From: Clostridia bacterium
Lineage (GTDB): Bacteria; Bacillota; Clostridia; UBA1212; UBA1255
DNA length: 62,583 nt
Direction of reading: 5' to 3'
NCBI GenBank assembly: GCA_017560765.1
Contig: JAFZEI010000040.1
Location: 1 to 62,583 of the forward strand
The translations under genes and the position numbers were made by a program. The notes under the pieces were generated by a model. The model was not told the DNA's origin and did not search any database. It saw only the letters and a program-made list of their open reading frames with translations. How positions within the stretch are numbered: position 1 is the first letter of the stretch; every line of letters begins with the position of its first letter. Shown piece after piece: positions 1-62,583 of the stretch.

Positions 1-843
1 ATTATTATATTTTTGTTTATTTGATGCTCTGTCAGCACTAAGATTAATAATTTCTGTTTCTATTGAATTTTCAGCAGCTAAGCCTTTAAGACTCTCTAAT
101 GTTCTGTCAATACAAGCAAACGCAGGCTCTCCTGAATAGTCGGTACACAGTGTAATTGTAACACTTTTACACTGCCTTAACATTAATTTTATAAGCTTAT
201 TTTCTTGAGCCGTGAATCCGGTAAATGAATCAATCCAAACACTTTTGTTTTTAAAAAAGTTATTCTTTTCTACATGCATCAGCATATTTTCAAATGAATC
301 GTTTTCGTCAGAGTATTTATCTTTTTTTAAAGACTCATACTCCTCATAAAGCAATGCGATATCATGCAGTTTTCTGTTTAAATACATATCATCTGTATTA
401 ATATTACTTAATTGACTATACGTTATGCCGTATTTGCCAAATTCGTCAATTAAAGATAATACCTTTGTTATTTCTCCATTTTTATCTCTTAATGACTTAT
501 AAAAAAGCATATCATTAGCTTTATTGGATACTGCGGCAGTAAGAAGCATTATTTTACCGCATTCAGTAAGCTGCTTCGTTTTTGATAAACCATAAATGCT
601 TAAAATTCTGTGAACAAAACGTTTGAAATTTAAAACCTCATGTCCCATCAATCCTTTTACAGGAAAATTTTCACATACTTGGAAATCCAGCAAGCGTCTT
701 TCTGTAAGCATATTATATTGCTCCGGTACAAAAAGATAAGAAGCAGTATCAACACTCCTGTTCTTTTGAATATAGGCGTTAAATTCTGTTATGCATTTTT
801 CACTTTTACCGCTACCTGTACGTCCAATAATAATTCTAAGCAT
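1..843 (-). CDS. addB: AddB, helicase-nuclease subunit B (3' part missing)
   Basis: This is the N-terminal part of ATP-dependent helicase/deoxyribonuclease subunit B, which pairs with AddA to resect double-strand breaks for recombination. The reading frame is open for 281 codons from the ATG at 843 to the window edge, so the C-terminal part with the 4Fe-4S nuclease domain is not seen. Residues 7-14 form a Walker A loop (GRTGSGKS), followed by the FVPEQY segment typical of the AddB/RexB family. A GGAG ribosome binding site lies 8 bases before the ATG. The gene follows yhaM by 24 bases, so it is probably the downstream member of the recD2-to-yhaM run. Confidence 0.9.
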   Translation of the reverse strand, partial: MLRIIIGRTGSGKSEKCITEFNAYIQKNRSVDTASYLFVPEQYNMLTERRLLDFQVCENFPVKGLMGHEVLNFKRFVHRILSIYGLSKTKQLTECGKIMLLTAAVSNKANDMLFYKSLRDKNGEITKVLSLIDEFGKYGITYSQLSNINTDDMYLNRKLHDIALLYEEYESLKKDKYSDENDSFENMLMHVEKNNFFKNKSVWIDSFTGFTAQENKLIKLMLRQCKSVTITLCTDYSGEPAFACIDRTLESLKGLAAENSIETEIINLSADRASNKQKYNN

Positions 844-867
844 ATTATTTTCTCCGTTTAATTGCAA

Positions 868-1848
868 TTAATCTGCATCTGAGTAAATTGCAGGACTTTT
901 ATAAACAGACCTGTTTTCCAAAGACCAAATACGCTCACTAAAGTTCCCTGATTCCGTTCCTTCAATAGCTTGCTGCATATCATACATACGTGCGTCAACA
1001 ATATCCAGGTAGTGAAGCAATTCTGCCTCAGGAAATGCAGGTGCCTTTGGACTTCCGTGTTCAGGAATATAATGATGCGAAAGTATCATGTGTTTTATAA
1101 GCAAAATCTTTTCAGGATTAACATTTATATCTTTACCAACTTGATCAATATAGTTTATGCCCTGAATAATATGTCCGAGAAGAGTACCTTCCACTGTATA
1201 TTCGGATACCAATCCTGTTTCGCTTTGCTTCATTTCAAAAAGTTTTCCCATATCATGAAGTATTACTCCTGTGTATAGCAAATCTTTATTCAAAAAATTA
1301 TAAATAGAAGATAATGTCAATGCACATCTAAGCATTGTAGAAGTATGATACAACAGTCCGGAACGTATTGCATGATGATTCTTCTTTGCAGCAGGCGCTA
1401 TCATAAGTGCATCCTTGTTTTGATTAAGTACATACGTACATATTTTTCTAAAATCCTCATCCTGCATTTTTTCATTTATCACTGTAAACAAAAATTTATA
1501 CATTGCTTCTCCTGAATATGGTGCTGAAGGAATGTAGTCTTCTATCTTAACATTATCAGAATCAATAACTTTTCCAATAAAATCAATTTTAAATTGCAAT
1601 TGACCTTGCCACTCAATAATATTGCCTCTTGCTTTAACAAGAATTCCCACACAAAATCTTGACGCGTTATCTTCATCCCAGTCCCATAGTTTGGCATTTA
1701 TCTCTCCTGTCTTGTCTGCAAATGTAAAATTCATGTATTTGTTGTTTGTTGTAGTGGTTTTAAGTTCTGATTCTTTTATATAAAATACACCTTGAATATA
1801 ATCGCCGGATTTAAAATCTCCTATTTTTTTCTCAACATAAGTTGGCAT
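868..1848 (-). CDS. yhaM: 3'-5' exoribonuclease YhaM family
   Basis: This 326-residue protein has an N-terminal OB-fold nucleic-acid-binding domain (about residues 8-95) and a metal-dependent HD domain. The HD domain shows His168 in LLYHT and the His198-Asp199 pair in ILHDMGK. YhaM proteins are 3'-5' exoribonucleases of Gram-positive bacteria that trim RNA tails and can act on DNA. The ATG at 1848 has a strong CGGAGG ribosome binding site 9 bases upstream. It sits 19 bases after recO and directly before addB. The length is normal for the family (about 314 residues in Bacillus). Confidence 0.92.
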   Translation of the reverse strand: MPTYVEKKIGDFKSGDYIQGVFYIKESELKTTTTNNKYMNFTFADKTGEINAKLWDWDEDNASRFCVGILVKARGNIIEWQGQLQFKIDFIGKVIDSDNVKIEDYIPSAPYSGEAMYKFLFTVINEKMQDEDFRKICTYVLNQNKDALMIAPAAKKNHHAIRSGLLYHTSTMLRCALTLSSIYNFLNKDLLYTGVILHDMGKLFEMKQSETGLVSEYTVEGTLLGHIIQGINYIDQVGKDINVNPEKILLIKHMILSHHYIPEHGSPKAPAFPEAELLHYLDIVDARMYDMQQAIEGTESGNFSERIWSLENRSVYKSPAIYSDAD

Positions 1849-1867
1849 AAATAATAACCTCCGTTTT

Positions 1868-2494
1868 TTAATTTAATTCAAACGAAAACATTTCTGCAAT
1901 GCTTTCTAACTCCCCATAAACCGTATCAGAAACTCCAAATGCAAAAAGTCCGCCTATTTCCGAAGAAAAAATATGCTCCAATGCATTAGCAGTACCTATT
2001 TCGAGTTTCTTTCTCCATATTTCTTCTATCTCGTGCACCTCAGGTAATATGCCCTGATATTGCATCATTTTAAGCATAAATACATTTTTAACAAAATTAG
2101 GCTCTCGCTTACCTGTACTAATAAAGTAAAGACTGTTCAAAAAAAGTCTTAATGTTTCTTCGTCCGGCAAATCCTCCTGAATTACTTTTAAAAGAGCTAT
2201 AGCCATTTTACCGGCAGCAGATATTCTGTCAAAATCGTCAGCCAAGCCATAAAAGGGTTCAATTAATTTTCCGCCTGTTAATGTATAAAGTGTAGAGTTT
2301 CCTTTATACAGTTCAAGTTGACTGTAGGCAAACAATTGCGACAGTTGCACAAGGCTGCTACCCGGTTTTTTTACGCCTTTTGCTGCTACGGAAATTCTGC
2401 CATGTTCTTTAGTGAAAACAACAAGCAATTTACCGTTTTCTCCCAGTGGCGTTTCTTTTAATACAATCCCTTCTGCTTTTATATGCTTTGTCAT
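1868..2494 (-). CDS. recO: RecO, DNA repair mediator, without zinc finger
   Basis: This 208-residue protein matches RecO, which loads RecA on SSB-coated single-stranded DNA together with RecR. The N-terminal OB fold is clear: EGIVLK near residue 8, then GRISVAAKGVKKPGSS. The rest is the helical domain. The protein is shorter than usual (about 240-260 residues) and contains no cysteine, so the Cys4 zinc finger found in many RecO proteins is absent. Its ATG overlaps the era stop by 4 bases, suggesting translational coupling in the era-recO order common in Firmicutes. Confidence 0.88.
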   Translation of the reverse strand: MTKHIKAEGIVLKETPLGENGKLLVVFTKEHGRISVAAKGVKKPGSSLVQLSQLFAYSQLELYKGNSTLYTLTGGKLIEPFYGLADDFDRISAAGKMAIALLKVIQEDLPDEETLRLFLNSLYFISTGKREPNFVKNVFMLKMMQYQGILPEVHEIEEIWRKKLEIGTANALEHIFSSEIGGLFAFGVSDTVYGELESIAEMFSFELN

Positions 2495-3402
2495 TGAAAA
2501 CCAAGTTCCTTTAACATTCCCGGGCTGTTACGCCAATCATCCTTTACTTTAACCCATAATTTAAGATTAACTTGACTTCCGCAAATTCTTTCTATATCTC
2601 GCCTTGCAGAAGTTCCTATTTTCTTTAATTTTTCTCCGTTTTTTCCGATAATTATTCCCTTATGAGTTGCTTTTTCGCAATAAATATTAGCTTCTATTGT
2701 TGTAACACCATCTGCTTTTTTGGGCTCTTTATATTGAATAATTTCTATACCGGTTCCATGCGGCACTTCATCATTTGTGTTAAGCAATATTTTCTCTCTG
2801 ATTATTTCCGATACAATAGTTCTCATTGTTGTGTCTGCCGTTATATTTGCCGGAAAGTATTGCGGTCCTTCTTTAAGACATCCTAATATTATATCTCTGA
2901 GTAATTCTACACCTTCTCTTTTCAGTGCAGAAATCGGAATAATTTCTTTAAAATTATACAACTCGGAATACTCTGCGATTTTATTTAAGAGCAATTCTTT
3001 CTTTACAGCATCAGTTTTATTTATAACAAGAAAAACAGGCTTATTTTTTATTTCTTTTAATTTTTCTATAATTTTTTCATCTGTCTTAGACAGTGATCTG
3101 TCAGTAGCATCACATACCATTATAATTACATCCACCTCATTAAATGTAGAAGATGCGGCAGTTACCATAAATTCTCCCAACTTATTTTTAGGCGTATGAA
3201 TACCGGGAGTATCAATAAAAATCATCTGATAATCCGGCTCTGTTATAACTGCCCTTAAATTACTTCTTGTGGTTTGCGGTTTAGGTGAAGTAATTGCAAC
3301 CTTTTCGCCAACAAGACTGTTAATTATAGTTGACTTACCTACATTAGGTTTACCTATCACAGTAATAAATCCCGATTTAAATATATTTTTATTTTCTGTC
3401 AT
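2491..3402 (-). CDS. era: GTPase Era
   Basis: Era is an essential GTPase that binds 16S rRNA near its 3' end and helps mature the 30S subunit. The 303 residues show G1 GKPNVGKS (17-24), G3 DTPG, G4 NKTD and a C-terminal KH domain with GIIIGKNGEKLKKIG. The length is standard. The ATG at 3402 is preceded by GGGAGG. The gene lies between ybeY and recO. YbeY also acts in 16S rRNA maturation, so the neighbours support the role. Confidence 0.97.
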   Translation of the reverse strand: MTENKNIFKSGFITVIGKPNVGKSTIINSLVGEKVAITSPKPQTTRSNLRAVITEPDYQMIFIDTPGIHTPKNKLGEFMVTAASSTFNEVDVIIMVCDATDRSLSKTDEKIIEKLKEIKNKPVFLVINKTDAVKKELLLNKIAEYSELYNFKEIIPISALKREGVELLRDIILGCLKEGPQYFPANITADTTMRTIVSEIIREKILLNTNDEVPHGTGIEIIQYKEPKKADGVTTIEANIYCEKATHKGIIIGKNGEKLKKIGTSARRDIERICGSQVNLKLWVKVKDDWRNSPGMLKELGFQ

Positions 3403-3425
3403 AATATTCCTCCCTGTTCTGATTA

Positions 3426-3965
3426 TTATATTCTCTTATACCCTGCTTTATCTAAGATATTCTCTGCAAATCCAAACATTTGTTTTTCTTCATTTTCATT
3501 CATATGATCATAGCCTAACAAGTGAAGCATTCCGTGACACACAAGAAAAGCACATTCACGCTCAACACTATGACCGTATTCATTTGCCTGAGAACACATT
3601 GTCGGTATAGAAATTACAATATCTCCAAGTAAAAGCCTGCCTGTATCTTCATCTGCATTATATAATAATATTTCTCCGCTACCAAAAGAAAAATCATTTA
3701 GCGGAAATGACAAAACATCTGTACTTCTGTCTATGTTTCTATGTTCTTTATTAATTATGCGTATGGATTCATCATCAGTAAATAAAATATTTACTTCAAA
3801 TCCAAGTAATCCGCAACTTATGCATGAATCACAAATATCAGAAGCAGCTTGGGATTCGAGAACTGTATTTACTGTATTCTTAACAATATCTTTATATTTA
3901 TCACGTTCTTCTTTCGTTGCAATTTTTCTCTTTTCAAATCTTATAACACATTTATTTTTTTGCAT
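3426..3965 (-). CDS. ybeY: Endoribonuclease YbeY
   Basis: YbeY is a zinc-dependent endoribonuclease involved in 16S rRNA 3'-end maturation and ribosome quality control. The signature HGMLHLLGYDH supplies three zinc-binding histidines at about residues 144, 148 and 154. The 179 residues are a little longer than many family members (about 150-165). Part of the excess is a Cys-rich stretch near residues 45-51 (CDSCISC) with no obvious role. The ATG at 3965 has AAAGGAG upstream, and the gene overlaps the end of phoH by 14 bases. Confidence 0.95.
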   Translation of the reverse strand: MQKNKCVIRFEKRKIATKEERDKYKDIVKNTVNTVLESQAASDICDSCISCGLLGFEVNILFTDDESIRIINKEHRNIDRSTDVLSFPLNDFSFGSGEILLYNADEDTGRLLLGDIVISIPTMCSQANEYGHSVERECAFLVCHGMLHLLGYDHMNENEEKQMFGFAENILDKAGYKRI

Positions 3966-4929
3966 TATTTGTCTCCTTTTTTTCGTATTTCTCGTATGCT
4001 TTAATTATCTTTTGAACAAGTTCACAACGCACAACATCTTTCTCGTTTAAATCAACAAAAGAAATCCCTTGTACATCTGATAATATTTTTTTTACTTTTT
4101 TTAAGCCGGAAGATTTATCCGGCGGCAAATCAATTTGAGTAATGTCTCCCGTAACTACTGCCTTAGAGCCTTCGCCTATTCGCGTAAGAAACATTTTTAA
4201 CTGCTCCTGAGTAGTGTTTTGCGCCTCATCGAGAATTATAAAGGAGTGGTCAAGTGTTCTGCCTCTCATATAAGCAAGAGGTGCAATTTCAATAATACCT
4301 CGTTCAAAATTACGTTGAAAACTATCAAAACCCATTATATCATATAAAGCATCATACAACGGTCTAACGTATGGATCAACTTTGCTTTGCAAATCACCCG
4401 GTAAAAAGCCAAGCTTTTCTCCTGCTTCAACAGCAGGTCTTGTAAGAATTATTCTTGAAACCTCGTTTTTTTTCAATGCACTTACCGCCATCGCTACGGC
4501 TAAATATGTTTTTCCTGTTCCTGCTGGCCCAATTCCAAAAATCAATTGATCCTTACGAATTCTTTCTACATAGTTAGCCTGTCCTCCGGTTTTCGGTCTA
4601 ACAGGTTTTCCCTTTGAATTTATACAAATACAATCAGCCATGTAATCATTCTGTAACGAATGAATGCCGACTTCTGAAACCATATCACAAAAGTACGCAA
4701 CCATTTGACGCGTAACAAGCTCACCTTTTTGAGATACGGAAATAATACGCTCTAACACACTTTGAGCATTAAAACAGTCTTTTTCATTCTCGGAAGATAC
4801 AACCAAGCTTTCTCTGTTAACACTCACACGAACATTAAAAGCATCCTCTACAATAGAAATATTCTCATCATTACTGCCAAAAACATTTCCTAAATCATTT
4901 ATGTTTTCTATATTAACTATTTTTTCCAA
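3952..4929 (-). CDS. phoH: PhoH-like ATPase (YbeZ/PhoL family)
   Basis: A PhoH-family P-loop ATPase that is usually encoded next to ybeY and thought to work with it on RNA. Walker A is GPAGTGKT (about residues 134-141) and Walker B is LDEAQN. An N-terminal KH-like region precedes the ATPase. I chose the TTG at 4929 because GGAGGG lies 6 bases upstream. The longer reading frame back to 4962 would have no such site and would run into the upstream gene. This gives 325 residues, normal for the family, with a 17-base overlap with the upstream phosphatase gene. Confidence 0.93.
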   Translation of the reverse strand: MEKIVNIENINDLGNVFGSNDENISIVEDAFNVRVSVNRESLVVSSENEKDCFNAQSVLERIISVSQKGELVTRQMVAYFCDMVSEVGIHSLQNDYMADCICINSKGKPVRPKTGGQANYVERIRKDQLIFGIGPAGTGKTYLAVAMAVSALKKNEVSRIILTRPAVEAGEKLGFLPGDLQSKVDPYVRPLYDALYDIMGFDSFQRNFERGIIEIAPLAYMRGRTLDHSFIILDEAQNTTQEQLKMFLTRIGEGSKAVVTGDITQIDLPPDKSSGLKKVKKILSDVQGISFVDLNEKDVVRCELVQKIIKAYEKYEKKETNNAKK

Positions 4930-7618
4930 AATGCGCCCTCCGCTTCTTAAGAACAATAACAAAAAGTATGACAGCCGTAACAGTAAGAATACTGACTGTT
5001 AAAATTATATAAAAAACAGGAGTAAATATTGTATTTTCTTCAAAAACAATGCTGTCATTAGTTTCTTCATTTTTAGGAGCATCCTCCAATAAAATAGTTC
5101 TGATTTTATTTATTTCTTCTGATGTAACTCCTATGTCAAGTAAGAAAGCCTCAACACGTTTGTTAAAACTATCTGTTTTACCACCATAGTTATTTAAATA
5201 GCTCTTAAATGCTGTAAGATTTTCTTGAAGAGCACTAAATTCACTCACACTGTAAAGTCCGTTTTCAGAAAAAAACGAATAATGATATTCCCTAATTATT
5301 GTTTCTTCATCAACACCTAAAACACCCAATAAAAGCATGCTTAATGTTCCGGTTCTGTCCCTTCCCAAGGAGCAGTGGAAGTTTATCGGATAATTCTTTT
5401 CATCTGCAAAAAGCTTAATTGTTTCAGCCATAAGCTTCTTAGGCTCTTCATCAAAAATACCATGATACCACTTTACTGCTTTCGGAATATAATTTACTTC
5501 TTTTCCCAAGGGAGAAACAGTATTTGTTTTACCTCTCAAATCAAGGTCAGTTTTAATTTTTAACTGATACGCAAGGCTTTCCTTTGAACTTTTAGAAATT
5601 TTATCAAGACTACCTGCTCTGAATACTAATCCTTGTTTGATGATTTTACCATCTTGTGTCAGATATCCTCCAATATCACGCATATTGCTTACACCGTCAG
5701 CTTTAATAAATCTTGGATACCCTGCTTTTGTTTCAAAAGAAAAAACAGCAGACTCAATGTTTTCCGAAACAACTTTCCAATAGTATTTTGCACCAACTTT
5801 TAGATTATACACCTCATAAAACAATTGATCAGTTTCAAATTCAAAGCATTCTTCAAAGTTGTAACTTTCTGAAATGCAAATTTTATAACTGCTTAATTCT
5901 TTTCCATCATTACTCCATTGAAGCTTTACAGCAGGCGGTGTACAATACTCCCCGCGAAGATAGGCATAAGACACATCTGTAAAAGAATCATAAGAAGCAT
6001 TAGATAAATCAATAATGTATTCCGTGGCAAGCACAATATCTTTTTGTGCATCACACGGTGAAATAAGTTTAATACTCTTATTTAAATCTTGTTCATTATG
6101 CCATACCTTAAAATCTTTTATTTTAAAAGCATCTCCCGAACATGTTTTTGCTTCTTTATCGGAATATGTTACTGATATATCAAAAAAAGATGAACTTCCA
6201 CCGGTAGCTGTTTTCTTTACAACTACAGCAATTTTAGAGTCATTAATCGATTTTTCTATCTTATTTTTTATATAGTTTTCTTTTGCATCATTATTTTCAC
6301 CACATAATTCCATAGTTTTTATTTTTTCGTATGCTGCCTCAATAGCCCTGTTTTTTTCTGCGGAATACTCTTTGTAGGTGAATGACTTTTCAATATGTTT
6401 TATAAAATTATTATTATTTGTAACACCCCTTACTATCATCTTATAATTCTGCCCGTTTTGTAATTCTTTACCGTAATCAAGAAAAGAATTAATGTACATA
6501 AACTTAATGCCATTTTTATTTAGTATAAGCTTTTGAACATCATGCCACTTAACATCCTCGTCAGTAAATTTCTTTTCCGGAGAAATAACAGCATATTGCA
6601 TTTTCTTTATTCCTTCTGCACAAGAAATTTCATGATTTTCTAAAGTAAGTATACCGGAATCAGAAAATTTCTTTTCCCATCCTTTTGCTAACTTTTGTGT
6701 TGCGCCATAAATACTTTTTGAATCCTCTAACCAAGAGTCTTTCAAGCTTGGAATTATTTTTGTAATACTTGGAAATGCAAAGAATTTACCATTTGTCATC
6801 GTAACTTCTACATCATAAATTATTTCACCATCATCTTTTGTTGTGTTTTGTAAATAACTGACACAATCAACCATAATTTCCGCACTGAGATTTGAATCTT
6901 CAAAATTCGATTTAATTTTATTTGCTAAAGTTTCCACAGCACCTTTTTCATAAAAAACAGTCTGTGGTAAATCAGGATTACAAATCTTTTCTGCATCAAT
7001 CTTTAAGTTTATTTCTGTTAAATAAAAATCAACAGTGTCATTACTTTTTACAACAAAATGAAATCCTTCAAAAAAACCATTATCATCAGCAATATTAGAA
7101 AGATCATCTATCTCAATATTAATGCGATCCCATTCATCCGACCCTTCATTTATTAGAGTCTCGCTGTTGACAGGTGATTTTATATTTTGTGCATCAGCTT
7201 TTAATATCAAAATTTGACTTTCTTCTGTCTTTTTTGAAGTCATATACTCTATTGTGGCACCGGCAAAATAGTCAGCTTTTACAGACGATGTAAATTTGAA
7301 CAAAAAACCGTTTTGTCCTCTGTCATGATTACAAATATGATATGCCTTTTTACCGTTATACTCTACATACCCGCAATCACTGCAAGAAGTACTGTCATGC
7401 ATTCCGGATGAAATATTAGATACTAACTCGAAGCCCTTTTCTTCACCGTCAAATTTAAACAGAAGCCCGTTATTATATTCTTCACCTTCTGCTTTGAGAG
7501 TTATTTTTTCTGTTCCGGCTTTTTTTTCAACAGATATATCACCGGAATTACATCCTAACTGAATAGCCGTAACCGATAAAATAGCAAGTAATAAAAAACA
7601 AACAAATACCTTCTTCAT
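4913..7618 (-). CDS. Secreted, membrane-anchored tyrosine/serine phosphatase
   Basis: This 901-residue protein starts with a signal sequence (MKKVFVCFLLLA) ending at a possible lipobox Cys (QLGC, atypical at -3). It ends with one transmembrane helix and a basic KKRR tail. Residues about 748-757 read HCSLGRDRTG, the HCxxGxDRTG loop of the Tyr_phosphatase3 family, with catalytic Cys749 and Arg755. A fibronectin-III-like segment (about 560-640) precedes the catalytic domain. The N-terminal 550 residues are unrecognised. The catalytic domain is predicted to be outside the cell. Start choice: the ATG at 7618 has GAGGTG upstream, better than the ATG 18 bases earlier. The substrate is unknown. Confidence 0.82.
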   Translation of the reverse strand: MKKVFVCFLLLAILSVTAIQLGCNSGDISVEKKAGTEKITLKAEGEEYNNGLLFKFDGEEKGFELVSNISSGMHDSTSCSDCGYVEYNGKKAYHICNHDRGQNGFLFKFTSSVKADYFAGATIEYMTSKKTEESQILILKADAQNIKSPVNSETLINEGSDEWDRINIEIDDLSNIADDNGFFEGFHFVVKSNDTVDFYLTEINLKIDAEKICNPDLPQTVFYEKGAVETLANKIKSNFEDSNLSAEIMVDCVSYLQNTTKDDGEIIYDVEVTMTNGKFFAFPSITKIIPSLKDSWLEDSKSIYGATQKLAKGWEKKFSDSGILTLENHEISCAEGIKKMQYAVISPEKKFTDEDVKWHDVQKLILNKNGIKFMYINSFLDYGKELQNGQNYKMIVRGVTNNNNFIKHIEKSFTYKEYSAEKNRAIEAAYEKIKTMELCGENNDAKENYIKNKIEKSINDSKIAVVVKKTATGGSSSFFDISVTYSDKEAKTCSGDAFKIKDFKVWHNEQDLNKSIKLISPCDAQKDIVLATEYIIDLSNASYDSFTDVSYAYLRGEYCTPPAVKLQWSNDGKELSSYKICISESYNFEECFEFETDQLFYEVYNLKVGAKYYWKVVSENIESAVFSFETKAGYPRFIKADGVSNMRDIGGYLTQDGKIIKQGLVFRAGSLDKISKSSKESLAYQLKIKTDLDLRGKTNTVSPLGKEVNYIPKAVKWYHGIFDEEPKKLMAETIKLFADEKNYPINFHCSLGRDRTGTLSMLLLGVLGVDEETIIREYHYSFFSENGLYSVSEFSALQENLTAFKSYLNNYGGKTDSFNKRVEAFLLDIGVTSEEINKIRTILLEDAPKNEETNDSIVFEENTIFTPVFYIILTVSILTVTAVILFVIVLKKRRAHFGKNS
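4936..4941 (-). promoter_or_regulatory. Ribosome binding site fixing the phoH TTG start
   Basis: The minus strand reads GGAGGG followed after 6 bases by TTG GAA AAA. No ATG or GTG in frame is nearby, so this site decides a TTG start for phoH. It lies inside the end of the upstream phosphatase gene. Confidence 0.75.
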
Positions 7619-7636
7619 TCCACACCTCAAGTTCAC

Positions 7637-9517
7637 TTATTCTTGGAGAATATCACGCAAAGAGTCAAGTGTCAACATAATTTCTTCCATTCTGTTTTCA
7701 ATTTCAATCTTCTTATTATACAGTTTATTTAATCCTTCATAATTATCGGAATACTCCGGAGATTCCAATTCAGACTCAATCTCGCAAAGTTCTGTGCAAA
7801 GAGAATCTGCTTCTTTTTCAAGTTTTAATTTTTGTGTTTCCGCTTTTCTTATTTTTGCTCTTTCTTCTTTATTTTTTCTGTATTCTTCTCCTGCGGTTGT
7901 GTGAATTATTGTGTTTTCTTGCATTTCCTTTATGCAATAATCAGGAATATTAATTTCTTTCGTTGCAAGCTTTTGCGTAAAATATCTGTCATGTGAAACA
8001 CAAATTAATGTTCCCTCAAAATCAGCCAGTGCTTTTTCAAGCACTTCACGCGTTTTTATATCCAAATGGTTTGTGGGTTCGTCAAGAATCAAAAGAGATG
8101 AACGCTCATAAACTATTTTCAATAGCGCAACTCTTGATTTTTCTCCTCCGCTTAACTTTGAAATCGGTTTAAAAACATCTTCCCCTTTAAATCCAAAAGC
8201 AGCCAAAGCCTTTCTGATTTTGACCGGAGTAATCAAATTGACTGCAAGTCTGCCAAAATTGGCATGATCATAAATTTCATCAAATACATTCTTATCTTCA
8301 TTGAGTGTTGATAAATCCTGGGCATAATACGAAAAAGATGTGTTACTTCCGATTTTATATTCGCCCTTTGTTGCTTTAAGATATCCGGTAATTATTTTTA
8401 AGAATGTTGACTTACCGCACCCGTTTGGACCTTGAATAAAAACTTTTTCTCCTCTTCTGACTTGAAAAGTAAGTCCTTCAAAAAGTACATTATCAGTAAA
8501 AGCAAAAGATAAGTTATTAACATCGAGAACTTCTTTTCCGCCCAACTTTTCTATTTCAAATGAAATATCCGGAGTATTATCTCTTTCATCAGGTTTCTCA
8601 ATAATTGTCATTTTTTCAAGTTGTTTTAATCTGCTTTCTGCTGCAATAATATTTCTTTCACGATTCCATTGTCTTTGCTTTTCTATAAATGCTTGTATTT
8701 TTGCAATTTGTCTTTGCTGTTGCTTATAACATCTTTCTTGATATGCCAAATCATGGTTTCTTAATTCTATATATTTTGAATAGGGCGCATTATATAAATA
8801 CGCACCTGTATTTTCAATTAATAATGTTTTATCTGTTACTGCATCAAGGAAACACCTATCGTGAGAAATCACAAGCAACGTACCTTTAAAGGCTTTAATT
8901 TCTTCTTCTAACCATTTTACGGAATCAGCATCAAGATGATTCGTTGGTTCATCCAGAATCAAAACTTTTGGCTGCTTTAAAATGATTTTTCCCAATGCAA
9001 GTCGAGTTTTCTGTCCACCACTCAAATTGCTGATATTAAGGCTCCACATGTCTTTCGTAAAGCCCAAACCCACAAGTATACTTTCTATCCTACTTTTATA
9101 TGTAAGACCTTCATTTTTTACAAAATTATCATATAAAACATTTAGCTTATTAGAAAAAACCATAGCTTCTTCCTGTGAGCAATTTTTCAACGATTCTTCT
9201 AATGCCGCAATTTTATTCTCTTCTTCTATTAAATGAGAAAAAGAATTTAAAAATTCATCGTAAACTTTATTTTCAGATTCAAGTCCTGCATTTTGAGGCA
9301 AATATCCAAAATCAGAAGTAAACTTGGAATACGTGTAAATATTACCATCTGTGGGCAAATATTCACCAAGCAAAACCTTTATAAATGTTGTTTTGCCTGC
9401 TCCGTTGTCGCCGACAATGCCTATTCTGTCTTTTTCATTTATCGTAACATTTATATTTTCCAATATTGCCTCGCCTGCAAAGCTGAGACACATTTTATCA
9501 CAGGAATAAACTATCAT
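7637..9517 (-). CDS. ABC-F family ATPase (Uup/YdiF-like)
   Basis: A soluble tandem ABC protein of 626 residues with no membrane segments. Domain 1 has Walker A GDNGAGKT (36-43), LSGGQ and ILDEPTNHLD. Domain 2 has GPNGCGKS, LSGGEKSR and a second ILDEPTNHLD. The two are joined by an Arg/Gln-rich linker, and a C-terminal coiled coil (about 545-625) resembles Uup/YdiF. ABC-F proteins act on the ribosome in translation or antibiotic protection. Nothing here marks it as a resistance determinant, and the housekeeping neighbours favour a translation role. It follows comF by one base. Confidence 0.93.
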   Translation of the reverse strand: MIVYSCDKMCLSFAGEAILENINVTINEKDRIGIVGDNGAGKTTFIKVLLGEYLPTDGNIYTYSKFTSDFGYLPQNAGLESENKVYDEFLNSFSHLIEEENKIAALEESLKNCSQEEAMVFSNKLNVLYDNFVKNEGLTYKSRIESILVGLGFTKDMWSLNISNLSGGQKTRLALGKIILKQPKVLILDEPTNHLDADSVKWLEEEIKAFKGTLLVISHDRCFLDAVTDKTLLIENTGAYLYNAPYSKYIELRNHDLAYQERCYKQQQRQIAKIQAFIEKQRQWNRERNIIAAESRLKQLEKMTIIEKPDERDNTPDISFEIEKLGGKEVLDVNNLSFAFTDNVLFEGLTFQVRRGEKVFIQGPNGCGKSTFLKIITGYLKATKGEYKIGSNTSFSYYAQDLSTLNEDKNVFDEIYDHANFGRLAVNLITPVKIRKALAAFGFKGEDVFKPISKLSGGEKSRVALLKIVYERSSLLILDEPTNHLDIKTREVLEKALADFEGTLICVSHDRYFTQKLATKEINIPDYCIKEMQENTIIHTTAGEEYRKNKEERAKIRKAETQKLKLEKEADSLCTELCEIESELESPEYSDNYEGLNKLYNKKIEIENRMEEIMLTLDSLRDILQE

Positions 9518-10186
9518 TTAAAAATCCTTTCTGCCGGAGGCCAGAACTGCTGCCGAAACACTCATAGCTCCGTTTTCAAGTAATAATTCTGTACACTCCA
9601 CAATCGTCGAACCGGTTGTAAGAATATCATCAATCAACAAGACATTTTTATTTTTTATTTCACTTTTATTACCGATAAAAAAATATCTTCTTTCTGACAC
9701 TCTTGTATGTCTGTTTTTGTTTCCTGAAGCGTTATCACCCATTTTATTGTCCTTTAAAAGACACTTTATCACAGGAATGCCCTTACATTTAGATATTTCT
9801 TTTACTATTTCAAAAGTCTGGTCGTAACCCCTTTCAGCTAATCTTTTTTTGCTTACAGGTACATAAGTCAAATAATCAATATCTTCAAATCCTCCGTACA
9901 CTTCTATAGCTTTTATTATAAATACGGAAAACGGCTTTGCCATCCATATTTCGCCTTCAAACTTGTATTTTATCACAGCTTTACGCAAAACCCCATTATA
10001 TTTATAAGCACAATAAAAATCTTTATTTTGCGGTAAATAATCTGCAACATCTGTTATTTTATCAAACTTTTCTTTCTCTTGTAAATCAAAACAATTTTCA
10101 CACAACGGAAATGTTTTGTCTTTTTCTGTAGTAACCGTTCCGCACAACGGACACCGCGGCGGAAAAATAAAATCAATCAGCTTCAC
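9518..10186 (-). CDS. comF: ComF-like phosphoribosyltransferase-fold protein
   Basis: This 222-residue protein has an N-terminal four-cysteine zinc finger (CPLC at 12-15, CENC at 29-32). A phosphoribosyltransferase domain follows, with the PRPP loop LIDDILTTGST near 184-194. ComF is needed for natural DNA uptake in Bacillus and Haemophilus, but its homologues are widespread in species not known to be competent. The start is GTG at 10186, overlapping recD2 by 14 bases. Pairing with recD2 fits a DNA-metabolism role. Confidence 0.9.
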   Translation of the reverse strand: MKLIDFIFPPRCPLCGTVTTEKDKTFPLCENCFDLQEKEKFDKITDVADYLPQNKDFYCAYKYNGVLRKAVIKYKFEGEIWMAKPFSVFIIKAIEVYGGFEDIDYLTYVPVSKKRLAERGYDQTFEIVKEISKCKGIPVIKCLLKDNKMGDNASGNKNRHTRVSERRYFFIGNKSEIKNKNVLLIDDILTTGSTIVECTELLLENGAMSVSAAVLASGRKDF

Positions 10187-12389
10187 TGTCTATCATCCCA
10201 CAAAGTCCCGTAAAGCGTAATTGGTGTCTGTCATTTTCCGTCATATATTTAACTTGCTCCCTTGTTCCCACAATAACTACCATTTTTTTTGCTCTTGTTA
10301 TTGCAGTATAAAGAATATTTCTCGTCATAAGTACAGAAGGATTACCAACTAAGGGTAACACACAATACGGAAATTCACTTCCTTGACTTTTATGAACTGT
10401 AATTGCATAACAATGCTCCAACTGTCTCAATTCATTAAAATTATATATTGCGCATCTATCATCATCAAACAAAACAATAAGCTCTCTTGCCTTGTCATCT
10501 ATACTTAATATTTCACCCATTTCACCGTTAAAAATGCCTTCACCATCACTTTCCGGCCTGTCTTTTTTATACCATTTAATATGATAATTGTTTTTGATCT
10601 GCATAATCCGATCGCCTTCTCTATAAACAGTATCTTCAAGCGCAACTTCTTTTTTGTACTTTTCTTGAGGATTTAATTTATCTTGAAGTAAAAAATTAGT
10701 ATTAATACTGCCGGCAGGTCCCTTTTTTGACGGAATCAGTACTTGAATATCCTTAATTGGATCTATGCCGTATGCTTCAGGCAATCTTTTTGTAACAAGC
10801 TCAACCACAGCATTAGAACATTCATCAGCAGTATTCCGTCCGACTATGAAAAAATCACCACCCTTTGTATTAAGTTCGGGCATCTCTCCTTTATTGATTT
10901 TGTGTGCGTTTAAAGTAATAAGGCTTTTATTTTCTTGTCTGTATATAATCGAAAGTGTAACAACAGGAAATCTTTCTGATTCAATTATATCATGCAACAC
11001 ATTTCCGGGGCCGACTGACGGCAACTGATCCTTATCTCCAACTAAAATAAGCTGAATATTATTAGGTAATGCCTTAAGTAAATGATACATTAAAAGTGTA
11101 TCTACCATAGAAAGTTCATCTATAATAACAACATCTGCCTCTATAGGATTATTTTCATTACGCTTGAATGTGAGTTTTGAATCGTCCTCACTTTCATCTC
11201 CCGAAAACTCAAGCATTCTGTGAATTGTTTTTGCAGAAACACCGCAAGCCTCTGTCATTCTTTTTGCTGCTCGTCCCGTAGGAGCTGCCAAAAAACATTT
11301 ACGTTTACAAGAATTAAAGAAATGAACCAAAGCTCTGATGATAGTAGTTTTTCCCGTGCCCGGTCCGCCTGTAATAATTGTAAGTCCGTTTTTACCGGCT
11401 TGCTTTATGGCTGAAATCTGATTATCATCAAGCTCATAACCGGAAAAGTCAGAAAATTGTTTTATACTCGTAGAAAAATTATTTTCATCAATAGAAAATT
11501 CATCATTGTTAATTTGCAACAATCTTTTTGCTATATATTTTTCACAACCAAACATATATGACAGATAAACATTTTTTTTGCCATCTGTTCCATGACATAT
11601 ATTAACTTTAGAAAGTATGTCCAGTTCATCAATATAAGGTGCAATAATATTTTTATCAATTTGTAAAAGATCAGCACACTCATATTCAAGCATTTCAAAA
11701 GGCAAATACACATGGCCAAATTGAGTCGCCTTTTTTAAACAGTAAATAATACCGGCATAAATTCTTGAAGAAAAATCGTAACCCAAGCCCATTGCCATAC
11801 CAATCTTATCCACTGTTTTAAAACCAACTTCAGGTATATCATCTATCAAAACATAAGGATCTTTTTCTATGACGGAAACTGCTGTGCCGCCATATTTTTG
11901 ATATGCTCTTACAGCAAGTTTAGCTCCCACACCATATTTGTTAAAGTATGAAATAATATCACTCATTTGAAAGTGCTCTTGGAAGGCTGTAGCTATCTTC
12001 ATTGCTTTATTATGAGAAATACCCTTTATTTCACTAAGTCTCTCCGGAGAGTTTAATATTATATCGTATGTATCAGACCCAAATGCAGATACAATCAAAC
12101 TTGCTGTTGCATTACCAACACCTGAAATCAATCCGGATGCAAGAAATGCTTCCATATCCTCGCAAGTTTTCGGTATTTCTTTTTCAAATGAGTTCACATT
12201 AAATTGCTCACCATAAATATTATGCGTAACCCATATCCCTTCAACTTTAACAGTTTCTCCAATTTGTAAAAAAGGTAAATTTCCCTTAATGACAACTAAA
12301 TCGCTGTCCGTTTCAAGTTCACATATCTTAAAACCGCTTTCTTCATTTTGAAATATTATATCCGCAATAATACCTCTTAATGTTTCCAC
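10173..12389 (-). CDS. recD2: RecD2-type ATP-dependent helicase
   Basis: A stand-alone superfamily 1B 5'-3' helicase of 738 residues. The long N-terminal region carries helix-hairpin-helix DNA-binding repeats (about 85-200). The motor has Walker A TGGPGTGKTT, motif II IIDELSM, motif III GDKDQLPSVGPG and a C-terminal TVHKSQGSEF with TRAK. RecD2 acts in repair and fork maintenance in bacteria that have AddAB rather than RecBCD. I chose the GTG at 12389 because AGGAGG lies 5 bases upstream. An overlapping ATG one base earlier is out of frame and stops after four codons. Confidence 0.95.
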   Translation of the reverse strand: METLRGIIADIIFQNEESGFKICELETDSDLVVIKGNLPFLQIGETVKVEGIWVTHNIYGEQFNVNSFEKEIPKTCEDMEAFLASGLISGVGNATASLIVSAFGSDTYDIILNSPERLSEIKGISHNKAMKIATAFQEHFQMSDIISYFNKYGVGAKLAVRAYQKYGGTAVSVIEKDPYVLIDDIPEVGFKTVDKIGMAMGLGYDFSSRIYAGIIYCLKKATQFGHVYLPFEMLEYECADLLQIDKNIIAPYIDELDILSKVNICHGTDGKKNVYLSYMFGCEKYIAKRLLQINNDEFSIDENNFSTSIKQFSDFSGYELDDNQISAIKQAGKNGLTIITGGPGTGKTTIIRALVHFFNSCKRKCFLAAPTGRAAKRMTEACGVSAKTIHRMLEFSGDESEDDSKLTFKRNENNPIEADVVIIDELSMVDTLLMYHLLKALPNNIQLILVGDKDQLPSVGPGNVLHDIIESERFPVVTLSIIYRQENKSLITLNAHKINKGEMPELNTKGGDFFIVGRNTADECSNAVVELVTKRLPEAYGIDPIKDIQVLIPSKKGPAGSINTNFLLQDKLNPQEKYKKEVALEDTVYREGDRIMQIKNNYHIKWYKKDRPESDGEGIFNGEMGEILSIDDKARELIVLFDDDRCAIYNFNELRQLEHCYAITVHKSQGSEFPYCVLPLVGNPSVLMTRNILYTAITRAKKMVVIVGTREQVKYMTENDRHQLRFTGLCGMIDSEAD

Positions 12390-12393
12390 ATAA

Positions 12394-12400
12394 ACCTCCT
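12394..12400 (-). promoter_or_regulatory. Ribosome binding site fixing the recD2 GTG start
   Basis: AGGAGGT on the minus strand precedes GTG at 12389 by four bases. The nearby ATG at 12390 is out of frame and soon closed, so this site supports the GTG start. Confidence 0.7.
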
Positions 12401-12416
12401 GTAACAAATTTCAATA

Positions 12417-12444
12417 CCGGAGCATAAAATATATTATGCTCCGG
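12417..12444 (-). repeat. Perfect 11-bp inverted repeat between ftsH and recD2
   Basis: The arms CCGGAGCATAA and TTATGCTCCGG pair perfectly around a six-base loop. On the minus strand the hairpin is followed by TATTGAAATTTG rather than a clean T run. It could be a weak terminator after ftsH or a leader hairpin in front of recD2, ending 16 bases before its ribosome binding site. Confidence 0.55.
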
Positions 12445-12508
12445 AAATGAAAGGATTGTCTGCTTATGGATGCTTTTTATATAATAATGATTATCTTACT
12501 GGAAGCAA

Positions 12509-14332
12509 TTATACATCTATTGCTTCTGGTTCACTCATGAGTCTTTCAAACTCTTCTCCTTCAATTCTTTCCTTTTCTAAAAGAATGCGGGAGATAGAAT
12601 TAAGTTTATTGATATTATCCTTTAATACAGATTTTACTTTGTCATAAGCATTGTCAATTATCAATTTAACTTCTCTATCAATTGCAGCCGCTGTTTCTTC
12701 GCTGTAATTTCGCGTATGACCGTAATCTTTACCGATAAATACTTCTCCGCCGTCATCAAAAACAAGGTTTCCGATACTCTCACTCATGCCATACTTTGCA
12801 ACCATATTATGTGCAACGCTATTGGCACGTTTGAGATCAGACGAAGCACCTGTACTTACCTCATTAAGAAGAATATCCTCAGCTGCCTTGCCACCAAGAC
12901 AAACCATAATTTCCTCAACAAGTTGTGAACGAGTCATATATGAAGTATCCTCTTCAGGCCTATGAGCTGTATAACCGCCTGCAGTACCCGCCGGTATAAT
13001 AGAAATTCTATCGACTTTATTAGTTGATGACAAAAGCTTTACAGCAATGGCATGGCCAACTTCGTGGAGTGCAGTAACCCACTTATCCTTCTCTGTCATT
13101 ACGCGGCTTTTCTTTTCGGGACCAACTATCACACGGAATGTAGCTTCTTTAATTTGCTCATTACCGATTGTCTCTTTACGATCTCTTGCCGCAAGAAGAG
13201 CTGCCTCATTTAAAAGATTTTCTAAATCTGCAGCAGTAAAACCGGAAGTGATTTTGGCCACATCACCAAGATCAACACCATCTTCAAGAGGTTTATTCTT
13301 TGCATGGACATTAAGAATTTCTTCTCTTGCTTTTATATCCGGATAACCAACAACTATCTTTCTGTCAAATCTTCCCGGTCTTGTAAGTGCAGGATCAAGT
13401 ATATCAGGTCTGTTTGTAGCAGCAATAACAATGACTCCTTCGTTAATGCCAAAACCATCCATTTCAACAAGAAGCTGATTCAAAGTCTGCTCTCTTTCGT
13501 CATGTCCGCCACCTACGCCTGCTCCTCTGTGACGACCAACAGCATCTATCTCATCTATAAAAACAAGACATGGCGAATTTTTCTTAGCTTGTTCAAATAA
13601 ATCTCGAACTCTTGATGCACCAACTCCTACATACATTTCGACAAAGTCAGAACCGCTGATAGAAAAGAACGGTACACCTGCCTCACCGGCAACTGCTTTT
13701 GCAAGATATGTTTTACCTGTTCCCGGAGGGCCTACCATTAAAACACCCTTCGGAATTCTTGCGCCCAACAATGAATACTGCTTGGGATTCTTAAGGAATG
13801 ATACAAGCTCCATCATTTCTTCTTTTTCTTCTTTTGCACCGGCAACGTGCTCAAAAGTAATTTTGCTTGTTGTGTACAGTCTGGCACGGCTTTTGCCAAA
13901 ATTCATGGACTTATTGCCACCCTGGCCCTGTCCGAGCATTACATACATAAATATGAAGAACACGATAACCAATAAAATATAAGGAAGAAGAGTAACTACA
14001 AAAGGAACATCTTGCACTTTATTTTTATATTCAACATTTCTGCCATTAGAAATCTCGTCCAACATCATTTTGTCAAAGTTTTCTAATGATTTGATTCGTA
14101 AAATATACTTACCTTCGCCTAATTTTTCGTCACTTGCACTTTTCTCTTTAAGAATAAGAGTCGCAGTATTATCGTTAATTTCTACAGATTTAATATTTTC
14201 TGCTCTAAGTTCACGGATGAACTCTGTATATGTTATTTCCTGTGGTGTTATAAGTGATGTAACAAGAACTATAACAAGAACCACAAGACCCAATATAACA
14301 ATATACGGTGAAATTGTTCTCAGAAGTTTCAA
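12509..14332 (-). CDS. ftsH: ATP-dependent zinc metalloprotease FtsH
   Basis: A membrane-bound AAA+ protease that degrades damaged membrane proteins and regulators. The 607 residues show two N-terminal transmembrane helices (about 8-29 and 108-130) around an extracytoplasmic domain. They are followed by the AAA module with Walker A GPPGTGKT and the SRH arginines (TRPGRFDR), then the zinc motif HEVGH. The start is TTG at 14332, supported by AGGAGG eight bases upstream. It closes the tilS-hpt-ftsH block that is common in Firmicutes. Confidence 0.97.
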
Positions 14333-14340
14333 AAAAGTGT

Positions 14341-14346
14341 CCTCCT
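14341..14346 (-). promoter_or_regulatory. Ribosome binding site fixing the ftsH TTG start
   Basis: AGGAGG on the minus strand lies eight bases before TTG AAA CTT at 14332, deciding a TTG initiation codon for ftsH. Confidence 0.7.
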
Positions 14347-14350
14347 TTAA

Positions 14351-14908
14351 TTATTTATAAACCTTCTCATCCAATTCATACAGATCATGAAGATTTCTCA
14401 AAATACCATCATAATCAAGGCCGTAACCAACAACATACTTGTCCGGAATAGTAATTCCCGTGTACTCAGCTGTAAGCTCAACCTTTCTTCTATCCGGCTT
14501 ATCAAAAGCTGTACATATCTTAAGACTTAATGGATTTCTTGCAGAGAACATCTCTTTAAGATATGTAAGTGTAAGTCCGGAATCAATTATATCTTCAACT
14601 ATAATAACATGTTTATCATTAAGCGGCACATCTATATCCTTAATAAGACGAACAACGCCTGATGTCTTCGTTGACGAGCCATAGCTTGAGACTGCAATAA
14701 AATCCATTTCTATAGGAATTTTAATTTCTCTGACCAAATCAGCCATGAAAACAAATCCACCCTTAAGCACACCGATGAGAATCAATTTTTTACCTTTATA
14801 ATCCTCTGTTATGCGCCTGCCCAGATCTTTTACCATTTCTTGTATTCTTTCTTTAGAAACGAGAACATCGCCTAAATATTCACTTATTTCCCTCGTTTTA
14901 TCCATCAT
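14351..14908 (-). CDS. hpt: Hypoxanthine phosphoribosyltransferase
   Basis: This enzyme salvages hypoxanthine (and often guanine) to the nucleotide using PRPP. The 185 residues contain the PRPP-binding motif VIIVEDIIDSGLT near the middle and the base-binding aspartate region DYDGILRN close to the C terminus. The length is typical. Two in-frame ATGs (14908, 14905) follow a GGAGG site; I kept the first, which overlaps the tilS stop. It is translationally coupled to tilS and lies 18 bases before ftsH. Confidence 0.95.
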   Translation of the reverse strand: MMDKTREISEYLGDVLVSKERIQEMVKDLGRRITEDYKGKKLILIGVLKGGFVFMADLVREIKIPIEMDFIAVSSYGSSTKTSGVVRLIKDIDVPLNDKHVIIVEDIIDSGLTLTYLKEMFSARNPLSLKICTAFDKPDRRKVELTAEYTGITIPDKYVVGYGLDYDGILRNLHDLYELDEKVYK

Positions 14909-16335
14909 GTTTCCTCCGTTTTAGAAATATGTTTTATTATTATAACACGAGTTGTATTTTTATCAATAGGTGCAATATTGCTTCTTCCTACACCCGGTAT
15001 CCATAATATACAATTATCCATAACAACAAACTCAATAAAAGCTCTTTCAAAAGTACCTATCCTGTTATCAATCAAATATTTTCTTACATTTTTGTGCCCT
15101 GACATACCGAAAGGAGAAAATGAAAAGTCACTTACATCTCCGCGAATTATTTTAATCTTATCAATAAAGTCACAACCGAAAAGCTTTTCAAGCATGTCAC
15201 CGTCGAAATATTCCATAGTAGAAAATTCATGAATATCTAATATAAAATCAGTGCGTGCAACTTCAGAAATCTCAATTTTGGAGTCAAACGCAGCTTTAGG
15301 CGTCATCACACTTTTATGCGAAAAATAAAAGTTACTATATGCAGATACGCAACATACACCCGATCCTATTTCTATAAACTTACCTGAATTATTTCCATTG
15401 ACAAAAGAGCATACCCTTAAAATCATATCCGAATATATTCCCGTATATTCAGGGAAAACACAATTTTTCTTATCATCGCACACTTTTGTAAGGGCAAGCC
15501 TTATTAACCGGTTTTTAATAGCATCATCAAGGACATTAAAAAGACTGCGGTTTATTGCGATTTTATAAAAAGGTTTATTTATTAAGCTACAGCATTTCTC
15601 AAAAGCCTCAAGAGTTACTTTTTGTAAAAACAAACTGTCCGCAGAAGCAGATTCTGACAATTTTAAAATATGTTCGCTAAAATCATCTCCGAAGGCGTCA
15701 CTCAAAAACGGAATGACATCATTCCTTATCAAATTTCTTTTATATTTGTTATCTGCATTTGTACTGTCAAAAACAGGCATAACATTATAATATTTACAAA
15801 CAAATTCAATTTCTTTTCTTGATAAATCAAGCAGTGGTCTAATAATATTTTTCCTTTTATATGAAATACCTTTTAAACCATCTATAGAAGTACCTCTTGA
15901 TATATTGTGAAGAATTGTTTCTACTTTATCACTTTTATTATGAGCTACGGCGATAAAAATTTTCCCTGTGTATTTAGTTGCTGTTAGATTCAAAAAATCA
16001 TATCTGAGCTTTCTCGCAGCAGCTTCCAATCCGATTCCTTCACTTTTTGCATATGCGGGAACATCAGCTTCTGCACATTCAAATTGCACACCGATTTTTG
16101 CCGCCAAACTTTTGGTGAATAATTCATCGCGATCCGCCTCTTCACCTCTGATTTTATGGTTAAAATGTGCACAGATTACTTTGTCTGCTCCAAACAAATC
16201 TTTTAAAAGTAATAACATACAAACTGAATCAGCTCCACCGGAAACTGCAGCAATAATTTTAAAATTTTGTTCTATATCAATGAGACATTTATTAACTATA
16301 CAATCCTTAAAAATTTTTTTAATCTTTGATATCAT
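14905..16335 (-). CDS. tilS: tRNA(Ile) lysidine synthetase TilS
   Basis: TilS attaches lysine to C34 of the CAU-anticodon tRNA-Ile, so it reads AUA. The N-terminal PP-loop motif is SGGADS, followed by the catalytic domain and the TilS C-terminal domain near the end (FGMSGHKNVRKYLID). About 476 residues is normal. A GTG at 16341 is also possible; both have a weak ribosome binding site, and I prefer the ATG at 16335. It follows dnaB by about 15 bases. Confidence 0.95.
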   Translation of the reverse strand: MISKIKKIFKDCIVNKCLIDIEQNFKIIAAVSGGADSVCMLLLLKDLFGADKVICAHFNHKIRGEEADRDELFTKSLAAKIGVQFECAEADVPAYAKSEGIGLEAAARKLRYDFLNLTATKYTGKIFIAVAHNKSDKVETILHNISRGTSIDGLKGISYKRKNIIRPLLDLSRKEIEFVCKYYNVMPVFDSTNADNKYKRNLIRNDVIPFLSDAFGDDFSEHILKLSESASADSLFLQKVTLEAFEKCCSLINKPFYKIAINRSLFNVLDDAIKNRLIRLALTKVCDDKKNCVFPEYTGIYSDMILRVCSFVNGNNSGKFIEIGSGVCCVSAYSNFYFSHKSVMTPKAAFDSKIEISEVARTDFILDIHEFSTMEYFDGDMLEKLFGCDFIDKIKIIRGDVSDFSFSPFGMSGHKNVRKYLIDNRIGTFERAFIEFVVMDNCILWIPGVGRSNIAPIDKNTTRVIIIKHISKTEET

Positions 16336-16350
16336 ATACACACCATATAA

Positions 16351-17703
16351 TCAATTTGTGGGCGATTGAGGTTGTGATGGATTCTTTCCTCCTACAAAGG
16401 ATAAATTTCTAAAAGCCATTCGCGTAGGATCAAATGCTAATTGTACAGTACCGGTAGAACCGTTCCTGTGTTTTCCTATAATAACTTCGGCAACATTTTT
16501 AAATTGCGACTCTTTATTATAGTAATCATCTCTGTATAAAAACATAACAACGTCCGCATCCTGTTCTATCGAACCCGATTCTCTTAAATCACTAAGCATA
16601 GGTCTCTTGTCAGCCCTTTTTTCAACCTCTCTACTAAGCTGCGAACCAACCACAACGGGCACTTCTAACTCTCTTGCCATTACTTTTAACGCTCTTGATA
16701 TATCAGATACCTCATTTTGTCTGCTGTCGGAATATGCACCGCTTTTCATAAGCTGTAAATAGTCAACTATAACCATTTTTATACCCTTTTCAAGCTTAAG
16801 TTTTCTGCATTTTGCTCTGATTGCGCTAACTGTCATATCAGTATTGTCATCAAAATAAATAGGGGCATTACCGAGTGTATCAAAAATTGCAGCAAAATTA
16901 TTCCAATCTTCAGGCGTTAATTGTCCGTTTCTTAGTTTTTCTGATTCAATCCCGGACTCAGTACTTATTAAACGTTTAACAAGTTGTTCATTTGACATTT
17001 CCAAGTTGAATACAGCCACAGGGATATTTTTCTTAACGGCAGCATATTGAGCCAGGTTAAGCATAAAAGCCGTCTTACCCATACCCGGTCTTGCCGCAAT
17101 CATAACTAAATCCGGACTATGCAAACCATAAAGAATTTTATCTAAATCTGTAAATCCTGTAGGAATGCCTGAAATATCTTTTCCTTGAGAGATTTCTGTA
17201 ACTTCTTCAAAAACTCTTGGAAGAACATCAGAAATTTTAACATATGCTTTTGTTGCTCTACCTTGAGATACATCAAAAACAGCTTTTTCTGCTTTTTCAA
17301 GCAAATCATTAATATCGCCATCAGGTGAATACGATGCCTTTGCAATATCTCCGCCTGCTTTTATCAAACGTCTTTGAACTGCTTTATCAGCAATTATAGA
17401 AGCATATTGAAGTGCATTTGATACAATCGGTACATCTTCTGTAAGCGAAATAACGTATTGAGCTCCACCCGCTTTTTCAAGTTCACCGGAGGAAAACAAT
17501 TCCTCTGTTACCGTAATAATATCAATCGGCTTTGATTGCGAAAAAAGACGTACCATGGATTGATAAATAAGACCATGGTCCGCTCTGTAAAAATCTTCAG
17601 GATTTAAAACTTCTATAACATCAAGCATAACGCTTTGATCTATAAGTATTGCTCCCAAAGCTGATTTTTCTGCATCAATATTTTGAGGCGGTAGCATTTT
17701 CAT
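16351..17703 (-). CDS. dnaB: Replicative DNA helicase (DnaB family; DnaC in Bacillus)
   Basis: The hexameric helicase that unwinds DNA at the replication fork. The 450 residues show the N-terminal helical domain (PPQNIDAEKSALGAIL), a linker, and a RecA-like motor with Walker A RPGMGKTA and the DYLQLM segment. AAAGGAAA precedes the ATG at 17703. The rplI-dnaB order is widely conserved in Firmicutes. Confidence 0.97.
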   Translation of the reverse strand: MKMLPPQNIDAEKSALGAILIDQSVMLDVIEVLNPEDFYRADHGLIYQSMVRLFSQSKPIDIITVTEELFSSGELEKAGGAQYVISLTEDVPIVSNALQYASIIADKAVQRRLIKAGGDIAKASYSPDGDINDLLEKAEKAVFDVSQGRATKAYVKISDVLPRVFEEVTEISQGKDISGIPTGFTDLDKILYGLHSPDLVMIAARPGMGKTAFMLNLAQYAAVKKNIPVAVFNLEMSNEQLVKRLISTESGIESEKLRNGQLTPEDWNNFAAIFDTLGNAPIYFDDNTDMTVSAIRAKCRKLKLEKGIKMVIVDYLQLMKSGAYSDSRQNEVSDISRALKVMARELEVPVVVGSQLSREVEKRADKRPMLSDLRESGSIEQDADVVMFLYRDDYYNKESQFKNVAEVIIGKHRNGSTGTVQLAFDPTRMAFRNLSFVGGKNPSQPQSPTN

Positions 17704-17729
17704 AAAAAAACATTTCCTTTTAATTAAAA

Positions 17730-18173
17730 TTAAATAACAATGTTAACAATAACACTTGTTATAACGCCGGTATATATTCTTATTTCCACTTTATGTTCTC
17801 CCGCTGTTTTTATAGGATCACTCAAGTTAATTTTTTTCTTATCAATATCAATCTTATACTGATTTTTTATTGCATCAGCAATATCCTTACCTGAAATTGC
17901 ACCAAAAAGTTTGCCGCTTTCTCCTGCTTTTGCCTTAATAGTAATCACCTTACCGTCAAGTTTTGCAGCAAACTCCTTTGCTGTATCAAGTTCCCTTTGT
18001 TTTTTGTCGGCAGCTGCTTTTTGCTTGTTTACAGTTTCATTTACATTACCCGACGTAGCTTCAACTGCAATTCCTCTCGGAATAAGATAATTTTTAGCAT
18101 ATCCGTCACTGGCGTTAACTATCTCATCTTTTTTTCCTAATCCTTTAACATCCTGTTTTAAAATTACTTTCAT
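17730..18173 (-). CDS. rplI: 50S ribosomal protein L9
   Basis: L9 binds 23S rRNA near the L1 stalk. The protein starts MKVILKQDVKGLGKK and has the conserved NYLIPRGIA. It has the usual two domains joined by a long helix and 147 residues. The ATG at 18173 has CGGAGG seven bases upstream; the frame stays open 24 bases further but without a site. It is placed between gdpP and dnaB, as in many Firmicutes. Confidence 0.97.
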   Translation of the reverse strand: MKVILKQDVKGLGKKDEIVNASDGYAKNYLIPRGIAVEATSGNVNETVNKQKAAADKKQRELDTAKEFAAKLDGKVITIKAKAGESGKLFGAISGKDIADAIKNQYKIDIDKKKINLSDPIKTAGEHKVEIRIYTGVITSVIVNIVI

Positions 18174-18209
18174 TTTATAAACCTCCGTATAACACAAATT
18201 AAAATTATT

Positions 18210-20234
18210 TTAAGCATCGAGATATGTTTTAATATTATCCGTCAAACTCTTCTCTACTGTCTCTATCGGAATATTACCCTTAATAACAGTTGCAGCAGCA
18301 GTAAGATGACCTCCACCGCCCATTTGGCTCATAATAACCTGTACATTAATTTCACCTAAGGATCTTGCTGTAATTTTTACAGAACCATCCTCAAATTTAT
18401 ACAATACAAACGATGCCTCAACACCTAATACATTCAACATTTGATCTGCTGCAATTGATATAACAAGATCACTATTTGAAATAAACTGAGTAGCTTTACT
18501 GATTGCAATCTTACCATCAAATATTTTTGCATTTTTGGTAACATTAGCAATTTCAAGAAACGTCTCCAAATCAGGTTGTGTATATCTGCGTACTGTTACC
18601 GTATCAACATTTTGCCCTCTTAAAAAAGCTGCAGCAGCAAATGTTCGTCTTCCCGTTTTAAAGACAAGATTCTTTGTATCAACAAGAATACCTGCATACA
18701 TAGCCTCTGCTTCTAATTTTGGAACAGTAAGTCCCGGGTGCATATATTGCAATATTTCAACCATAAGCTCACTTGTTGAAGAAGCTGTTACCTCGTTATA
18801 ATCAAGTAATGTATTTCTGATATATGAAGGCCCGCGCCTGTGATGATCTATAACCACAACGCGATTAGCCTCATCAAGAATTCTTGGAGCTTCGGTTCTT
18901 GGTGCATCAGAAACGTCAACAACAACCACAAGAGTTTTCTCATCTCTAATCGCCAGAGCATAGCTTGCAGTAATAAAAACATCTTCATATTCTTTTGATG
19001 CTTTTAATTCCTCCACCATCAATTTAACCATTTCTTTATTGTCTTTTAAAACGATACGCGCTCTTTTTCCCAATAATGTGGCAGCTCTGTATACAGCAAG
19101 ACATGCACCTAAAGAATCCATATCTGTATCAGGAATTGCATGACCCATAACAATTACCTTTGAACTATCATTTATAAGTTCTTTTAATTGGTTCGCAACA
19201 ACTCTTGCCTTAACTTCATTAAGTGACTCAAACTCAACGTTTCCCGCACCAAAATATTCGTCTTTGCTTCCTTTTGACATGACAACTGCCTGATCACCGC
19301 CACGACTTGTAACAGACTCGATTGCTTTGGAAATATTTGCTTCATTTTCTGAAATTGAATCCCATAAAACAGAAATACCTATACTCAAAGTAACCGGTAT
19401 ACTGTTGCCTACATTAATTTTTTTAACTTCAGCCAAAATGCTAAATTTTTCTTTCATTATTTCTTGTAACGAGTCATACTCCATCACAATGAAGTAGCGA
19501 TCACGTACCATCTTTCTTGCAACAGCCCTTCTTCCGCTAAGCCATCTGTCTATAATCTTGGAAAGTTCAACGTTTATACGGTTTATTACAATCTCGCCAT
19601 TCGTTTGATAAATATCCTCATAACTGTCGACAACAAGTTCGCCAACAGCTATTCTCTGGCTTTCATATAAATGTTTAATTTCTTTTTCTGCAGTCTTGTC
19701 AATTAAATAAATCATTACGGAATATCCGTCTCTGCTTCCGGAAACATGGTTCACAACTGCTGTCTTAACTAAAAACTGCTTATTATTAATGCTTAATTCA
19801 AAAGAAAAATCATCTGCCAATAAATCTATTTTAGGTGCAATATGCAACTTAAATATATCTCTAAGTTCTTGTCTCATTGAACTCTTATCATTAAATAGTT
19901 CTTCAAACTGCTCGTTGCACCAAATAAAGGATCCAAAATCAGAAACAAAGGCCAAAGGCAAGCCAAAATTATTTACTGCACTCTCTCCTGCATAAACTTC
20001 TTTACCCCTGGCTGCAAAAGAAATATGCTTAAGTTTTTCTTCTCGTAACTTCTTTTTTATAAAATAAACAGCAATATTTACAGCCGCAAAAACTATATAT
20101 GCTGCCAATAAAAAAGAAAAAGCTACATACATATTTTGCGTCAGAAAATAATATGAAAAACCGACGGTTAAAACCAACGTGAAAATAATGTTCACAATCA
20201 TCATATTCAATTTTTCAAAAAAATTATTTTTCAT
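18210..20234 (-). CDS. gdpP: Cyclic-di-AMP phosphodiesterase GdpP
   Basis: GdpP hydrolyses the essential second messenger c-di-AMP and so controls potassium and osmolyte balance and wall stress. The 674 residues show two N-terminal transmembrane helices (about 10-55), a PAS domain, a degenerate GGDEF domain and a DHH phosphoesterase (GHAIPDTDMDSLGA, then VIDHHRR). A DHHA1 domain with MGGGGHLTAAA ends the protein. The ATG at 20234 has AGGAGA upstream; an open stretch before it overlaps the rpsR terminator and is not coding. It is followed by rplI, a standard arrangement. Confidence 0.95.
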   Translation of the reverse strand: MKNNFFEKLNMMIVNIIFTLVLTVGFSYYFLTQNMYVAFSFLLAAYIVFAAVNIAVYFIKKKLREEKLKHISFAARGKEVYAGESAVNNFGLPLAFVSDFGSFIWCNEQFEELFNDKSSMRQELRDIFKLHIAPKIDLLADDFSFELSINNKQFLVKTAVVNHVSGSRDGYSVMIYLIDKTAEKEIKHLYESQRIAVGELVVDSYEDIYQTNGEIVINRINVELSKIIDRWLSGRRAVARKMVRDRYFIVMEYDSLQEIMKEKFSILAEVKKINVGNSIPVTLSIGISVLWDSISENEANISKAIESVTSRGGDQAVVMSKGSKDEYFGAGNVEFESLNEVKARVVANQLKELINDSSKVIVMGHAIPDTDMDSLGACLAVYRAATLLGKRARIVLKDNKEMVKLMVEELKASKEYEDVFITASYALAIRDEKTLVVVVDVSDAPRTEAPRILDEANRVVVIDHHRRGPSYIRNTLLDYNEVTASSTSELMVEILQYMHPGLTVPKLEAEAMYAGILVDTKNLVFKTGRRTFAAAAFLRGQNVDTVTVRRYTQPDLETFLEIANVTKNAKIFDGKIAISKATQFISNSDLVISIAADQMLNVLGVEASFVLYKFEDGSVKITARSLGEINVQVIMSQMGGGGHLTAAATVIKGNIPIETVEKSLTDNIKTYLDA

Positions 20235-20264
20235 AAAATCTCCTGAAAATCTAATAAATAAACA

Positions 20265-20299
20265 AAATGGTGCAACCAAATACTCAGGTCGCACCATTT
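20265..20299 (-). terminator. Rho-independent terminator after rpsR
   Basis: A stem with arms AAATGGTGC and GCACCATTT, one mismatch and then three more pairs encloses a nine-base loop. On the minus strand it is followed by TTTTGTTTATTTATT. It ends the rpsF-ssb-rpsR message, and gdpP begins about 30 bases downstream. Confidence 0.82.
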
Positions 20300-20311
20300 A
20301 TAACCATAAAA

Positions 20312-20599
20312 TTAATCTGCTGAGAAAGGCATCAACGCTACGTGTCTTGCTCTTTTAACAGCGATTGTAAGTTGTCTCTGGTGCTTTGCACAGCAACCTG
20401 AAATACGTCTGGGGAGAATCTTTCCTCTTTCGGAAACGAACTTTCTCAATTTAGCGATTTCTTTGTAATCTATATGCTCTGCTTTATCTGCACAGAAAGG
20501 ACAAACTTTTTTTCTGCTTCTTCTTGGCTTCATACCGGTCTTCATATCGCCTTTATCATAAGCGTCTTTGCCGGATTTTTCTTTTTTAGCGTAAGGCAT
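20312..20599 (-). CDS. rpsR: 30S ribosomal protein S18 (zinc-ribbon form)
   Basis: S18 binds the platform of the 30S subunit as a heterodimer with S6. The core is conserved ([22 protein letters not shown]). Cysteines in CPFC and GCCAKH look like the zinc-binding form of S18. At 95 residues it has an N-terminal extension of roughly 20 residues, rich in Lys, compared with the usual 75-80. It is the last gene of rpsF-ssb-rpsR. Confidence 0.96.
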
Positions 20600-20641
20600 G
20601 GTTCAAACCTCCTTTAAGTATATTTCAATGCCTTAACGGGA

Positions 20642-21100
20642 TTAAAACGGAACGTCACCATCGTCGTCCAGAGGAAAATATCCATCTGTAAACCCGTTAT
20701 CATTTCTCGGTTGCATATTTTGCTGTGAAGGTTGACTAGACTGTGGAGGAGGTGTAAGTCCTTGTTGATATCCTCCATCTTGTCTTTTGCTCTCGCAAAA
20801 TTCTACCTCATCTGCAATTACCTCTGTAACATAATGTTTTTTACCCTCAGAATCATCCCATGAACGAGTCTGAATCTGACCGACAACAGCTATTCTGCTT
20901 CCTTTTGTAAAATACTTTGATACAAACTCTGCAGTCTGTCTCCAAGCAACAATCGGGATAAAATCTGCTGAAGGTTGATTCTCGGATTTAAAACGTCTGT
21001 CTACAGCAACAGAAAACTGACATACAGCTGTATTGTTACCTGCAGTATATCTAAGCTCCGGATCTTTAACAAGTCGTCCGATAAGAATAACTTTATTCAT
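20642..21100 (-). CDS. ssb: Single-stranded DNA-binding protein
   Basis: SSB coats single-stranded DNA during replication and repair. The 152 residues show the OB fold (MNKVILIGRLVKDPELRYT), a Gln/Pro/Ser-rich flexible linker and the acidic tip DDDGDVPF that docks partner proteins such as RecO. It lies between rpsF and rpsR, the standard Firmicutes order. Confidence 0.97.
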   Translation of the reverse strand: MNKVILIGRLVKDPELRYTAGNNTAVCQFSVAVDRRFKSENQPSADFIPIVAWRQTAEFVSKYFTKGSRIAVVGQIQTRSWDDSEGKKHYVTEVIADEVEFCESKRQDGGYQQGLTPPPQSSQPSQQNMQPRNDNGFTDGYFPLDDDGDVPF

Positions 21101-21173
21101 AACTTAAAACCTTCCTTTTAATAAAAACAACAGTTTTTAGCACAAAAATATGAACCCTTGGTGATAATAACTA

Positions 21174-21458
21174 TTACTCACATCTTGTTACAAGATATCT
21201 AAGGATGCCATCTGTGATTTTGAAAATTCTTTCAAGCTCTGCAGGGAATGTAGGAGCAGCTTCAAAAGTTGCAAGAACATAATATCCTTCTGTGAGATCC
21301 TGTATCGGATAAGCCAAACGTCTCTTGCCCCACTCTGCAAAAGCTTCTACTGTGCCTGCAGATTCAAGCATGGACTTGAATTTATCAGATACTGCTTTGA
21401 TACCATCCTCACCTAACTCAGGATTGATGATAAACATTACCTCATATTTATTATTCAT
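21174..21458 (-). CDS. rpsF: 30S ribosomal protein S6
   Basis: S6 (94 residues) pairs with S18 on the 30S platform. It starts MNNKYEVMFIINPEL and contains the conserved WGKRRLAYPIQDLTEGYYVL. The ATG at 21458 is preceded by AGGAGG. A promoter and a structured leader lie directly upstream. Confidence 0.97.
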   Translation of the reverse strand: MNNKYEVMFIINPELGEDGIKAVSDKFKSMLESAGTVEAFAEWGKRRLAYPIQDLTEGYYVLATFEAAPTFPAELERIFKITDGILRYLVTRCE

Positions 21459-21519
21459 TCCATTTCACCTCCTTTTGGTCTAAACGGTCCTGCCATTTTG
21501 GCAGAACAAGGAATTACAT
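21459..21519 (-). promoter_or_regulatory. Structured rpsF leader, candidate S6:S18 autoregulatory site
   Basis: The minus-strand leader carries a stem TTCTGCC / GGCAGGA with loop AAAAT, directly followed by CCG and TTTAGACC before the AGGAGG. A conserved leader with a hairpin and CCG element that binds the S6:S18 complex is known ahead of rpsF in many bacteria. The match here is by eye only. Confidence 0.4.
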
Positions 21520-21525
21520 CGGTTG

Positions 21526-21554
21526 ATTATACCATTTAAAATTTTATAATACAA
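21526..21554 (-). promoter_or_regulatory. SigA-type promoter for rpsF-ssb-rpsR
   Basis: The minus strand reads TTGTAT, 17 bases, TATAAT. The -35 element lies just inside the end of the upstream peptidase gene, and the -10 ends about 68 bases before the rpsF ATG. Confidence 0.65.
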
Positions 21555-22623
21555 GCATTTTTTTATCAAATGAATCTGTTAAATTTTTAATTCCTTTTTC
21601 ATCGGCAAAAACGAGGTCCTCAATTCGTACTCCACCGAGATTTTCTACATAAATTCCGGGCTCGATACTAAAAACGGTTCCTTTTTGTATTTTGAAATTG
21701 TTTTTAGGGCCTATTGTTGCTCCTTCATGTACCTCAATGCCCACACCATGACCCAAGCTATGTCCGAAATTAGGACCGTAGCCTGATGCACATATTATTT
21801 CCCGGGAAATATTATCCAGTTCTCTGCCTGTTATCCCGTCTGTATAACCTTCAAGAGCTGCTTTTTGTGCTTTATATACGATACTGTATATTTTTTGCAT
21901 TTCATCACACGGTTTACCTACAAAAAAAGTTCTTGTCATGTCAGAGCAATAATTGTTGTATTTGCATCCAAAATCAATAGTAACGGCGTCGCCGTATTCT
22001 ATTTTTTTATATGATGCGGCTCCATGCGGCAGTGCACTTCTCTTTCCTGATGCAACGATTGTATCAAATGCCCTGTCTTGAGCGCCATTAATCTTCATTC
22101 GATACTCAAGTTCTGTTGCAATATCCATTTCAATCGCGCCGGGTTTAAAACAATTCAATATTTCATACAATGATTTGCACGCAATTTCACACGCTTTAGA
22201 GATATATTCTAATTCACAAAAATCTTTTATATCTCTTATATCAGAAAAATAATTTCCTATACCAAAAAAATCAACATTTGCATATTTATTTTTCAATGCA
22301 TTATAGTCTTTATAAGATATATTTTCATTTTCAAAGCCTATTACAGAAATTTGCTCCTCTTCTATGACTTTTTCTATTGCAAATATATTCAAACATGATG
22401 CAGAAATCAATTCATAATCAGGACATTGTTCGGCTACTTGAAGGGTATATCGGGAATCAGTAATAATATATGCTCCGGAACGCGATAAAAACAACCTTCC
22501 GTCACCAAAGCCGGTAAAGCCTGAAAGATAAAATACATTTTCAGGAGAGGTTACGTACAATCCAAAAATGCATTTTTCTTTCATCATTTTGCGAACTTCT
22601 TCAATTCTCTTTGAAAAAATCAT
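21544..22623 (-). CDS. M24 family Xaa-Pro peptidase
   Basis: A 359-residue aminopeptidase-P-like enzyme that removes N-terminal residues preceding proline. It has a creatinase-type N-terminal domain and a pita-bread domain. Visible metal ligands include DFGCKYNNYCSDMTRTF and GHSLGHGVGIEVHE, and the glutamates near EPGIYVE and RIEDLV. The ATG at 22623 has GAGGTG upstream; a GTG 15 bases earlier is a poorer choice. It closes the aroK-aroQ-yqeG-pepP run. Confidence 0.93.
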   Translation of the reverse strand: MIFSKRIEEVRKMMKEKCIFGLYVTSPENVFYLSGFTGFGDGRLFLSRSGAYIITDSRYTLQVAEQCPDYELISASCLNIFAIEKVIEEEQISVIGFENENISYKDYNALKNKYANVDFFGIGNYFSDIRDIKDFCELEYISKACEIACKSLYEILNCFKPGAIEMDIATELEYRMKINGAQDRAFDTIVASGKRSALPHGAASYKKIEYGDAVTIDFGCKYNNYCSDMTRTFFVGKPCDEMQKIYSIVYKAQKAALEGYTDGITGRELDNISREIICASGYGPNFGHSLGHGVGIEVHEGATIGPKNNFKIQKGTVFSIEPGIYVENLGGVRIEDLVFADEKGIKNLTDSFDKKMLVL

Positions 22624-22634
22624 ACAGCAACACC

Positions 22635-23129
22635 TCACATAAAAGGTTTTTCCAGAAATCGTTTAAAACGCACAAACCAAGGTTCAATTTTTACATTTAT
22701 GGGATTAACCAATATTGTGTAGCAACCTGCCTTATTGCCACCTAATATGTCAGTATAAAGCTGATCGCCGACCATTGCAATTTCGTTTAAATTCAAATTC
22801 ATTTTGTCAGCCATGATGGCAAATCCTTTTTTTAAGGGTTTCCCTGCCTTGGCACAACAATAAATATTAAAATCTTCTCCTGTAAAACCTTTAATAAATT
22901 TATCAGCACGTTCTTCTTTTGCGTTAGAAAGTATACCCGTTTTAAACCCCTCATCATTAAGACGTTTAATAAAATCAATAGTTTTATCGCTTGGAGTTTC
23001 AGTAGCATATTCTTCTAAAGTATTGTCAATATCAAACAAAATTCCCTTAATGCCTAAATTTTTAAGCATCTCGGGATTTATATGATATATATTATCAATT
23101 TTTAAATCGGCTTTCATAAAATGCCCCAT
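22635..23129 (-). CDS. yqeG: YqeG family HAD IIIA-type phosphatase
   Basis: A small HAD-superfamily hydrolase (164 residues) with motif I DIDNTL, motif II ILSNAKEE, the motif III Lys in AGKPLKKG and motif IV VGDQLYTDILGG. The YqeG family resembles phosphatidylglycerophosphate phosphatases of plastids and yeast (GEP4), but the bacterial substrate is not settled. The ATG at 23129 has AAGGAG upstream. Confidence 0.9.
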   Translation of the reverse strand: MGHFMKADLKIDNIYHINPEMLKNLGIKGILFDIDNTLEEYATETPSDKTIDFIKRLNDEGFKTGILSNAKEERADKFIKGFTGEDFNIYCCAKAGKPLKKGFAIMADKMNLNLNEIAMVGDQLYTDILGGNKAGCYTILVNPINVKIEPWFVRFKRFLEKPFM

Positions 23130-23141
23130 AAAAAGCACTCC

Positions 23142-23588
23142 TTATTCAGCTTTAATTTTCGAAACAAGTTCTGATATTGCATCTATATATCCTTGATATC
23201 CCCTTCCGGTTATACATACGCAACAAGCAGGTCTGACTACAGATATTTTACGGAATTCCTCACGGCTGTCCACATCACTTATGTGAATTTCTGCAGTAGG
23301 AATTGCCACAGATTTCAACGCATCAAGAATTGCATAACTATAATGAGTAAAAGCTCCCGGATTTATTACAATACCATCCATTTTACGGTATGCGGCATGA
23401 ATCTCATCAATAATTGCACCTTCATGATTCGATTGAAAAAAGAAAGTATCAATATTCATACTGTCTGCCTTTTCTTTTATAAAATCACAAAGCATGGGAT
23501 AAGTCATATTGCCATAAATTCCGGGTTCACGAATACCTAACATATTCAAATTAGGCCCATTTATCACAAGAATCTTTAAATTACTCAT
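23142..23588 (-). CDS. aroQ: Type II 3-dehydroquinate dehydratase
   Basis: Catalyses the third step of the shikimate pathway. The 148 residues contain the family signature NGPNLNMLGIREPGIYG, the catalytic NPGAFTHYS region, and the substrate-binding EIHISDVDSREEFR. The length is typical. It lies one base after aroK, so the two shikimate steps are expressed together. Confidence 0.97.
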   Translation of the reverse strand: MSNLKILVINGPNLNMLGIREPGIYGNMTYPMLCDFIKEKADSMNIDTFFFQSNHEGAIIDEIHAAYRKMDGIVINPGAFTHYSYAILDALKSVAIPTAEIHISDVDSREEFRKISVVRPACCVCITGRGYQGYIDAISELVSKIKAE

Positions 23589-23589
23589 G

Positions 23590-24159
23590 TTAATCCTCTT
23601 TGTTTTCTATTTCTGTATGTTCCAGATTATATTTTTCTACAGCACGAATCATCTCGCGAAGTGCATCATCCTTTGTGGTATCGTTATGCGTCTCAATATC
23701 ACAATACTTTTTATATAAAGGTAGTCTTGTTTTATATAAATTAAGAAGTTTATCAAAACTTGTCTTTTTAAGCATAGGTCTTTTATCCATAATGCACTTA
23801 GGTGTGGTAACAAGTTTATAAAAGTTTCTATGAATAAAAATAATCAAACTGCTGTCTTTTTTAAAAAATTGCATGTTATTATCACGCGTAACAACGCCAC
23901 CGCCTGTGGCAATCAAAACATTTTTAGTTTCTGAAAGTTTTTGCGCAACTTGTGTTTCGATTTCACGAAAAGCAGCTTCTCCCTTGCTTTCAAAAATCTC
24001 TTGAATTGACATACCTGCAGCTTTAACAATTTCTTCATCCATATCAAGAAAATCCAATCGGTAATGCTGCGCCAAAGCTCTTCCTATAGAGGATTTGCCC
24101 GAGCACGGCATACCGATTAGTATTATTCTTTCGAATTTATTATTTCTTTCAATGATCAT
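23590..24159 (-). CDS. aroK: Shikimate kinase
   Basis: Phosphorylates shikimate with ATP. The 189 residues show Walker A GMPCSGKSS (about 17-25), DMDEEI for shikimate and magnesium binding, a GGGVV motif and a lid arginine near KRPMLKK. Its ATG overlaps the vorC stop by 4 bases, so this aromatic-acid gene is translationally coupled to the oxidoreductase operon. Confidence 0.95.
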   Translation of the reverse strand: MIIERNNKFERIILIGMPCSGKSSIGRALAQHYRLDFLDMDEEIVKAAGMSIQEIFESKGEAAFREIETQVAQKLSETKNVLIATGGGVVTRDNNMQFFKKDSSLIIFIHRNFYKLVTTPKCIMDKRPMLKKTSFDKLLNLYKTRLPLYKKYCDIETHNDTTKDDALREMIRAVEKYNLEHTEIENKED

Positions 24160-24689
24160 ACGTATTCCGCACCACGTTGCAGAGCTTTCATTTCTTCAGG
24201 TATCATAAAATGCTTTGACGGTTTAAGAATTGAGCGCAAAGCTACCTCAAAATTCTCTGTAGATACTACATCTGTCAGAGCTATTAACTTGCCCAAAATA
24301 ATTACACCTGCATAAGTAGCATTGCCGAGCTCATATGCCATTTCCGTAGCAGGAATTTCATAAAGCTTAACGTCTGTACGTGTAGGTTTTACAGGAACAA
24401 GACTTTTATCTGTAATAATAATGCCTCCGGGTTCAACAAGAGACTCAAATTTCTCTAAAGAAGGACCATTCATAGCAATCAATACAGAAGCATTGCTTAT
24501 TATGGGAGAACCAACCTCCTCGTCACCAACTATAACGTGACAGTTAGCTGTACCACCACGCTTTTCCGGTCCGTATGAAGGAAGCCACGAAACGTTTTTG
24601 CCATCAAGAAGGCCTGCATGTGCAATAAAGTGACCCATCGAAAGGATACCCTGTCCACCAAAGCCTGCTAATATAATTTGATTCATCAT
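24156..24689 (-). CDS. 2-oxoacid:ferredoxin oxidoreductase, gamma subunit
   Basis: The small catalytic gamma-domain subunit (177 residues) of a four-subunit ketoacid:ferredoxin oxidoreductase. It has the Gly-rich GFGGQGILSMG motif and the YGPEKRGG segment that lines the CoA-binding region in this family. Two in-frame ATGs are close (24689, 24686). The operon order is delta-alpha-beta-gamma. Confidence 0.92.
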   Translation of the reverse strand: MMNQIILAGFGGQGILSMGHFIAHAGLLDGKNVSWLPSYGPEKRGGTANCHVIVGDEEVGSPIISNASVLIAMNGPSLEKFESLVEPGGIIITDKSLVPVKPTRTDVKLYEIPATEMAYELGNATYAGVIILGKLIALTDVVSTENFEVALRSILKPSKHFMIPEEMKALQRGAEYV

Positions 24690-24710
24690 AATAACACTAC
24701 CATCCTTTCA

Positions 24711-25454
24711 TTATTCTGCAGAGATGTCCTTATAAACGCCTAATTTATAATGAGGCATCATATTCTCTTCAAGCCATTTGATTGACTTTACAGGATTCAT
24801 TCCCCAGTTTGTAGGACACGTAGAAAGAACTTCTACAAGAGTAAATCCTTTACCTGCAAGCTGAAGCTCAAAAGCTTTCTTTATGGCAGCTTTTGCCTTT
24901 TTGATATTTTGAACATTATTTACAGCAACACGTTCAATGTAAACTGCTCCTTCAAGTGTAGAAAGAAGCTCGCAAACTTTAACAGGATATCCATGAAGCT
25001 CCGGTTTTCTGCCAAAAGGAGTTGTTGTACTAACTTGTCCAACGAGAGTTGTGGGCGCCATTTGGCCTGAAGTCATTCCGTAAATTGCGTTGTTTACAAA
25101 AATAGTTGTAATACGTTCGCCACGAGTTGCTGCATGGACAATTTCAGCAGTACCGATAGCTGCTAAGTCACCATCTCCCTGGTATGTAAATACAACATTA
25201 TCAGGAAGTGAGCGACGAATACCTGTAGCAACCGCAGGAGCTCTGCCATGTGCGGCCTGAACCATATCACAATTAAAATATTCATAGTTGTTATATGTAC
25301 AACCAACAGGCGAAACACCTACCGTTTTACCTTCTATACCAAGTTCGTCAATTACCTCAGCTACAAGTCTATGAATTATACCATGTGTACATCCCGGACA
25401 ATAGTGAAGCGGTTTATCTACAAGTGCGTGAGGTCTGTCAAATACTATACTCAT
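24711..25454 (-). CDS. 2-oxoacid:ferredoxin oxidoreductase, beta subunit (TPP-binding)
   Basis: This 247-residue subunit binds thiamine pyrophosphate: CPGCTHG near the N terminus, GDGDLAAIG, then [11 protein letters not shown] for the metal-diphosphate site. It lacks the extra 4Fe-4S domain of pyruvate oxidoreductases. It matches the VOR/KOR class that acts on 2-oxoisovalerate or 2-oxoglutarate. AGGAGG precedes the ATG. Confidence 0.93.
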
Positions 25455-25468
25455 TTCAATCTGCCTCC

Positions 25469-26530
25469 TTATTTACGAGCCGCGATTTCGCGTACAATTG
25501 CCATAATATCCTTCTGTGAAGGAACATTGCCACCTGTTCTGCCGTGGAAGTCTACGGAATTCTTGCCGTTGATTGCAAGTCTTACATCTTCAACCATTTG
25601 ACCGGCGCTCATTTCCACACAAAGGAAGCCCTTAGGAGTTTCGGCATATTTTTCAAATGAAGCCTTAGGGAACGGCCAAAGTGTAATAGGACGTATAAGA
25701 CCGACTTTGATTCCCTCTTTTGCTGCGTCTTTAATTACATTCTTAACTATACGAGCAACAGTACCGTAAGCTGTAACAATTACATCTGCACCCTCACAAT
25801 TAAACTCTTCAACCATAGTCTCATTTGCCTCGATTGCACGATATTTTGCTTGAAGTTTATTATTATGTGCCTCCAAAACATCAGCTTCAATATAAATTGA
25901 AGTGATAACATTGTGTTCTCTTTCCATATTTGTGCCGACAGTTGCCCAAGGTTTTTCAACTTTATTAATAACTTCTTCGTCTTTAAACTCAACAGCCTCC
26001 ATCATTTGTCCCAAATATCCGTCACCAAGAATAACAACAGGATTTCTGTATTGGTCAGCAACATTAAATGCATGAACTACAAGTTCATAAAGCTCTTGAA
26101 TGCTTGAAGGAGCAAAAACCACAAGGTTGTAATCGCCATGACCGCCACCTTTAACGATTTGGAAATAATCACATTGTGCCGGAAGAATACCACCTAAACC
26201 GGGGCCACATCTTACTACATCTACTATAACCATAGGAAGCTCTGCGCAGGCAGAATAAGATATACCCTCCTGTTTTAAACTAATTCCGGGGCTGGATGAA
26301 GATGTCATAACTCTCTTTCCTGTGCTTGCAGCACCGTAAACCATATTTATAGCAGCAACTTCGCTCTCTGCTTGAACAAAAACGCCGCCTATTTGTTCCA
26401 TTTTCTTTGCCATGTAATGCGCAACTTCTGTCTGCGGTGTAATCGGGTAACCGAAATAATGACGGCAACCTGCACGCAGTGCTGCTTCGGCAATTACTTC
26501 ATTACCTTTCATTAACAGCTTTTCACTCAT
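25469..26530 (-). CDS. vorB: 2-oxoacid:ferredoxin oxidoreductase, alpha subunit (VorB-like)
   Basis: The 353-residue alpha subunit contains the pyrimidine-binding [12 protein letters not shown] motif, the [11 protein letters not shown] stretch and a C-terminal transketolase-like domain. It is most like proteins named 3-methyl-2-oxobutanoate dehydrogenase VorB. Substrate preference (branched-chain 2-oxoacids versus 2-oxoglutarate) cannot be decided from motifs. The reaction couples oxidative decarboxylation to ferredoxin reduction, or the reverse under reducing conditions. Confidence 0.9.
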
Positions 26531-26564
26531 TTTGTCCGTTCCACCTTTCTACGTAATATAAATA

Positions 26565-26771
26565 CTATTTTTCTACTTTGATTACACAGTCCGGACAAAT
26601 TGTTGCACAAAAAGCACAGCCAATACATTTATCCATATCTGTCACGCCTGCAGGATGATATCCCTTAGCATTAAGAAGATTCTTCTTAAGTTCAACTATT
26701 TTCTTCGGACAGACTTCAACACAAAGACCGCAACCTTTGCATCTGTCTTCCCTGAATGATACTTTTGCCAT
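26565..26771 (-). CDS. 2-oxoacid:ferredoxin oxidoreductase, delta subunit (2x[4Fe-4S] ferredoxin)
   Basis: A 68-residue ferredoxin-like subunit with two CxxCxxCxxxCP motifs (CKGCGLCVEVCP and CIGCAFCATICP), each holding one 4Fe-4S cluster. It is the first gene of the vor operon and passes electrons to soluble ferredoxin. Confidence 0.95.
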   Translation of the reverse strand: MAKVSFREDRCKGCGLCVEVCPKKIVELKKNLLNAKGYHPAGVTDMDKCIGCAFCATICPDCVIKVEK

Positions 26772-26828
26772 AATATTTCAAACCTTTCAAGTGAAAAATT
26801 AACTAAAGCATAATTTACGCTTTCAATT

Positions 26829-26857
26829 ATTATATAATAATACGCGTTTTATGTAAA
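26829..26857 (-). promoter_or_regulatory. SigA-type promoter of the vor operon
   Basis: The minus strand reads TTTACA, 17 bases, TATAAT, ending about 57 bases before the ferredoxin ATG. It is the only good promoter seen for the eight-gene run down to the M24 peptidase. Confidence 0.7.
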
Positions 26858-26873
26858 CCGAAAATTTCACTTT

Positions 26874-29261
26874 CTAGTACAGATATAGTACTATAACGCT
26901 CATGTCATCGGCGTTTGAAGAAAAGCTCTGTGTTTTATTAATTATTTCTTTTGCCACAAGTTCTGCACCATTATTATCCTTACTATTTCTTCTGACAATT
27001 GTTGCTATATATTCAAAAAAAACTCTTTTATTGACACCTCCGTTACTGAAAGCATCGTATACACCGTCTGTAAACATTACAATTGCAATATCATCGGAGA
27101 CATCACATTCTGTTATTTTGCAAGAAGCTTCTTCCAGTTCAGCAGAAACACCTGCAGGGGGCCGGTTTATTTCTACTGCTCTTACATTATCCTTACCGAT
27201 TATTACAGATGGAACAGCACCCATTTTTACAAAACCTGCAATTTTACTATGTCTGTTTATACAGCAGACATCAACAGAAGACGTCAATACCTCAGAATTT
27301 TTTGTTGTTAACATCATATTAACTGTTGAAACAGCAGCCGATATTTCAATTCCGCTTTTTATATACAATTCCAGTATTTTTATAACAGATTCACTCTGTG
27401 TTGCTGCAGTACTTCCTGTTCCCATTCCATCACTTAATATTGCAAAAGCTCTTCCATCGGCAATTTCAACATAACTGTACGAATCTCCCGAAACAGTATT
27501 GCTTTCGGCAGGGACACTTGCAAATCCCGGGGATATATTAAGCTCCGGTTTAACAATTAACTTTAGCTCTTTTACCCCGTTTCTTTTACTGCTTCCTCCT
27601 ACCGAATATACATTCATTCTGCTTCCTGTTTCTTGTGACACAACATCTGTAATTTTGCTTATTGTTTCCTTGTCGCAGCTTTTTCTTATGTAGATAGTAA
27701 CTTCAGGCATATTATTGTAATTTTTTGTTACAACCACATCATACGCATGTACTTCATGACGTTTTAATGCATCAATAATACTATTTTCTAATTTAAAGTC
27801 ATAGTTTGTTGCTCTTTTAATTTCTTCGGCAATTGTATGAGAAATTCTGCCCATTTCACCAAATTGTCTGATAACCATACTTCTGCACTCTTCAATTTTT
27901 GCATTGCATATTTTTTCAATTCTTCTTATCTCAATGCCTATTTTCAACTCATCTGTCACAGCATCCGGTTTAACACAAAACTCACTTAAAATTCTCATTA
28001 TTTCCGATGTGTTACTTCCCTTCTTTTCAATGATTTTTTCGCATTGTTTAAGAGCTTTTTCCCTAATTTTATACTCTCTTTTCCAACAATTACTGCTTAA
28101 TTTGCAATCAGAACAAACTTTGTTATAAACACGGATTAAACATGAATCCTCATTTTTGCACTCATTTGCTGACAATAAGTTCTCATTACCTGCAATGTCC
28201 ATAAATTCAGAAGACATTTCCGTTAAAGTATCCGAGTAGAACTTTGCTTTTTTTACAGCTGTATTTCTTATTTTTCCGGCATAATCAAATCTTACAGGCA
28301 AATCATTTTTTTGATACTGTTGTTTTTTATTAAACGAATATTCCTCTATTACGGGAATCTTAATGAAATCATATAAATTTAATGGCATTAAAGCAAAAAG
28401 AATTGATGCAAAGCCTGTTTCGTACATAGCATAAATTATTTCTTTTGATGCACCGAGCATTGTTGCAAGCAAAACATTACCTACAGCAAAAGCTATAATA
28501 ACTCCTGCTTTTTTAAATTTGTTAAGTAATCCTGCTAAAAAGCCGCAAAAAGAAAATAAACTGATTATTATTGCAGAAGATGAATTGGTTAAAATACCAA
28601 TCATAATACCGGCTGCAGCACCTGTACCCATTCCACCCTTTATACTAAATGCCATAATTACGAAAATGCTAATTACATTCCTTATAGATAATCCAAATAT
28701 TGTCAATGAAGGCAATCCCAAAAAAGCAATAATTGCCATTATTGCAAAACACGCAAGTTCTTCTTGTGTAGGTTTGTAAGACGTTGTATTTTTATCTACT
28801 ATATCGGAAATTGCAGACTCACCTATTCTATATACAAAAAACATTATAAAAGTCACTGCTGCTTGAATTGCAAGATTAATTACATCCATGATTGTTGAAT
28901 TTGTAGACGAAAGTAAAATTATCATCGGAACAGTGATTGTAAATACAAGTGCAACAGCACATTTTAAAACGAATGGATATTCTTGCTGAATAGAATTTTT
29001 TATGAAATAATAAGCAAAAATAAATAAAATAATTGTTACTGTCGAAATAACAGTTTGTTGCCAAACTCCTGTTGTCAGCGAGCCTATTATACAAGCAAAA
29101 GAATACAATATTATGCCGATAAAACCATAGCTCATATCGTGAGACATAACAGCAATCGCAAAGGCAGCCGGACCAAAAGGTGCAATTCCGGCCACTCCTG
29201 CCCTTGCCGCTAAAAATATATAAAGCGAATAAAAAACACTTTTTTTATTTATTACTCCCAT
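26874..29261 (-). CDS. spoIIE: Stage II sporulation protein E (PP2C phosphatase)
   Basis: SpoIIE sits at the polar septum during sporulation and dephosphorylates SpoIIAA, which releases sigma F in the forespore. The 795 residues show about ten N-terminal transmembrane helices (1-310), a central regulatory region and a C-terminal PP2C domain from about 580. The PP2C metal motifs are SGDSYS, LSDGMGTG and MFTDGVYDA. The length is close to Bacillus SpoIIE (827). It is a single-gene unit with Spo0A-like boxes upstream, and its presence implies the organism can make endospores. Confidence 0.96.
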   Translation of the reverse strand: MGVINKKSVFYSLYIFLAARAGVAGIAPFGPAAFAIAVMSHDMSYGFIGIILYSFACIIGSLTTGVWQQTVISTVTIILFIFAYYFIKNSIQQEYPFVLKCAVALVFTITVPMIILLSSTNSTIMDVINLAIQAAVTFIMFFVYRIGESAISDIVDKNTTSYKPTQEELACFAIMAIIAFLGLPSLTIFGLSIRNVISIFVIMAFSIKGGMGTGAAAGIMIGILTNSSSAIIISLFSFCGFLAGLLNKFKKAGVIIAFAVGNVLLATMLGASKEIIYAMYETGFASILFALMPLNLYDFIKIPVIEEYSFNKKQQYQKNDLPVRFDYAGKIRNTAVKKAKFYSDTLTEMSSEFMDIAGNENLLSANECKNEDSCLIRVYNKVCSDCKLSSNCWKREYKIREKALKQCEKIIEKKGSNTSEIMRILSEFCVKPDAVTDELKIGIEIRRIEKICNAKIEECRSMVIRQFGEMGRISHTIAEEIKRATNYDFKLENSIIDALKRHEVHAYDVVVTKNYNNMPEVTIYIRKSCDKETISKITDVVSQETGSRMNVYSVGGSSKRNGVKELKLIVKPELNISPGFASVPAESNTVSGDSYSYVEIADGRAFAILSDGMGTGSTAATQSESVIKILELYIKSGIEISAAVSTVNMMLTTKNSEVLTSSVDVCCINRHSKIAGFVKMGAVPSVIIGKDNVRAVEINRPPAGVSAELEEASCKITECDVSDDIAIVMFTDGVYDAFSNGGVNKRVFFEYIATIVRRNSKDNNGAELVAKEIINKTQSFSSNADDMSVIVLYLY

Positions 29262-29330
29262 TAAATTTTCACCTGCTCATTTTATCTTTTGTGAAGAAAA
29301 CTTTTACAGGCACATCATAATATAACATTA

Positions 29331-29347
29331 TGACGAACAATGACGAA
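29331..29347 (-). promoter_or_regulatory. Two tandem Spo0A-type boxes upstream of spoIIE
   Basis: On the plus strand TGACGAA occurs twice (29331-29337 and 29341-29347), ten bases apart start to start. Each differs from the 0A-box consensus TGTCGAA at one position. One turn of the helix is the spacing used by a Spo0A dimer. On the minus strand they overlap a possible -35 (TTCGTC at 29347-29342), with TATATT 17 bases further as -10. Confidence 0.7.
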
Positions 29348-29367
29348 ATGGGATTATATTAAAATAT

Positions 29368-30144
29368 TTATACTACAGAATACATATTCCTGTCTTTTTC
29401 TGACACTTCGCATATGATGCCACATTCATTTAGCATTTCAGCTAATTTAATTACGCCGGGATACTCAGTAAAATAGTGTCCGGCACCAATTGTAATTATT
29501 GACTGTCTTTCAAGATCTATGCAGTCAAAATGTTTGAGTTCTCCTGTTACTAACACCTCAATGCCACACTTATCAAACCAGTATGTTTTTGAATCAAAAG
29601 CACCGCAAGAAACACCAACTCTAGAAATATGATCATCCATACTTTTACCTTTGGGAAGTATAATCTTAACTGCCGGTACACCAAGTCTTGCCTTAACATC
29701 TTCAGCAAGTTCTTTTACTGTCATCTTTGTTTGTGTATTTCCATAAGTGTGCTTACCGTCTAAATCCTTAACTATATCTTTTAATCCTATTGCTGCAGCA
29801 AGAGAATCATTAATTCCGTTAGGAGCATAATCAAGATTTGTATGAGCAGAAAAAACAGTTATTCCTGCTCTGACTGCTGCACAAACAGCAGGTACATTTT
29901 CTTCAACCATATCAGATATACCTTTAAATATAAACGGATGGTGGGAAATTATCATATTACAGCCTTTTTCGACTGCCTCTTTAACTACATCGGTAGTAAC
30001 ATCAAGACAAACAAGTACCTTGTCAACCATATTCTCTGAGGAACCGGTTTTTAAACCCGGAGAGTCCCAATCTTCTGCCAAGTGAGGCGGAGCAATCTGC
30101 TCTTCCATAATTTTAATAATTTCTTTAGCTTTTAATTTATTCAT
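29368..30144 (-). CDS. Nif3-like dinuclear metal centre protein
   Basis: A 258-residue member of the Nif3/YqfO family, which forms hexameric toroids with a two-metal site. Ligand motifs HHPFIF and SAHTNLD are visible. The enzymatic role in bacteria is uncertain (GTP cyclohydrolase I type 2 has been proposed). It lacks the central PII-like insertion of Bacillus YqfO. It overlaps trmK by 8 bases; the trmK-nif3 pair is conserved in Firmicutes. Confidence 0.92.
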   Translation of the reverse strand: MNKLKAKEIIKIMEEQIAPPHLAEDWDSPGLKTGSSENMVDKVLVCLDVTTDVVKEAVEKGCNMIISHHPFIFKGISDMVEENVPAVCAAVRAGITVFSAHTNLDYAPNGINDSLAAAIGLKDIVKDLDGKHTYGNTQTKMTVKELAEDVKARLGVPAVKIILPKGKSMDDHISRVGVSCGAFDSKTYWFDKCGIEVLVTGELKHFDCIDLERQSIITIGAGHYFTEYPGVIKLAEMLNECGIICEVSEKDRNMYSVV

Positions 30145-30886
30145 TAATTATTTCTCCTGTTTTTAATATTTGATTTACTTCTGATATTATTTTTTCAGAT
30201 ATTGATATCCTGTCTAATGTGTTTTTGTCAGATTCAACTCTTTTTTGCAGACCCAAAAGAATGTTTTTATGTTTTTTCAAAATCGTTTTATAATAAACAA
30301 TATCATTTTCATTCAATCTTTGTTTCATTATTTTACCTGTATAACACTCAAGCTCTGTATATTCCTCAATTACGGAGCAATATTTACATTTCAAAGCTAA
30401 ATAAACATGGGCACCATCCTTAACGGCATGCTCATCCTCTATAACAAAATAATTATCCCACAAAAACCTTCTTATGATGTGCTCGTGTGTATTAGGTTGT
30501 AATACAAAAATATTATTTCCCGGGAAATAATTCTTTTTATCGCAAATAGCCAACCAATCTTGAAGTATTTGACAAACCGTAAGACCTCCCATACCTGCAA
30601 TAACTATTGTATCGCAATCCAAATCCTCATATCCATCTAAACCACTGCATAAAAGAGTTTTTACCTTATCATTTAGACCTGCTTCGCTTATATTCTTAGC
30701 CGCAACACTTAAAGGACCTTCTCTCAAATCAGACGCTATTGCCCTTTTGCATTTACCGTTGTTTACGGAATAAATCGGCAGCAATCCGTGATCCGTGCCA
30801 ACATCTCCCAAAACAGTGCAATTGGGAATCATATCATATATCATTTTTAAACGTAAATTAATTTCGGCAGGCGTATTCTTTGACAT
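30137..30886 (-). CDS. trmK: tRNA (adenine(22)-N1)-methyltransferase TrmK
   Basis: TrmK methylates A22 in the D-loop of tRNA. The 249 residues begin with the SAM-binding region (DVGTDHGLLPIY) and have the family motif IAGMGG, then a C-terminal helical domain. The ATG at 30886 has AGGAGAG ten bases upstream, and it overlaps the end of ispG by 29 bases. An earlier in-frame start at 30907 would lengthen the overlap without a better site. Confidence 0.92.
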   Translation of the reverse strand: MSKNTPAEINLRLKMIYDMIPNCTVLGDVGTDHGLLPIYSVNNGKCKRAIASDLREGPLSVAAKNISEAGLNDKVKTLLCSGLDGYEDLDCDTIVIAGMGGLTVCQILQDWLAICDKKNYFPGNNIFVLQPNTHEHIIRRFLWDNYFVIEDEHAVKDGAHVYLALKCKYCSVIEEYTELECYTGKIMKQRLNENDIVYYKTILKKHKNILLGLQKRVESDKNTLDRISISEKIISEVNQILKTGEIINE

Positions 30887-31946
30887 ACTCAATAAACTCT
30901 CCTGCAATATCTTCTGATGTAATTTTCTTTACAATCTGTCCGTGTGTAAATAAAAGCGCTTCACCATTTCCGCCGGCAATACCAATATCTGCATTTGATG
31001 CCTCACCCGGTCCGTTTACAGCGCATCCCATTACTGCAATATGCAATTGTTTCTTAAAAAAACCTTGATTTTCGAGGCCAATTAATTTTGTTTCGACTTT
31101 ATTAGCAATACCTACAAGATCTATTTTACATCTGCCACAAGAAGGACAAGAAACAAATTGAATCATTCTGTTGCCTCCGAGACCTATCGAGTGCAAAAGT
31201 TCTCTGCCAACACGAACCTCTTCACAAGGATTACTTGTTAATGAAACACGGATTGTATCACCTACACCACTCAGCAAAATCGCACCTATTCCGGCGCACG
31301 ATTTGACTGTACCTCCAAAAACAGTACCGGCCTCCGTGACACCAACATGCATAGGATAATTGCGAAGTTCCGCCATTTTAAGATATGCCTTAAAAGTAAC
31401 TCCAACATCAGAAGATTTTAATGACACAGCAATGTCACCAAAATCCAAGTCTTCCAAAATTTTTATATGATTAATTGCACTCTCAACAATAGCATCTGCA
31501 TTAGGTTCTTTACCATATTTTTCTTTAAGAGACTTTTCCAGTGAGCCTCCGTTTACACCTATTCTGATTGGAATTTTACGTTCCTTTGCTGCTCTCACAA
31601 CTTTTGCAACGTTTTCTCTGTTTCCGATATTTCCCGGATTAATTCGTATTTTATCTGCACCGTTTCTTATGCATTCAAGTGCGAGTCGGTAGTCAAAATG
31701 AATATCAGCAACCAACGGAATATGAATCTTTTTTTTAATCTCCGACACTGCATTTGCTGCCTGCAAATCAGGTACAGCTACTCTTACAATATCACACCCA
31801 CATTCTTCAAGCTCTAATATTTGTTTTACTGTATTTGAAGCATCGCGTGTATCGGTATTTGTCATAGACTGGACGGAAATAGAACTTCCGCCGCCAATTT
31901 CAACACCGCCGATATTAAGTTTTACAGTATCACTTCTTAAAAACAT
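30858..31946 (-). CDS. ispG: 4-hydroxy-3-methylbut-2-enyl diphosphate synthase IspG
   Basis: The penultimate MEP-pathway enzyme, an iron-sulfur reductive dehydratase. The 362 residues show an N-terminal TIM barrel (VQSMTNTDTRD) and a C-terminal cluster domain. Its cysteines are in SCPSCGRC and MGCAVNGPGEA. It follows rseP by 5 bases in the dxr-rseP-ispG order. Confidence 0.97.
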   Translation of the reverse strand: MFLRSDTVKLNIGGVEIGGGSSISVQSMTNTDTRDASNTVKQILELEECGCDIVRVAVPDLQAANAVSEIKKKIHIPLVADIHFDYRLALECIRNGADKIRINPGNIGNRENVAKVVRAAKERKIPIRIGVNGGSLEKSLKEKYGKEPNADAIVESAINHIKILEDLDFGDIAVSLKSSDVGVTFKAYLKMAELRNYPMHVGVTEAGTVFGGTVKSCAGIGAILLSGVGDTIRVSLTSNPCEEVRVGRELLHSIGLGGNRMIQFVSCPSCGRCKIDLVGIANKVETKLIGLENQGFFKKQLHIAVMGCAVNGPGEASNADIGIAGGNGEALLFTHGQIVKKITSEDIAGEFIEYVKEYACRN

Positions 31947-31951
31947 ATACC

Positions 31952-33265
31952 CTAACTCCTGATAATTCTAATAATATCATTACCTGCAATAAATATAGAG
32001 AAAAGTATTAGAAGTGCCAAGAAAATCAGAGACACAACTGCTTCTTTCTCAGGAGGAACCTTTTTACCTCTTCTAATAAGCTCTATGATAATAAAGATTA
32101 ATTTACCACCATCAAGACCGGGTATCGGAAGAACATTAAATGCTGCAAGATTTGCACTAATTAAAGCTGCCATTTCAAAAAGAGAAACAACGCGAGCCAT
32201 TATTGATGCATCTGCTGACACAACATCATCCACTACTGTGGTTAATCCAATAGGTCCGGACATGGCATCCATACCTAAACGACCTGTTACAAGCCATTTA
32301 AGAGAATTAAATACAGACTTAACGAGCGAAGCATTATATACAACAGCATTTCCTAATGATTCAAACAAATTACCTTTCTCATCGGAAAACGAAAAACCAA
32401 TTTTATATGGTGAATAGCCGGAAAGAATTGACTTTACATCTTTTTCTGAATATGGCAGCATGGTTTCTTCAGTTTTTATATTACCAAGACTGTCGTAACT
32501 CGTTGTGCTGCTATAGTATTTACCATCTGCATTTTTCGCAAAAATATATTTTTGGCTTTCAGCATTATCTCTTACGATTTTGATTTCAAGATAATCTGTA
32601 TCCCAATTTGCAGTATAAATACCAACGTTTTTTTCGACATCATCTATTACTTTTTTTATTACAATAAATGAGTTTTTTTCGTCCTCGTTGACAACTCTGC
32701 CTATCTTAAAAAACTCTTTTTCTCCGTCAGCTTTTTTGACAGTCATAGTAGAATCATCAAGATTAACTGCATAATTAACGAGATTATAATCCAAGGGATT
32801 AAAAATGCTGTAATCATTATATTCAATGATACTGTCACCCTCGTTAATATCCATTAATCCGGCAGGCATAAACTCATTCACGCGACTTACTTCTCTCGTG
32901 CCATAGCCATAAATCATAAAAACAATAGTAATAATAACAATTGCCAAAACAATATTCATGAATACGCCCGAAAGCAGTATTATTGTTCTCTGCCACCAAG
33001 GCTTATTACAAAATGCACTATCTCCGTCCTCCGTTGTTTCTTCACCCTCCATGGCGCAAAAACCACCAAGCGGCAGACATCTTATTGAAAAAACAGTACC
33101 TGTTTTCTTGCCAACTCTAGAGAAAATTTTCGGTCCCATAAAAATCGAAAATTCATTAACCTTAACTCCGAAAATACGTGCTGAAATATAATGACCCCAT
33201 TCGTGCACAACAACGAGAACAGTCAATATAATAAGCATTATGAATATGCTCAAAACAACAGTCAT
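31952..33265 (-). CDS. rseP: RseP/RasP site-2 zinc metalloprotease
   Basis: An intramembrane protease that cuts anti-sigma factors and leftover signal peptides. The 437 residues show HEWGH (about 21-25) in the first helix, a PDZ-like region in the middle and LPIPGLDGGK in a late helix carrying the third metal ligand. There are about four transmembrane helices. The ATG overlaps the dxr stop by 4 bases. Confidence 0.95.
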   Translation of the reverse strand: MTVVLSIFIMLIILTVLVVVHEWGHYISARIFGVKVNEFSIFMGPKIFSRVGKKTGTVFSIRCLPLGGFCAMEGEETTEDGDSAFCNKPWWQRTIILLSGVFMNIVLAIVIITIVFMIYGYGTREVSRVNEFMPAGLMDINEGDSIIEYNDYSIFNPLDYNLVNYAVNLDDSTMTVKKADGEKEFFKIGRVVNEDEKNSFIVIKKVIDDVEKNVGIYTANWDTDYLEIKIVRDNAESQKYIFAKNADGKYYSSTTSYDSLGNIKTEETMLPYSEKDVKSILSGYSPYKIGFSFSDEKGNLFESLGNAVVYNASLVKSVFNSLKWLVTGRLGMDAMSGPIGLTTVVDDVVSADASIMARVVSLFEMAALISANLAAFNVLPIPGLDGGKLIFIIIELIRRGKKVPPEKEAVVSLIFLALLILFSIFIAGNDIIRIIRS

Positions 33266-34476
33266 ACTAAACCTCCTGTTTCTTTCTTAATAAATTCTCG
33301 TGCCCATTTGTCAGCCTCAATTATTTGTTCCAATGATGGATGAGGATCAAAAGGACATTCAAGAGACGCCATATGCGCCTCCATAGCTTTATATACATAA
33401 TACTGTATATCATTAAATTTTATTTTATTTTCAAGAAATAAGCCCACCACAGACTCATTTGCGCCATTCATTACCGCAGGCAGCGTACCTCCGATACTTG
33501 CCGCACGGAACGCATGCGAAAGACACGGAAATGATTCTGTATCTGGCTTTTCAAACGTCAACTTGCCTATTTCAGATAAATCAAGTTGCTTTGTCTCAGA
33601 ATCTGCTCGATATGGATACGTCAAAGCAAGTTGAATAGGAACCTTCATATCAGGATTTCCCATCTGCGCAATAACACTACCATCTTTATACATAACTGCA
33701 GAATGAATTATACTTTGCGGATGGACAACAACTTCAATATCGTTGGGAGAAACATTGAATAAATGCATTGCCTCAATAACCTCAAGACCTTTATTCATCA
33801 AAGTTGCAGAATCAACTGTGATTTTACTTCCCATATTCCATGTTGGGTGACACAAAGTTTCAGCAAGAGTTACTTTTTCAAGGCTCTCATAACTTCTGCC
33901 TCTGAACGGTCCACCTGATGCAGTTAATATTATCTTTTTAAGTGCGTCGCAATCTTTCTCATTTAAACCGTTAAGGGCTTGAAATATTGCTGAATGTTCG
34001 CTGTCTACGGGCAAAATTTTAACATTATTTTCTTTGGCAGCATTCATTACTATTTCACCTGCAACAACGAGTGTTTCTTTATTTGCAAGCGCAATATTTG
34101 TGCCTTTGTGAATTGCAGCAAGCGTAGGTTTTAATCCTATCATTCCCACAATCGCAGTTACAAGGATTGAAACATCTGCCCTAGCAACTTTTAAAAGTCC
34201 GTCAGCTCCGTAATATATCTCAGGTTTGTAGTTAGGTTTGAGTTTTAATAAGCAATTTTCTAATCTTGCCTTATCATCAATTGATTTTACGCTTAAAATT
34301 TTAACATCAAACTCTACTGCTTGCTTTGCCAAAGCATCTACATTACTTCCTGCTGCAAGAGCAATAATCTGAATATGCGGATTACAATCAGTTTCTTTTC
34401 TCGAATTTAACTCACGAACAACTTGAATAGTTTGTGTACCGATAGAACCTGTAGACCCTAAAATTGCAATTTTCAT
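33262..34476 (-). CDS. dxr: 1-deoxy-D-xylulose 5-phosphate reductoisomerase
   Basis: Converts DXP to MEP, the committed step of the MEP pathway. The 404 residues start with the NADPH fold GSTGSIGTQT and contain ANKETLV, VDSEHSAIFQ and SGGPFRG for metal and substrate binding. The length is typical. It follows cdsA directly. Confidence 0.97.
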   Translation of the reverse strand: MKIAILGSTGSIGTQTIQVVRELNSRKETDCNPHIQIIALAAGSNVDALAKQAVEFDVKILSVKSIDDKARLENCLLKLKPNYKPEIYYGADGLLKVARADVSILVTAIVGMIGLKPTLAAIHKGTNIALANKETLVVAGEIVMNAAKENNVKILPVDSEHSAIFQALNGLNEKDCDALKKIILTASGGPFRGRSYESLEKVTLAETLCHPTWNMGSKITVDSATLMNKGLEVIEAMHLFNVSPNDIEVVVHPQSIIHSAVMYKDGSVIAQMGNPDMKVPIQLALTYPYRADSETKQLDLSEIGKLTFEKPDTESFPCLSHAFRAASIGGTLPAVMNGANESVVGLFLENKIKFNDIQYYVYKAMEAHMASLECPFDPHPSLEQIIEADKWAREFIKKETGGLV

Positions 34477-35340
34477 TTATTTTAAAACACCACCGATTCC
34501 GAATAATAACAAATAATAGTATACCACCGGAACAGTAAAAATGTAACTATCTATTCTGTCAAGAATTCCCCCGTGACCGGGAATGATTTTTCCAAAATCT
34601 TTTACTCCTGCATAACGTTTTATAGCAGAAGCAACAAGATCTCCAACTTGTGCTACTATACCTATCAAAGCACCAAGTATAATATAATGGTACAATGCCA
34701 TTCCTGTATACGTATCAGAATAAATAAGAACAGCACCTATAATTGTAATAAGTATAATGTTACCTAAAAAACCGCCCACACTTCCTGCCACTGTTTTTTT
34801 AGGACTGACAGAAGGCAAAAGCTTTCTTTTGCCGAATTTCTTTCCGACAAAAAAAGCAAATGTATCAGTAGCTACAGCACCAACAAGCGCAATGAAGAAT
34901 AAATATATTCCTCCGGACAAATCACGTAATCTTACAAAATAACTAAGTAACAGCACAACATAAAAACCACCAAAAAGAGTTATTGCAATATCAACGATAT
35001 TATATTTTTCAAATTGAAAGACTATAACAGCCAATAATGCCATCAACGAAATAATAAATATCGGCGGAAATAAATTTATTGTACCATGTACTTTAGTATC
35101 AACAAGAACAGTCATATATGACTCTCCGTCAAGAAAAAGCATTAATGCAAAAAAAGCAATATACACCAAACCAAAAATTTTGATAGGCGAATGACCTTTT
35201 TTTGCAAATGCACCATAAAATTCATACAAACCAATCGTAGCTATTGCAAGAAGCAACACATCAAGTACGATTCCTCCAATAACAACAGCCGAAACACCTA
35301 TTACTGAAATTATTAACGCTGATATGACTCTTTGTTTCAT
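34477..35340 (-). CDS. cdsA: Phosphatidate cytidylyltransferase CdsA
   Basis: Makes CDP-diacylglycerol from phosphatidic acid and CTP, the precursor of anionic phospholipids. The 287 residues form about eight transmembrane helices and end with the family signature GHGGILDRIDS. It abuts uppS by one base. Confidence 0.95.
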   Translation of the reverse strand: MKQRVISALIISVIGVSAVVIGGIVLDVLLLAIATIGLYEFYGAFAKKGHSPIKIFGLVYIAFFALMLFLDGESYMTVLVDTKVHGTINLFPPIFIISLMALLAVIVFQFEKYNIVDIAITLFGGFYVVLLLSYFVRLRDLSGGIYLFFIALVGAVATDTFAFFVGKKFGKRKLLPSVSPKKTVAGSVGGFLGNIILITIIGAVLIYSDTYTGMALYHYIILGALIGIVAQVGDLVASAIKRYAGVKDFGKIIPGHGGILDRIDSYIFTVPVVYYYLLLFGIGGVLK

Positions 35341-36102
35341 TTATGCCCCTCCATATCTCCTTTGTCTTTTTGAGAAAACTCGAATCGCTTCCAATAAATT
35401 TTCAGATGAAAAGTCAGGCCACCAACACTTATCAAAATAAAACTCTGTATAGGCAAGTTGCCATAGTAAAAAATTACTGATTCGTTCTTCTCCGCTTGTT
35501 CTTATAAGCAAATCGGGATCAGGAATACTTCCTGTATACAAATAATTACTTATTGTTTCTTCATCTATATTGTCAAAATCTATAAAACCGTTATTAACAT
35601 CACTGACAATACTTTTCACACTGTGCAGTATTTCATCGCGACCACCGTAATTAATTGCAATTACAGCTGTAAGCGCAGTGTTATTTTTTGTTTCTTCCTC
35701 CATTTTGACAATTGCCTTTTGTAAAGAAGATGAAAGCCCTTGCCGATTTCCTATGACTTTAAATCGAATTTTTTCTCTGTTTTTACCTAAAATTTTATTG
35801 AAATTTTTAAGCTGAAATGCAAGCAACGACATCAGACCTTCTACTTCTGCTTCATTTCTTTTCCAATTTTCTGTAGAAAAAGCATAAAAAGTCACATAAG
35901 AAACACCTAAATCGGCAGCATTTTCAAGAAGCTTTTTGTAAGTTTCAACACCCTCTTTATGTCCGAAAATAGGTGCTAATCCACGCTCTCTTGCCCACCT
36001 TCTGTTACCATCGGGTATAACAGCGATATGGTGAGGCACATTAAGCACCTCACCTTTATATTCGATTCTGTTATTGTCGATTATTTTAACATCTTCGATC
36101 AT
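35341..36102 (-). CDS. uppS: Undecaprenyl diphosphate synthase
   Basis: Builds the C55 lipid carrier for cell-wall synthesis by cis-prenyl transfer. The 253 residues have IPDGNRRWARERG with the catalytic Asp, FYAFSTENWKR and a C-terminal region with RTSGEERISNFLLWQ. The length is normal. Confidence 0.97.
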   Translation of the reverse strand: MIEDVKIIDNNRIEYKGEVLNVPHHIAVIPDGNRRWARERGLAPIFGHKEGVETYKKLLENAADLGVSYVTFYAFSTENWKRNEAEVEGLMSLLAFQLKNFNKILGKNREKIRFKVIGNRQGLSSSLQKAIVKMEEETKNNTALTAVIAINYGGRDEILHSVKSIVSDVNNGFIDFDNIDEETISNYLYTGSIPDPDLLIRTSGEERISNFLLWQLAYTEFYFDKCWWPDFSSENLLEAIRVFSKRQRRYGGA

Positions 36103-36121
36103 AACAATAATATTTTATTAA

Positions 36122-36682
36122 TTAAATCTCCATAAGCTCTTTTTCTTTGCTTGCAATTACTTTATCAATTTGAGCAATATGTTTATCTGTAATGTTTTGA
36201 ATTTCTTTTTCAGCTTCTTTTTGTTCGTCTTCTGTTATTTCATTCTTTTTCTTAATGTTCTTGAAATAATCAATTGCATCACGACGAATATTACGAGTAG
36301 CAGTCTTTGCATCCTCGCCATATTTCTTTACTTGCTTAGTAAGAGTAACACGTCTTTCTTCTGTAAGAGGCGGGAAAATAAGCTTCAATGTTTTGCCATC
36401 ATTATTCGGATTTATACCGATATCTGATTTTTGAATTGCTTTTTCTGCAGCCTTTAATACTGTTGCATCCCAAGGTTGAAATACAAGCATACGTGCTTCG
36501 GGAACTGTTATATTACCCACTTGATTAAGGGGAGTCTCAGTACCATAATACTCCACCATAATCTTATCAAGTATGGCAGGATTAGCACGACCTGCACGAA
36601 CGGTGGCAAGTTGCTCAGAAAGCACACTTATTGTACGATCCATTTTTTCTGAAAATTGATTATAATCACTTTTGTTTATCAT
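36122..36682 (-). CDS. frr: Ribosome recycling factor
   Basis: Splits post-termination ribosomes together with EF-G. The 186 residues show the three-helix bundle and motifs VRAGRANPAILD and RDAIDYFKN. The ATG at 36682 has GGAGTG six bases upstream; an ATG nine bases earlier is too close to that site. The usual neighbour pyrH is separated from it by serC. Confidence 0.97.
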   Translation of the reverse strand: MINKSDYNQFSEKMDRTISVLSEQLATVRAGRANPAILDKIMVEYYGTETPLNQVGNITVPEARMLVFQPWDATVLKAAEKAIQKSDIGINPNNDGKTLKLIFPPLTEERRVTLTKQVKKYGEDAKTATRNIRRDAIDYFKNIKKKNEITEDEQKEAEKEIQNITDKHIAQIDKVIASKEKELMEI

Positions 36683-36741
36683 ATATAACACTCCAATTAA
36701 TTATTTTTATCAATATAACATACTTCTTAAAAAAGAGCAAT

Positions 36742-37821
36742 TTATTTGTTTTCGAATTTTTTCATAAATTCTACAAGTTCATATACTCCCTGCTCCGGCA
36801 TAGCATTATAAATCGACGCGCGCATTCCGCCAACGGAACGGTGTCCTTTAAGATTTACAAAGCCTGCCTCCGTTGCAGCAGCAATAAATTTTTTATCAAG
36901 CTCTTCGTCTCCCGTAACAAACGGAATATTCATGATTGAACGATCCTTTCCGTAGACAGTTGCCTTAAAAAGCTTTGATGAATCAAGAAAATCATAAAAA
37001 GCTTTTGCTTTTCTTTCATTAATTTCTTGTATTTTTTCTACTCCACCCAAATCTTTTAACCACTCTAAAACGAGTTTGCAAATATAAATAGAATATGTTG
37101 GCGGCGTATTATAAAGAGAGTCATTCTTTGCTTGAATCTCATACGTAAGCATTGTCGGTGTGCTTTCTCTGTGCAAGCCAATTAAATCATCACGAATAAT
37201 GACAACAGTAAGACCTGCGGGACCTATATTTTTCTGTGCTCCAGCAAAAATAATGCCAAATTTAGAAACATCAATCTTTTCTGACAGAATACAAGAAGAC
37301 ATATCCGCAACCAAGGGAACATTACCCACATCAGGAATATCTGTGTATTTCGTACCGTAAATAGTATTATTCCAACAAATATGAACATAATCTGCATTAG
37401 GCGAAAAGTCTTCACGCTTAGTTTCCGGTATATAAGTAAATGTTTTATCCTTAGATGTTGCAACAACATTAACAGCACAAAACTTTCTGGCCTCAGCCTC
37501 AGCTCTGTTAGTCCACATTCCCGTGCCGATTATATCAACAAGACCTGATTTATTTCCAATATTCAAAGGAATTGCAGCAAATTGCGTTGACGCACCGCCT
37601 TGAAGAAAAAGGACCTTATAATTTGACGGAATATTCATTAACTCTCTAAAAAGCTTCTCAGTACCGTAAATTATCTCCTCATACACTTTTGAACGATGAC
37701 TCATTTCCATTACAGACATACCGGAACCACAGTAATTAAGCATTTCTTCCTGTGCCTTTAAAAGCACTGCTTCAGGCAAAACTGCAGGACCTGACGAAAA
37801 ATTATATACTCTGTTTAACAT
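36742..37821 (-). CDS. serC: Phosphoserine aminotransferase SerC
   Basis: Transfers an amino group to 3-phosphohydroxypyruvate in serine synthesis; it also serves PLP (vitamin B6) synthesis in some bacteria. The 359 residues show the PLP lysine in FAGAQKNIGPAGL and the N-terminal NFSSGPAVLP. No serA or serB is in the window. It lies between pyrH (21 bases upstream) and frr (59 bases downstream), all in one direction. Confidence 0.96.
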   Translation of the reverse strand: MLNRVYNFSSGPAVLPEAVLLKAQEEMLNYCGSGMSVMEMSHRSKVYEEIIYGTEKLFRELMNIPSNYKVLFLQGGASTQFAAIPLNIGNKSGLVDIIGTGMWTNRAEAEARKFCAVNVVATSKDKTFTYIPETKREDFSPNADYVHICWNNTIYGTKYTDIPDVGNVPLVADMSSCILSEKIDVSKFGIIFAGAQKNIGPAGLTVVIIRDDLIGLHRESTPTMLTYEIQAKNDSLYNTPPTYSIYICKLVLEWLKDLGGVEKIQEINERKAKAFYDFLDSSKLFKATVYGKDRSIMNIPFVTGDEELDKKFIAAATEAGFVNLKGHRSVGGMRASIYNAMPEQGVYELVEFMKKFENK

Positions 37822-37842
37822 ATGGATATCTCCTTTACAATA

Positions 37843-38562
37843 TTATTCAACAACAGTGCCAATATCTTCTCCGCAAATAGCTTTAAGCATATTATCTGAG
37901 TTTTTAACACCAAATACATGAATCTTTACATTATTATCACGACAAAGAGAAGCAGCAGTAGAATCCATAACTTTAAGATTCTTCTGTAAAACCTCTTGAT
38001 GTGTAATTCTTGAGTACTTTACGGCATCAGGATATAAAACAGGATCCTTATCATATACACCATCAACATTCTTAGCGAGAAGAATAACATCTGCTCCGAT
38101 TTCCACAGCTCTTAAAGCTGCAGCAGTATCAGTTGTAAAGAAAGGATTACCGGTACCGCATCCAAAAATAGTTACCCTGCCTTTTTCAAGATGACGTACA
38201 GCCTTATTTCTGATATATTGCTCTGCAATTTCACGCATTTCTATAGCGGTCTGTACCCTAACTGGTATCTCTTGCTGTTCAATGGCATCTGCAAGAGCCA
38301 ATGAATTCATAACAGTAGCTAACATGCCGATATGGTCAGCTCTTGTTCTGTCCATGGTACCGTTTTGAGCTCCGCGCCAAAAATTACCTCCACCGACAAC
38401 AATTGCAATCTCAACACCCATATCATATATCTGTTTAATATTTTCTGCTACACTCTTAAGCATATTTGTGTCAATGCCAAAGCTTTTACCGCTCTCTGTT
38501 TTACATGCTAAGGCTTCTCCGCTTACTTTTATTAACACTCTTTTATAAACAGGCTTACTCAT
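37843..38562 (-). CDS. pyrH: UMP kinase
   Basis: A hexameric amino-acid-kinase-fold enzyme that makes UDP from UMP. The 239 residues show [22 protein letters not shown] and [11 protein letters not shown]. The length is standard. It begins 39 bases after the tsf terminator and has GGAGG as ribosome binding site. No separate promoter is evident, so read-through or a weak promoter must supply it. Confidence 0.97.
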
Positions 38563-38600
38563 TTGGACAACCTCCGATAAAAAATAAAATTTTAAAAAAA

Positions 38601-38620
38601 GGGGCTTTTTGCAAAGCCCC
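38601..38620 (-). terminator. Rho-independent terminator after tsf
   Basis: Arms GGGGCTTT and AAAGCCCC enclose a four-base loop. On the minus strand the stem is followed by seven Ts and then AAAATTTTATTTT. It separates rpsB-tsf from pyrH and the genes that follow. Confidence 0.9.
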
Positions 38621-38641
38621 GAATAAAAAAAACACGGTTAA

Positions 38642-39289
38642 TTACTGTAATTGTTTTTGAACTTCTTCTGCAAAGTTTTCTTCTTTCTTTGCAAGACCTT
38701 CGCCCTTTTCATATCTAACGAAACGTCTGACTGTAATTTTTTCACCGATTGTAGCAATCAAGCTGTTAAGAATATCAATAACTTTCTTGTCACCGTCTTT
38801 AACAAAAGGCTGCTCAAGTAAGCAATAATTTTCATAGAATTTAGCAATTCTTCCTTCAACCATTTTATCAACGATCTTCTCGGGTTTGCCTTCATTAAGA
38901 GCTTGTGCTCTAAGAACAGCTCTTTCTTTCTCTATATCCTCAGCAGGAACATCTTCTTTTGAGATGTAAAGAGGGTTAACTGCCGCAATATGCATTGCAA
39001 CATCTTTTACAAAGCTGCGGAATACTTCGTTCTTTGCAACAAAGTCAGTCTCACAGTTTACTTCAAGAAGTACACCGATTCTGCCGCCTGCATGAATATA
39101 TGACTCTACGATACCTTCGCTTGCTATTCTGCCTGCTTTCTTTGCTGCAGCTGCAAGTCCTTTTTCTCTAAGGAAATCTGCTGCTTTATCTATGTCACCA
39201 TTTGTCTCTGCGAGAGCCTTTTTACAGTCATTAATACCTGCTGATGTTCTCTCTCTTAATTCTTTAATTAATTCTAAAGAAATACCCAT
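38642..39289 (-). CDS. tsf: Elongation factor Ts (short form)
   Basis: Nucleotide exchange factor for EF-Tu. The 215 residues contain the N-terminal [17 protein letters not shown] and the core CETDFVAKN. At 215 residues it is of the short class, lacking much of the second core repeat present in the roughly 290-residue Bacillus protein. It is transcribed with rpsB. Confidence 0.97.
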
Positions 39290-39292
39290 TTC

Positions 39293-40039
39293 TTATGCCT
39301 CCTCTGTTATAGCAACATCTTCTGTTACTTCTTCGATAACTTCTTTTGCAGCTGTTTCTCCTTCTCTGCCCTCGATGATTGCGTCAACCATTCTGCCTGC
39401 AATGAGTTTTACAGCTCTGATTGCATCATCATTACCGGGAATTACGTAATCAATCTCATCAGGATCACAGTTAGTGTCTACAATTGCAACAACCGGAATA
39501 CCGAGCTTTTTAGCCTCTGAAACTGCATTTTTCTCAACTCTGGGGTCAACTACAAAAAGTGCAGCAGGAAGCTTTTTCATATTCTTAATACCGCCGAGAT
39601 TTTTCTCAAGTTTCTCGCGCTCTGCTTTGAGCTTAATTACTTCTTTCTTGGGAAGACGATCAAAAACGCCTTTATCTTCCATGTCATTAAGCTTGTTAAG
39701 TTTTGCTATTCTTTTTTCTATTGTCTTGAAGTTTGTAAGCATACCGCCGAGCCATCTGTTATTAACGTAATACTGATCGCCTCTGATTGCTTCTTCAACG
39801 ATAGAATCTTTAGCTTGCTTCTTTGTACCAACGAAAAGTACTTCACCGCCATTTTTAGCGATATCAACGAGGAATGCATATGCCTCATCGATTTTTTTAA
39901 CTGTCTTTTGAAGATCTATAATGTAGATCCCGTTTCTTTCTGTGAAGATGTATTCTGCCATTTTAGGATTCCATCTTCTTGTTTGATGTCCGAAATGAAC
40001 ACCTGCTTCCAGCAATTGTTTCATTGAAATTACTGCCAT
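39293..40039 (-). CDS. rpsB: 30S ribosomal protein S2
   Basis: The 248 residues carry the S2 signatures [16 protein letters not shown] and [12 protein letters not shown], and an acidic C terminus. AAGGAGG precedes the ATG. A strong promoter and a structured leader lie upstream, and tsf follows after three bases. Confidence 0.97.
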
Positions 40040-40150
40040 AATTATATCCTCCTTAGTTTTTGTCCTCCGGCTCCGTCATATCTCAGGCAAAATGTTTTAT
40101 AAAAAACATCAACACTGCCTAAAATCAAGAACCGTGTGTATTTCAACAAC
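40040..40150 (-). promoter_or_regulatory. Structured rpsB leader, candidate S2 autoregulation
   Basis: Between the promoter and the rpsB ATG the minus strand folds into a two-part hairpin at 40085-40120. The outer arms are AGGCA / TGCCT and the inner arms ATGTTTT / AAAACAT, with a 2x6 internal loop. S2 represses its own operon in other bacteria through the leader; the mechanism here is inference. Confidence 0.45.
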
Positions 40151-40156
40151 CGTGAC

Positions 40157-40185
40157 ATTATAACAAATATACATCTGTGTTGCAA
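40157..40185 (-). promoter_or_regulatory. SigA-type promoter of rpsB-tsf
   Basis: The minus strand reads TTGCAA, 17 bases, TATAAT, with transcription expected to start near 40150, about 110 bases before the rpsB ATG. Confidence 0.8.
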
Positions 40186-40218
40186 GTATTAATTTTTTTA
40201 AAAATAAGCTTTTTTGTG

Positions 40219-40246
40219 TTGAAAAAAGTAAATTTAATGATATAAT
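40219..40246 (+). promoter_or_regulatory. SigA-type promoter of RNase J
   Basis: The plus strand reads TTGAAA, 16 bases, TATAAT. It faces away from the rpsB promoter; the two -35 boxes are about 33 bases apart. It gives an RNase J leader of roughly 155 bases. Confidence 0.78.
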
Positions 40247-40296
40247 AAATATATGTTAAACTTGTATGGTTGTATATTATTAATCCAAAGACAATA

Positions 40297-40322
40297 AACC
40301 GGCTTTTAACTTCAGGTCGGTT
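40297..40322 (+). other. Hairpin in the RNase J mRNA leader
   Basis: Arms AACCGGC and GTCGGTT pair over seven bases (one G-U) around a 12-base loop in the 5' leader, followed by TTCTTTC rather than a T run. It may be a processing or stability element for the RNase J message. No function is shown by the sequence. Confidence 0.4.
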
Positions 40323-40408
40323 CTTTCAAATATACCAAAACACAAGATATAACATTTTAAAAGAAAAAAAAACGAGCGTATATTACAATATTGGAGGGTT
40401 TATTTTTT

Positions 40409-42142
40409 ATGGCTCAACTTTCTAAAAATAATAAAAAACTAAGAATCATTCCTTTGGGAGGAATCAGAGAAATCGGCAAAAACCTCACAGTTTTCGAAAC
40501 CGATAATGATATGATTCTTGTTGACTGCGGCGTTGCTTTCCCGGAGGATGACATGCCGGGCATTGATGCCGTAATTCCGGATTTTTCATACGTAATCGAA
40601 CATAAAGACAAACTTCGTGCAATAATTTTAACGCACGGACACGAAGACCACATAGGTGCTCTTCCCTATTTCCTCAAAGAAATTAATGTCCCTATCTATG
40701 GTACAAAACTAACTCTGGCTCTTGTAGAAAAAAAGCTCGAAGATTTCAACCTTGCCTCAACTGCCAATTTACAAGTAGTTAAACATAGTGAAATGATAAT
40801 GAAAGGTGATTTTTGCATAGAATTTATACGCACAAATCACAGTATTGCTGACGCATGTGCTCTTGCAATAATTACTCCTTGCGGTATTGTAATTCATACC
40901 GGAGACTTTAAGGTGGACTACACACCGATTGACGGTGCACCTATAGATCTTATGAGATTTGCAGAACTCGGCGAAAAAGGCGTGTTGCTTTTAATGGCAG
41001 ACAGTACCAATGCCGAAAGAAAAGGTTTCACCATGTCAGAAAAAACCGTTGGCGCTACATTTGATGATATTTTTTCAAAAACAAAAGGTCGTTTGATAGT
41101 TGCAACCTTCTCTTCTAATGTTCACAGAGTGCAGCAAATTATTGATACTGCAGTGAAGTTTAAACGTAAATGCGTAATTTGCGGTCGCAGTATGGTAAAT
41201 GTTATCGATGTTGCATTACAGACAGGATATATGAAACATACAGAGAATACTCTAATCGACATTGAAGACATTGATAAATATCCGCCGGAGGAACTCGTTG
41301 TTATAACTACAGGTAGCCAAGGAGAGCCTTTGTCTGCACTTACAAGAATGGCAGTAGCAACACACAGACAAATTGACATTGTCCCCGGAGATACCGTAAT
41401 TATTTCCGCAAGCCCCATTCCGGGTAACGAAAAGCCTATTAACAAAATGATTGATGAACTTTTCAAGCGCGGAGCTAATGTTATTTATAAGTCTCTTGCA
41501 GAAGTACACGTTTCCGGACATGCTTGCGAAGAAGAGCTTAAACTTATTCAAGCAATTGTAAAACCAAAATATTTCATGCCTGTCCATGGAGAATTCCGTA
41601 TGCTTACAAGACATAAAGACATTGCCACAAGGATGGGTATGGCCGAGGAAAATGTGTTTATTATGGATAACGGTCGTGTTCTCGAATTTGATGGTGACGA
41701 AATTCACACTGACGAGACAGTTACTTCCGGCAATATTTTAATAGACGGTCTTAGTGTAGGAGACATTGGCAATATAGTCCTTCGCGACAGAAGACACCTT
41801 GCAGAAGATGGTCTTATAGTAGTTGTTATGTCTGTAAATTCAGCTACAGGCGAAGTAATATCAGGACCTGACATAATTTCAAGAGGATTTGTTTATATGA
41901 GAGAATCTGAAGAAATGATTACTCATATAAAAGAAGTTGTTCTAAATACAATAAACAAAACAGAATCTCTCTCCTCTTATCGAAAAAATGATTGGGCACT
42001 CAAGAAAACAAGTATTAAAGATGCAATTCATAATTACGTTTATGAACAAACAAAACGTAACCCAATGATTCTTCCTATCGTTATGGAAATATCCCCATCG
42101 TTTGCACCGATTGCACATGAGGAGCTAAAGACAGAAGAATAA
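40409..42142 (+). CDS. rnj: Ribonuclease J
   Basis: A metallo-beta-lactamase/beta-CASP enzyme with 5'-3' exonuclease and endonuclease activity, central to mRNA turnover in Gram-positives. The 577 residues show the zinc motif THGHEDHIGALPY (about 71-83), SDFK-like HTGDFKVDYTP, the beta-CASP Ser/Gly loop TTGSQGEPLSA and the C-terminal HVSGHA. The ATG at 40409 has GGAGGG ten bases upstream; an in-frame TTG at 40391 overlaps that site and is rejected. RNase J1 and J2 cannot be told apart here. Confidence 0.96.
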   Translation: MAQLSKNNKKLRIIPLGGIREIGKNLTVFETDNDMILVDCGVAFPEDDMPGIDAVIPDFSYVIEHKDKLRAIILTHGHEDHIGALPYFLKEINVPIYGTKLTLALVEKKLEDFNLASTANLQVVKHSEMIMKGDFCIEFIRTNHSIADACALAIITPCGIVIHTGDFKVDYTPIDGAPIDLMRFAELGEKGVLLLMADSTNAERKGFTMSEKTVGATFDDIFSKTKGRLIVATFSSNVHRVQQIIDTAVKFKRKCVICGRSMVNVIDVALQTGYMKHTENTLIDIEDIDKYPPEELVVITTGSQGEPLSALTRMAVATHRQIDIVPGDTVIISASPIPGNEKPINKMIDELFKRGANVIYKSLAEVHVSGHACEEELKLIQAIVKPKYFMPVHGEFRMLTRHKDIATRMGMAEENVFIMDNGRVLEFDGDEIHTDETVTSGNILIDGLSVGDIGNIVLRDRRHLAEDGLIVVVMSVNSATGEVISGPDIISRGFVYMRESEEMITHIKEVVLNTINKTESLSSYRKNDWALKKTSIKDAIHNYVYEQTKRNPMILPIVMEISPSFAPIAHEELKTEE

Positions 42143-42150
42143 AACAAAAA

Positions 42151-42168
42151 GGGCTGTAGAAACAGCCC
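42151..42168. terminator. Bidirectional terminator between RNase J and the phosphoesterase
   Basis: Arms GGGCTGT and ACAGCCC with a four-base loop are followed by CTTTTTTT on the plus strand. On the minus strand they are followed by TTTTTGTTTT. It can end both convergent transcripts. Confidence 0.88.
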
Positions 42169-42174
42169 CTTTTT

Positions 42175-43191
42175 TTATCCTCTTTTTAATGTAATAACAG
42201 AAATGGTCGGCGGATTATAAAATCTAAACCCGGGAAAACCATCCGCTCCGAGTCCGGGCGAAATATAATTATATCTTCCCTGCCCATCTGAATGAAGTCC
42301 CATTGTATCTTCTTCTTGCGGAAAGACACCTTTTCCTTCAACATACACAGCACCAAGCAACGGCAAACGGATTTCACCGCCATGAGTATGTCCTGAAACA
42401 GACAAATCATAATCAACCTCATGCAATCGTGTTTTGTTTACTTCTGCCAATCTGGCATTCACATCGTAATCAATCGGCTTATGGGTAACGCATATACTAA
42501 AGTGCTTATCCACATCAAAATTAACTTCGTCAAATTTATTCTCTACGTAATTAATTCCTGTAAAAAAAATAACTTCCCCGTTCTTCTCAACGGTAGAAAT
42601 AGGATATACGAACTTCACTCCAATATCTTCAAAATACTCCATCATTTTATTTTTTTCTTTTGGATAAATACACATGTTCCAATTTTCGCTAAGATTACTT
42701 GTTTTTGTAGGAGTATAGTCAGATTCACCTAAAATATATAAAACAGGTATGTCTTTCTTATCTAAATCATCAAGTAAATCTATTATATCCCAATAATCGC
42801 CGCTTTCCGGAGATGACATATAATCCCCTGTCAGCAAAATCATATCATATTCAAGACTGTTGATGACCTCAACAAGGTTCTTGTTCTCTACTCCAAATTT
42901 TCGGCCATGAATATCACTAATTTGTAATATCTTATATCCATCAAAAGACACAGGTACCTGGGAATGTGTTACAGTTACATAATCCACCACAATTCTACCA
43001 TTATCATACAAGGTGTAGACAATCAATACAAAAAGAAGTACAAAAACAACAGGAGCAATAATCCATTTGTGGCTTTTTTTCTTATCAGGTATCATTTTAA
43101 AACGATTTTTGCTATCTTTTCTGAGTTTTCGTTTAATCCTGTATTCCCTAATAGCATCACTGAGTTTTCGACTTGATTTATTATTAAACAT
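42175..43191 (-). CDS. Membrane-anchored metallophosphoesterase (YkuE-like)
   Basis: A 338-residue calcineurin-like phosphoesterase with a basic cytoplasmic N terminus and one transmembrane helix (about 46-64); the catalytic domain is outside. Motifs are QISDIHGRKFG, LLTGDYM, a late THKP and SGHTHGGEIRLP (His268, His270). The usual GNH[DE] motif reads GESD at 155-158, replacing the Asn metal ligand and the catalytic His. Family members act on UDP-diacylglucosamine or unknown phosphoesters; activity here is uncertain. Confidence 0.85.
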   Translation of the reverse strand: MFNNKSSRKLSDAIREYRIKRKLRKDSKNRFKMIPDKKKSHKWIIAPVVFVLLFVLIVYTLYDNGRIVVDYVTVTHSQVPVSFDGYKILQISDIHGRKFGVENKNLVEVINSLEYDMILLTGDYMSSPESGDYWDIIDLLDDLDKKDIPVLYILGESDYTPTKTSNLSENWNMCIYPKEKNKMMEYFEDIGVKFVYPISTVEKNGEVIFFTGINYVENKFDEVNFDVDKHFSICVTHKPIDYDVNARLAEVNKTRLHEVDYDLSVSGHTHGGEIRLPLLGAVYVEGKGVFPQEEDTMGLHSDGQGRYNYISPGLGADGFPGFRFYNPPTISVITLKRG

Positions 43192-43224
43192 TTTTGTTTA
43201 AACCTCGTATATTAAATACTGTGA

Positions 43225-43989
43225 TTATATATTCTTTTTATAGAGAATATATAACCCCTCCAACAAAAGATTTGGATTATAAACTATTTTATGCTTCGTA
43301 TGTTGTGAAATAACCTCAGAAAGACCGCCTGTGGCAACAACAAAGCATTCCATACCAAGTTCTTCGTTAAATCTATCGATCATACCATCAAGCATGCTGG
43401 CATTTCCCAAAACAGCGCCGGATTTCATACAATCAATTGTGTTTGATCCTATTGCTTTCTTAGGTGGCTCAATGCTAATCTGCTGTAACTGGGCAGCCTT
43501 TGCAGTAAGAGCATTTAATGACGTCCTTACTCCCGGCAAAATCGCTCCTCCTATTATGGTGTTTTTATCATTAACAACTGTTAATGTTGTCGCTGTACCC
43601 ATATCAGCAACAATTAAAGGTTTAGGATATAATGCAGAAGCAGCAACACTGTCAACGAGCAAATCACTTCCAAGCTGAGCCGGATTATCTATTCCTATGT
43701 TAATTCCCGTTTTCATACCGGGACCTACAACAAGAGGCTTTCTTCCTGTGAGAATCTTTATTGCGCCTGAAAGAGGCTCTGTTATTAACGGAACAACAGA
43801 TGAAATAATTGCACCATCAATTGATCCAATATCAATATTATGAATAGACAAGACAGCTTTAAGTTGTACAGCTGTCTCGTCAGAAGTTCTGTTTTGATCA
43901 GAAGCAAGTCTTGAAATAAAACACAGACTGTCTCCGTCATATACACCAACAACAATATTTGTATTACCTACATCTATAGCAAGTACCAT
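43225..43989 (-). CDS. coaX: Type III pantothenate kinase CoaX
   Basis: Phosphorylates pantothenate in the first step of coenzyme A synthesis. The 254 residues show the ASKHA ATP loop DVGNTNIVVGVYDG, GPGMKTG and DMGTATTLTVV. Type III kinases are not feedback-inhibited by CoA. It is 18 bases downstream of an ECF S-component and cotranscribed with it. Confidence 0.96.
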   Translation of the reverse strand: MVLAIDVGNTNIVVGVYDGDSLCFISRLASDQNRTSDETAVQLKAVLSIHNIDIGSIDGAIISSVVPLITEPLSGAIKILTGRKPLVVGPGMKTGINIGIDNPAQLGSDLLVDSVAASALYPKPLIVADMGTATTLTVVNDKNTIIGGAILPGVRTSLNALTAKAAQLQQISIEPPKKAIGSNTIDCMKSGAVLGNASMLDGMIDRFNEELGMECFVVATGGLSEVISQHTKHKIVYNPNLLLEGLYILYKKNI

Positions 43990-44007
43990 AAATTTATCTC
44001 CTGCAAA

Positions 44008-44598
44008 TTATCTTTTATTTTTTTTAATTGCATTCATTACTCCGACAATAACGGGAGCCAGAACAACATTCACAGCAAGCTCTACAAGGAAATTAACTCC
44101 GGCGAGTGCCACAAAAGCAAAATAAATAGTGTTAGTATTACCAGCTATCTCGACAAGCTGCGGCTTAAATATTGTAAACATTGCTAATAAAAATATTCCT
44201 GTATTTACAACAGGGCATGTTATAGCCGAAGCATACGCTCCGATAACTTTCCCGGAAGAAATTTTACTTTTCGCAAAAAACCTATATACACAACCGGAAA
44301 CAAAACCTGCACCGCATCCTTTAATTAAGCAAACCAAAGCAGTTGCAACAGGATTGGCCATCCACAAAAAATCGACATTACCCGAAAGATATCCGGAAAT
44401 AATTATTATACCAAAAACCCCGCCAAGAATCGCACCGGCTGAAGGTCCGTAAATAGCTGCACCTACTACAATAGGAAGCAGCACCAAAGAAATGGAGACA
44501 TCTCCGAATTTGATGTAGTTACCAATGAACTGCAGCACCACTACGATTGCTGCGAGCATTGCAATGCCTACAAGCTTTTGAACATTTAATTTTTTCAT
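44008..44598 (-). CDS. ECF transporter S component, probable pantothenate uptake
   Basis: A 196-residue membrane protein with about five or six hydrophobic helices and the N-terminal KLVGIAMLAAI segment typical of ECF substrate-binding components, where alanines contact the EcfT subunit. No ECF ATPase or EcfT is nearby, so it should use shared modules (group II). Its only operon partner is coaX, which points to pantothenate (PanT-like). Substrate assignment is by context. Confidence 0.78.
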   Translation of the reverse strand: MKKLNVQKLVGIAMLAAIVVVLQFIGNYIKFGDVSISLVLLPIVVGAAIYGPSAGAILGGVFGIIIISGYLSGNVDFLWMANPVATALVCLIKGCGAGFVSGCVYRFFAKSKISSGKVIGAYASAITCPVVNTGIFLLAMFTIFKPQLVEIAGNTNTIYFAFVALAGVNFLVELAVNVVLAPVIVGVMNAIKKNKR

Positions 44599-44646
44599 AT
44601 ATATTACCTCCTGCTACTGTTCCTTGGGCGGATACAGTGCATTTGA

Positions 44647-44675
44647 ATTTTAACACTATTCAAAAAACAATTCAA
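44647..44675 (-). promoter_or_regulatory. SigA-type promoter of the ECF-coaX unit
   Basis: The minus strand reads TTGAAT, 17 bases, TAAAAT, about 49 bases before the ATG. The short leader holds no recognisable riboswitch. Confidence 0.6.
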
Positions 44676-44696
44676 CCGCAAATTAATGCCTATATT

Positions 44697-46748
44697 TTAC
44701 AAAGACGATTTATATGCAATTGCGGATTGTCCGTAATTATATAAAGCGCGCGATATTTTTGCCAATGCCGTTAAAGAGCCATCTGAACCCGTTTGATTTT
44801 GCATAGAATATATATATGATTTTACACTGTATTTTACTGTTTGCACAACATTACCATCTTCAAGTAATTCAATTGTATAAATATCATTAAATCCCGTAGC
44901 ATAAATTGCATCAGACATATATTTATACTGTCCCGTAGATGAATTCAAACATTCAAACAATTCTTTGGAAACAACCACGCCGTTAACTCGTATGGCAACA
45001 TTAGACAAATCATTTGTTATAAAATTAACATATATATTATTTTTATAGTCACAATAAACACCCAAACCATTTATGAATGATGTTTCAGATTTTCTCTCAC
45101 CTATAACCCTGTCTGTTGCTTCCAGTATCTTGTATTCAGATGGAATCAATCCGCTTACATTGTTTACTAACTCATTCGTTTTATAATTTTTAAACTCTTG
45201 TGCCGCTGCACCGTATTCAAGTATATCAGCTAAAAATGTCAATATTAATTTATTGTTTGTTTTTGCCGACGTTTTTTGGCAGTATGTTTTTATACTGTAC
45301 TCCTCTAAAACGGAAAGAACTTCACCGTCAAAAATCAGTTCTGCCAAAATATTATCACCCATGTTTTGAGGAGCCACACCCTTATACGTAAACTTAAATT
45401 CGTTGGCATTTCCGGTTTTTATACCTTCTACAATCGTAGTAACACCATTTTGTGTAAGACGCAGCTTTGCAGCGTGATACTTTTCTGTAATATCTGCATA
45501 ATAATTAAGTGACAAGTCATTTCCTATCGTAAGCGTAACACCTTTTATCTTGCCGTATTCCTTACTTTGTAATTCTGCAGCTAAATCCTCTTCATAAGTA
45601 AGTACCGAAAGCTCAGGACCGTTTGTAAAAGCAAGTCCATTTGAAAATACTGAATTTTCAGCCGGATGAGATTCTATAAAAGCAAGATTATTTATAACCG
45701 TAGAACTTCCTACAAGTAAAAATTTTTCATTCTCATACCCTGTATCAGCTGATGTAATGCCAACTACAGAAGGATCATTCCACGAAATATCTGCACCGTA
45801 CCATTTTCCGTTTTCCATTTGTACGTAATTCCACATATGTCCGCCTACAGATGCACCGCTGTTTGCTGTGCCGTCAACAAGAACGCACGGAATTCCCACT
45901 TTGTCACACAGCACCTTAAATGCTCTCGAATATGCTTCACAAACAGGACCCATCGCACCTGTTCTGCCATACATGGCAGAAATACATTCTCTGCAACTTG
46001 CATCAATCGGCGACAAATCTCCGGATGAATTAAAACCATTTATCTTTGTAAGTACTTTATTAAAATATACAACTTTTTCCTTTCGTGTGCCATTTGACGG
46101 ATACTCTCCTGAAAGTATTTCTTCTATTCTGTTGTTAAGAGAATCAGCCTCGGAATCAATCAAGTCAGCAGAAGTATATGAAGCGGCACGAATATCTGAA
46201 GTTGGAGATTTTAAAATGATGTATTGTTTTGTAGTATAATAACCCACCGCTTTGTTTGTATTCGGAATTTTTCCAAGAGTATAACTTGTAACCCACGTTG
46301 TGGATATACCGCCTGAAAGCCAGAAAACCTCAGGATGATCTCTGTCAAAAGCACCATATACAGTATAAATATAATCACTAATCTCACTCGTTACAGAACT
46401 GATTTCGCTTGCAAAGCTTTGTGCCAAGTATTCAAAAAGTTCTTCGTTTGTAGCACCTGATTCATACGTGAAATTATACGGTCCGCCGGTAAATTCCGTA
46501 ACAAAGTGAACACTATTGCCATTGTTAAGAGTTTCATCAACTGCTGTCCTTAATGCTCCACCCTCAGCAGCATTACTTACCATCCAATTATACAAATCCG
46601 TAGCGTATTGCGGCAAAGAATCAACTCTGTCTATCCATTTCTCATAATGACCCTCTTTTAGAGTTGGTGACGCAGAAAGATTTAAAGGTAACGATGTAAT
46701 AATTAAACTAAATATCAAAAAAAATAAAACAAATTTCTTAAATCTCAT
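44697..46748 (-). CDS. Secreted transglutaminase-like protein with duplicated C-terminal domain
   Basis: This 683-residue protein starts with a signal peptide (MRFKKFVLFFLIF, cleavage near LSASP). The middle holds a transglutaminase-like fold with a plausible triad: Cys270 in VCEAYSRAF, His304 in GHMWNY and Asp320 in YGADISWND. Residues about 395-680 contain two diverged copies of a domain ending in YS-x-K-x-Y and YG-x-(S/A)-A. No sortase motif or anchor is seen. It may be a protease or crosslinking enzyme acting on cell-surface or wall peptides. The ATG at 46748 was chosen over 46757, which is too close to AAGGAG. Confidence 0.8.
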   Translation of the reverse strand: MRFKKFVLFFLIFSLIITSLPLNLSASPTLKEGHYEKWIDRVDSLPQYATDLYNWMVSNAAEGGALRTAVDETLNNGNSVHFVTEFTGGPYNFTYESGATNEELFEYLAQSFASEISSVTSEISDYIYTVYGAFDRDHPEVFWLSGGISTTWVTSYTLGKIPNTNKAVGYYTTKQYIILKSPTSDIRAASYTSADLIDSEADSLNNRIEEILSGEYPSNGTRKEKVVYFNKVLTKINGFNSSGDLSPIDASCRECISAMYGRTGAMGPVCEAYSRAFKVLCDKVGIPCVLVDGTANSGASVGGHMWNYVQMENGKWYGADISWNDPSVVGITSADTGYENEKFLLVGSSTVINNLAFIESHPAENSVFSNGLAFTNGPELSVLTYEEDLAAELQSKEYGKIKGVTLTIGNDLSLNYYADITEKYHAAKLRLTQNGVTTIVEGIKTGNANEFKFTYKGVAPQNMGDNILAELIFDGEVLSVLEEYSIKTYCQKTSAKTNNKLILTFLADILEYGAAAQEFKNYKTNELVNNVSGLIPSEYKILEATDRVIGERKSETSFINGLGVYCDYKNNIYVNFITNDLSNVAIRVNGVVVSKELFECLNSSTGQYKYMSDAIYATGFNDIYTIELLEDGNVVQTVKYSVKSYIYSMQNQTGSDGSLTALAKISRALYNYGQSAIAYKSSL

Positions 46749-46803
46749 AAAAATCATAGCTCCTTGCAAGAAAGTTCAATTAGAAATTTTACCACATATT
46801 CAT

Positions 46804-46831
46804 ATTATACACATTTAATTATGTTTTTCAA
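46804..46831 (-). promoter_or_regulatory. SigA-type promoter of the transglutaminase-like gene
   Basis: The minus strand reads TTGAAA, 16 bases, TATAAT, about 55 bases before the chosen ATG. Confidence 0.72.
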
Positions 46832-46842
46832 TCTTGATTTTG

Positions 46843-46851
46843 TGTTATAAT
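46843..46851 (+). promoter_or_regulatory. Extended -10 promoter of the patatin-AlaX-helicase unit
   Basis: The plus strand reads TGTTATAAT, an extended -10 box, about 30 bases before the patatin ATG. No good -35 is present, which fits an extended -10 promoter. It lies back to back with the minus-strand promoter. Confidence 0.55.
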
Positions 46852-46881
46852 ACTGATGTAAAAATTTTCTAAGGTGATAAT

Positions 46882-47802
46882 ATGAATGCAAATTCTACGG
46901 ATAAAAAATATACCTTTCCCCCTATTTCGTCAAAAAAATACAGTAAAATGTTACCGGACGGGACAGCACTTGTATTAGAAGGAGGCGGAATGCGCGGCTA
47001 TTATTCCGCCGGTGTGTTTGAAGGCTTTATGGAACACGGGATAATGTTCCCCTACATCGTAGGAGTTTCTGCCGGTGCTGCAAATGCATTAACATATATT
47101 TCAGGTCAACCAATGAGAAGTAGACAAATTGTGGAAAATTACGCAGGCTCACCCAAATATGTCAGCGTAAGAAATTTATTCAGATACGGCTCAATGTTTA
47201 ACAGAGATTTAGTTTTTCGTGCAATACCCAATAAACACGTTTTCTTCGACTTTAATGCTTTTCAGGAATGTCCTATCCGTTTTTTGACAGGTGCTATGGA
47301 TTGTGAAACAGGAGAAGCAGTTTGGTTTGATAAAAAAGAATTAACAAATCAACTTGAAATTACAGAAGCATCATGTGCAGTTCCAATGATGGCCCCAATA
47401 GTTCATTTTAAAGGTTTCAAGCTGCTTGACGGAGGCATTCCGGCTCCTATTCCGATTGAAAAGTCAATAAGTGACGGTAACAAATTCCATGTTATTGTTC
47501 TTACACAAAATAAGGGCTACACAAAAATGCCGTTCACTCAAACTTCTTTAGCGAAATTTCTATATCGAAAATATCCTAACGTAGTTAAAACTTTAATTGA
47601 GCGTCACGAAATATACAACAGACAACTCGCCCTTTGTGAAGAGTTAGAAAAAGACGGCAAAGCTATAATTATACGTCCTAAAGAGCCCCTTCAAGTTGGC
47701 AGAACAACACGTGATACAAAGCTCCTTCTTGAGCTTTATGACGAAGGACACAGAGAATGTAATGAAGTTATCGAGAGGATTATCAATCATGGAAATATTT
47801 AA
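46882..47802 (+). CDS. Patatin-like phospholipase
   Basis: A 306-residue cytoplasmic Ser-Asp dyad lipase. It shows the oxyanion loop LEGGGMRGYYSAGV, the nucleophile elbow GVSAG and the catalytic Asp in LLDGGIPAP. There is no signal peptide. Bacterial relatives (RssA/YjjU group) hydrolyse acyl groups from lipids, with unknown natural targets. Its end overlaps the next gene by 14 bases, so the two are coupled. Confidence 0.92.
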   Translation: MNANSTDKKYTFPPISSKKYSKMLPDGTALVLEGGGMRGYYSAGVFEGFMEHGIMFPYIVGVSAGAANALTYISGQPMRSRQIVENYAGSPKYVSVRNLFRYGSMFNRDLVFRAIPNKHVFFDFNAFQECPIRFLTGAMDCETGEAVWFDKKELTNQLEITEASCAVPMMAPIVHFKGFKLLDGGIPAPIPIEKSISDGNKFHVIVLTQNKGYTKMPFTQTSLAKFLYRKYPNVVKTLIERHEIYNRQLALCEELEKDGKAIIIRPKEPLQVGRTTRDTKLLLELYDEGHRECNEVIERIINHGNI

Positions 47803-48967
47803 AACTGATAAAATTTACGAAACTGACGGCCATTGTAAAAATTTCGAAGCAGAAGTTTTATGGTGCGAAGAGAATTCCGACGGAATGTTTGACATAATTT
47901 TAAACCGTACAGCCTTTTTCCCCGAAGGGGGCGGACAGAGCTCTGATGAAGGCACCTTAGACGGACAAGATGTTTTATTTTTACGTACCGAAAATAACGA
48001 AACAACAATTGTACACACAGTAAAAAATCCAATTCCTGTAGGAAAACTTGTTTACGGGGAAATTAATATGAAAGAGCGTTTTTCTCGTATGCAAAATCAT
48101 ACTGCGGAACACATTTGTTCCGGTATAATTTATTCTTTATACGGATTTAACAATATTGGTTTTCACATGGGACAGGACGAAATAACAATGGATTTCGACG
48201 GTCTTTTTACTCAAGAGCAAATTAATAATATTGAATTTCTTGCCAATGAAGCAGTTTATAAAAATGTTCCTGTTAAATTTTCATTCTGCAAACCTAATGA
48301 GGCCGATAATATTTCTTACAGAAGCAAGAAGAAAATCGAAACAACATTAAGACTTGTAGAAATTGAAGGAATAGATGTTTGCGCTTGTTGTGCTCCACAC
48401 GTTTCTCGTACAGGAGAAATAGGAGTTATTAAAATACTTGGTTTTCAAAAATACAAGGGCGGCACAAGAATCAGTTTGCTTGCAGGAGAAAGAGCATTTA
48501 ATGAATTAAATAAGCATTTTAATAATGTAAAAAAAATTACAAATTCTTTATCCTCAAACATGAATGATATTTGTGAAAGATTTGAGCAAATGCAAAAAGA
48601 GCTTTCCGAGGTTAAAATTGCAAAAACTGCTGCAAAGCAACAATACTACAGTCTTTTAGCATCAACATATCAAGATAATTGTAACGATAACATTTTATTT
48701 TTTGATGAAAATGCTACTGTAGAAGAGATGCGATTTTTCGTTAATTTACTTATGGCAAAAACAACCAAAATTTGTGCATTTTTTTCAGGTTTAGATGGTA
48801 ATTTCAAATTTATCGCAGGCTCGACAGGTGTAGATATGACAAAGATATCGCAAGCATTACGTACAGAATTGCACGCCTCCTGTGGCGGTAAAACGCAGAT
48901 GATACAAGGTTCTGTATGTACCGCTGCAAGTGAAATATATAATTTTTTTGAGAATGTACTTTTTTAG
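47789..48967 (+). CDS. AlaX-like alanyl-tRNA editing protein with DHHA1 domain
   Basis: This 392-residue protein resembles the editing half of alanyl-tRNA synthetase. It has an N-terminal beta-barrel (RTAFFPEGGGQSSD), the zinc and hydrolysis motifs HTAEH and CACCAPH, a coiled linker and a C-terminal DHHA1 domain ending CGGKTQMIQGS. AlaX proteins remove serine or glycine from misacylated tRNA-Ala. The ATG at 47789 follows GAGAGG; the frame is open further upstream inside the patatin gene but without a site. It precedes the pseudo-helicase by 14 bases. Confidence 0.9.
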   Translation: MEIFKTDKIYETDGHCKNFEAEVLWCEENSDGMFDIILNRTAFFPEGGGQSSDEGTLDGQDVLFLRTENNETTIVHTVKNPIPVGKLVYGEINMKERFSRMQNHTAEHICSGIIYSLYGFNNIGFHMGQDEITMDFDGLFTQEQINNIEFLANEAVYKNVPVKFSFCKPNEADNISYRSKKKIETTLRLVEIEGIDVCACCAPHVSRTGEIGVIKILGFQKYKGGTRISLLAGERAFNELNKHFNNVKKITNSLSSNMNDICERFEQMQKELSEVKIAKTAAKQQYYSLLASTYQDNCNDNILFFDENATVEEMRFFVNLLMAKTTKICAFFSGLDGNFKFIAGSTGVDMTKISQALRTELHASCGGKTQMIQGSVCTAASEIYNFFENVLF

Positions 48968-48981
48968 AAAGGAAAATTTTT

Positions 48982-51246
48982 ATGTTTAGCAGGATTTCAG
49001 ATTATTTTAAATATAAAAAACAAGAAAAAGAAGAATTTATTGCTGTTTTAGATAAACTTGTTCAGGATATCACTATTGCCGAGCAAGAGTTTTCTTCTAT
49101 ATTTTCACATAACAATTATATTGATGTCAGAATTATAAATAATTGGAAAAACAAATTTTCAACGCTTCACGACAATGCATCTTCTTATCTTGCCGGTGGA
49201 ATGATTGAGAAAAAAAAGCTTCCGTCAAAATACGAAGCACAATTAAAACGAATTGGCACGTTATACGGTTTAATAGACAAAAGACGCAAAGAGCACAACA
49301 AAAACTTACTTTCTGCCGGAAAAGCAGCTGCAGTTGATGCATTTAATAAAATTTGCCCGGGATACACACCTACAGAATACCAAATTAATGCAATATTGGC
49401 AGATGATAAAAGGATATTGATTACAGGTGCTCCCTCTACCGGAAAAACTACAGCACTTATTGCTAAATATGAATATTTAAAAAGTAAAGGACGTTCCCTT
49501 TTATATTTTGATGCATTGAGTAATGTTAAATTTGCAGATTTTTCTTTAGAATTACTATCAAAAAGCAAAGAAAGTATAACTTACAATCGTCCCGAAAAAA
49601 ACTTTCTGAATAAAATGATTATGCAATTTATAAAAGAAAAGCTAAGCGATTCAATATACAGAGGCAGATTAATCGACTACTATTTTAAATTCCATACACA
49701 GGGCAAAACGAGATTTGATTTTGACAGAGATGAAGATTATCAAAAATACATTTTACTCTGCCCTCCTGTTACATTAAAAGGCGAAAAAGTAAAAAGCTAT
49801 GAAGAATTGGAAATCGCTGACTTTTTATATTGTACAGGAATAAATTACGAATATAACGCGCCTTTTGCCAAGGAAGCCATGATAAACGGTGCTCGCCTAC
49901 GATATAAAGCAGACTTTACTCTTCCTGACTACGGAATATGTATTAACATTTATACTATGGACGACAGCGGAAACGCCCCATTTGAAGAAGACGGTATAAC
50001 CTCCGTGGATGGTCTCGGTAACGCAACAGCGGCACTTAATAACAGAATAGAAGAAATCCGAAACCTTCACAACGATGCAGAGATACCATTAATTGAATGC
50101 TATACCTATGAAAAAACAGCAGGAAATATGCTTCCGAGACTTCAAAGCGCATTAGCAAAATATAATGTTAATTTTAACGTAAAAAACGATGATGAAATTA
50201 TAAAATTAATACAAGATACAGACAAAGACTTTTTCTCAATAATAACAGAAAGTATACGTTTGAGTATGGAAACAATACTTGCTACAGGCGAATCCGAAGA
50301 AACAATCCTGACATTAAGTCGTACAAAAAGCAAGACTTCAGCGCCACTATACAAAAGACGTGAGCGCATACTGTCTCTTGTTTTACCCTTTTATAATTAT
50401 TATATCAAAAACGTGGAGTGGGACGATTTCAGGATTATACATTATGCAGCTAAGATGCTTCTGAATGCCGATAAGAACTTAGTTGATTCAATGTTAAATT
50501 GTCAATATCTTTTCGTTGATAACGCCGAAAGCTTAAATGCAGCCTCTTATCAACTCCTTGCAGCCATTGTTGAAAAGACTAATTGCAAAATAGTTTTTGC
50601 AGGTTGCGGATGGTTAAGCGCTGTAGGAATCAATGGTACAGATCCTGTATATTTTCAAGATTTCGGCAGATTTTTCCCGGGACATGATGAGATACTTTGT
50701 GATAAGACATTTAATATTCCCGGCGGTATTTATAAGCAAATGATGGACTTTGCTCTAAATGAAAGCGGAAACTACGAATACAGACCTGTATATAGTAAAA
50801 ACACGTCAATAAAAACAGAAATGACAAATAAAACGGCAACTGACTTTCTTAAACAACTTCTATCTGACAATACAGAAAATCCATCTATACTTGTAGCTTG
50901 TCGTTATGAACACGAACTTGAAGCAATAAATCAAACAATAAATGAAATCCGAAAAGATGCCCCGTCTTGCCATATATCAAGCAGTACAATACTTAATGCT
51001 TCCGGCAAATACAATATTGTATTGTGGGTAAGCACTCGTTATACAAATTTCGGATTCCCCGACGAGCGCATTTGTCTTAATAATATTTCTGATTTGATTT
51101 TGAGAAGACCGGACACAAACTTTTTCCTTGGAGAAAGGAATTTACTTTGTAAAGCTATTTCACTTACAAAAGAACGCTTTATTTTTATTTGTGATAACAC
51201 TGATGTTTCTGACTATATTGAAGAAATAATAAAAAATCCGGTATAG
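48982..51246 (+). CDS. Degenerate superfamily 1 helicase-like protein (helicase IV/UvrD-related)
   Basis: An intact 754-codon frame whose layout follows UvrD/helicase IV proteins: charged N-terminal region (1-120), Q-motif-like TPTEYQ, Walker A GAPSTGKTT (149-157), then a nuclease-like insertion (EELEIADFLYCTGINYEY). The remaining motifs are altered. The DEAQ/DEYQD box reads DNAE (513-516). The GDDWQSIY-type motif reads GCGWLSAVG. The EERRLFYVALTR-type motif reads GERNLLCKAISLTK. Helicase activity is therefore doubtful; nucleotide binding may remain. GAAAGG precedes the ATG. It is the last gene of the patatin-AlaX unit. Confidence 0.75.
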   Translation: MFSRISDYFKYKKQEKEEFIAVLDKLVQDITIAEQEFSSIFSHNNYIDVRIINNWKNKFSTLHDNASSYLAGGMIEKKKLPSKYEAQLKRIGTLYGLIDKRRKEHNKNLLSAGKAAAVDAFNKICPGYTPTEYQINAILADDKRILITGAPSTGKTTALIAKYEYLKSKGRSLLYFDALSNVKFADFSLELLSKSKESITYNRPEKNFLNKMIMQFIKEKLSDSIYRGRLIDYYFKFHTQGKTRFDFDRDEDYQKYILLCPPVTLKGEKVKSYEELEIADFLYCTGINYEYNAPFAKEAMINGARLRYKADFTLPDYGICINIYTMDDSGNAPFEEDGITSVDGLGNATAALNNRIEEIRNLHNDAEIPLIECYTYEKTAGNMLPRLQSALAKYNVNFNVKNDDEIIKLIQDTDKDFFSIITESIRLSMETILATGESEETILTLSRTKSKTSAPLYKRRERILSLVLPFYNYYIKNVEWDDFRIIHYAAKMLLNADKNLVDSMLNCQYLFVDNAESLNAASYQLLAAIVEKTNCKIVFAGCGWLSAVGINGTDPVYFQDFGRFFPGHDEILCDKTFNIPGGIYKQMMDFALNESGNYEYRPVYSKNTSIKTEMTNKTATDFLKQLLSDNTENPSILVACRYEHELEAINQTINEIRKDAPSCHISSSTILNASGKYNIVLWVSTRYTNFGFPDERICLNNISDLILRRPDTNFFLGERNLLCKAISLTKERFIFICDNTDVSDYIEEIIKNPV

Positions 51247-51266
51247 TTTAAATTAACTATACCGGA
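51237..51266 (-). terminator. Terminator of the AMP-ligase gene, overlapping the helicase stop
   Basis: A perfect 12-bp stem (TCCGGTATAGTT / AACTATACCGGA) with loop TAAATT is followed on the minus strand by TTTTTTATTATTTC. The plus-strand side lacks a T run. The hairpin includes the stop codon of the plus-strand helicase-like gene. Confidence 0.82.
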
Positions 51267-51272
51267 CAAAAA

Positions 51273-53543
51273 TCAAAGCTTATTACGCTGAATTTTACCG
51301 CTTATTGTCTTAGGAAGCTCTGTTTTAAATTCCACTATTCTCGGATATTTATACGGAGCTGTTTTTTCTTTAACGTAATTCTGAATCTCTTTTTTGAGTT
51401 CTTCTGTACCAACAGTTCCCTTTGTAAGAACAATGCTCGCCTTTACAACTTGACCTCGAATTTCATCAGGCGCTGCAGATACACCGCATTCAAGCACATA
51501 CGGCAGCTCCATAATAACGCTCTCTATTTCGAAAGGTCCTATACGGTAGCCGGAGGATTTGATAACATCATCTGCACGGCCAACGTACCAATAGAAGCCA
51601 TCTACATCTTTCCAAGCAAGGTCGCCCGTATGGTACATTCCGTCATGCCACACCTCTTTTGTTTTCTCGTCATTAAGATAATAACCCATAAACAAACCGC
51701 AAGGAACTTCTTTGTCAGTACGAACAATAATTTCACCCGTTTCACCGCAAGCTACCGGGTTACCGTCATGATCAACAAGATCAATATCATAAAGTGGAAC
51801 AGGTTTACCCATTGAGCCAAGCTTATACGTGTCACCGACAAGATTTCCGATTGTAAGCGTTGTTTCAGTCTGACCAAAGCCCTCCATAACTCTGAGGCCT
51901 GTCATTTTTTCAATCTGTCTGAACACTTCTGGATTAAGCGCTTCACCTGCTGTTGTAGCCTTCATTACAGAAGACATATCGTATTTTGAAATATCTTCTT
52001 TTATCATCATACGATACATCGTAGGCGGTGCACAGAAGGTTGTAATATTATATTTAGCGAATAAAGGCAATATATCGGCTGCATCAAAACGTTTAAAATC
52101 ATAAACAAATACTGCACCCTCGCAAAGCCATTGTCCGTAAAGCTTGCCCCAAAGAGCTTTTCCCCAACCGGTATCGGAGATTGTAAAATGAAGTTTACCA
52201 ACTTGGACACAATGCCAATATTTCGCAGTAATATAATGACCAAACGGATATCTGTAATCATGTAAAGCAATCTTAGGATATCCGGTTGTGCCTGACGTAA
52301 AGAACATAAGCATAGGATCTTTACCGCACGGTGAATCTTCTGTGCGCTCATATTTACCTGAAAAACGAACGTATTCACTATTAAAATCATGCCAGCCTTC
52401 GCGAGTTGCATCAATTAACAATCTATGCTTAACTCCGGGACATTTCTCACAAGCTTTGTCTATTTCTTCTTCAAGAATCGGATCATGAGCGCAAAGTATT
52501 GCACTGACTCCTGCCGCATCAAATCTATATGTCAAGTCATGCTCTTTAAGAAGATTGGTGGCAGGAATTGCTATTGCGCCTAATTTGTGTAAGCCAAGTA
52601 TTGCAAACCAGAACTGATACGTTCTTCTTAATATAAGCATTACTCTGTCGCCTCGTTTAATGCCTAAGGATTCAAAATAATTGGCACATTGAGAAGAAGC
52701 TCTCTTAATATCAGCAAAAGTGAATTTATGCTCAACTTTATTTGCATCAAGGTGTACCATAGCAACCTCATTCGGTTTCTTTTCTGCAAGTCCGTCTACA
52801 ATGTCAAATGCAAAGTTAAATTTATCATCATTAACAAATGAAATTTTCTTTAATAAACCATTTTCATCCTCAACGGTTTTTATGAATTTTTCAGCCAAAA
52901 GAGTGTCTGTTTTTGCAGCTTTAACTAATGTATTTGTAGCTTTTTCAACATTTACAGTGTTTTCTCCGGAAAGAACGACAGCAACAAATTGGCACTCACT
53001 GCCGTCAACAGCAATCATTCCGTGGGGAGTTGAACTGTTGTAGTAAATTGAATCGCCTTCTTCGAGAATTTCTGTATGCTCACCAACCTGAACTTTAAGC
53101 TTACCTTTTATAACAAAGTCAAACTCCTGACCTGAGTGGGTTGATAAGTGGATAGGTTTATTTTGCTGTGAAGCAGAGTACTCATACGTTACGAAATACG
53201 GCTCTGCCATCTTTGAACGGAACATAGGTGCAAGACTTTTAATATCTATTCCCTCTTCTCTGGCAGTAGGTGTTCCCTTACCTTTTCTTGTCACATTATA
53301 TGAAACAAGCTTTGCAGAAGAACCCTCAAGTAAAACTTTAATATCAAGTCCAAAAGTCAAAGAACATTTATGCAGGAAAGAAAAAGGTAAATCCTTTTGA
53401 GCATTTTCATAAGCAATATATTCCTCTTCTGAAACCTCGGTTTTCGCCGCCATTTCTGCAATTGAAAAACCTAACAGCTCGCGCATTTCGCGAATTCTCT
53501 GGCTGACTTCAGCCATCATGTTCATTGTTGTTTTTTCTTCCAT
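51273..53543 (-). CDS. XRE-cupin-AMP-binding fusion: acyl-CoA synthetase with N-terminal regulator
   Basis: A 756-residue fusion. Residues about 12-75 form an XRE helix-turn-helix. About 130-190 form a cupin (HSGQEFDFVIKG, then EEGDSIYYNSSTPHG). About 240-756 form an adenylate-forming ligase with FFTSGTTGYPK, GFGQTETT, YHTGDLAWKD and the C-terminal catalytic Lys in KTISGKIQ. It should activate a carboxylic acid as an acyl-adenylate and pass it to CoA; the acid is unknown. The ATG at 53543 has AGGAGA seven bases upstream. The frame stays open to 53717 but that stretch is the T-box leader RNA. Confidence 0.88.
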   Translation of the reverse strand: MEEKTTMNMMAEVSQRIREMRELLGFSIAEMAAKTEVSEEEYIAYENAQKDLPFSFLHKCSLTFGLDIKVLLEGSSAKLVSYNVTRKGKGTPTAREEGIDIKSLAPMFRSKMAEPYFVTYEYSASQQNKPIHLSTHSGQEFDFVIKGKLKVQVGEHTEILEEGDSIYYNSSTPHGMIAVDGSECQFVAVVLSGENTVNVEKATNTLVKAAKTDTLLAEKFIKTVEDENGLLKKISFVNDDKFNFAFDIVDGLAEKKPNEVAMVHLDANKVEHKFTFADIKRASSQCANYFESLGIKRGDRVMLILRRTYQFWFAILGLHKLGAIAIPATNLLKEHDLTYRFDAAGVSAILCAHDPILEEEIDKACEKCPGVKHRLLIDATREGWHDFNSEYVRFSGKYERTEDSPCGKDPMLMFFTSGTTGYPKIALHDYRYPFGHYITAKYWHCVQVGKLHFTISDTGWGKALWGKLYGQWLCEGAVFVYDFKRFDAADILPLFAKYNITTFCAPPTMYRMMIKEDISKYDMSSVMKATTAGEALNPEVFRQIEKMTGLRVMEGFGQTETTLTIGNLVGDTYKLGSMGKPVPLYDIDLVDHDGNPVACGETGEIIVRTDKEVPCGLFMGYYLNDEKTKEVWHDGMYHTGDLAWKDVDGFYWYVGRADDVIKSSGYRIGPFEIESVIMELPYVLECGVSAAPDEIRGQVVKASIVLTKGTVGTEELKKEIQNYVKEKTAPYKYPRIVEFKTELPKTISGKIQRNKL

Positions 53544-53582
53544 AACAATTTCTCCTATCCTTACAGATTTAATAGATAAAAT

Positions 53583-53868
53583 TAATTGAATAAAAAAGCT
53601 CGCCTCAAGTTTCTCTTGAGACGAGCAACAATAACGTTTCCCGTGGTACCACTCAAATTGCATTACAGAAATGCCACTCTGCAGACTCTGACAAGTCTTG
53701 TGCTTTAACGCAGCCATACGTGAATTCTTAATAGAAAAAAATCATTCGGAATCCAAGCTCGGAAGGGATAGGTTTATCAAGATTTAGAAATATCGATTCT
53801 CAGCATTCATCGACTCTCTGTGAATAACGAAATCTTAACCGTCTTCGTCATAGCCTTTTTATTCAATT
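53583..53868 (-). promoter_or_regulatory. T-box leader upstream of the XRE-cupin-AMP-ligase gene
   Basis: The minus strand holds a T-box leader: a lower stem with AAGATTT / AAATCTT, the stem I element AGAGAG (53819-53814), a hairpin TCGAT / ATCGA, and the T-box GAGTGGTACCACGGGAA (53654-53638). The terminator hairpin at 53598-53626 follows. Uncharged tRNA pairing with the T-box should prevent termination, so the gene is expected to be induced by amino-acid starvation. The specifier probably lies in GATAAACC at 53778-53771 but I cannot assign the codon safely (AAA is one reading). Confidence 0.9.
53598..53626 (-). terminator. Regulated terminator of the T-box leader
   Basis: Twelve pairs (arms GCTCGTCTCAAG and CTTGAGGCGAGC on the minus strand, one G-U) close a five-base loop, followed by TTTTTTATT. 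It lies about 55 bases before the ATG of the regulated gene. Confidence 0.88.
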
Positions 53869-53874
53869 GCCGAA

Positions 53875-53903
53875 AGTATATCACCGTAAATTAATGCTGT
53901 CAA
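53875..53903 (-). promoter_or_regulatory. SigA-type promoter of the T-box leader
   Basis: The minus strand reads TTGACA, 17 bases, TATACT, the best promoter in the window by eye. Transcription should start near 53868, giving a leader of about 325 bases before the ATG. Confidence 0.85.
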
Positions 53904-53958
53904 CACTTTTTTACTTACTTCTGATACTAAATTCACAAAAGTTATTTGCAACGATTAT

Positions 53959-53987
53959 TTGCAATATCAATAGGCAAATAGTATAAT
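53959..53987 (+). promoter_or_regulatory. SigA-type promoter of the glycosyltransferase gene
   Basis: The plus strand reads TTGCAA, 17 bases, TATAAT, about 36 bases before the ATG. It is divergent from the T-box promoter. The rest of the gap between 53904 and 54023 shows nothing further. Confidence 0.72.
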
Positions 53988-54023
53988 ATTTCTAACAAAA
54001 TTCTTACAAAAGGAATGTTTTAT

Positions 54024-55043
54024 ATGTTTTATGAAGACAAAAAACTCATATCAATCGTTATTCCCTGCTATTGCGAAGAAGACGCTTTGCCGGCCTTTTG
54101 GGAAGAAATTAATAAAACAAGCCAAAACATCTCACAAGCAGATTTTGAATTTTTATTCGTTGATGATGGTTCCAATGACAATACGATTAATATATTGAGG
54201 AAGCTTGCACATGAGGACAAGCGAGTGCGCTACATTTCTTTTTCAAGAAATTTCGGCAAAGAAGCAGCAATGTATGCAGGGCTAAAAAATGCCAAAGGCG
54301 ATTATATTGCAATAATGGATGCTGATTTACAGGATCCCCCTTCTCTACTTCCTCAAATGCTTTATACATTAGAAAACGATGGTTTTGACTGCGTAGCTAC
54401 ACGTCGTGTCACAAGAAAAGGAGAACCGGCAATCAGGTCTTTCTTTGCAAGGGTTTTCTATAAATTGATAAATAAAATAAGTAAGGCAGATATAGTAGAC
54501 GGCGCCAGAGATTACAGATTGATGAAAAGAAAAATGGTTGATGCCATTTTGCAATTAGAAGAATATAACCGTTTTTCAAAGGGCATATTCGGTTGGGTTG
54601 GTTTTAAAACAAAATGGCTCGAGTTTGAAAATCAAAAACGGTTAAAAGGTGAAACTAAATGGAGCTTTAGAAAGCTGCTTATTTATTCTCTTGACGGCAT
54701 CGTTGCTTTTTCTTCAATGCCTCTTTATATTTCATCAATAATGGGATTACTGTTTTGTATTATTGCCTTTTTTGCAATAATCTTTGTAATTGTTAGACAA
54801 CTTATCTGGGGCGGCTCTGCTTACGGCTGGCCCTCACTCGTTTGTATTATCTTAATGCTAAGCGGTATACAGTTGTTTGCCATAGGTATATTAGGCCAAT
54901 ACCTTTCAAAAACATATCTTGAAGTAAAAAAAAGACCAATTTATATTGTAAATGAAACAGATTCAGATAATCCTTTAACTAATTCTGTAAAGTCAATTGG
55001 CGGTTCTGCCTCAAAAGAAACAAGTTTACCTGAAGAAGGATGA
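54024..55043 (+). CDS. Family 2 glycosyltransferase, DPM1/GtrB-like
   Basis: A 339-residue polyprenyl-phosphate sugar transferase. It shows the GT-A start SIVIPCYCEE, FVDDGSNDNT, the metal motif MDADLQDPP and two C-terminal transmembrane helices (about 230-252 and 262-285). It should load a sugar on undecaprenyl phosphate for export and decoration of wall polymers. The ATG at 54024 has AAAGGA upstream; the ATG at 54015 directly abuts it. It stands alone and its 3' end overlaps rluD by 103 bases tail to tail. Confidence 0.92.
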   Translation: MFYEDKKLISIVIPCYCEEDALPAFWEEINKTSQNISQADFEFLFVDDGSNDNTINILRKLAHEDKRVRYISFSRNFGKEAAMYAGLKNAKGDYIAIMDADLQDPPSLLPQMLYTLENDGFDCVATRRVTRKGEPAIRSFFARVFYKLINKISKADIVDGARDYRLMKRKMVDAILQLEEYNRFSKGIFGWVGFKTKWLEFENQKRLKGETKWSFRKLLIYSLDGIVAFSSMPLYISSIMGLLFCIIAFFAIIFVIVRQLIWGGSAYGWPSLVCIILMLSGIQLFAIGILGQYLSKTYLEVKKRPIYIVNETDSDNPLTNSVKSIGGSASKETSLPEEG

Positions 55044-55906
55044 GTAAAAGACAATTTACGAGCGTGGAGCGCTTGTCCCGTCATTCCGTGGGCATCTCGC
55101 AAGCCGTACAAAAAATCACCTGCGATAGGATGTCCGATGTGTGATAAATGCACACGAATTTGGTGTGTTCTTCCCGTTTCGAGATTACATACAACAAGAG
55201 TATGACCTTGTAACCTGCTAATAACATTAAAATGTGTAATGGCTTCTTTGCTGTTTTCAGCACGGACAGCCATTTTTTTACGGTCAATAGGATGTCTGCC
55301 TATCGGCAGATTAATTGTGCCGGAATTCTCGTTAATAATTCCCTCTGCAACAGCAATATATTCCCGCTTTATATCGTGAGTTTTAAGTTGTTTTGACAAG
55401 GAAATATGTGTATTGTTATTTTTTGCAACCACAAGAAGACCGGTGGTATCCTTGTCGATTCTATGTACAATTCCGGGGCGAATCATTCCGTTGATATCCG
55501 ACAAATCATCACAATGGTATAAAAGAGCATTCACAAGAGTACCGCTATAGTTACCGGGAGCAGGATGAACTACCATACCTCTTGCTTTGTTTATCACAAG
55601 AAGGTCAGAATCTTCGTAAACAATATCAATCGGAATATTCTCCGGTTCTATGGTAAGATTCTCAGGTTCAGGCAAAACACACGTTACCAAGTCCCCTTCT
55701 TTTACTTTGTAATTCGTTCTCATCTGCTTCCCGTTTACGGAAATATTTCCCGCTTCAATCAGCTTTTGTGCGTAATTTCTGCTTAAAATATTCTCACTCA
55801 TGGCTTTAAAGCAAAAAACATCAAGTCTTTGACCGGAATTCTCCGATCCTACCATTATTTCAATTAACGAATTCTCACTATCAAAAAACTCATTCATGTT
55901 ATTCAC
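54941..55906 (-). CDS. rluD: RluD-family 23S rRNA pseudouridine synthase
   Basis: The 321 residues begin with an S4-like RNA-binding domain (QRLDVF; AQKLIEAGNISVNGK). The pseudouridine synthase core follows, with catalytic Asp in HRIDKDTTGLLVVAK and ETGRTHQIRVH. It probably modifies helix 69 or a similar site; the exact uridines are not readable from sequence. Its start overlaps the lspA stop by 8 bases, the standard lspA-rluD pair. Confidence 0.94.
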   Translation of the reverse strand: MNNMNEFFDSENSLIEIMVGSENSGQRLDVFCFKAMSENILSRNYAQKLIEAGNISVNGKQMRTNYKVKEGDLVTCVLPEPENLTIEPENIPIDIVYEDSDLLVINKARGMVVHPAPGNYSGTLVNALLYHCDDLSDINGMIRPGIVHRIDKDTTGLLVVAKNNNTHISLSKQLKTHDIKREYIAVAEGIINENSGTINLPIGRHPIDRKKMAVRAENSKEAITHFNVISRLQGHTLVVCNLETGRTHQIRVHLSHIGHPIAGDFLYGLRDAHGMTGQALHARKLSFTHPSSGKLVSFEAEPPIDFTELVKGLSESVSFTI

Positions 55907-56444
55907 CTAAAAAACGATCAGCAAAAGTGCCCTGTCTAAATAAGGGTTTGTCTTTTTTGTGTATGAATATCACATAAATAAGCATAGCAAAACATCCTAC
56001 CGTAATACAGATATCTGCAAAATTAAAATTAGGGAAATCATATCCGAAAATATTAAAAGCTAAAAAGTCTGTTACATAATGAAGTTTTATTCGTTCTATA
56101 AGATTACCGCAGGCACCGGCTAAAATTGATGATAAACAAAACAGCACAGGCTTATTGACTGTTGCCGCATACATAAAGTATACAACCAAGGCCGAGCACA
56201 CAATCGTCACTATAGATAAAATATCAGTTTTAGTAGAAAAAATACCCCAAGCAGCGCCGGTATTCCGTATATGGGTAATGCTGAAAAAATCTTTAATAAC
56301 AACAATTTCACTGTTAAATAACACTTTATCTATTATTATTTGTTTAGTAAACAAATCAACAGCAGTCAAAAAAGCGGAAGTAAGTATTCCTATAACAAAA
56401 ATTATGACATCTTTTTTATTCATTGCATTTTTTATTTTAATCAT
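55899..56444 (-). CDS. lspA: Lipoprotein signal peptidase LspA
   Basis: Signal peptidase II cuts prolipoproteins before the lipid-modified Cys. The 181 residues form four transmembrane helices with motifs IRNTGAAWGIF, GACGNLIERI and FNFADICITVG. The first catalytic Asp of the usual GNxxDR motif is replaced by Glu117; the second, Asp144, is present 27 residues later as expected. The ATG at 56444 has GGAGG eight bases upstream. It lies directly after a lipoprotein gene. Confidence 0.9.
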   Translation of the reverse strand: MIKIKNAMNKKDVIIFVIGILTSAFLTAVDLFTKQIIIDKVLFNSEIVVIKDFFSITHIRNTGAAWGIFSTKTDILSIVTIVCSALVVYFMYAATVNKPVLFCLSSILAGACGNLIERIKLHYVTDFLAFNIFGYDFPNFNFADICITVGCFAMLIYVIFIHKKDKPLFRQGTFADRFLGE

Positions 56445-56446
56445 TT

Positions 56447-57997
56447 TTATTTCCTCCAAGAAGTAACATCCATTGTATTCCAAAAAGTAAAATTATACAA
56501 GCTCATATCCTTAACATTGTTACTGACAGAAATTGAAGCATTTTTTCTGCATAAACATATAATCGGCAATACTTCTCTAAGTCTTGTACCAAGCTTTAAA
56601 GTTTGATTATTTACATAAGAATATAATGATTCATTGTCAACGACTCCGCTTATTTCTTTTTCGATGTAAGAGTTATTTAAAGATAACATTAATCCGCTTA
56701 CAGATTCATCCGTGAATTTATTATAATTCAGCGCACCATCCGGAGCAAAAAACTCGTCTAAATCCGGCACAAATTGCAATTCATAATTCTTAAAAGCAAA
56801 ATCGTAATCTCCGTTTTTTAAAAACTCAGAATATTCTTCTGTACTTAAAATTAATGTTTCGCATTCAACAGAAAGCTCTTCTAATTGTTTCTCAACAACA
56901 AAAGCAATTCTAATAAGATCTTCATCATTTTTATCAACAACAAATTTTAATTTATCAGGTTTAATTTCATCAAAAGAACCCTCAAGATTATATAAACCCT
57001 TAGTAAAATAAGTATCTTGTGGCAATAAAACATCTGTTTCAGAGGCACAATCAGCCATAGCAGCATGAACAATAAGCGTTTTGTCAATATTTTCGTTAAT
57101 AAAATGCCTTACACCTAATTGAATTTTCTCAGACGGAATCATTGCGCACACCGTATTGCTGCTATACTGTCTTACAGCATACCCATCATTTTTTGCATAT
57201 TTGATTACATTGTCACCGAAATTCAAAATAACATCTACATTGCTCTTATTCAATGCTTCTGCATCAACGAAGCACTGTATCTCTATATTTTTAATCTTGG
57301 GAAAGTTACCGAAGTACTTTTTGTTAACTTCAAAGATGTATTTATCATCAAGGGAATTAATGTATTTGTATACACCTGTACCATTTGGTGTTGTAAATCC
57401 GCCACCGAGATTTTCACTTTTAAGAATAGGAAAGTTCATTTTTGACGGAAATAATGCATCTGCTTCTGCAAGAATAATATCTATTTCATATTGCGACTTT
57501 ATTTTATACGAAACAACACTTTCAGCACAATAAGAATAAAAACTATCATTATTCTTTATCCATTCAAGCGTATTTTTTACATCGTATACTGTAAAAACAG
57601 AATCATCATGAAAATAGATATTTTCTTTAATTTTAAAGCTCCAAGTGATACCGCCGTCTTTTGTTTCCCAACTTTCTGCAAGGCAAGGTACAGGCTTGCC
57701 TTGATTATCATATACAATCAACGAATCAAAAACAAGTGACATATATTTTAATACAGATAAATTTTTTGTTGTAAGAGGATTAAGTGTATCTAAGCCGTAT
57801 AAGCCCAGCGAGATACTTCCTTCGGCCTTATTAGGATCATTTTCTGTACTATCCGGTGTTGCCTCCGTTTCAATATCTAAAGAGGGTTTATTACTTAAAT
57901 CCGTTAAATTCGATTCTGTGCAGGAAGACACAAGGCAAACAACAGTAAGTAGCCATAAAAAAATATAAATAGTTTTGCTTTTAAATCTTCTTGCCAT
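56447..57997 (-). CDS. Extracellular solute-binding lipoprotein, family 5 (peptide/nickel type)
   Basis: A 516-residue lipoprotein with a signal peptide ending at LVSSC, followed by an acidic linker and the SBP_bac_5 fold (NPLTTKNLSVLKYMSLVFDSL; LAESWETKDGGITWSFKIKENIYFHDD). Family members bind oligopeptides or metal chelates for ABC importers. No permease or ATPase gene is nearby, so it is an orphan. Its stop lies just before the lspA ATG, and lspA would process it. Confidence 0.88.
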   Translation of the reverse strand: MARRFKSKTIYIFLWLLTVVCLVSSCTESNLTDLSNKPSLDIETEATPDSTENDPNKAEGSISLGLYGLDTLNPLTTKNLSVLKYMSLVFDSLIVYDNQGKPVPCLAESWETKDGGITWSFKIKENIYFHDDSVFTVYDVKNTLEWIKNNDSFYSYCAESVVSYKIKSQYEIDIILAEADALFPSKMNFPILKSENLGGGFTTPNGTGVYKYINSLDDKYIFEVNKKYFGNFPKIKNIEIQCFVDAEALNKSNVDVILNFGDNVIKYAKNDGYAVRQYSSNTVCAMIPSEKIQLGVRHFINENIDKTLIVHAAMADCASETDVLLPQDTYFTKGLYNLEGSFDEIKPDKLKFVVDKNDEDLIRIAFVVEKQLEELSVECETLILSTEEYSEFLKNGDYDFAFKNYELQFVPDLDEFFAPDGALNYNKFTDESVSGLMLSLNNSYIEKEISGVVDNESLYSYVNNQTLKLGTRLREVLPIICLCRKNASISVSNNVKDMSLYNFTFWNTMDVTSWRK

Positions 57998-58012
57998 AGT
58001 ACGCCCCTATTT

Positions 58013-58837
58013 TTATTTGACTGAAATCATTGCAGCCATAACACCTGTATCTCCTTTGTCCCTTCTGTGAGAGAAAAATAACTCCTTGTTCTCAAAGGTA
58101 CATCTGTCGTCTCTGAATATATTCTCCGGAGTCAAACCGGCTTCTATAAGTGTTTCGTAAACAAAACCGCTTACAGAAACATGAAATTTATTAACTCCGC
58201 AATTATTGACTTTATAATATACATATTTTGATGCATATTCCTCATATTTGTCCTTAAAAGCTTCTTTATACGCATCAATTACATCAATATCTGTTTCAAA
58301 ATTATCTACACCTATAGAAGGACCTATAACTGCCTTTAAAAGCGCCGGCTTAGTAGAATATTCCGTATGCATGAGCTTAACTGTACGCAGGCAAATCTTT
58401 TTAGCTGTACCACGCCAACCGGAATGTATTGCTGCCACAGCATTGTTTTCACTGTCATAAAGCAAAATTGGCACGCAATCAGCATGGGAAGTACAAAGGA
58501 CAGCTCCTTTAACATTTGTAATCATCGCATCGTATCCGCTTGATAGAAGATCGTCCGTAAAATTCTTGGAAATGCCAATACCAACCAGGTCATTTGTTAT
58601 TTTTAAAACACGGTCTGTATGCTTTTGAGGAACTCTTGTCAATTTATGATAATCTACACCAAGGACATCTGCTGTGCGTTTATAATTTTCCCGTACATTC
58701 TCAGCCGATTTTTCTCTTGAAAAACTCAAATTTAAGGAAGTTTGGCCTCCTGTTGAAACACCGCCTGTTCTTGTTGTAAAACAATGAGTTACGTCTTGTA
58801 AAATATCATACTTTAATAAAAAAATATTATCACTCAT
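58013..58837 (-). CDS. pgeF: PgeF/YfiH peptidoglycan editing factor (laccase-like fold)
   Basis: A 274-residue member of the DUF152/YfiH family. In other bacteria these proteins remove misincorporated serine-containing wall precursors or act on purine nucleosides. Metal-site residues are visible in CTSHADCVP and [12 protein letters not shown]. It overlaps nfo by 8 bases. Confidence 0.9.
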
Positions 58838-59663
58838 TATATAAACCCTTTAAAAGTTTAATTTCATGTTTGTAGCCATCTATTTCGTTAGGTGTTTCAA
58901 GGAAAAACGGTAAATTTCTAAGCTTGTCATGATTAATTATTCTGCTGAATGTTGTTTCGCCCAGTGAACCCTCACCTATTTTTTCGTGTCTGTCTTTGTG
59001 ACTTTCAAACGGATTTTTACTGTCATTTAAATGAATGGCCTTTAGTCTGTCCAAGCCTATAATTTTATCAAATTCTGTCAATACACCGTCTAAATCATTT
59101 ACAATATCATATCCTGCATCATGAACGTGACAAGTATCAAGACATACACCTAATTTATCAGAAAGCTCCACTCTATCAATGATTGCCTTTATTTCTTCAA
59201 ATTTAGAGCCCACTTCACTGCCTTTACCTGCCATTGTTTCAAGAAGCACAGTAGTATGCATATCAGGTTTTAAAATAGAATTTAGCATAGAAGCAATCAT
59301 ATCTATTCCTTTTTCAATACCCTGACCAACATGACTACCGGGATGAAAATTATATAAATTACCGGGAGTAAACTCCAAGCGCTCCAAATCATCAGCCATT
59401 GTCATTTTTGTAAACTCACGGACATTTTCTTTTTCGGCACACGGATTTAGTGTATAAGGTGCATGAGCAAGAATTTTAGCAAAACCCTTTTCCTTTGCTG
59501 CATTACAAAAATCCAAAACGTCCTTAGGGTCTATTGCTTTTGCCTGACCACCTCTTGGGTTTCTTGTAAAAAACTGAAATGTATTGCCTCCTACATATTC
59601 AGTTTCTTTAAACATGTTCATGTATCCCTTAGAGCTTGACAAATGACATCCGATGTTAAGCAT
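58830..59663 (-). CDS. nfo: Endonuclease IV (AP endonuclease)
   Basis: Cuts DNA at abasic sites in base-excision repair. The 277 residues form a TIM barrel with a three-zinc site: [29 protein letters not shown] and DRHEKIGEG. The length is normal. It is followed by pgeF. Confidence 0.96.
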
Positions 59664-59681
59664 TTAGTTTGCCTCCTTTTA

Positions 59682-61745
59682 TCACATAACGTAGTTAAAA
59701 CGACCGAAAGGAGCGCAATCACCATCACGATAAAACTCCATTATATCTGCCGTATCAACATTATCAATCCATTTGAATTCAAAATCCGGCTTTGACTCTT
59801 TTTCAATACCAAATAAAGCCTTTGGTAATTCAACAGCCATTTCGTTATTATCAACATTATATTTTATTTCACCGCAATATTTAAGTGATCCATTCAAAAT
59901 ATTAAAGCATTTACCATCAATAATTTTATAGTCATAGCCTTCCCAACCTGTAGATTTATCTCTGTCAGTATCCAACAACAAAGTCATAGCATTTTTATGA
60001 CCTAAAACTATGTTTTCGGCACACTTTACATAGAAATAAACATTATTCTCATCATAAGCGTATTTAGCCGAAATAAAATTATTTATGCCGCTTTTATTAA
60101 CATATTTATATTCTCCCAAACCGGGATAATCTCTGTTAGCAGCAGTGCCTTTATGAGACGGATATTCAGGCAAAACATCGTTCCAAGAACTAAAATCATA
60201 TATATTAATCTTTTTATTTACATTTTCTCTTTCGATATGTTTAAGTCCTTTATATTTTCTGATATTCGAAACCATTTGCAAATAAAACGAATCCTTATAA
60301 CCATTACAATCAGGCTCAATATCGCGGCTGTGTTCGTGGTCATATTGATCGACAAAAGCAACCTGCGTACTGTTTTCATCCAATACCCATGGTTTGCCAA
60401 GCAATTTAACCATAATCCATTCATTCCAACCTGTAATGAATACCATATCAGGATCAATTTTAAGAGCATTGTCCCATTGCTCCTGAACGTTATAACCATA
60501 TTTATATGAATCCTTTGTTAATTTGTTATGTTTATCTTTGTGCGTGTAACTGCGGCCAAATGTATTCTTATCATTAAAATGTGTACAAATTCTTTGTGCA
60601 TTTGCATTTTGTGCTACCCCTACTGTACACATTTCATATCTGCCGTCATCCTTCAAAACATAACCATTTTGCGGCGCTATTTCCAACCAGCCCCAATGAT
60701 CTTTTCTTTGAGGTCCACCTGCATAAAGCGGCTGAGGCGGTCTAAATGTAAAGAAGTTTCTGATTTGATTTAAAAGTTCGGTATCAAAATCAGATTTTCC
60801 CACAGCCGGAATAGACTCAGGGTATGCAAGCACAAGAGGTTTGCCTTCCCAGATAAACCATAAATCCTTATATTTACCCGGCAAATATAAATCCTGATAA
60901 ACAGATCTAATCATTTCCAGAGTCGATTTCATAGCTCCGAAATTCATAATAAAAGCAACCTGCGGTGTTTTTATTCCGTCAAGACGAGCTTTATGAAATT
61001 CTTCCAGCAAGGACATATATGCATCTTTCCACATAAGGCTACCATTTGTATTATCAAAAAACAAAACATCAACGCCTGCATCTGCAAAATACTGAGCATG
61101 TTTTCTTAAAACATACGGATCATCATTCCTATAAAAACCATAAAAAGGCTCTGTCCAATGGAGACGTTCAATAGGCTTCCACGCAGGATGACTAATATCA
61201 TATTCAGCTTCCGGATGTTCTCTAAGTATTTTTTCAAGACTGGTAGGTTCCCATGAAATATTTTGATTCCTCCACGTCCAATAAAACAATCCAACATATC
61301 TTTTTTTTACAGGTCCGCATTCAACACTGTCAGGTAACTTTCTTCCCAACTCATCTGTTGCTGTTATTAAATCATTATCTGTTTCTCTAAAAAGGTAATT
61401 CGGCACATCATATCGACCAACATTCTCAAAGTAAGATGTCTCGGTAAAAATAAACTTAAAAATAATCGGATACTGATTAGTTCTAAAAGAAATAGTATAT
61501 GTTCCCGGTTTAATTTCAGGAATCGGAACATGAACCGTCTCATTTGTTCTATAGCCTGCAATACCTGTTAGCGCTGCAACGGCAACAACTTCACCATTAA
61601 TGCATACGTCCATTTCATATGAGCCACCGCAATTACCGTATAATATGTTCAAGCCACGCATAGTATTTTCAAATGTTACATCTTTGAATACTATTTCTCT
61701 GTTTTCACTTGAAGGACGCCAAAAAGCATCAAGTACTTTATTCAT
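59682..61745 (-). CDS. Glycoside hydrolase GH71/GH99-like protein with carbohydrate-binding ends
   Basis: This 687-residue protein has no signal peptide. Residues 1-115 look like a carbohydrate-binding (CBM6-like) beta-sandwich (GSYEMDVCINGE). The centre (about 150-500) resembles GH71/GH99/WbsX-type barrels (VGLFYWTWRNQ, DVLFFDNTNG, FITGWNEW). The last 150 residues resemble a CBM9/DOMON-like domain (LLLDTDRDKSTGWEGYDY). The polysaccharide substrate is unknown. If enzymatic, it should act in the cytoplasm. It sits unexpectedly between dnaJ and nfo. Confidence 0.7.
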   Translation of the reverse strand: MNKVLDAFWRPSSENREIVFKDVTFENTMRGLNILYGNCGGSYEMDVCINGEVVAVAALTGIAGYRTNETVHVPIPEIKPGTYTISFRTNQYPIIFKFIFTETSYFENVGRYDVPNYLFRETDNDLITATDELGRKLPDSVECGPVKKRYVGLFYWTWRNQNISWEPTSLEKILREHPEAEYDISHPAWKPIERLHWTEPFYGFYRNDDPYVLRKHAQYFADAGVDVLFFDNTNGSLMWKDAYMSLLEEFHKARLDGIKTPQVAFIMNFGAMKSTLEMIRSVYQDLYLPGKYKDLWFIWEGKPLVLAYPESIPAVGKSDFDTELLNQIRNFFTFRPPQPLYAGGPQRKDHWGWLEIAPQNGYVLKDDGRYEMCTVGVAQNANAQRICTHFNDKNTFGRSYTHKDKHNKLTKDSYKYGYNVQEQWDNALKIDPDMVFITGWNEWIMVKLLGKPWVLDENSTQVAFVDQYDHEHSRDIEPDCNGYKDSFYLQMVSNIRKYKGLKHIERENVNKKINIYDFSSWNDVLPEYPSHKGTAANRDYPGLGEYKYVNKSGINNFISAKYAYDENNVYFYVKCAENIVLGHKNAMTLLLDTDRDKSTGWEGYDYKIIDGKCFNILNGSLKYCGEIKYNVDNNEMAVELPKALFGIEKESKPDFEFKWIDNVDTADIMEFYRDGDCAPFGRFNYVM

Positions 61746-61760
61746 GCTGTAACCTCCGCA

Positions 61761-62583
61761 TCACTTTTTTTTGCCAAAAAAAGACTTTTTTTCTTGAGAA
61801 TCATTCTTCTTTACGTTCTCAATTGTACCACCCAAAGTTTCATCAAACTGACGAAGTAATTCTTTTTGTTTTTCATTGATTTTTGTAGGAATAACAACTG
61901 TTATATGAACGTATTGATCGCCTTTTCCTGAGGATTGTAAGCGTTGAATACCTTTACCTTTCATTCTTAAAGATACACCGCTTTGTGTTCCTTCCGGAAT
62001 ATTTATCTCTACCGGGCCATCAATTGTATCTATCTTTATCACGTCGCCAAGAACAGCTTGAACCAAAGATATTTTTTTATCAATATGCACATCATAGCCA
62101 TCTCGTTTTAAAATTTTATGTGGTTTAACACGTACGGAAACAAGCAAATTACCTGCAGGGCCGCCCTTTGAACCGGGTTCTCCCATACCTGCAATAGAAA
62201 TTGCCTGACCATTATCAATACCGGCCGGTATTTTAACATTAACCTTGACAGCTTTTCTTGTAACACCTTTACCATGACACGTACTGCATGGATCATCTAT
62301 AATTTTACCTGAACCACCGCATTTATCACATGTCTTAACATTCATAAATTGTCCGAAAGGCGTATTTTGTTTAACTTGTACTTGACCACTGCCGTTACAA
62401 ACAGGGCAACGTTTTGTATTTTTGGTTTTAGACCCTGTACCTTCACAATCGTCACAAGAAACATTTTTTGTTATTGTAATTTCTTTTTGAGTTCCGAAAG
62501 CAGCTTCTTCAAATGTAATATCGACAGATGTTCTCAGATCTGCTCCTCTTTGAGGACCTCTTGAACTTCTGCCTCCGCCAAAG
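61761..62583 (-). CDS. dnaJ: Chaperone DnaJ (5' part missing)
   Basis: The frame runs off the window edge, leaving 274 codons. It contains the end of the Gly/Phe region (FGGGRSSRG). Four zinc repeats follow: CDDCEGTG, CPVCNGSG, CDKCGGSG and CSTCHGKG. The C-terminal substrate-binding domain is present (IPAGIDNGQAISIAGMGEPG). The J domain lies outside. The C terminus carries a Lys-rich tail (FFGKKK). The downstream hydrolase gene starts 15 bases later. Confidence 0.96.
   Translation of the reverse strand, partial: FGGGRSSRGPQRGADLRTSVDITFEEAAFGTQKEITITKNVSCDDCEGTGSKTKNTKRCPVCNGSGQVQVKQNTPFGQFMNVKTCDKCGGSGKIIDDPCSTCHGKGVTRKAVKVNVKIPAGIDNGQAISIAGMGEPGSKGGPAGNLLVSVRVKPHKILKRDGYDVHIDKKISLVQAVLGDVIKIDTIDGPVEINIPEGTQSGVSLRMKGKGIQRLQSSGKGDQYVHITVVIPTKINEKQKELLRQFDETLGGTIENVKKNDSQEKKSFFGKKK

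Follow-up and report, generated by a model that had tools for sequence, protein, structure and literature searches.

Paired putative Spo0A boxes ahead of spoIIE in one gut Clostridia order, apparently one DNA turn nearer the gene than in Bacillus

What is known of Spo0A activation in Bacillus is usually assumed to apply to spore formers in general, in which both spoIIE and spoIIG must be switched on for sporulation. According to the title of one paper, Spo0A and sigma reportedly interact at the B. subtilis spoIIG promoter, and Chen et al. are said to have described, in 2006, a Spo0A-dependent extended -10 promoter in the same species. As a yardstick we used chromosomal genes contained within records of a plasmid collection, the Bacillus geometry given here being that of these sequences together with general background. 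Upstream of B. subtilis spoIIE (NZ_AP028965.1, L194), TTTGACA ends 21 nt before TATAAT, with 2 of 6 box matches at 11 as well as at 31 nt. B. velezensis spoIIGA (NZ_CP083716.1, L198) carries ATTGACA at 22 and CTCAACA at 32 nt before TATACT (4 of 6 each), and TTTCCCA, likewise 4 of 6, at 12. In spoIIE of Paenibacillus and of Monoglobus, the match is 4 of 6 at 21 and again at 11 nt, and in Pusillibacter spoIIGA it is 4 of 6 at 21 and 3 of 6 at 11. For C. difficile, PMC3485338 reports that the Spo0A DNA-binding domain binds the spoIIE and spoIIGA regions in vitro with low affinity; at spoIIE, PMC13395437 places predicted Spo0A boxes close to the -35, and PMC3789822 gives a mapped GTGACA and TATAAT upstream of spoIIGA.

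Here, we analyzed a pair of Spo0A boxes in a stretch of 62,583 nucleotides (hereafter the window, meaning this whole stretch) and compared it with the corresponding promoters of its genus, order, and class. The site ahead of spoIIE is real and conserved and very probably functional as a Spo0A site, which would be ordinary in its action and unusual in its position.

The box pair ahead of spoIIE and its counterpart at spoIIGA

The 106-base gap between nif3 and spoIIE hosts the plus-strand heptamer TGACGAA twice, with a start-to-start step of 10 bases, just as the initial annotation had read it (Table 1). Toward spoIIE, i.e., on the minus strand, the site is TTCGTCA TTG TTCGTCA (TTCGTCA-N3-TTCGTCA), both perfect boxes being located at -86 to -70 relative to the spoIIE ATG. 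The identity assigned to the gene behind the boxes was confirmed by both of its Pfam domains (PF19732 and PF07228), and its product scores under the stricter NCBIfam equivalog cut-off (TIGR02865, 415.5 vs 490.8 bits). Within the genus, the leader stretch ACAAAAGATAAA and the ribosome-binding site are kept about as well as the boxes.

Table 1. Coordinates of the features around the spoIIE promoter region in the window
Feature	Position	Strand	Basis
spoIIE, 795 aa, SpoIIE_N and SpoIIE phosphatase domain	26874..29261	minus	ORF; PF19732 196 bits, PF07228 67.6 bits, both over cut-off
Ribosome-binding site GCAGGTG	29270..29276	minus	CAGGTG invariant in 5/5 genus genomes
Leader stretch ACAAAAGATAAA just before the spoIIE ribosome-binding site	29281..29292	minus	largely invariant, 5-genome genus alignment
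Inferred -10 hexamer TATGAT	29314..29319	minus	5 of 6 to TATAAT, spaced as in relatives
Proximal Spo0A box TTCGTCA (putative)	29331..29337	minus	end 11 nt upstream of the inferred -10
Distal Spo0A box TTCGTCA (putative)	29341..29347	minus	end 21 nt upstream of the inferred -10
nif3 (DUF34/NIF3), upstream gene, co-directional with spoIIE	29368..30144	minus	ORF and domain match

Lone TGNCGAA boxes mean little: their count hardly exceeds chance in the window (37 vs 27.4 expected, with 3 of 100 shuffles reaching 37). The perfect pair TGNCGAA-N3-TGNCGAA matches once in the 2,187,778-base (2.19 Mb) genome, and a reversed control pattern not at all; the genome scan that had been proposed for boxes at 10-base spacing returned the spoIIE site as the only perfect pair. 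Within the 150 nt upstream of spoIIE, none of 400 dinucleotide shuffles reached its pair score (p 0.0025, representing the floor of the test). When one mismatch was allowed, 23 pairs were detected genome-wide vs 13 for the controls, which leaves the relaxed pair unspecific when used by itself. Pooling of the five genus genomes gave 104 such pairs vs 86 for the controls, G003 even falling below its controls (21 vs 23). In G001, those other perfect pairs that were placed fall within long frames (addA-like, hisD-like, and nucleotidyltransferase-like; names tentative). On these counts, the pair by itself was judged too unspecific to map a regulon, and as a motif for genome-wide Spo0A mapping, a use that had been suggested, it proved a weak tool.

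Upstream of spoIIE, at -79 to -90, all five genomes of the genus carry the pair in a perfect or one-mismatch form, the four others having exactly one mismatch in twelve informative positions. Alignment of the five genomes showed no variation in the distal TTCGNC or the proximal TTCGTC, against a gap that drifts over much of its length; a lack of conservation in relatives, which would have spoken against the site, was thus not found. Both spoIIAB and spoIIGA were found in each of the five genomes. At spoIIGA, the head of the sigma-E operon, a like site in the same orientation, TGCGGCATATTTCGTCA, is present in the genome of the window and in G002 and ends 11 nt before TATAAT. The other three genomes have weaker spoIIGA pairs (8 or 9 of 12), likewise 11 nt before TATAAT, so that this hexamer lies at exactly 11 nt from the spoIIGA box throughout the genus. 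Related genomes share sequence by descent, and the pair could in principle be an inherited or chance sequence devoid of function. We regard this as highly improbable, considering the invariant box cores within a drifting gap, the same spacing at the unrelated locus spoIIGA, and a box at 11–12 nt from the -10 at one or both promoters, i.e., at at least one of them, in seven of the eight order genera with spoIIE.

Runs of 0A boxes were also observed elsewhere in the genus, in forward orientation, upstream of short frames and near a YetF-like gene (name tentative). G004 has three in a row with 10-bp steps (L038 1501-1527) and G000 a weaker run (L064 1224-1240), possibly depicting a further Spo0A target.

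Spacing between box and -10 in the order and the class

A total of 60 upstream regions was surveyed, comprising 15 spoIIE loci of the order and 15 of other class members as well as 12 spoIIGA loci of the order and 18 of other class members. They were obtained from 30 of the 38 genomes with a spoIIE match and 30 of the 32 with a spoIIGA match; all 15 order genomes with SpoIIE_N were taken into the spoIIE set, and start codons were guessed from the ribosome-binding site. The scan considered every 5-of-6 box located 0 to 45 nt before every 5-of-6 -10 hexamer. A phylum-wide spoIIGA sample, for which 30 loci were read out of 258 matching genomes, was left out of the counts as too distant for clear boxes. 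Upstream of spoIIGA in L121-L150, many distant loci share, as judged by eye, a CATATNATGGTAATAATTA-like stretch within ~70 nt.

Among the 27 order loci, boxes ended 11 nt before the -10 in 16 cases (one of them, at G004 spoIIE, being a chance match at -104 upstream of the true pair), at 12 nt in four, at 21 nt in 11, and at 31 nt in five (one of which, L176, is a second reading of its own 11-nt box), with no more than three at any other distance. The 33 loci of other class members showed none at 11, 12, or 31 nt, four at 34 nt, at most two at each remaining distance, and seven at 21 nt, an element that may equally be a -35 or a box, since all seven belong to spoIIGA and are mostly TTTGACA. For spoIIE, boxes at 10–12 nt were present in 9 of 15 order loci (including G004, whose true box lies 12 nt from a 4-of-6 hexamer) vs 1 of 15 in the class (Fisher 0.005), and for spoIIGA in 10 of 12 vs 1 of 18 (Fisher 2.2e-5), p values that overstate independence as the loci are related by descent. 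The effect nonetheless appears at two separate promoters and in several genera, and both class matches in this range sit at 10 nt. After shuffling the order sequences 200 times, a box at 10–12 nt was found in 0.2 loci on average and in two at most.

The mean best pair score (of 12) in the order amounted to 9.8 vs 7.22 in shuffles for spoIIE (15 loci) and to 9.42 vs 7.19 for spoIIGA (12 loci), while class scores stayed close to their shuffles (7.47 vs 7.08 for 15 loci, 7.17 vs 7.07 for 18 loci); L188, for which no -10 was obtained in the promoter alignments, is counted in the n of these scores and of the spacing scans. A gap of three bases is favored, with 13 of 27 order loci scoring at least 10 vs 0–5 at each of 14 other gaps, and none of the 33 class loci does so at gap 3. 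Two kinds of alignment were used, one picking the -10 jointly with the boxes and another ignoring the 11-nt position when picking; at class level, the mean box score at 11 nt was near background (1.7 and 2.1 of 6).

Six of the 15 order spoIIE loci have no 5-of-6 box at 10–12 nt. G016 carries a single TTCGACA at 21, and G018 two CTCGACA at 31 and 21 before TAAAGT, i.e., in the Bacillus-like place. The best box of G019 and G021 is TTCGACT at 31, accompanied by weaker 7-mers at 21 and 11, and G020 and G029 reach at most 3 of 6 at 11. At spoIIGA, G019, G020, and G029 carry an 11- or 12-nt box, and the loci of G018 (L187) and G016 (L174) gave no convincing promoter. A strong box inside the -35/-10 spacer, at spoIIE as well as at spoIIG, appears to characterize most but not all members of the order.

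As -10 of the window, TATGAT is preferred because many of the loci compared show the distance of 11 nt, at spoIIGA without any ambiguity. Two more 5-of-6 hexamers overlap it, namely TATATT at 6 nt and TATTAT at 8 nt from the proximal box. If one of these were the -10, the TCGTCA within the distal box, which matches TTGACA at 4 of 6 positions, would form an ordinary -35 with a normal spacing of 16 or 18 nt, and Spo0A would act over or against it. Both hexamers are among the 3 sites that the promoter scan returned (1.2 in shuffles), each matching at 9 of 12 positions, and TATATT carries a TGn, yet their distances are rare in relatives (6 and 8 nt in one and two of the 27 order loci, vs 16 at 11 nt), and the same boxes at spoIIGA have TATAAT at 11 nt in every genus genome, which makes this assignment rather improbable.

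With TATGAT as the putative -10, the hexamer at 21–22 nt from it is TCGTCA in the window, and its counterparts among 18 order promoters with a box at 11 or 12 nt match TTGACA at 0–5 of 6 positions. None of these 18 promoters has a 4-of-6 TTGACA match at 16–18 nt. The same holds for a -35 at this spacing in 23 class promoters aligned alike (0/23), so its absence is not specific to the order and goes with this kind of promoter in general. A TGn, defining an extended -10, was present in none of the 18 order promoters vs 7 of the 23 class promoters. Judging from these alignments, the space just upstream of the -10 would be occupied by a box only in the order.

Proposed mode of action and the Spo0A-type proteins

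Probably, the spoIIE promoter is of the sigma-A type and directly activated by Spo0A~P from both boxes, with spoIIG being activated alike. Spo0A is predicted to dock, very probably, on both boxes ahead of spoIIE, and Spo0A control of this promoter is a well-supported prediction. Two protomers, lined up head to tail, would occupy a single face of the helix; with the putative -10 placed at -12 to -7 of an equally putative transcript start, they would span about -40 to -34 and about -30 to -24. As TATGAT would be accompanied by neither a normally spaced -35 nor an extended -10, RNA polymerase would have only the -10 and its contacts with bound Spo0A to hold it at the promoter. Direct contact with Spo0A~P is suggested because the -35 is missing and a box fills the space upstream of the -10; the lack of both a -35 at normal spacing and an extended -10 would likewise render transcription strongly Spo0A~P-dependent. 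With the same layout at the spoIIG operon, SpoIIE, the activator of sigma-F, and the sigma-E operon would be switched together. Counting against this direct activation by Spo0A~P, the search in the genus upstream of spo0A (320 nt) and upstream of spoIIAB together with spoIIAA (700 nt) yielded no pair of boxes below three mismatches; single perfect boxes are present before spoIIAA in G000 and G004.

The position of an activator decides its mode of action, and a protein bound within the spacer would, in a simple picture, clash with the polymerase. Only the distal box might then activate, the proximal one serving as an operator that blocks polymerase at some Spo0A~P level and thus sets a threshold or a later shut-off of spoIIE. 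Such a role would fit the B. subtilis rule, as given in PMC4168254, that Spo0A sites overlapping the promoter go with repression. We consider it unlikely, as the proximal box is kept at 5 or 6 of 6 in 10 of the 12 order loci at spoIIGA and repression conflicts with the genes involved, both of which need switching on for the cell to sporulate.

The genome of the window encodes a Spo0A of 275 aa with receiver and Spo0A_C domains (TIGR02875, 217 bits at a cut-off of 200), so the site does not lack its regulator, an outcome that would have undermined the initial annotation. TIGR02875 is over cut-off in all five genus genomes, the match in G004 holding one stop codon. In the structure paper of 1LQ1, residues of the recognition helix reportedly touch bases. 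Comparison of the C-domain in 16 order members revealed that only G016 keeps the B. subtilis helix RVERAIRHA. The His is replaced by Thr in 13 and by Asn in two of them, and the Arg of VER by Lys in 12 of 16; the helix in the genome of the window reads SVEKAIRTA. G016, the exception in the helix, also stands apart at spoIIE, where it has a single box (at 21), and the association of helix change and box layout is a correlation resting on this one contrast, not proof. In a wider and more doubtful version of the proposal, Spo0A bound astride the spacer, at about -40 to -24, would activate spoIIE and spoIIG and replace the contact between sigma region 4 and the -35, this layout having arisen along with the changed helix (RVERAIRHA to SVEKAIRTA) in one gut Clostridia order.

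Three Spo0A_C proteins are encoded in this genome. Besides Spo0A itself, these are a divergently transcribed neighbor of spo0A (L001 3-770, minus) and a 131-aa protein consisting of the C-domain only (L002 1444-1839, minus). The receiver part of the former was missed by Pfam and shows a faint likeness to receivers (E 0.001 to 0.04); matches at its position occur also in G001, G002, and G003, together with a C-domain match in G004. Matches similar to the C-domain-only protein occur in G001, G003, and G004. One of the two extra proteins might bind one or both boxes in place of Spo0A, perhaps as a mixed dimer with it. The divergent paralog beside spo0A keeps VERAI in its recognition helix vs VEKAI in canonical Spo0A; considering its weaker Spo0A_C match (53.4 vs 122.5 bits), we judge such binding very unlikely.

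Elsewhere in the order, no match to SpoIIE_N and, at E 1e-25, none to Spo0A was obtained in the genera g4 (7 genomes) and g11 (6 genomes), a pattern suggesting that sporulation was lost twice.

A palindrome met upstream of spo0A and spoIIAA in the search for box pairs turned out to be a Noc-binding site. The window itself contains two perfect copies of ATTTCCCGGGAAAT, at 21797-21810 and 30515-30528, a sequence contained in the NBS oligo given in PMC8429893. With at most two mismatches, 29–47 sites per genus genome were counted vs 1–4 for the controls. In the loci read (L086-L090, L106-L110, and L216-L226), 11 of 16 order genomes have a site with no more than one mismatch ahead of spo0A or at its start; in the four genus genomes read, it directly precedes a TTGACA-like -35. 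All five genus genomes have such a site before spoIIAA as well. A link of this kind between nucleoid occlusion and the promoters of master genes of sporulation would be unusual, and a literature search limited to open-licence papers showed none evidently on this subject.

Comparison with known Spo0A-dependent promoters

No published description of the 11/21-nt layout was found in a literature search limited to open-licence papers. If the strong box indeed acts one turn downstream at two promoters and in several genera, the geometry of sporulation commitment would have been rewired at least once. A composite motif, TTCGNCN-N3-TTCGNCN-N11-TATAAT, is now available along with a short list of helix residues, and sporulation in these uncultured genomes is supported.

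The promoter in C. difficile with GTGACA and TATAAT upstream of spoIIGA resembles the class-level set, in which none of the 33 loci has a 5-of-6 box at 11 or 31 nt. Like the extended -10 promoter of B. subtilis, the promoters of the order would be Spo0A-dependent and lean on the -10; in contrast to it, all 18 are devoid of TGn, given the chosen -10, although the alternative TATATT of the window would have one.

With the Spo0A-activated sigma-A promoters of Bacillus spoIIG and spoIIE, the layout shares the genes, the 0A box, and a main element at 21 or 22 nt, and with Bacillus spoIIGA also a second box-like 7-mer 10 bp from that main element. On comparative grounds, the element at 21–22 nt is old and shared, since it is present in the Bacillus, Paenibacillus, Monoglobus, and Pusillibacter copies, and the hallmark of the order is the strong box at 11 nt. 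The latter may be an old weak site that was strengthened rather than a wholly new one, as faint 4-of-6 matches at 11 nt occur elsewhere. The Bacillus-like layout claimed by the initial annotation hence stands for the distal box, located in the classical place, and falls for the proximal one at 11 nt, where B. subtilis spoIIE has 2 of 6 and B. velezensis spoIIGA 4 of 6 (at 12). Correspondingly, the spoIIG-type geometry of Bacillus, with a pair at about 22 and 32 nt, is not that of the window, whose pair lies 11 and 21 nt from TATGAT and would be closer still with TATATT or TATTAT. Unlike Bacillus, with TTGACA at 21–22 nt and the second spoIIGA 7-mer at 32, the window has TCGTCA as its hexamer at 21 and a pair of boxes at 21 and 11, both 6 of 6, which apparently places them one DNA turn nearer spoIIE.
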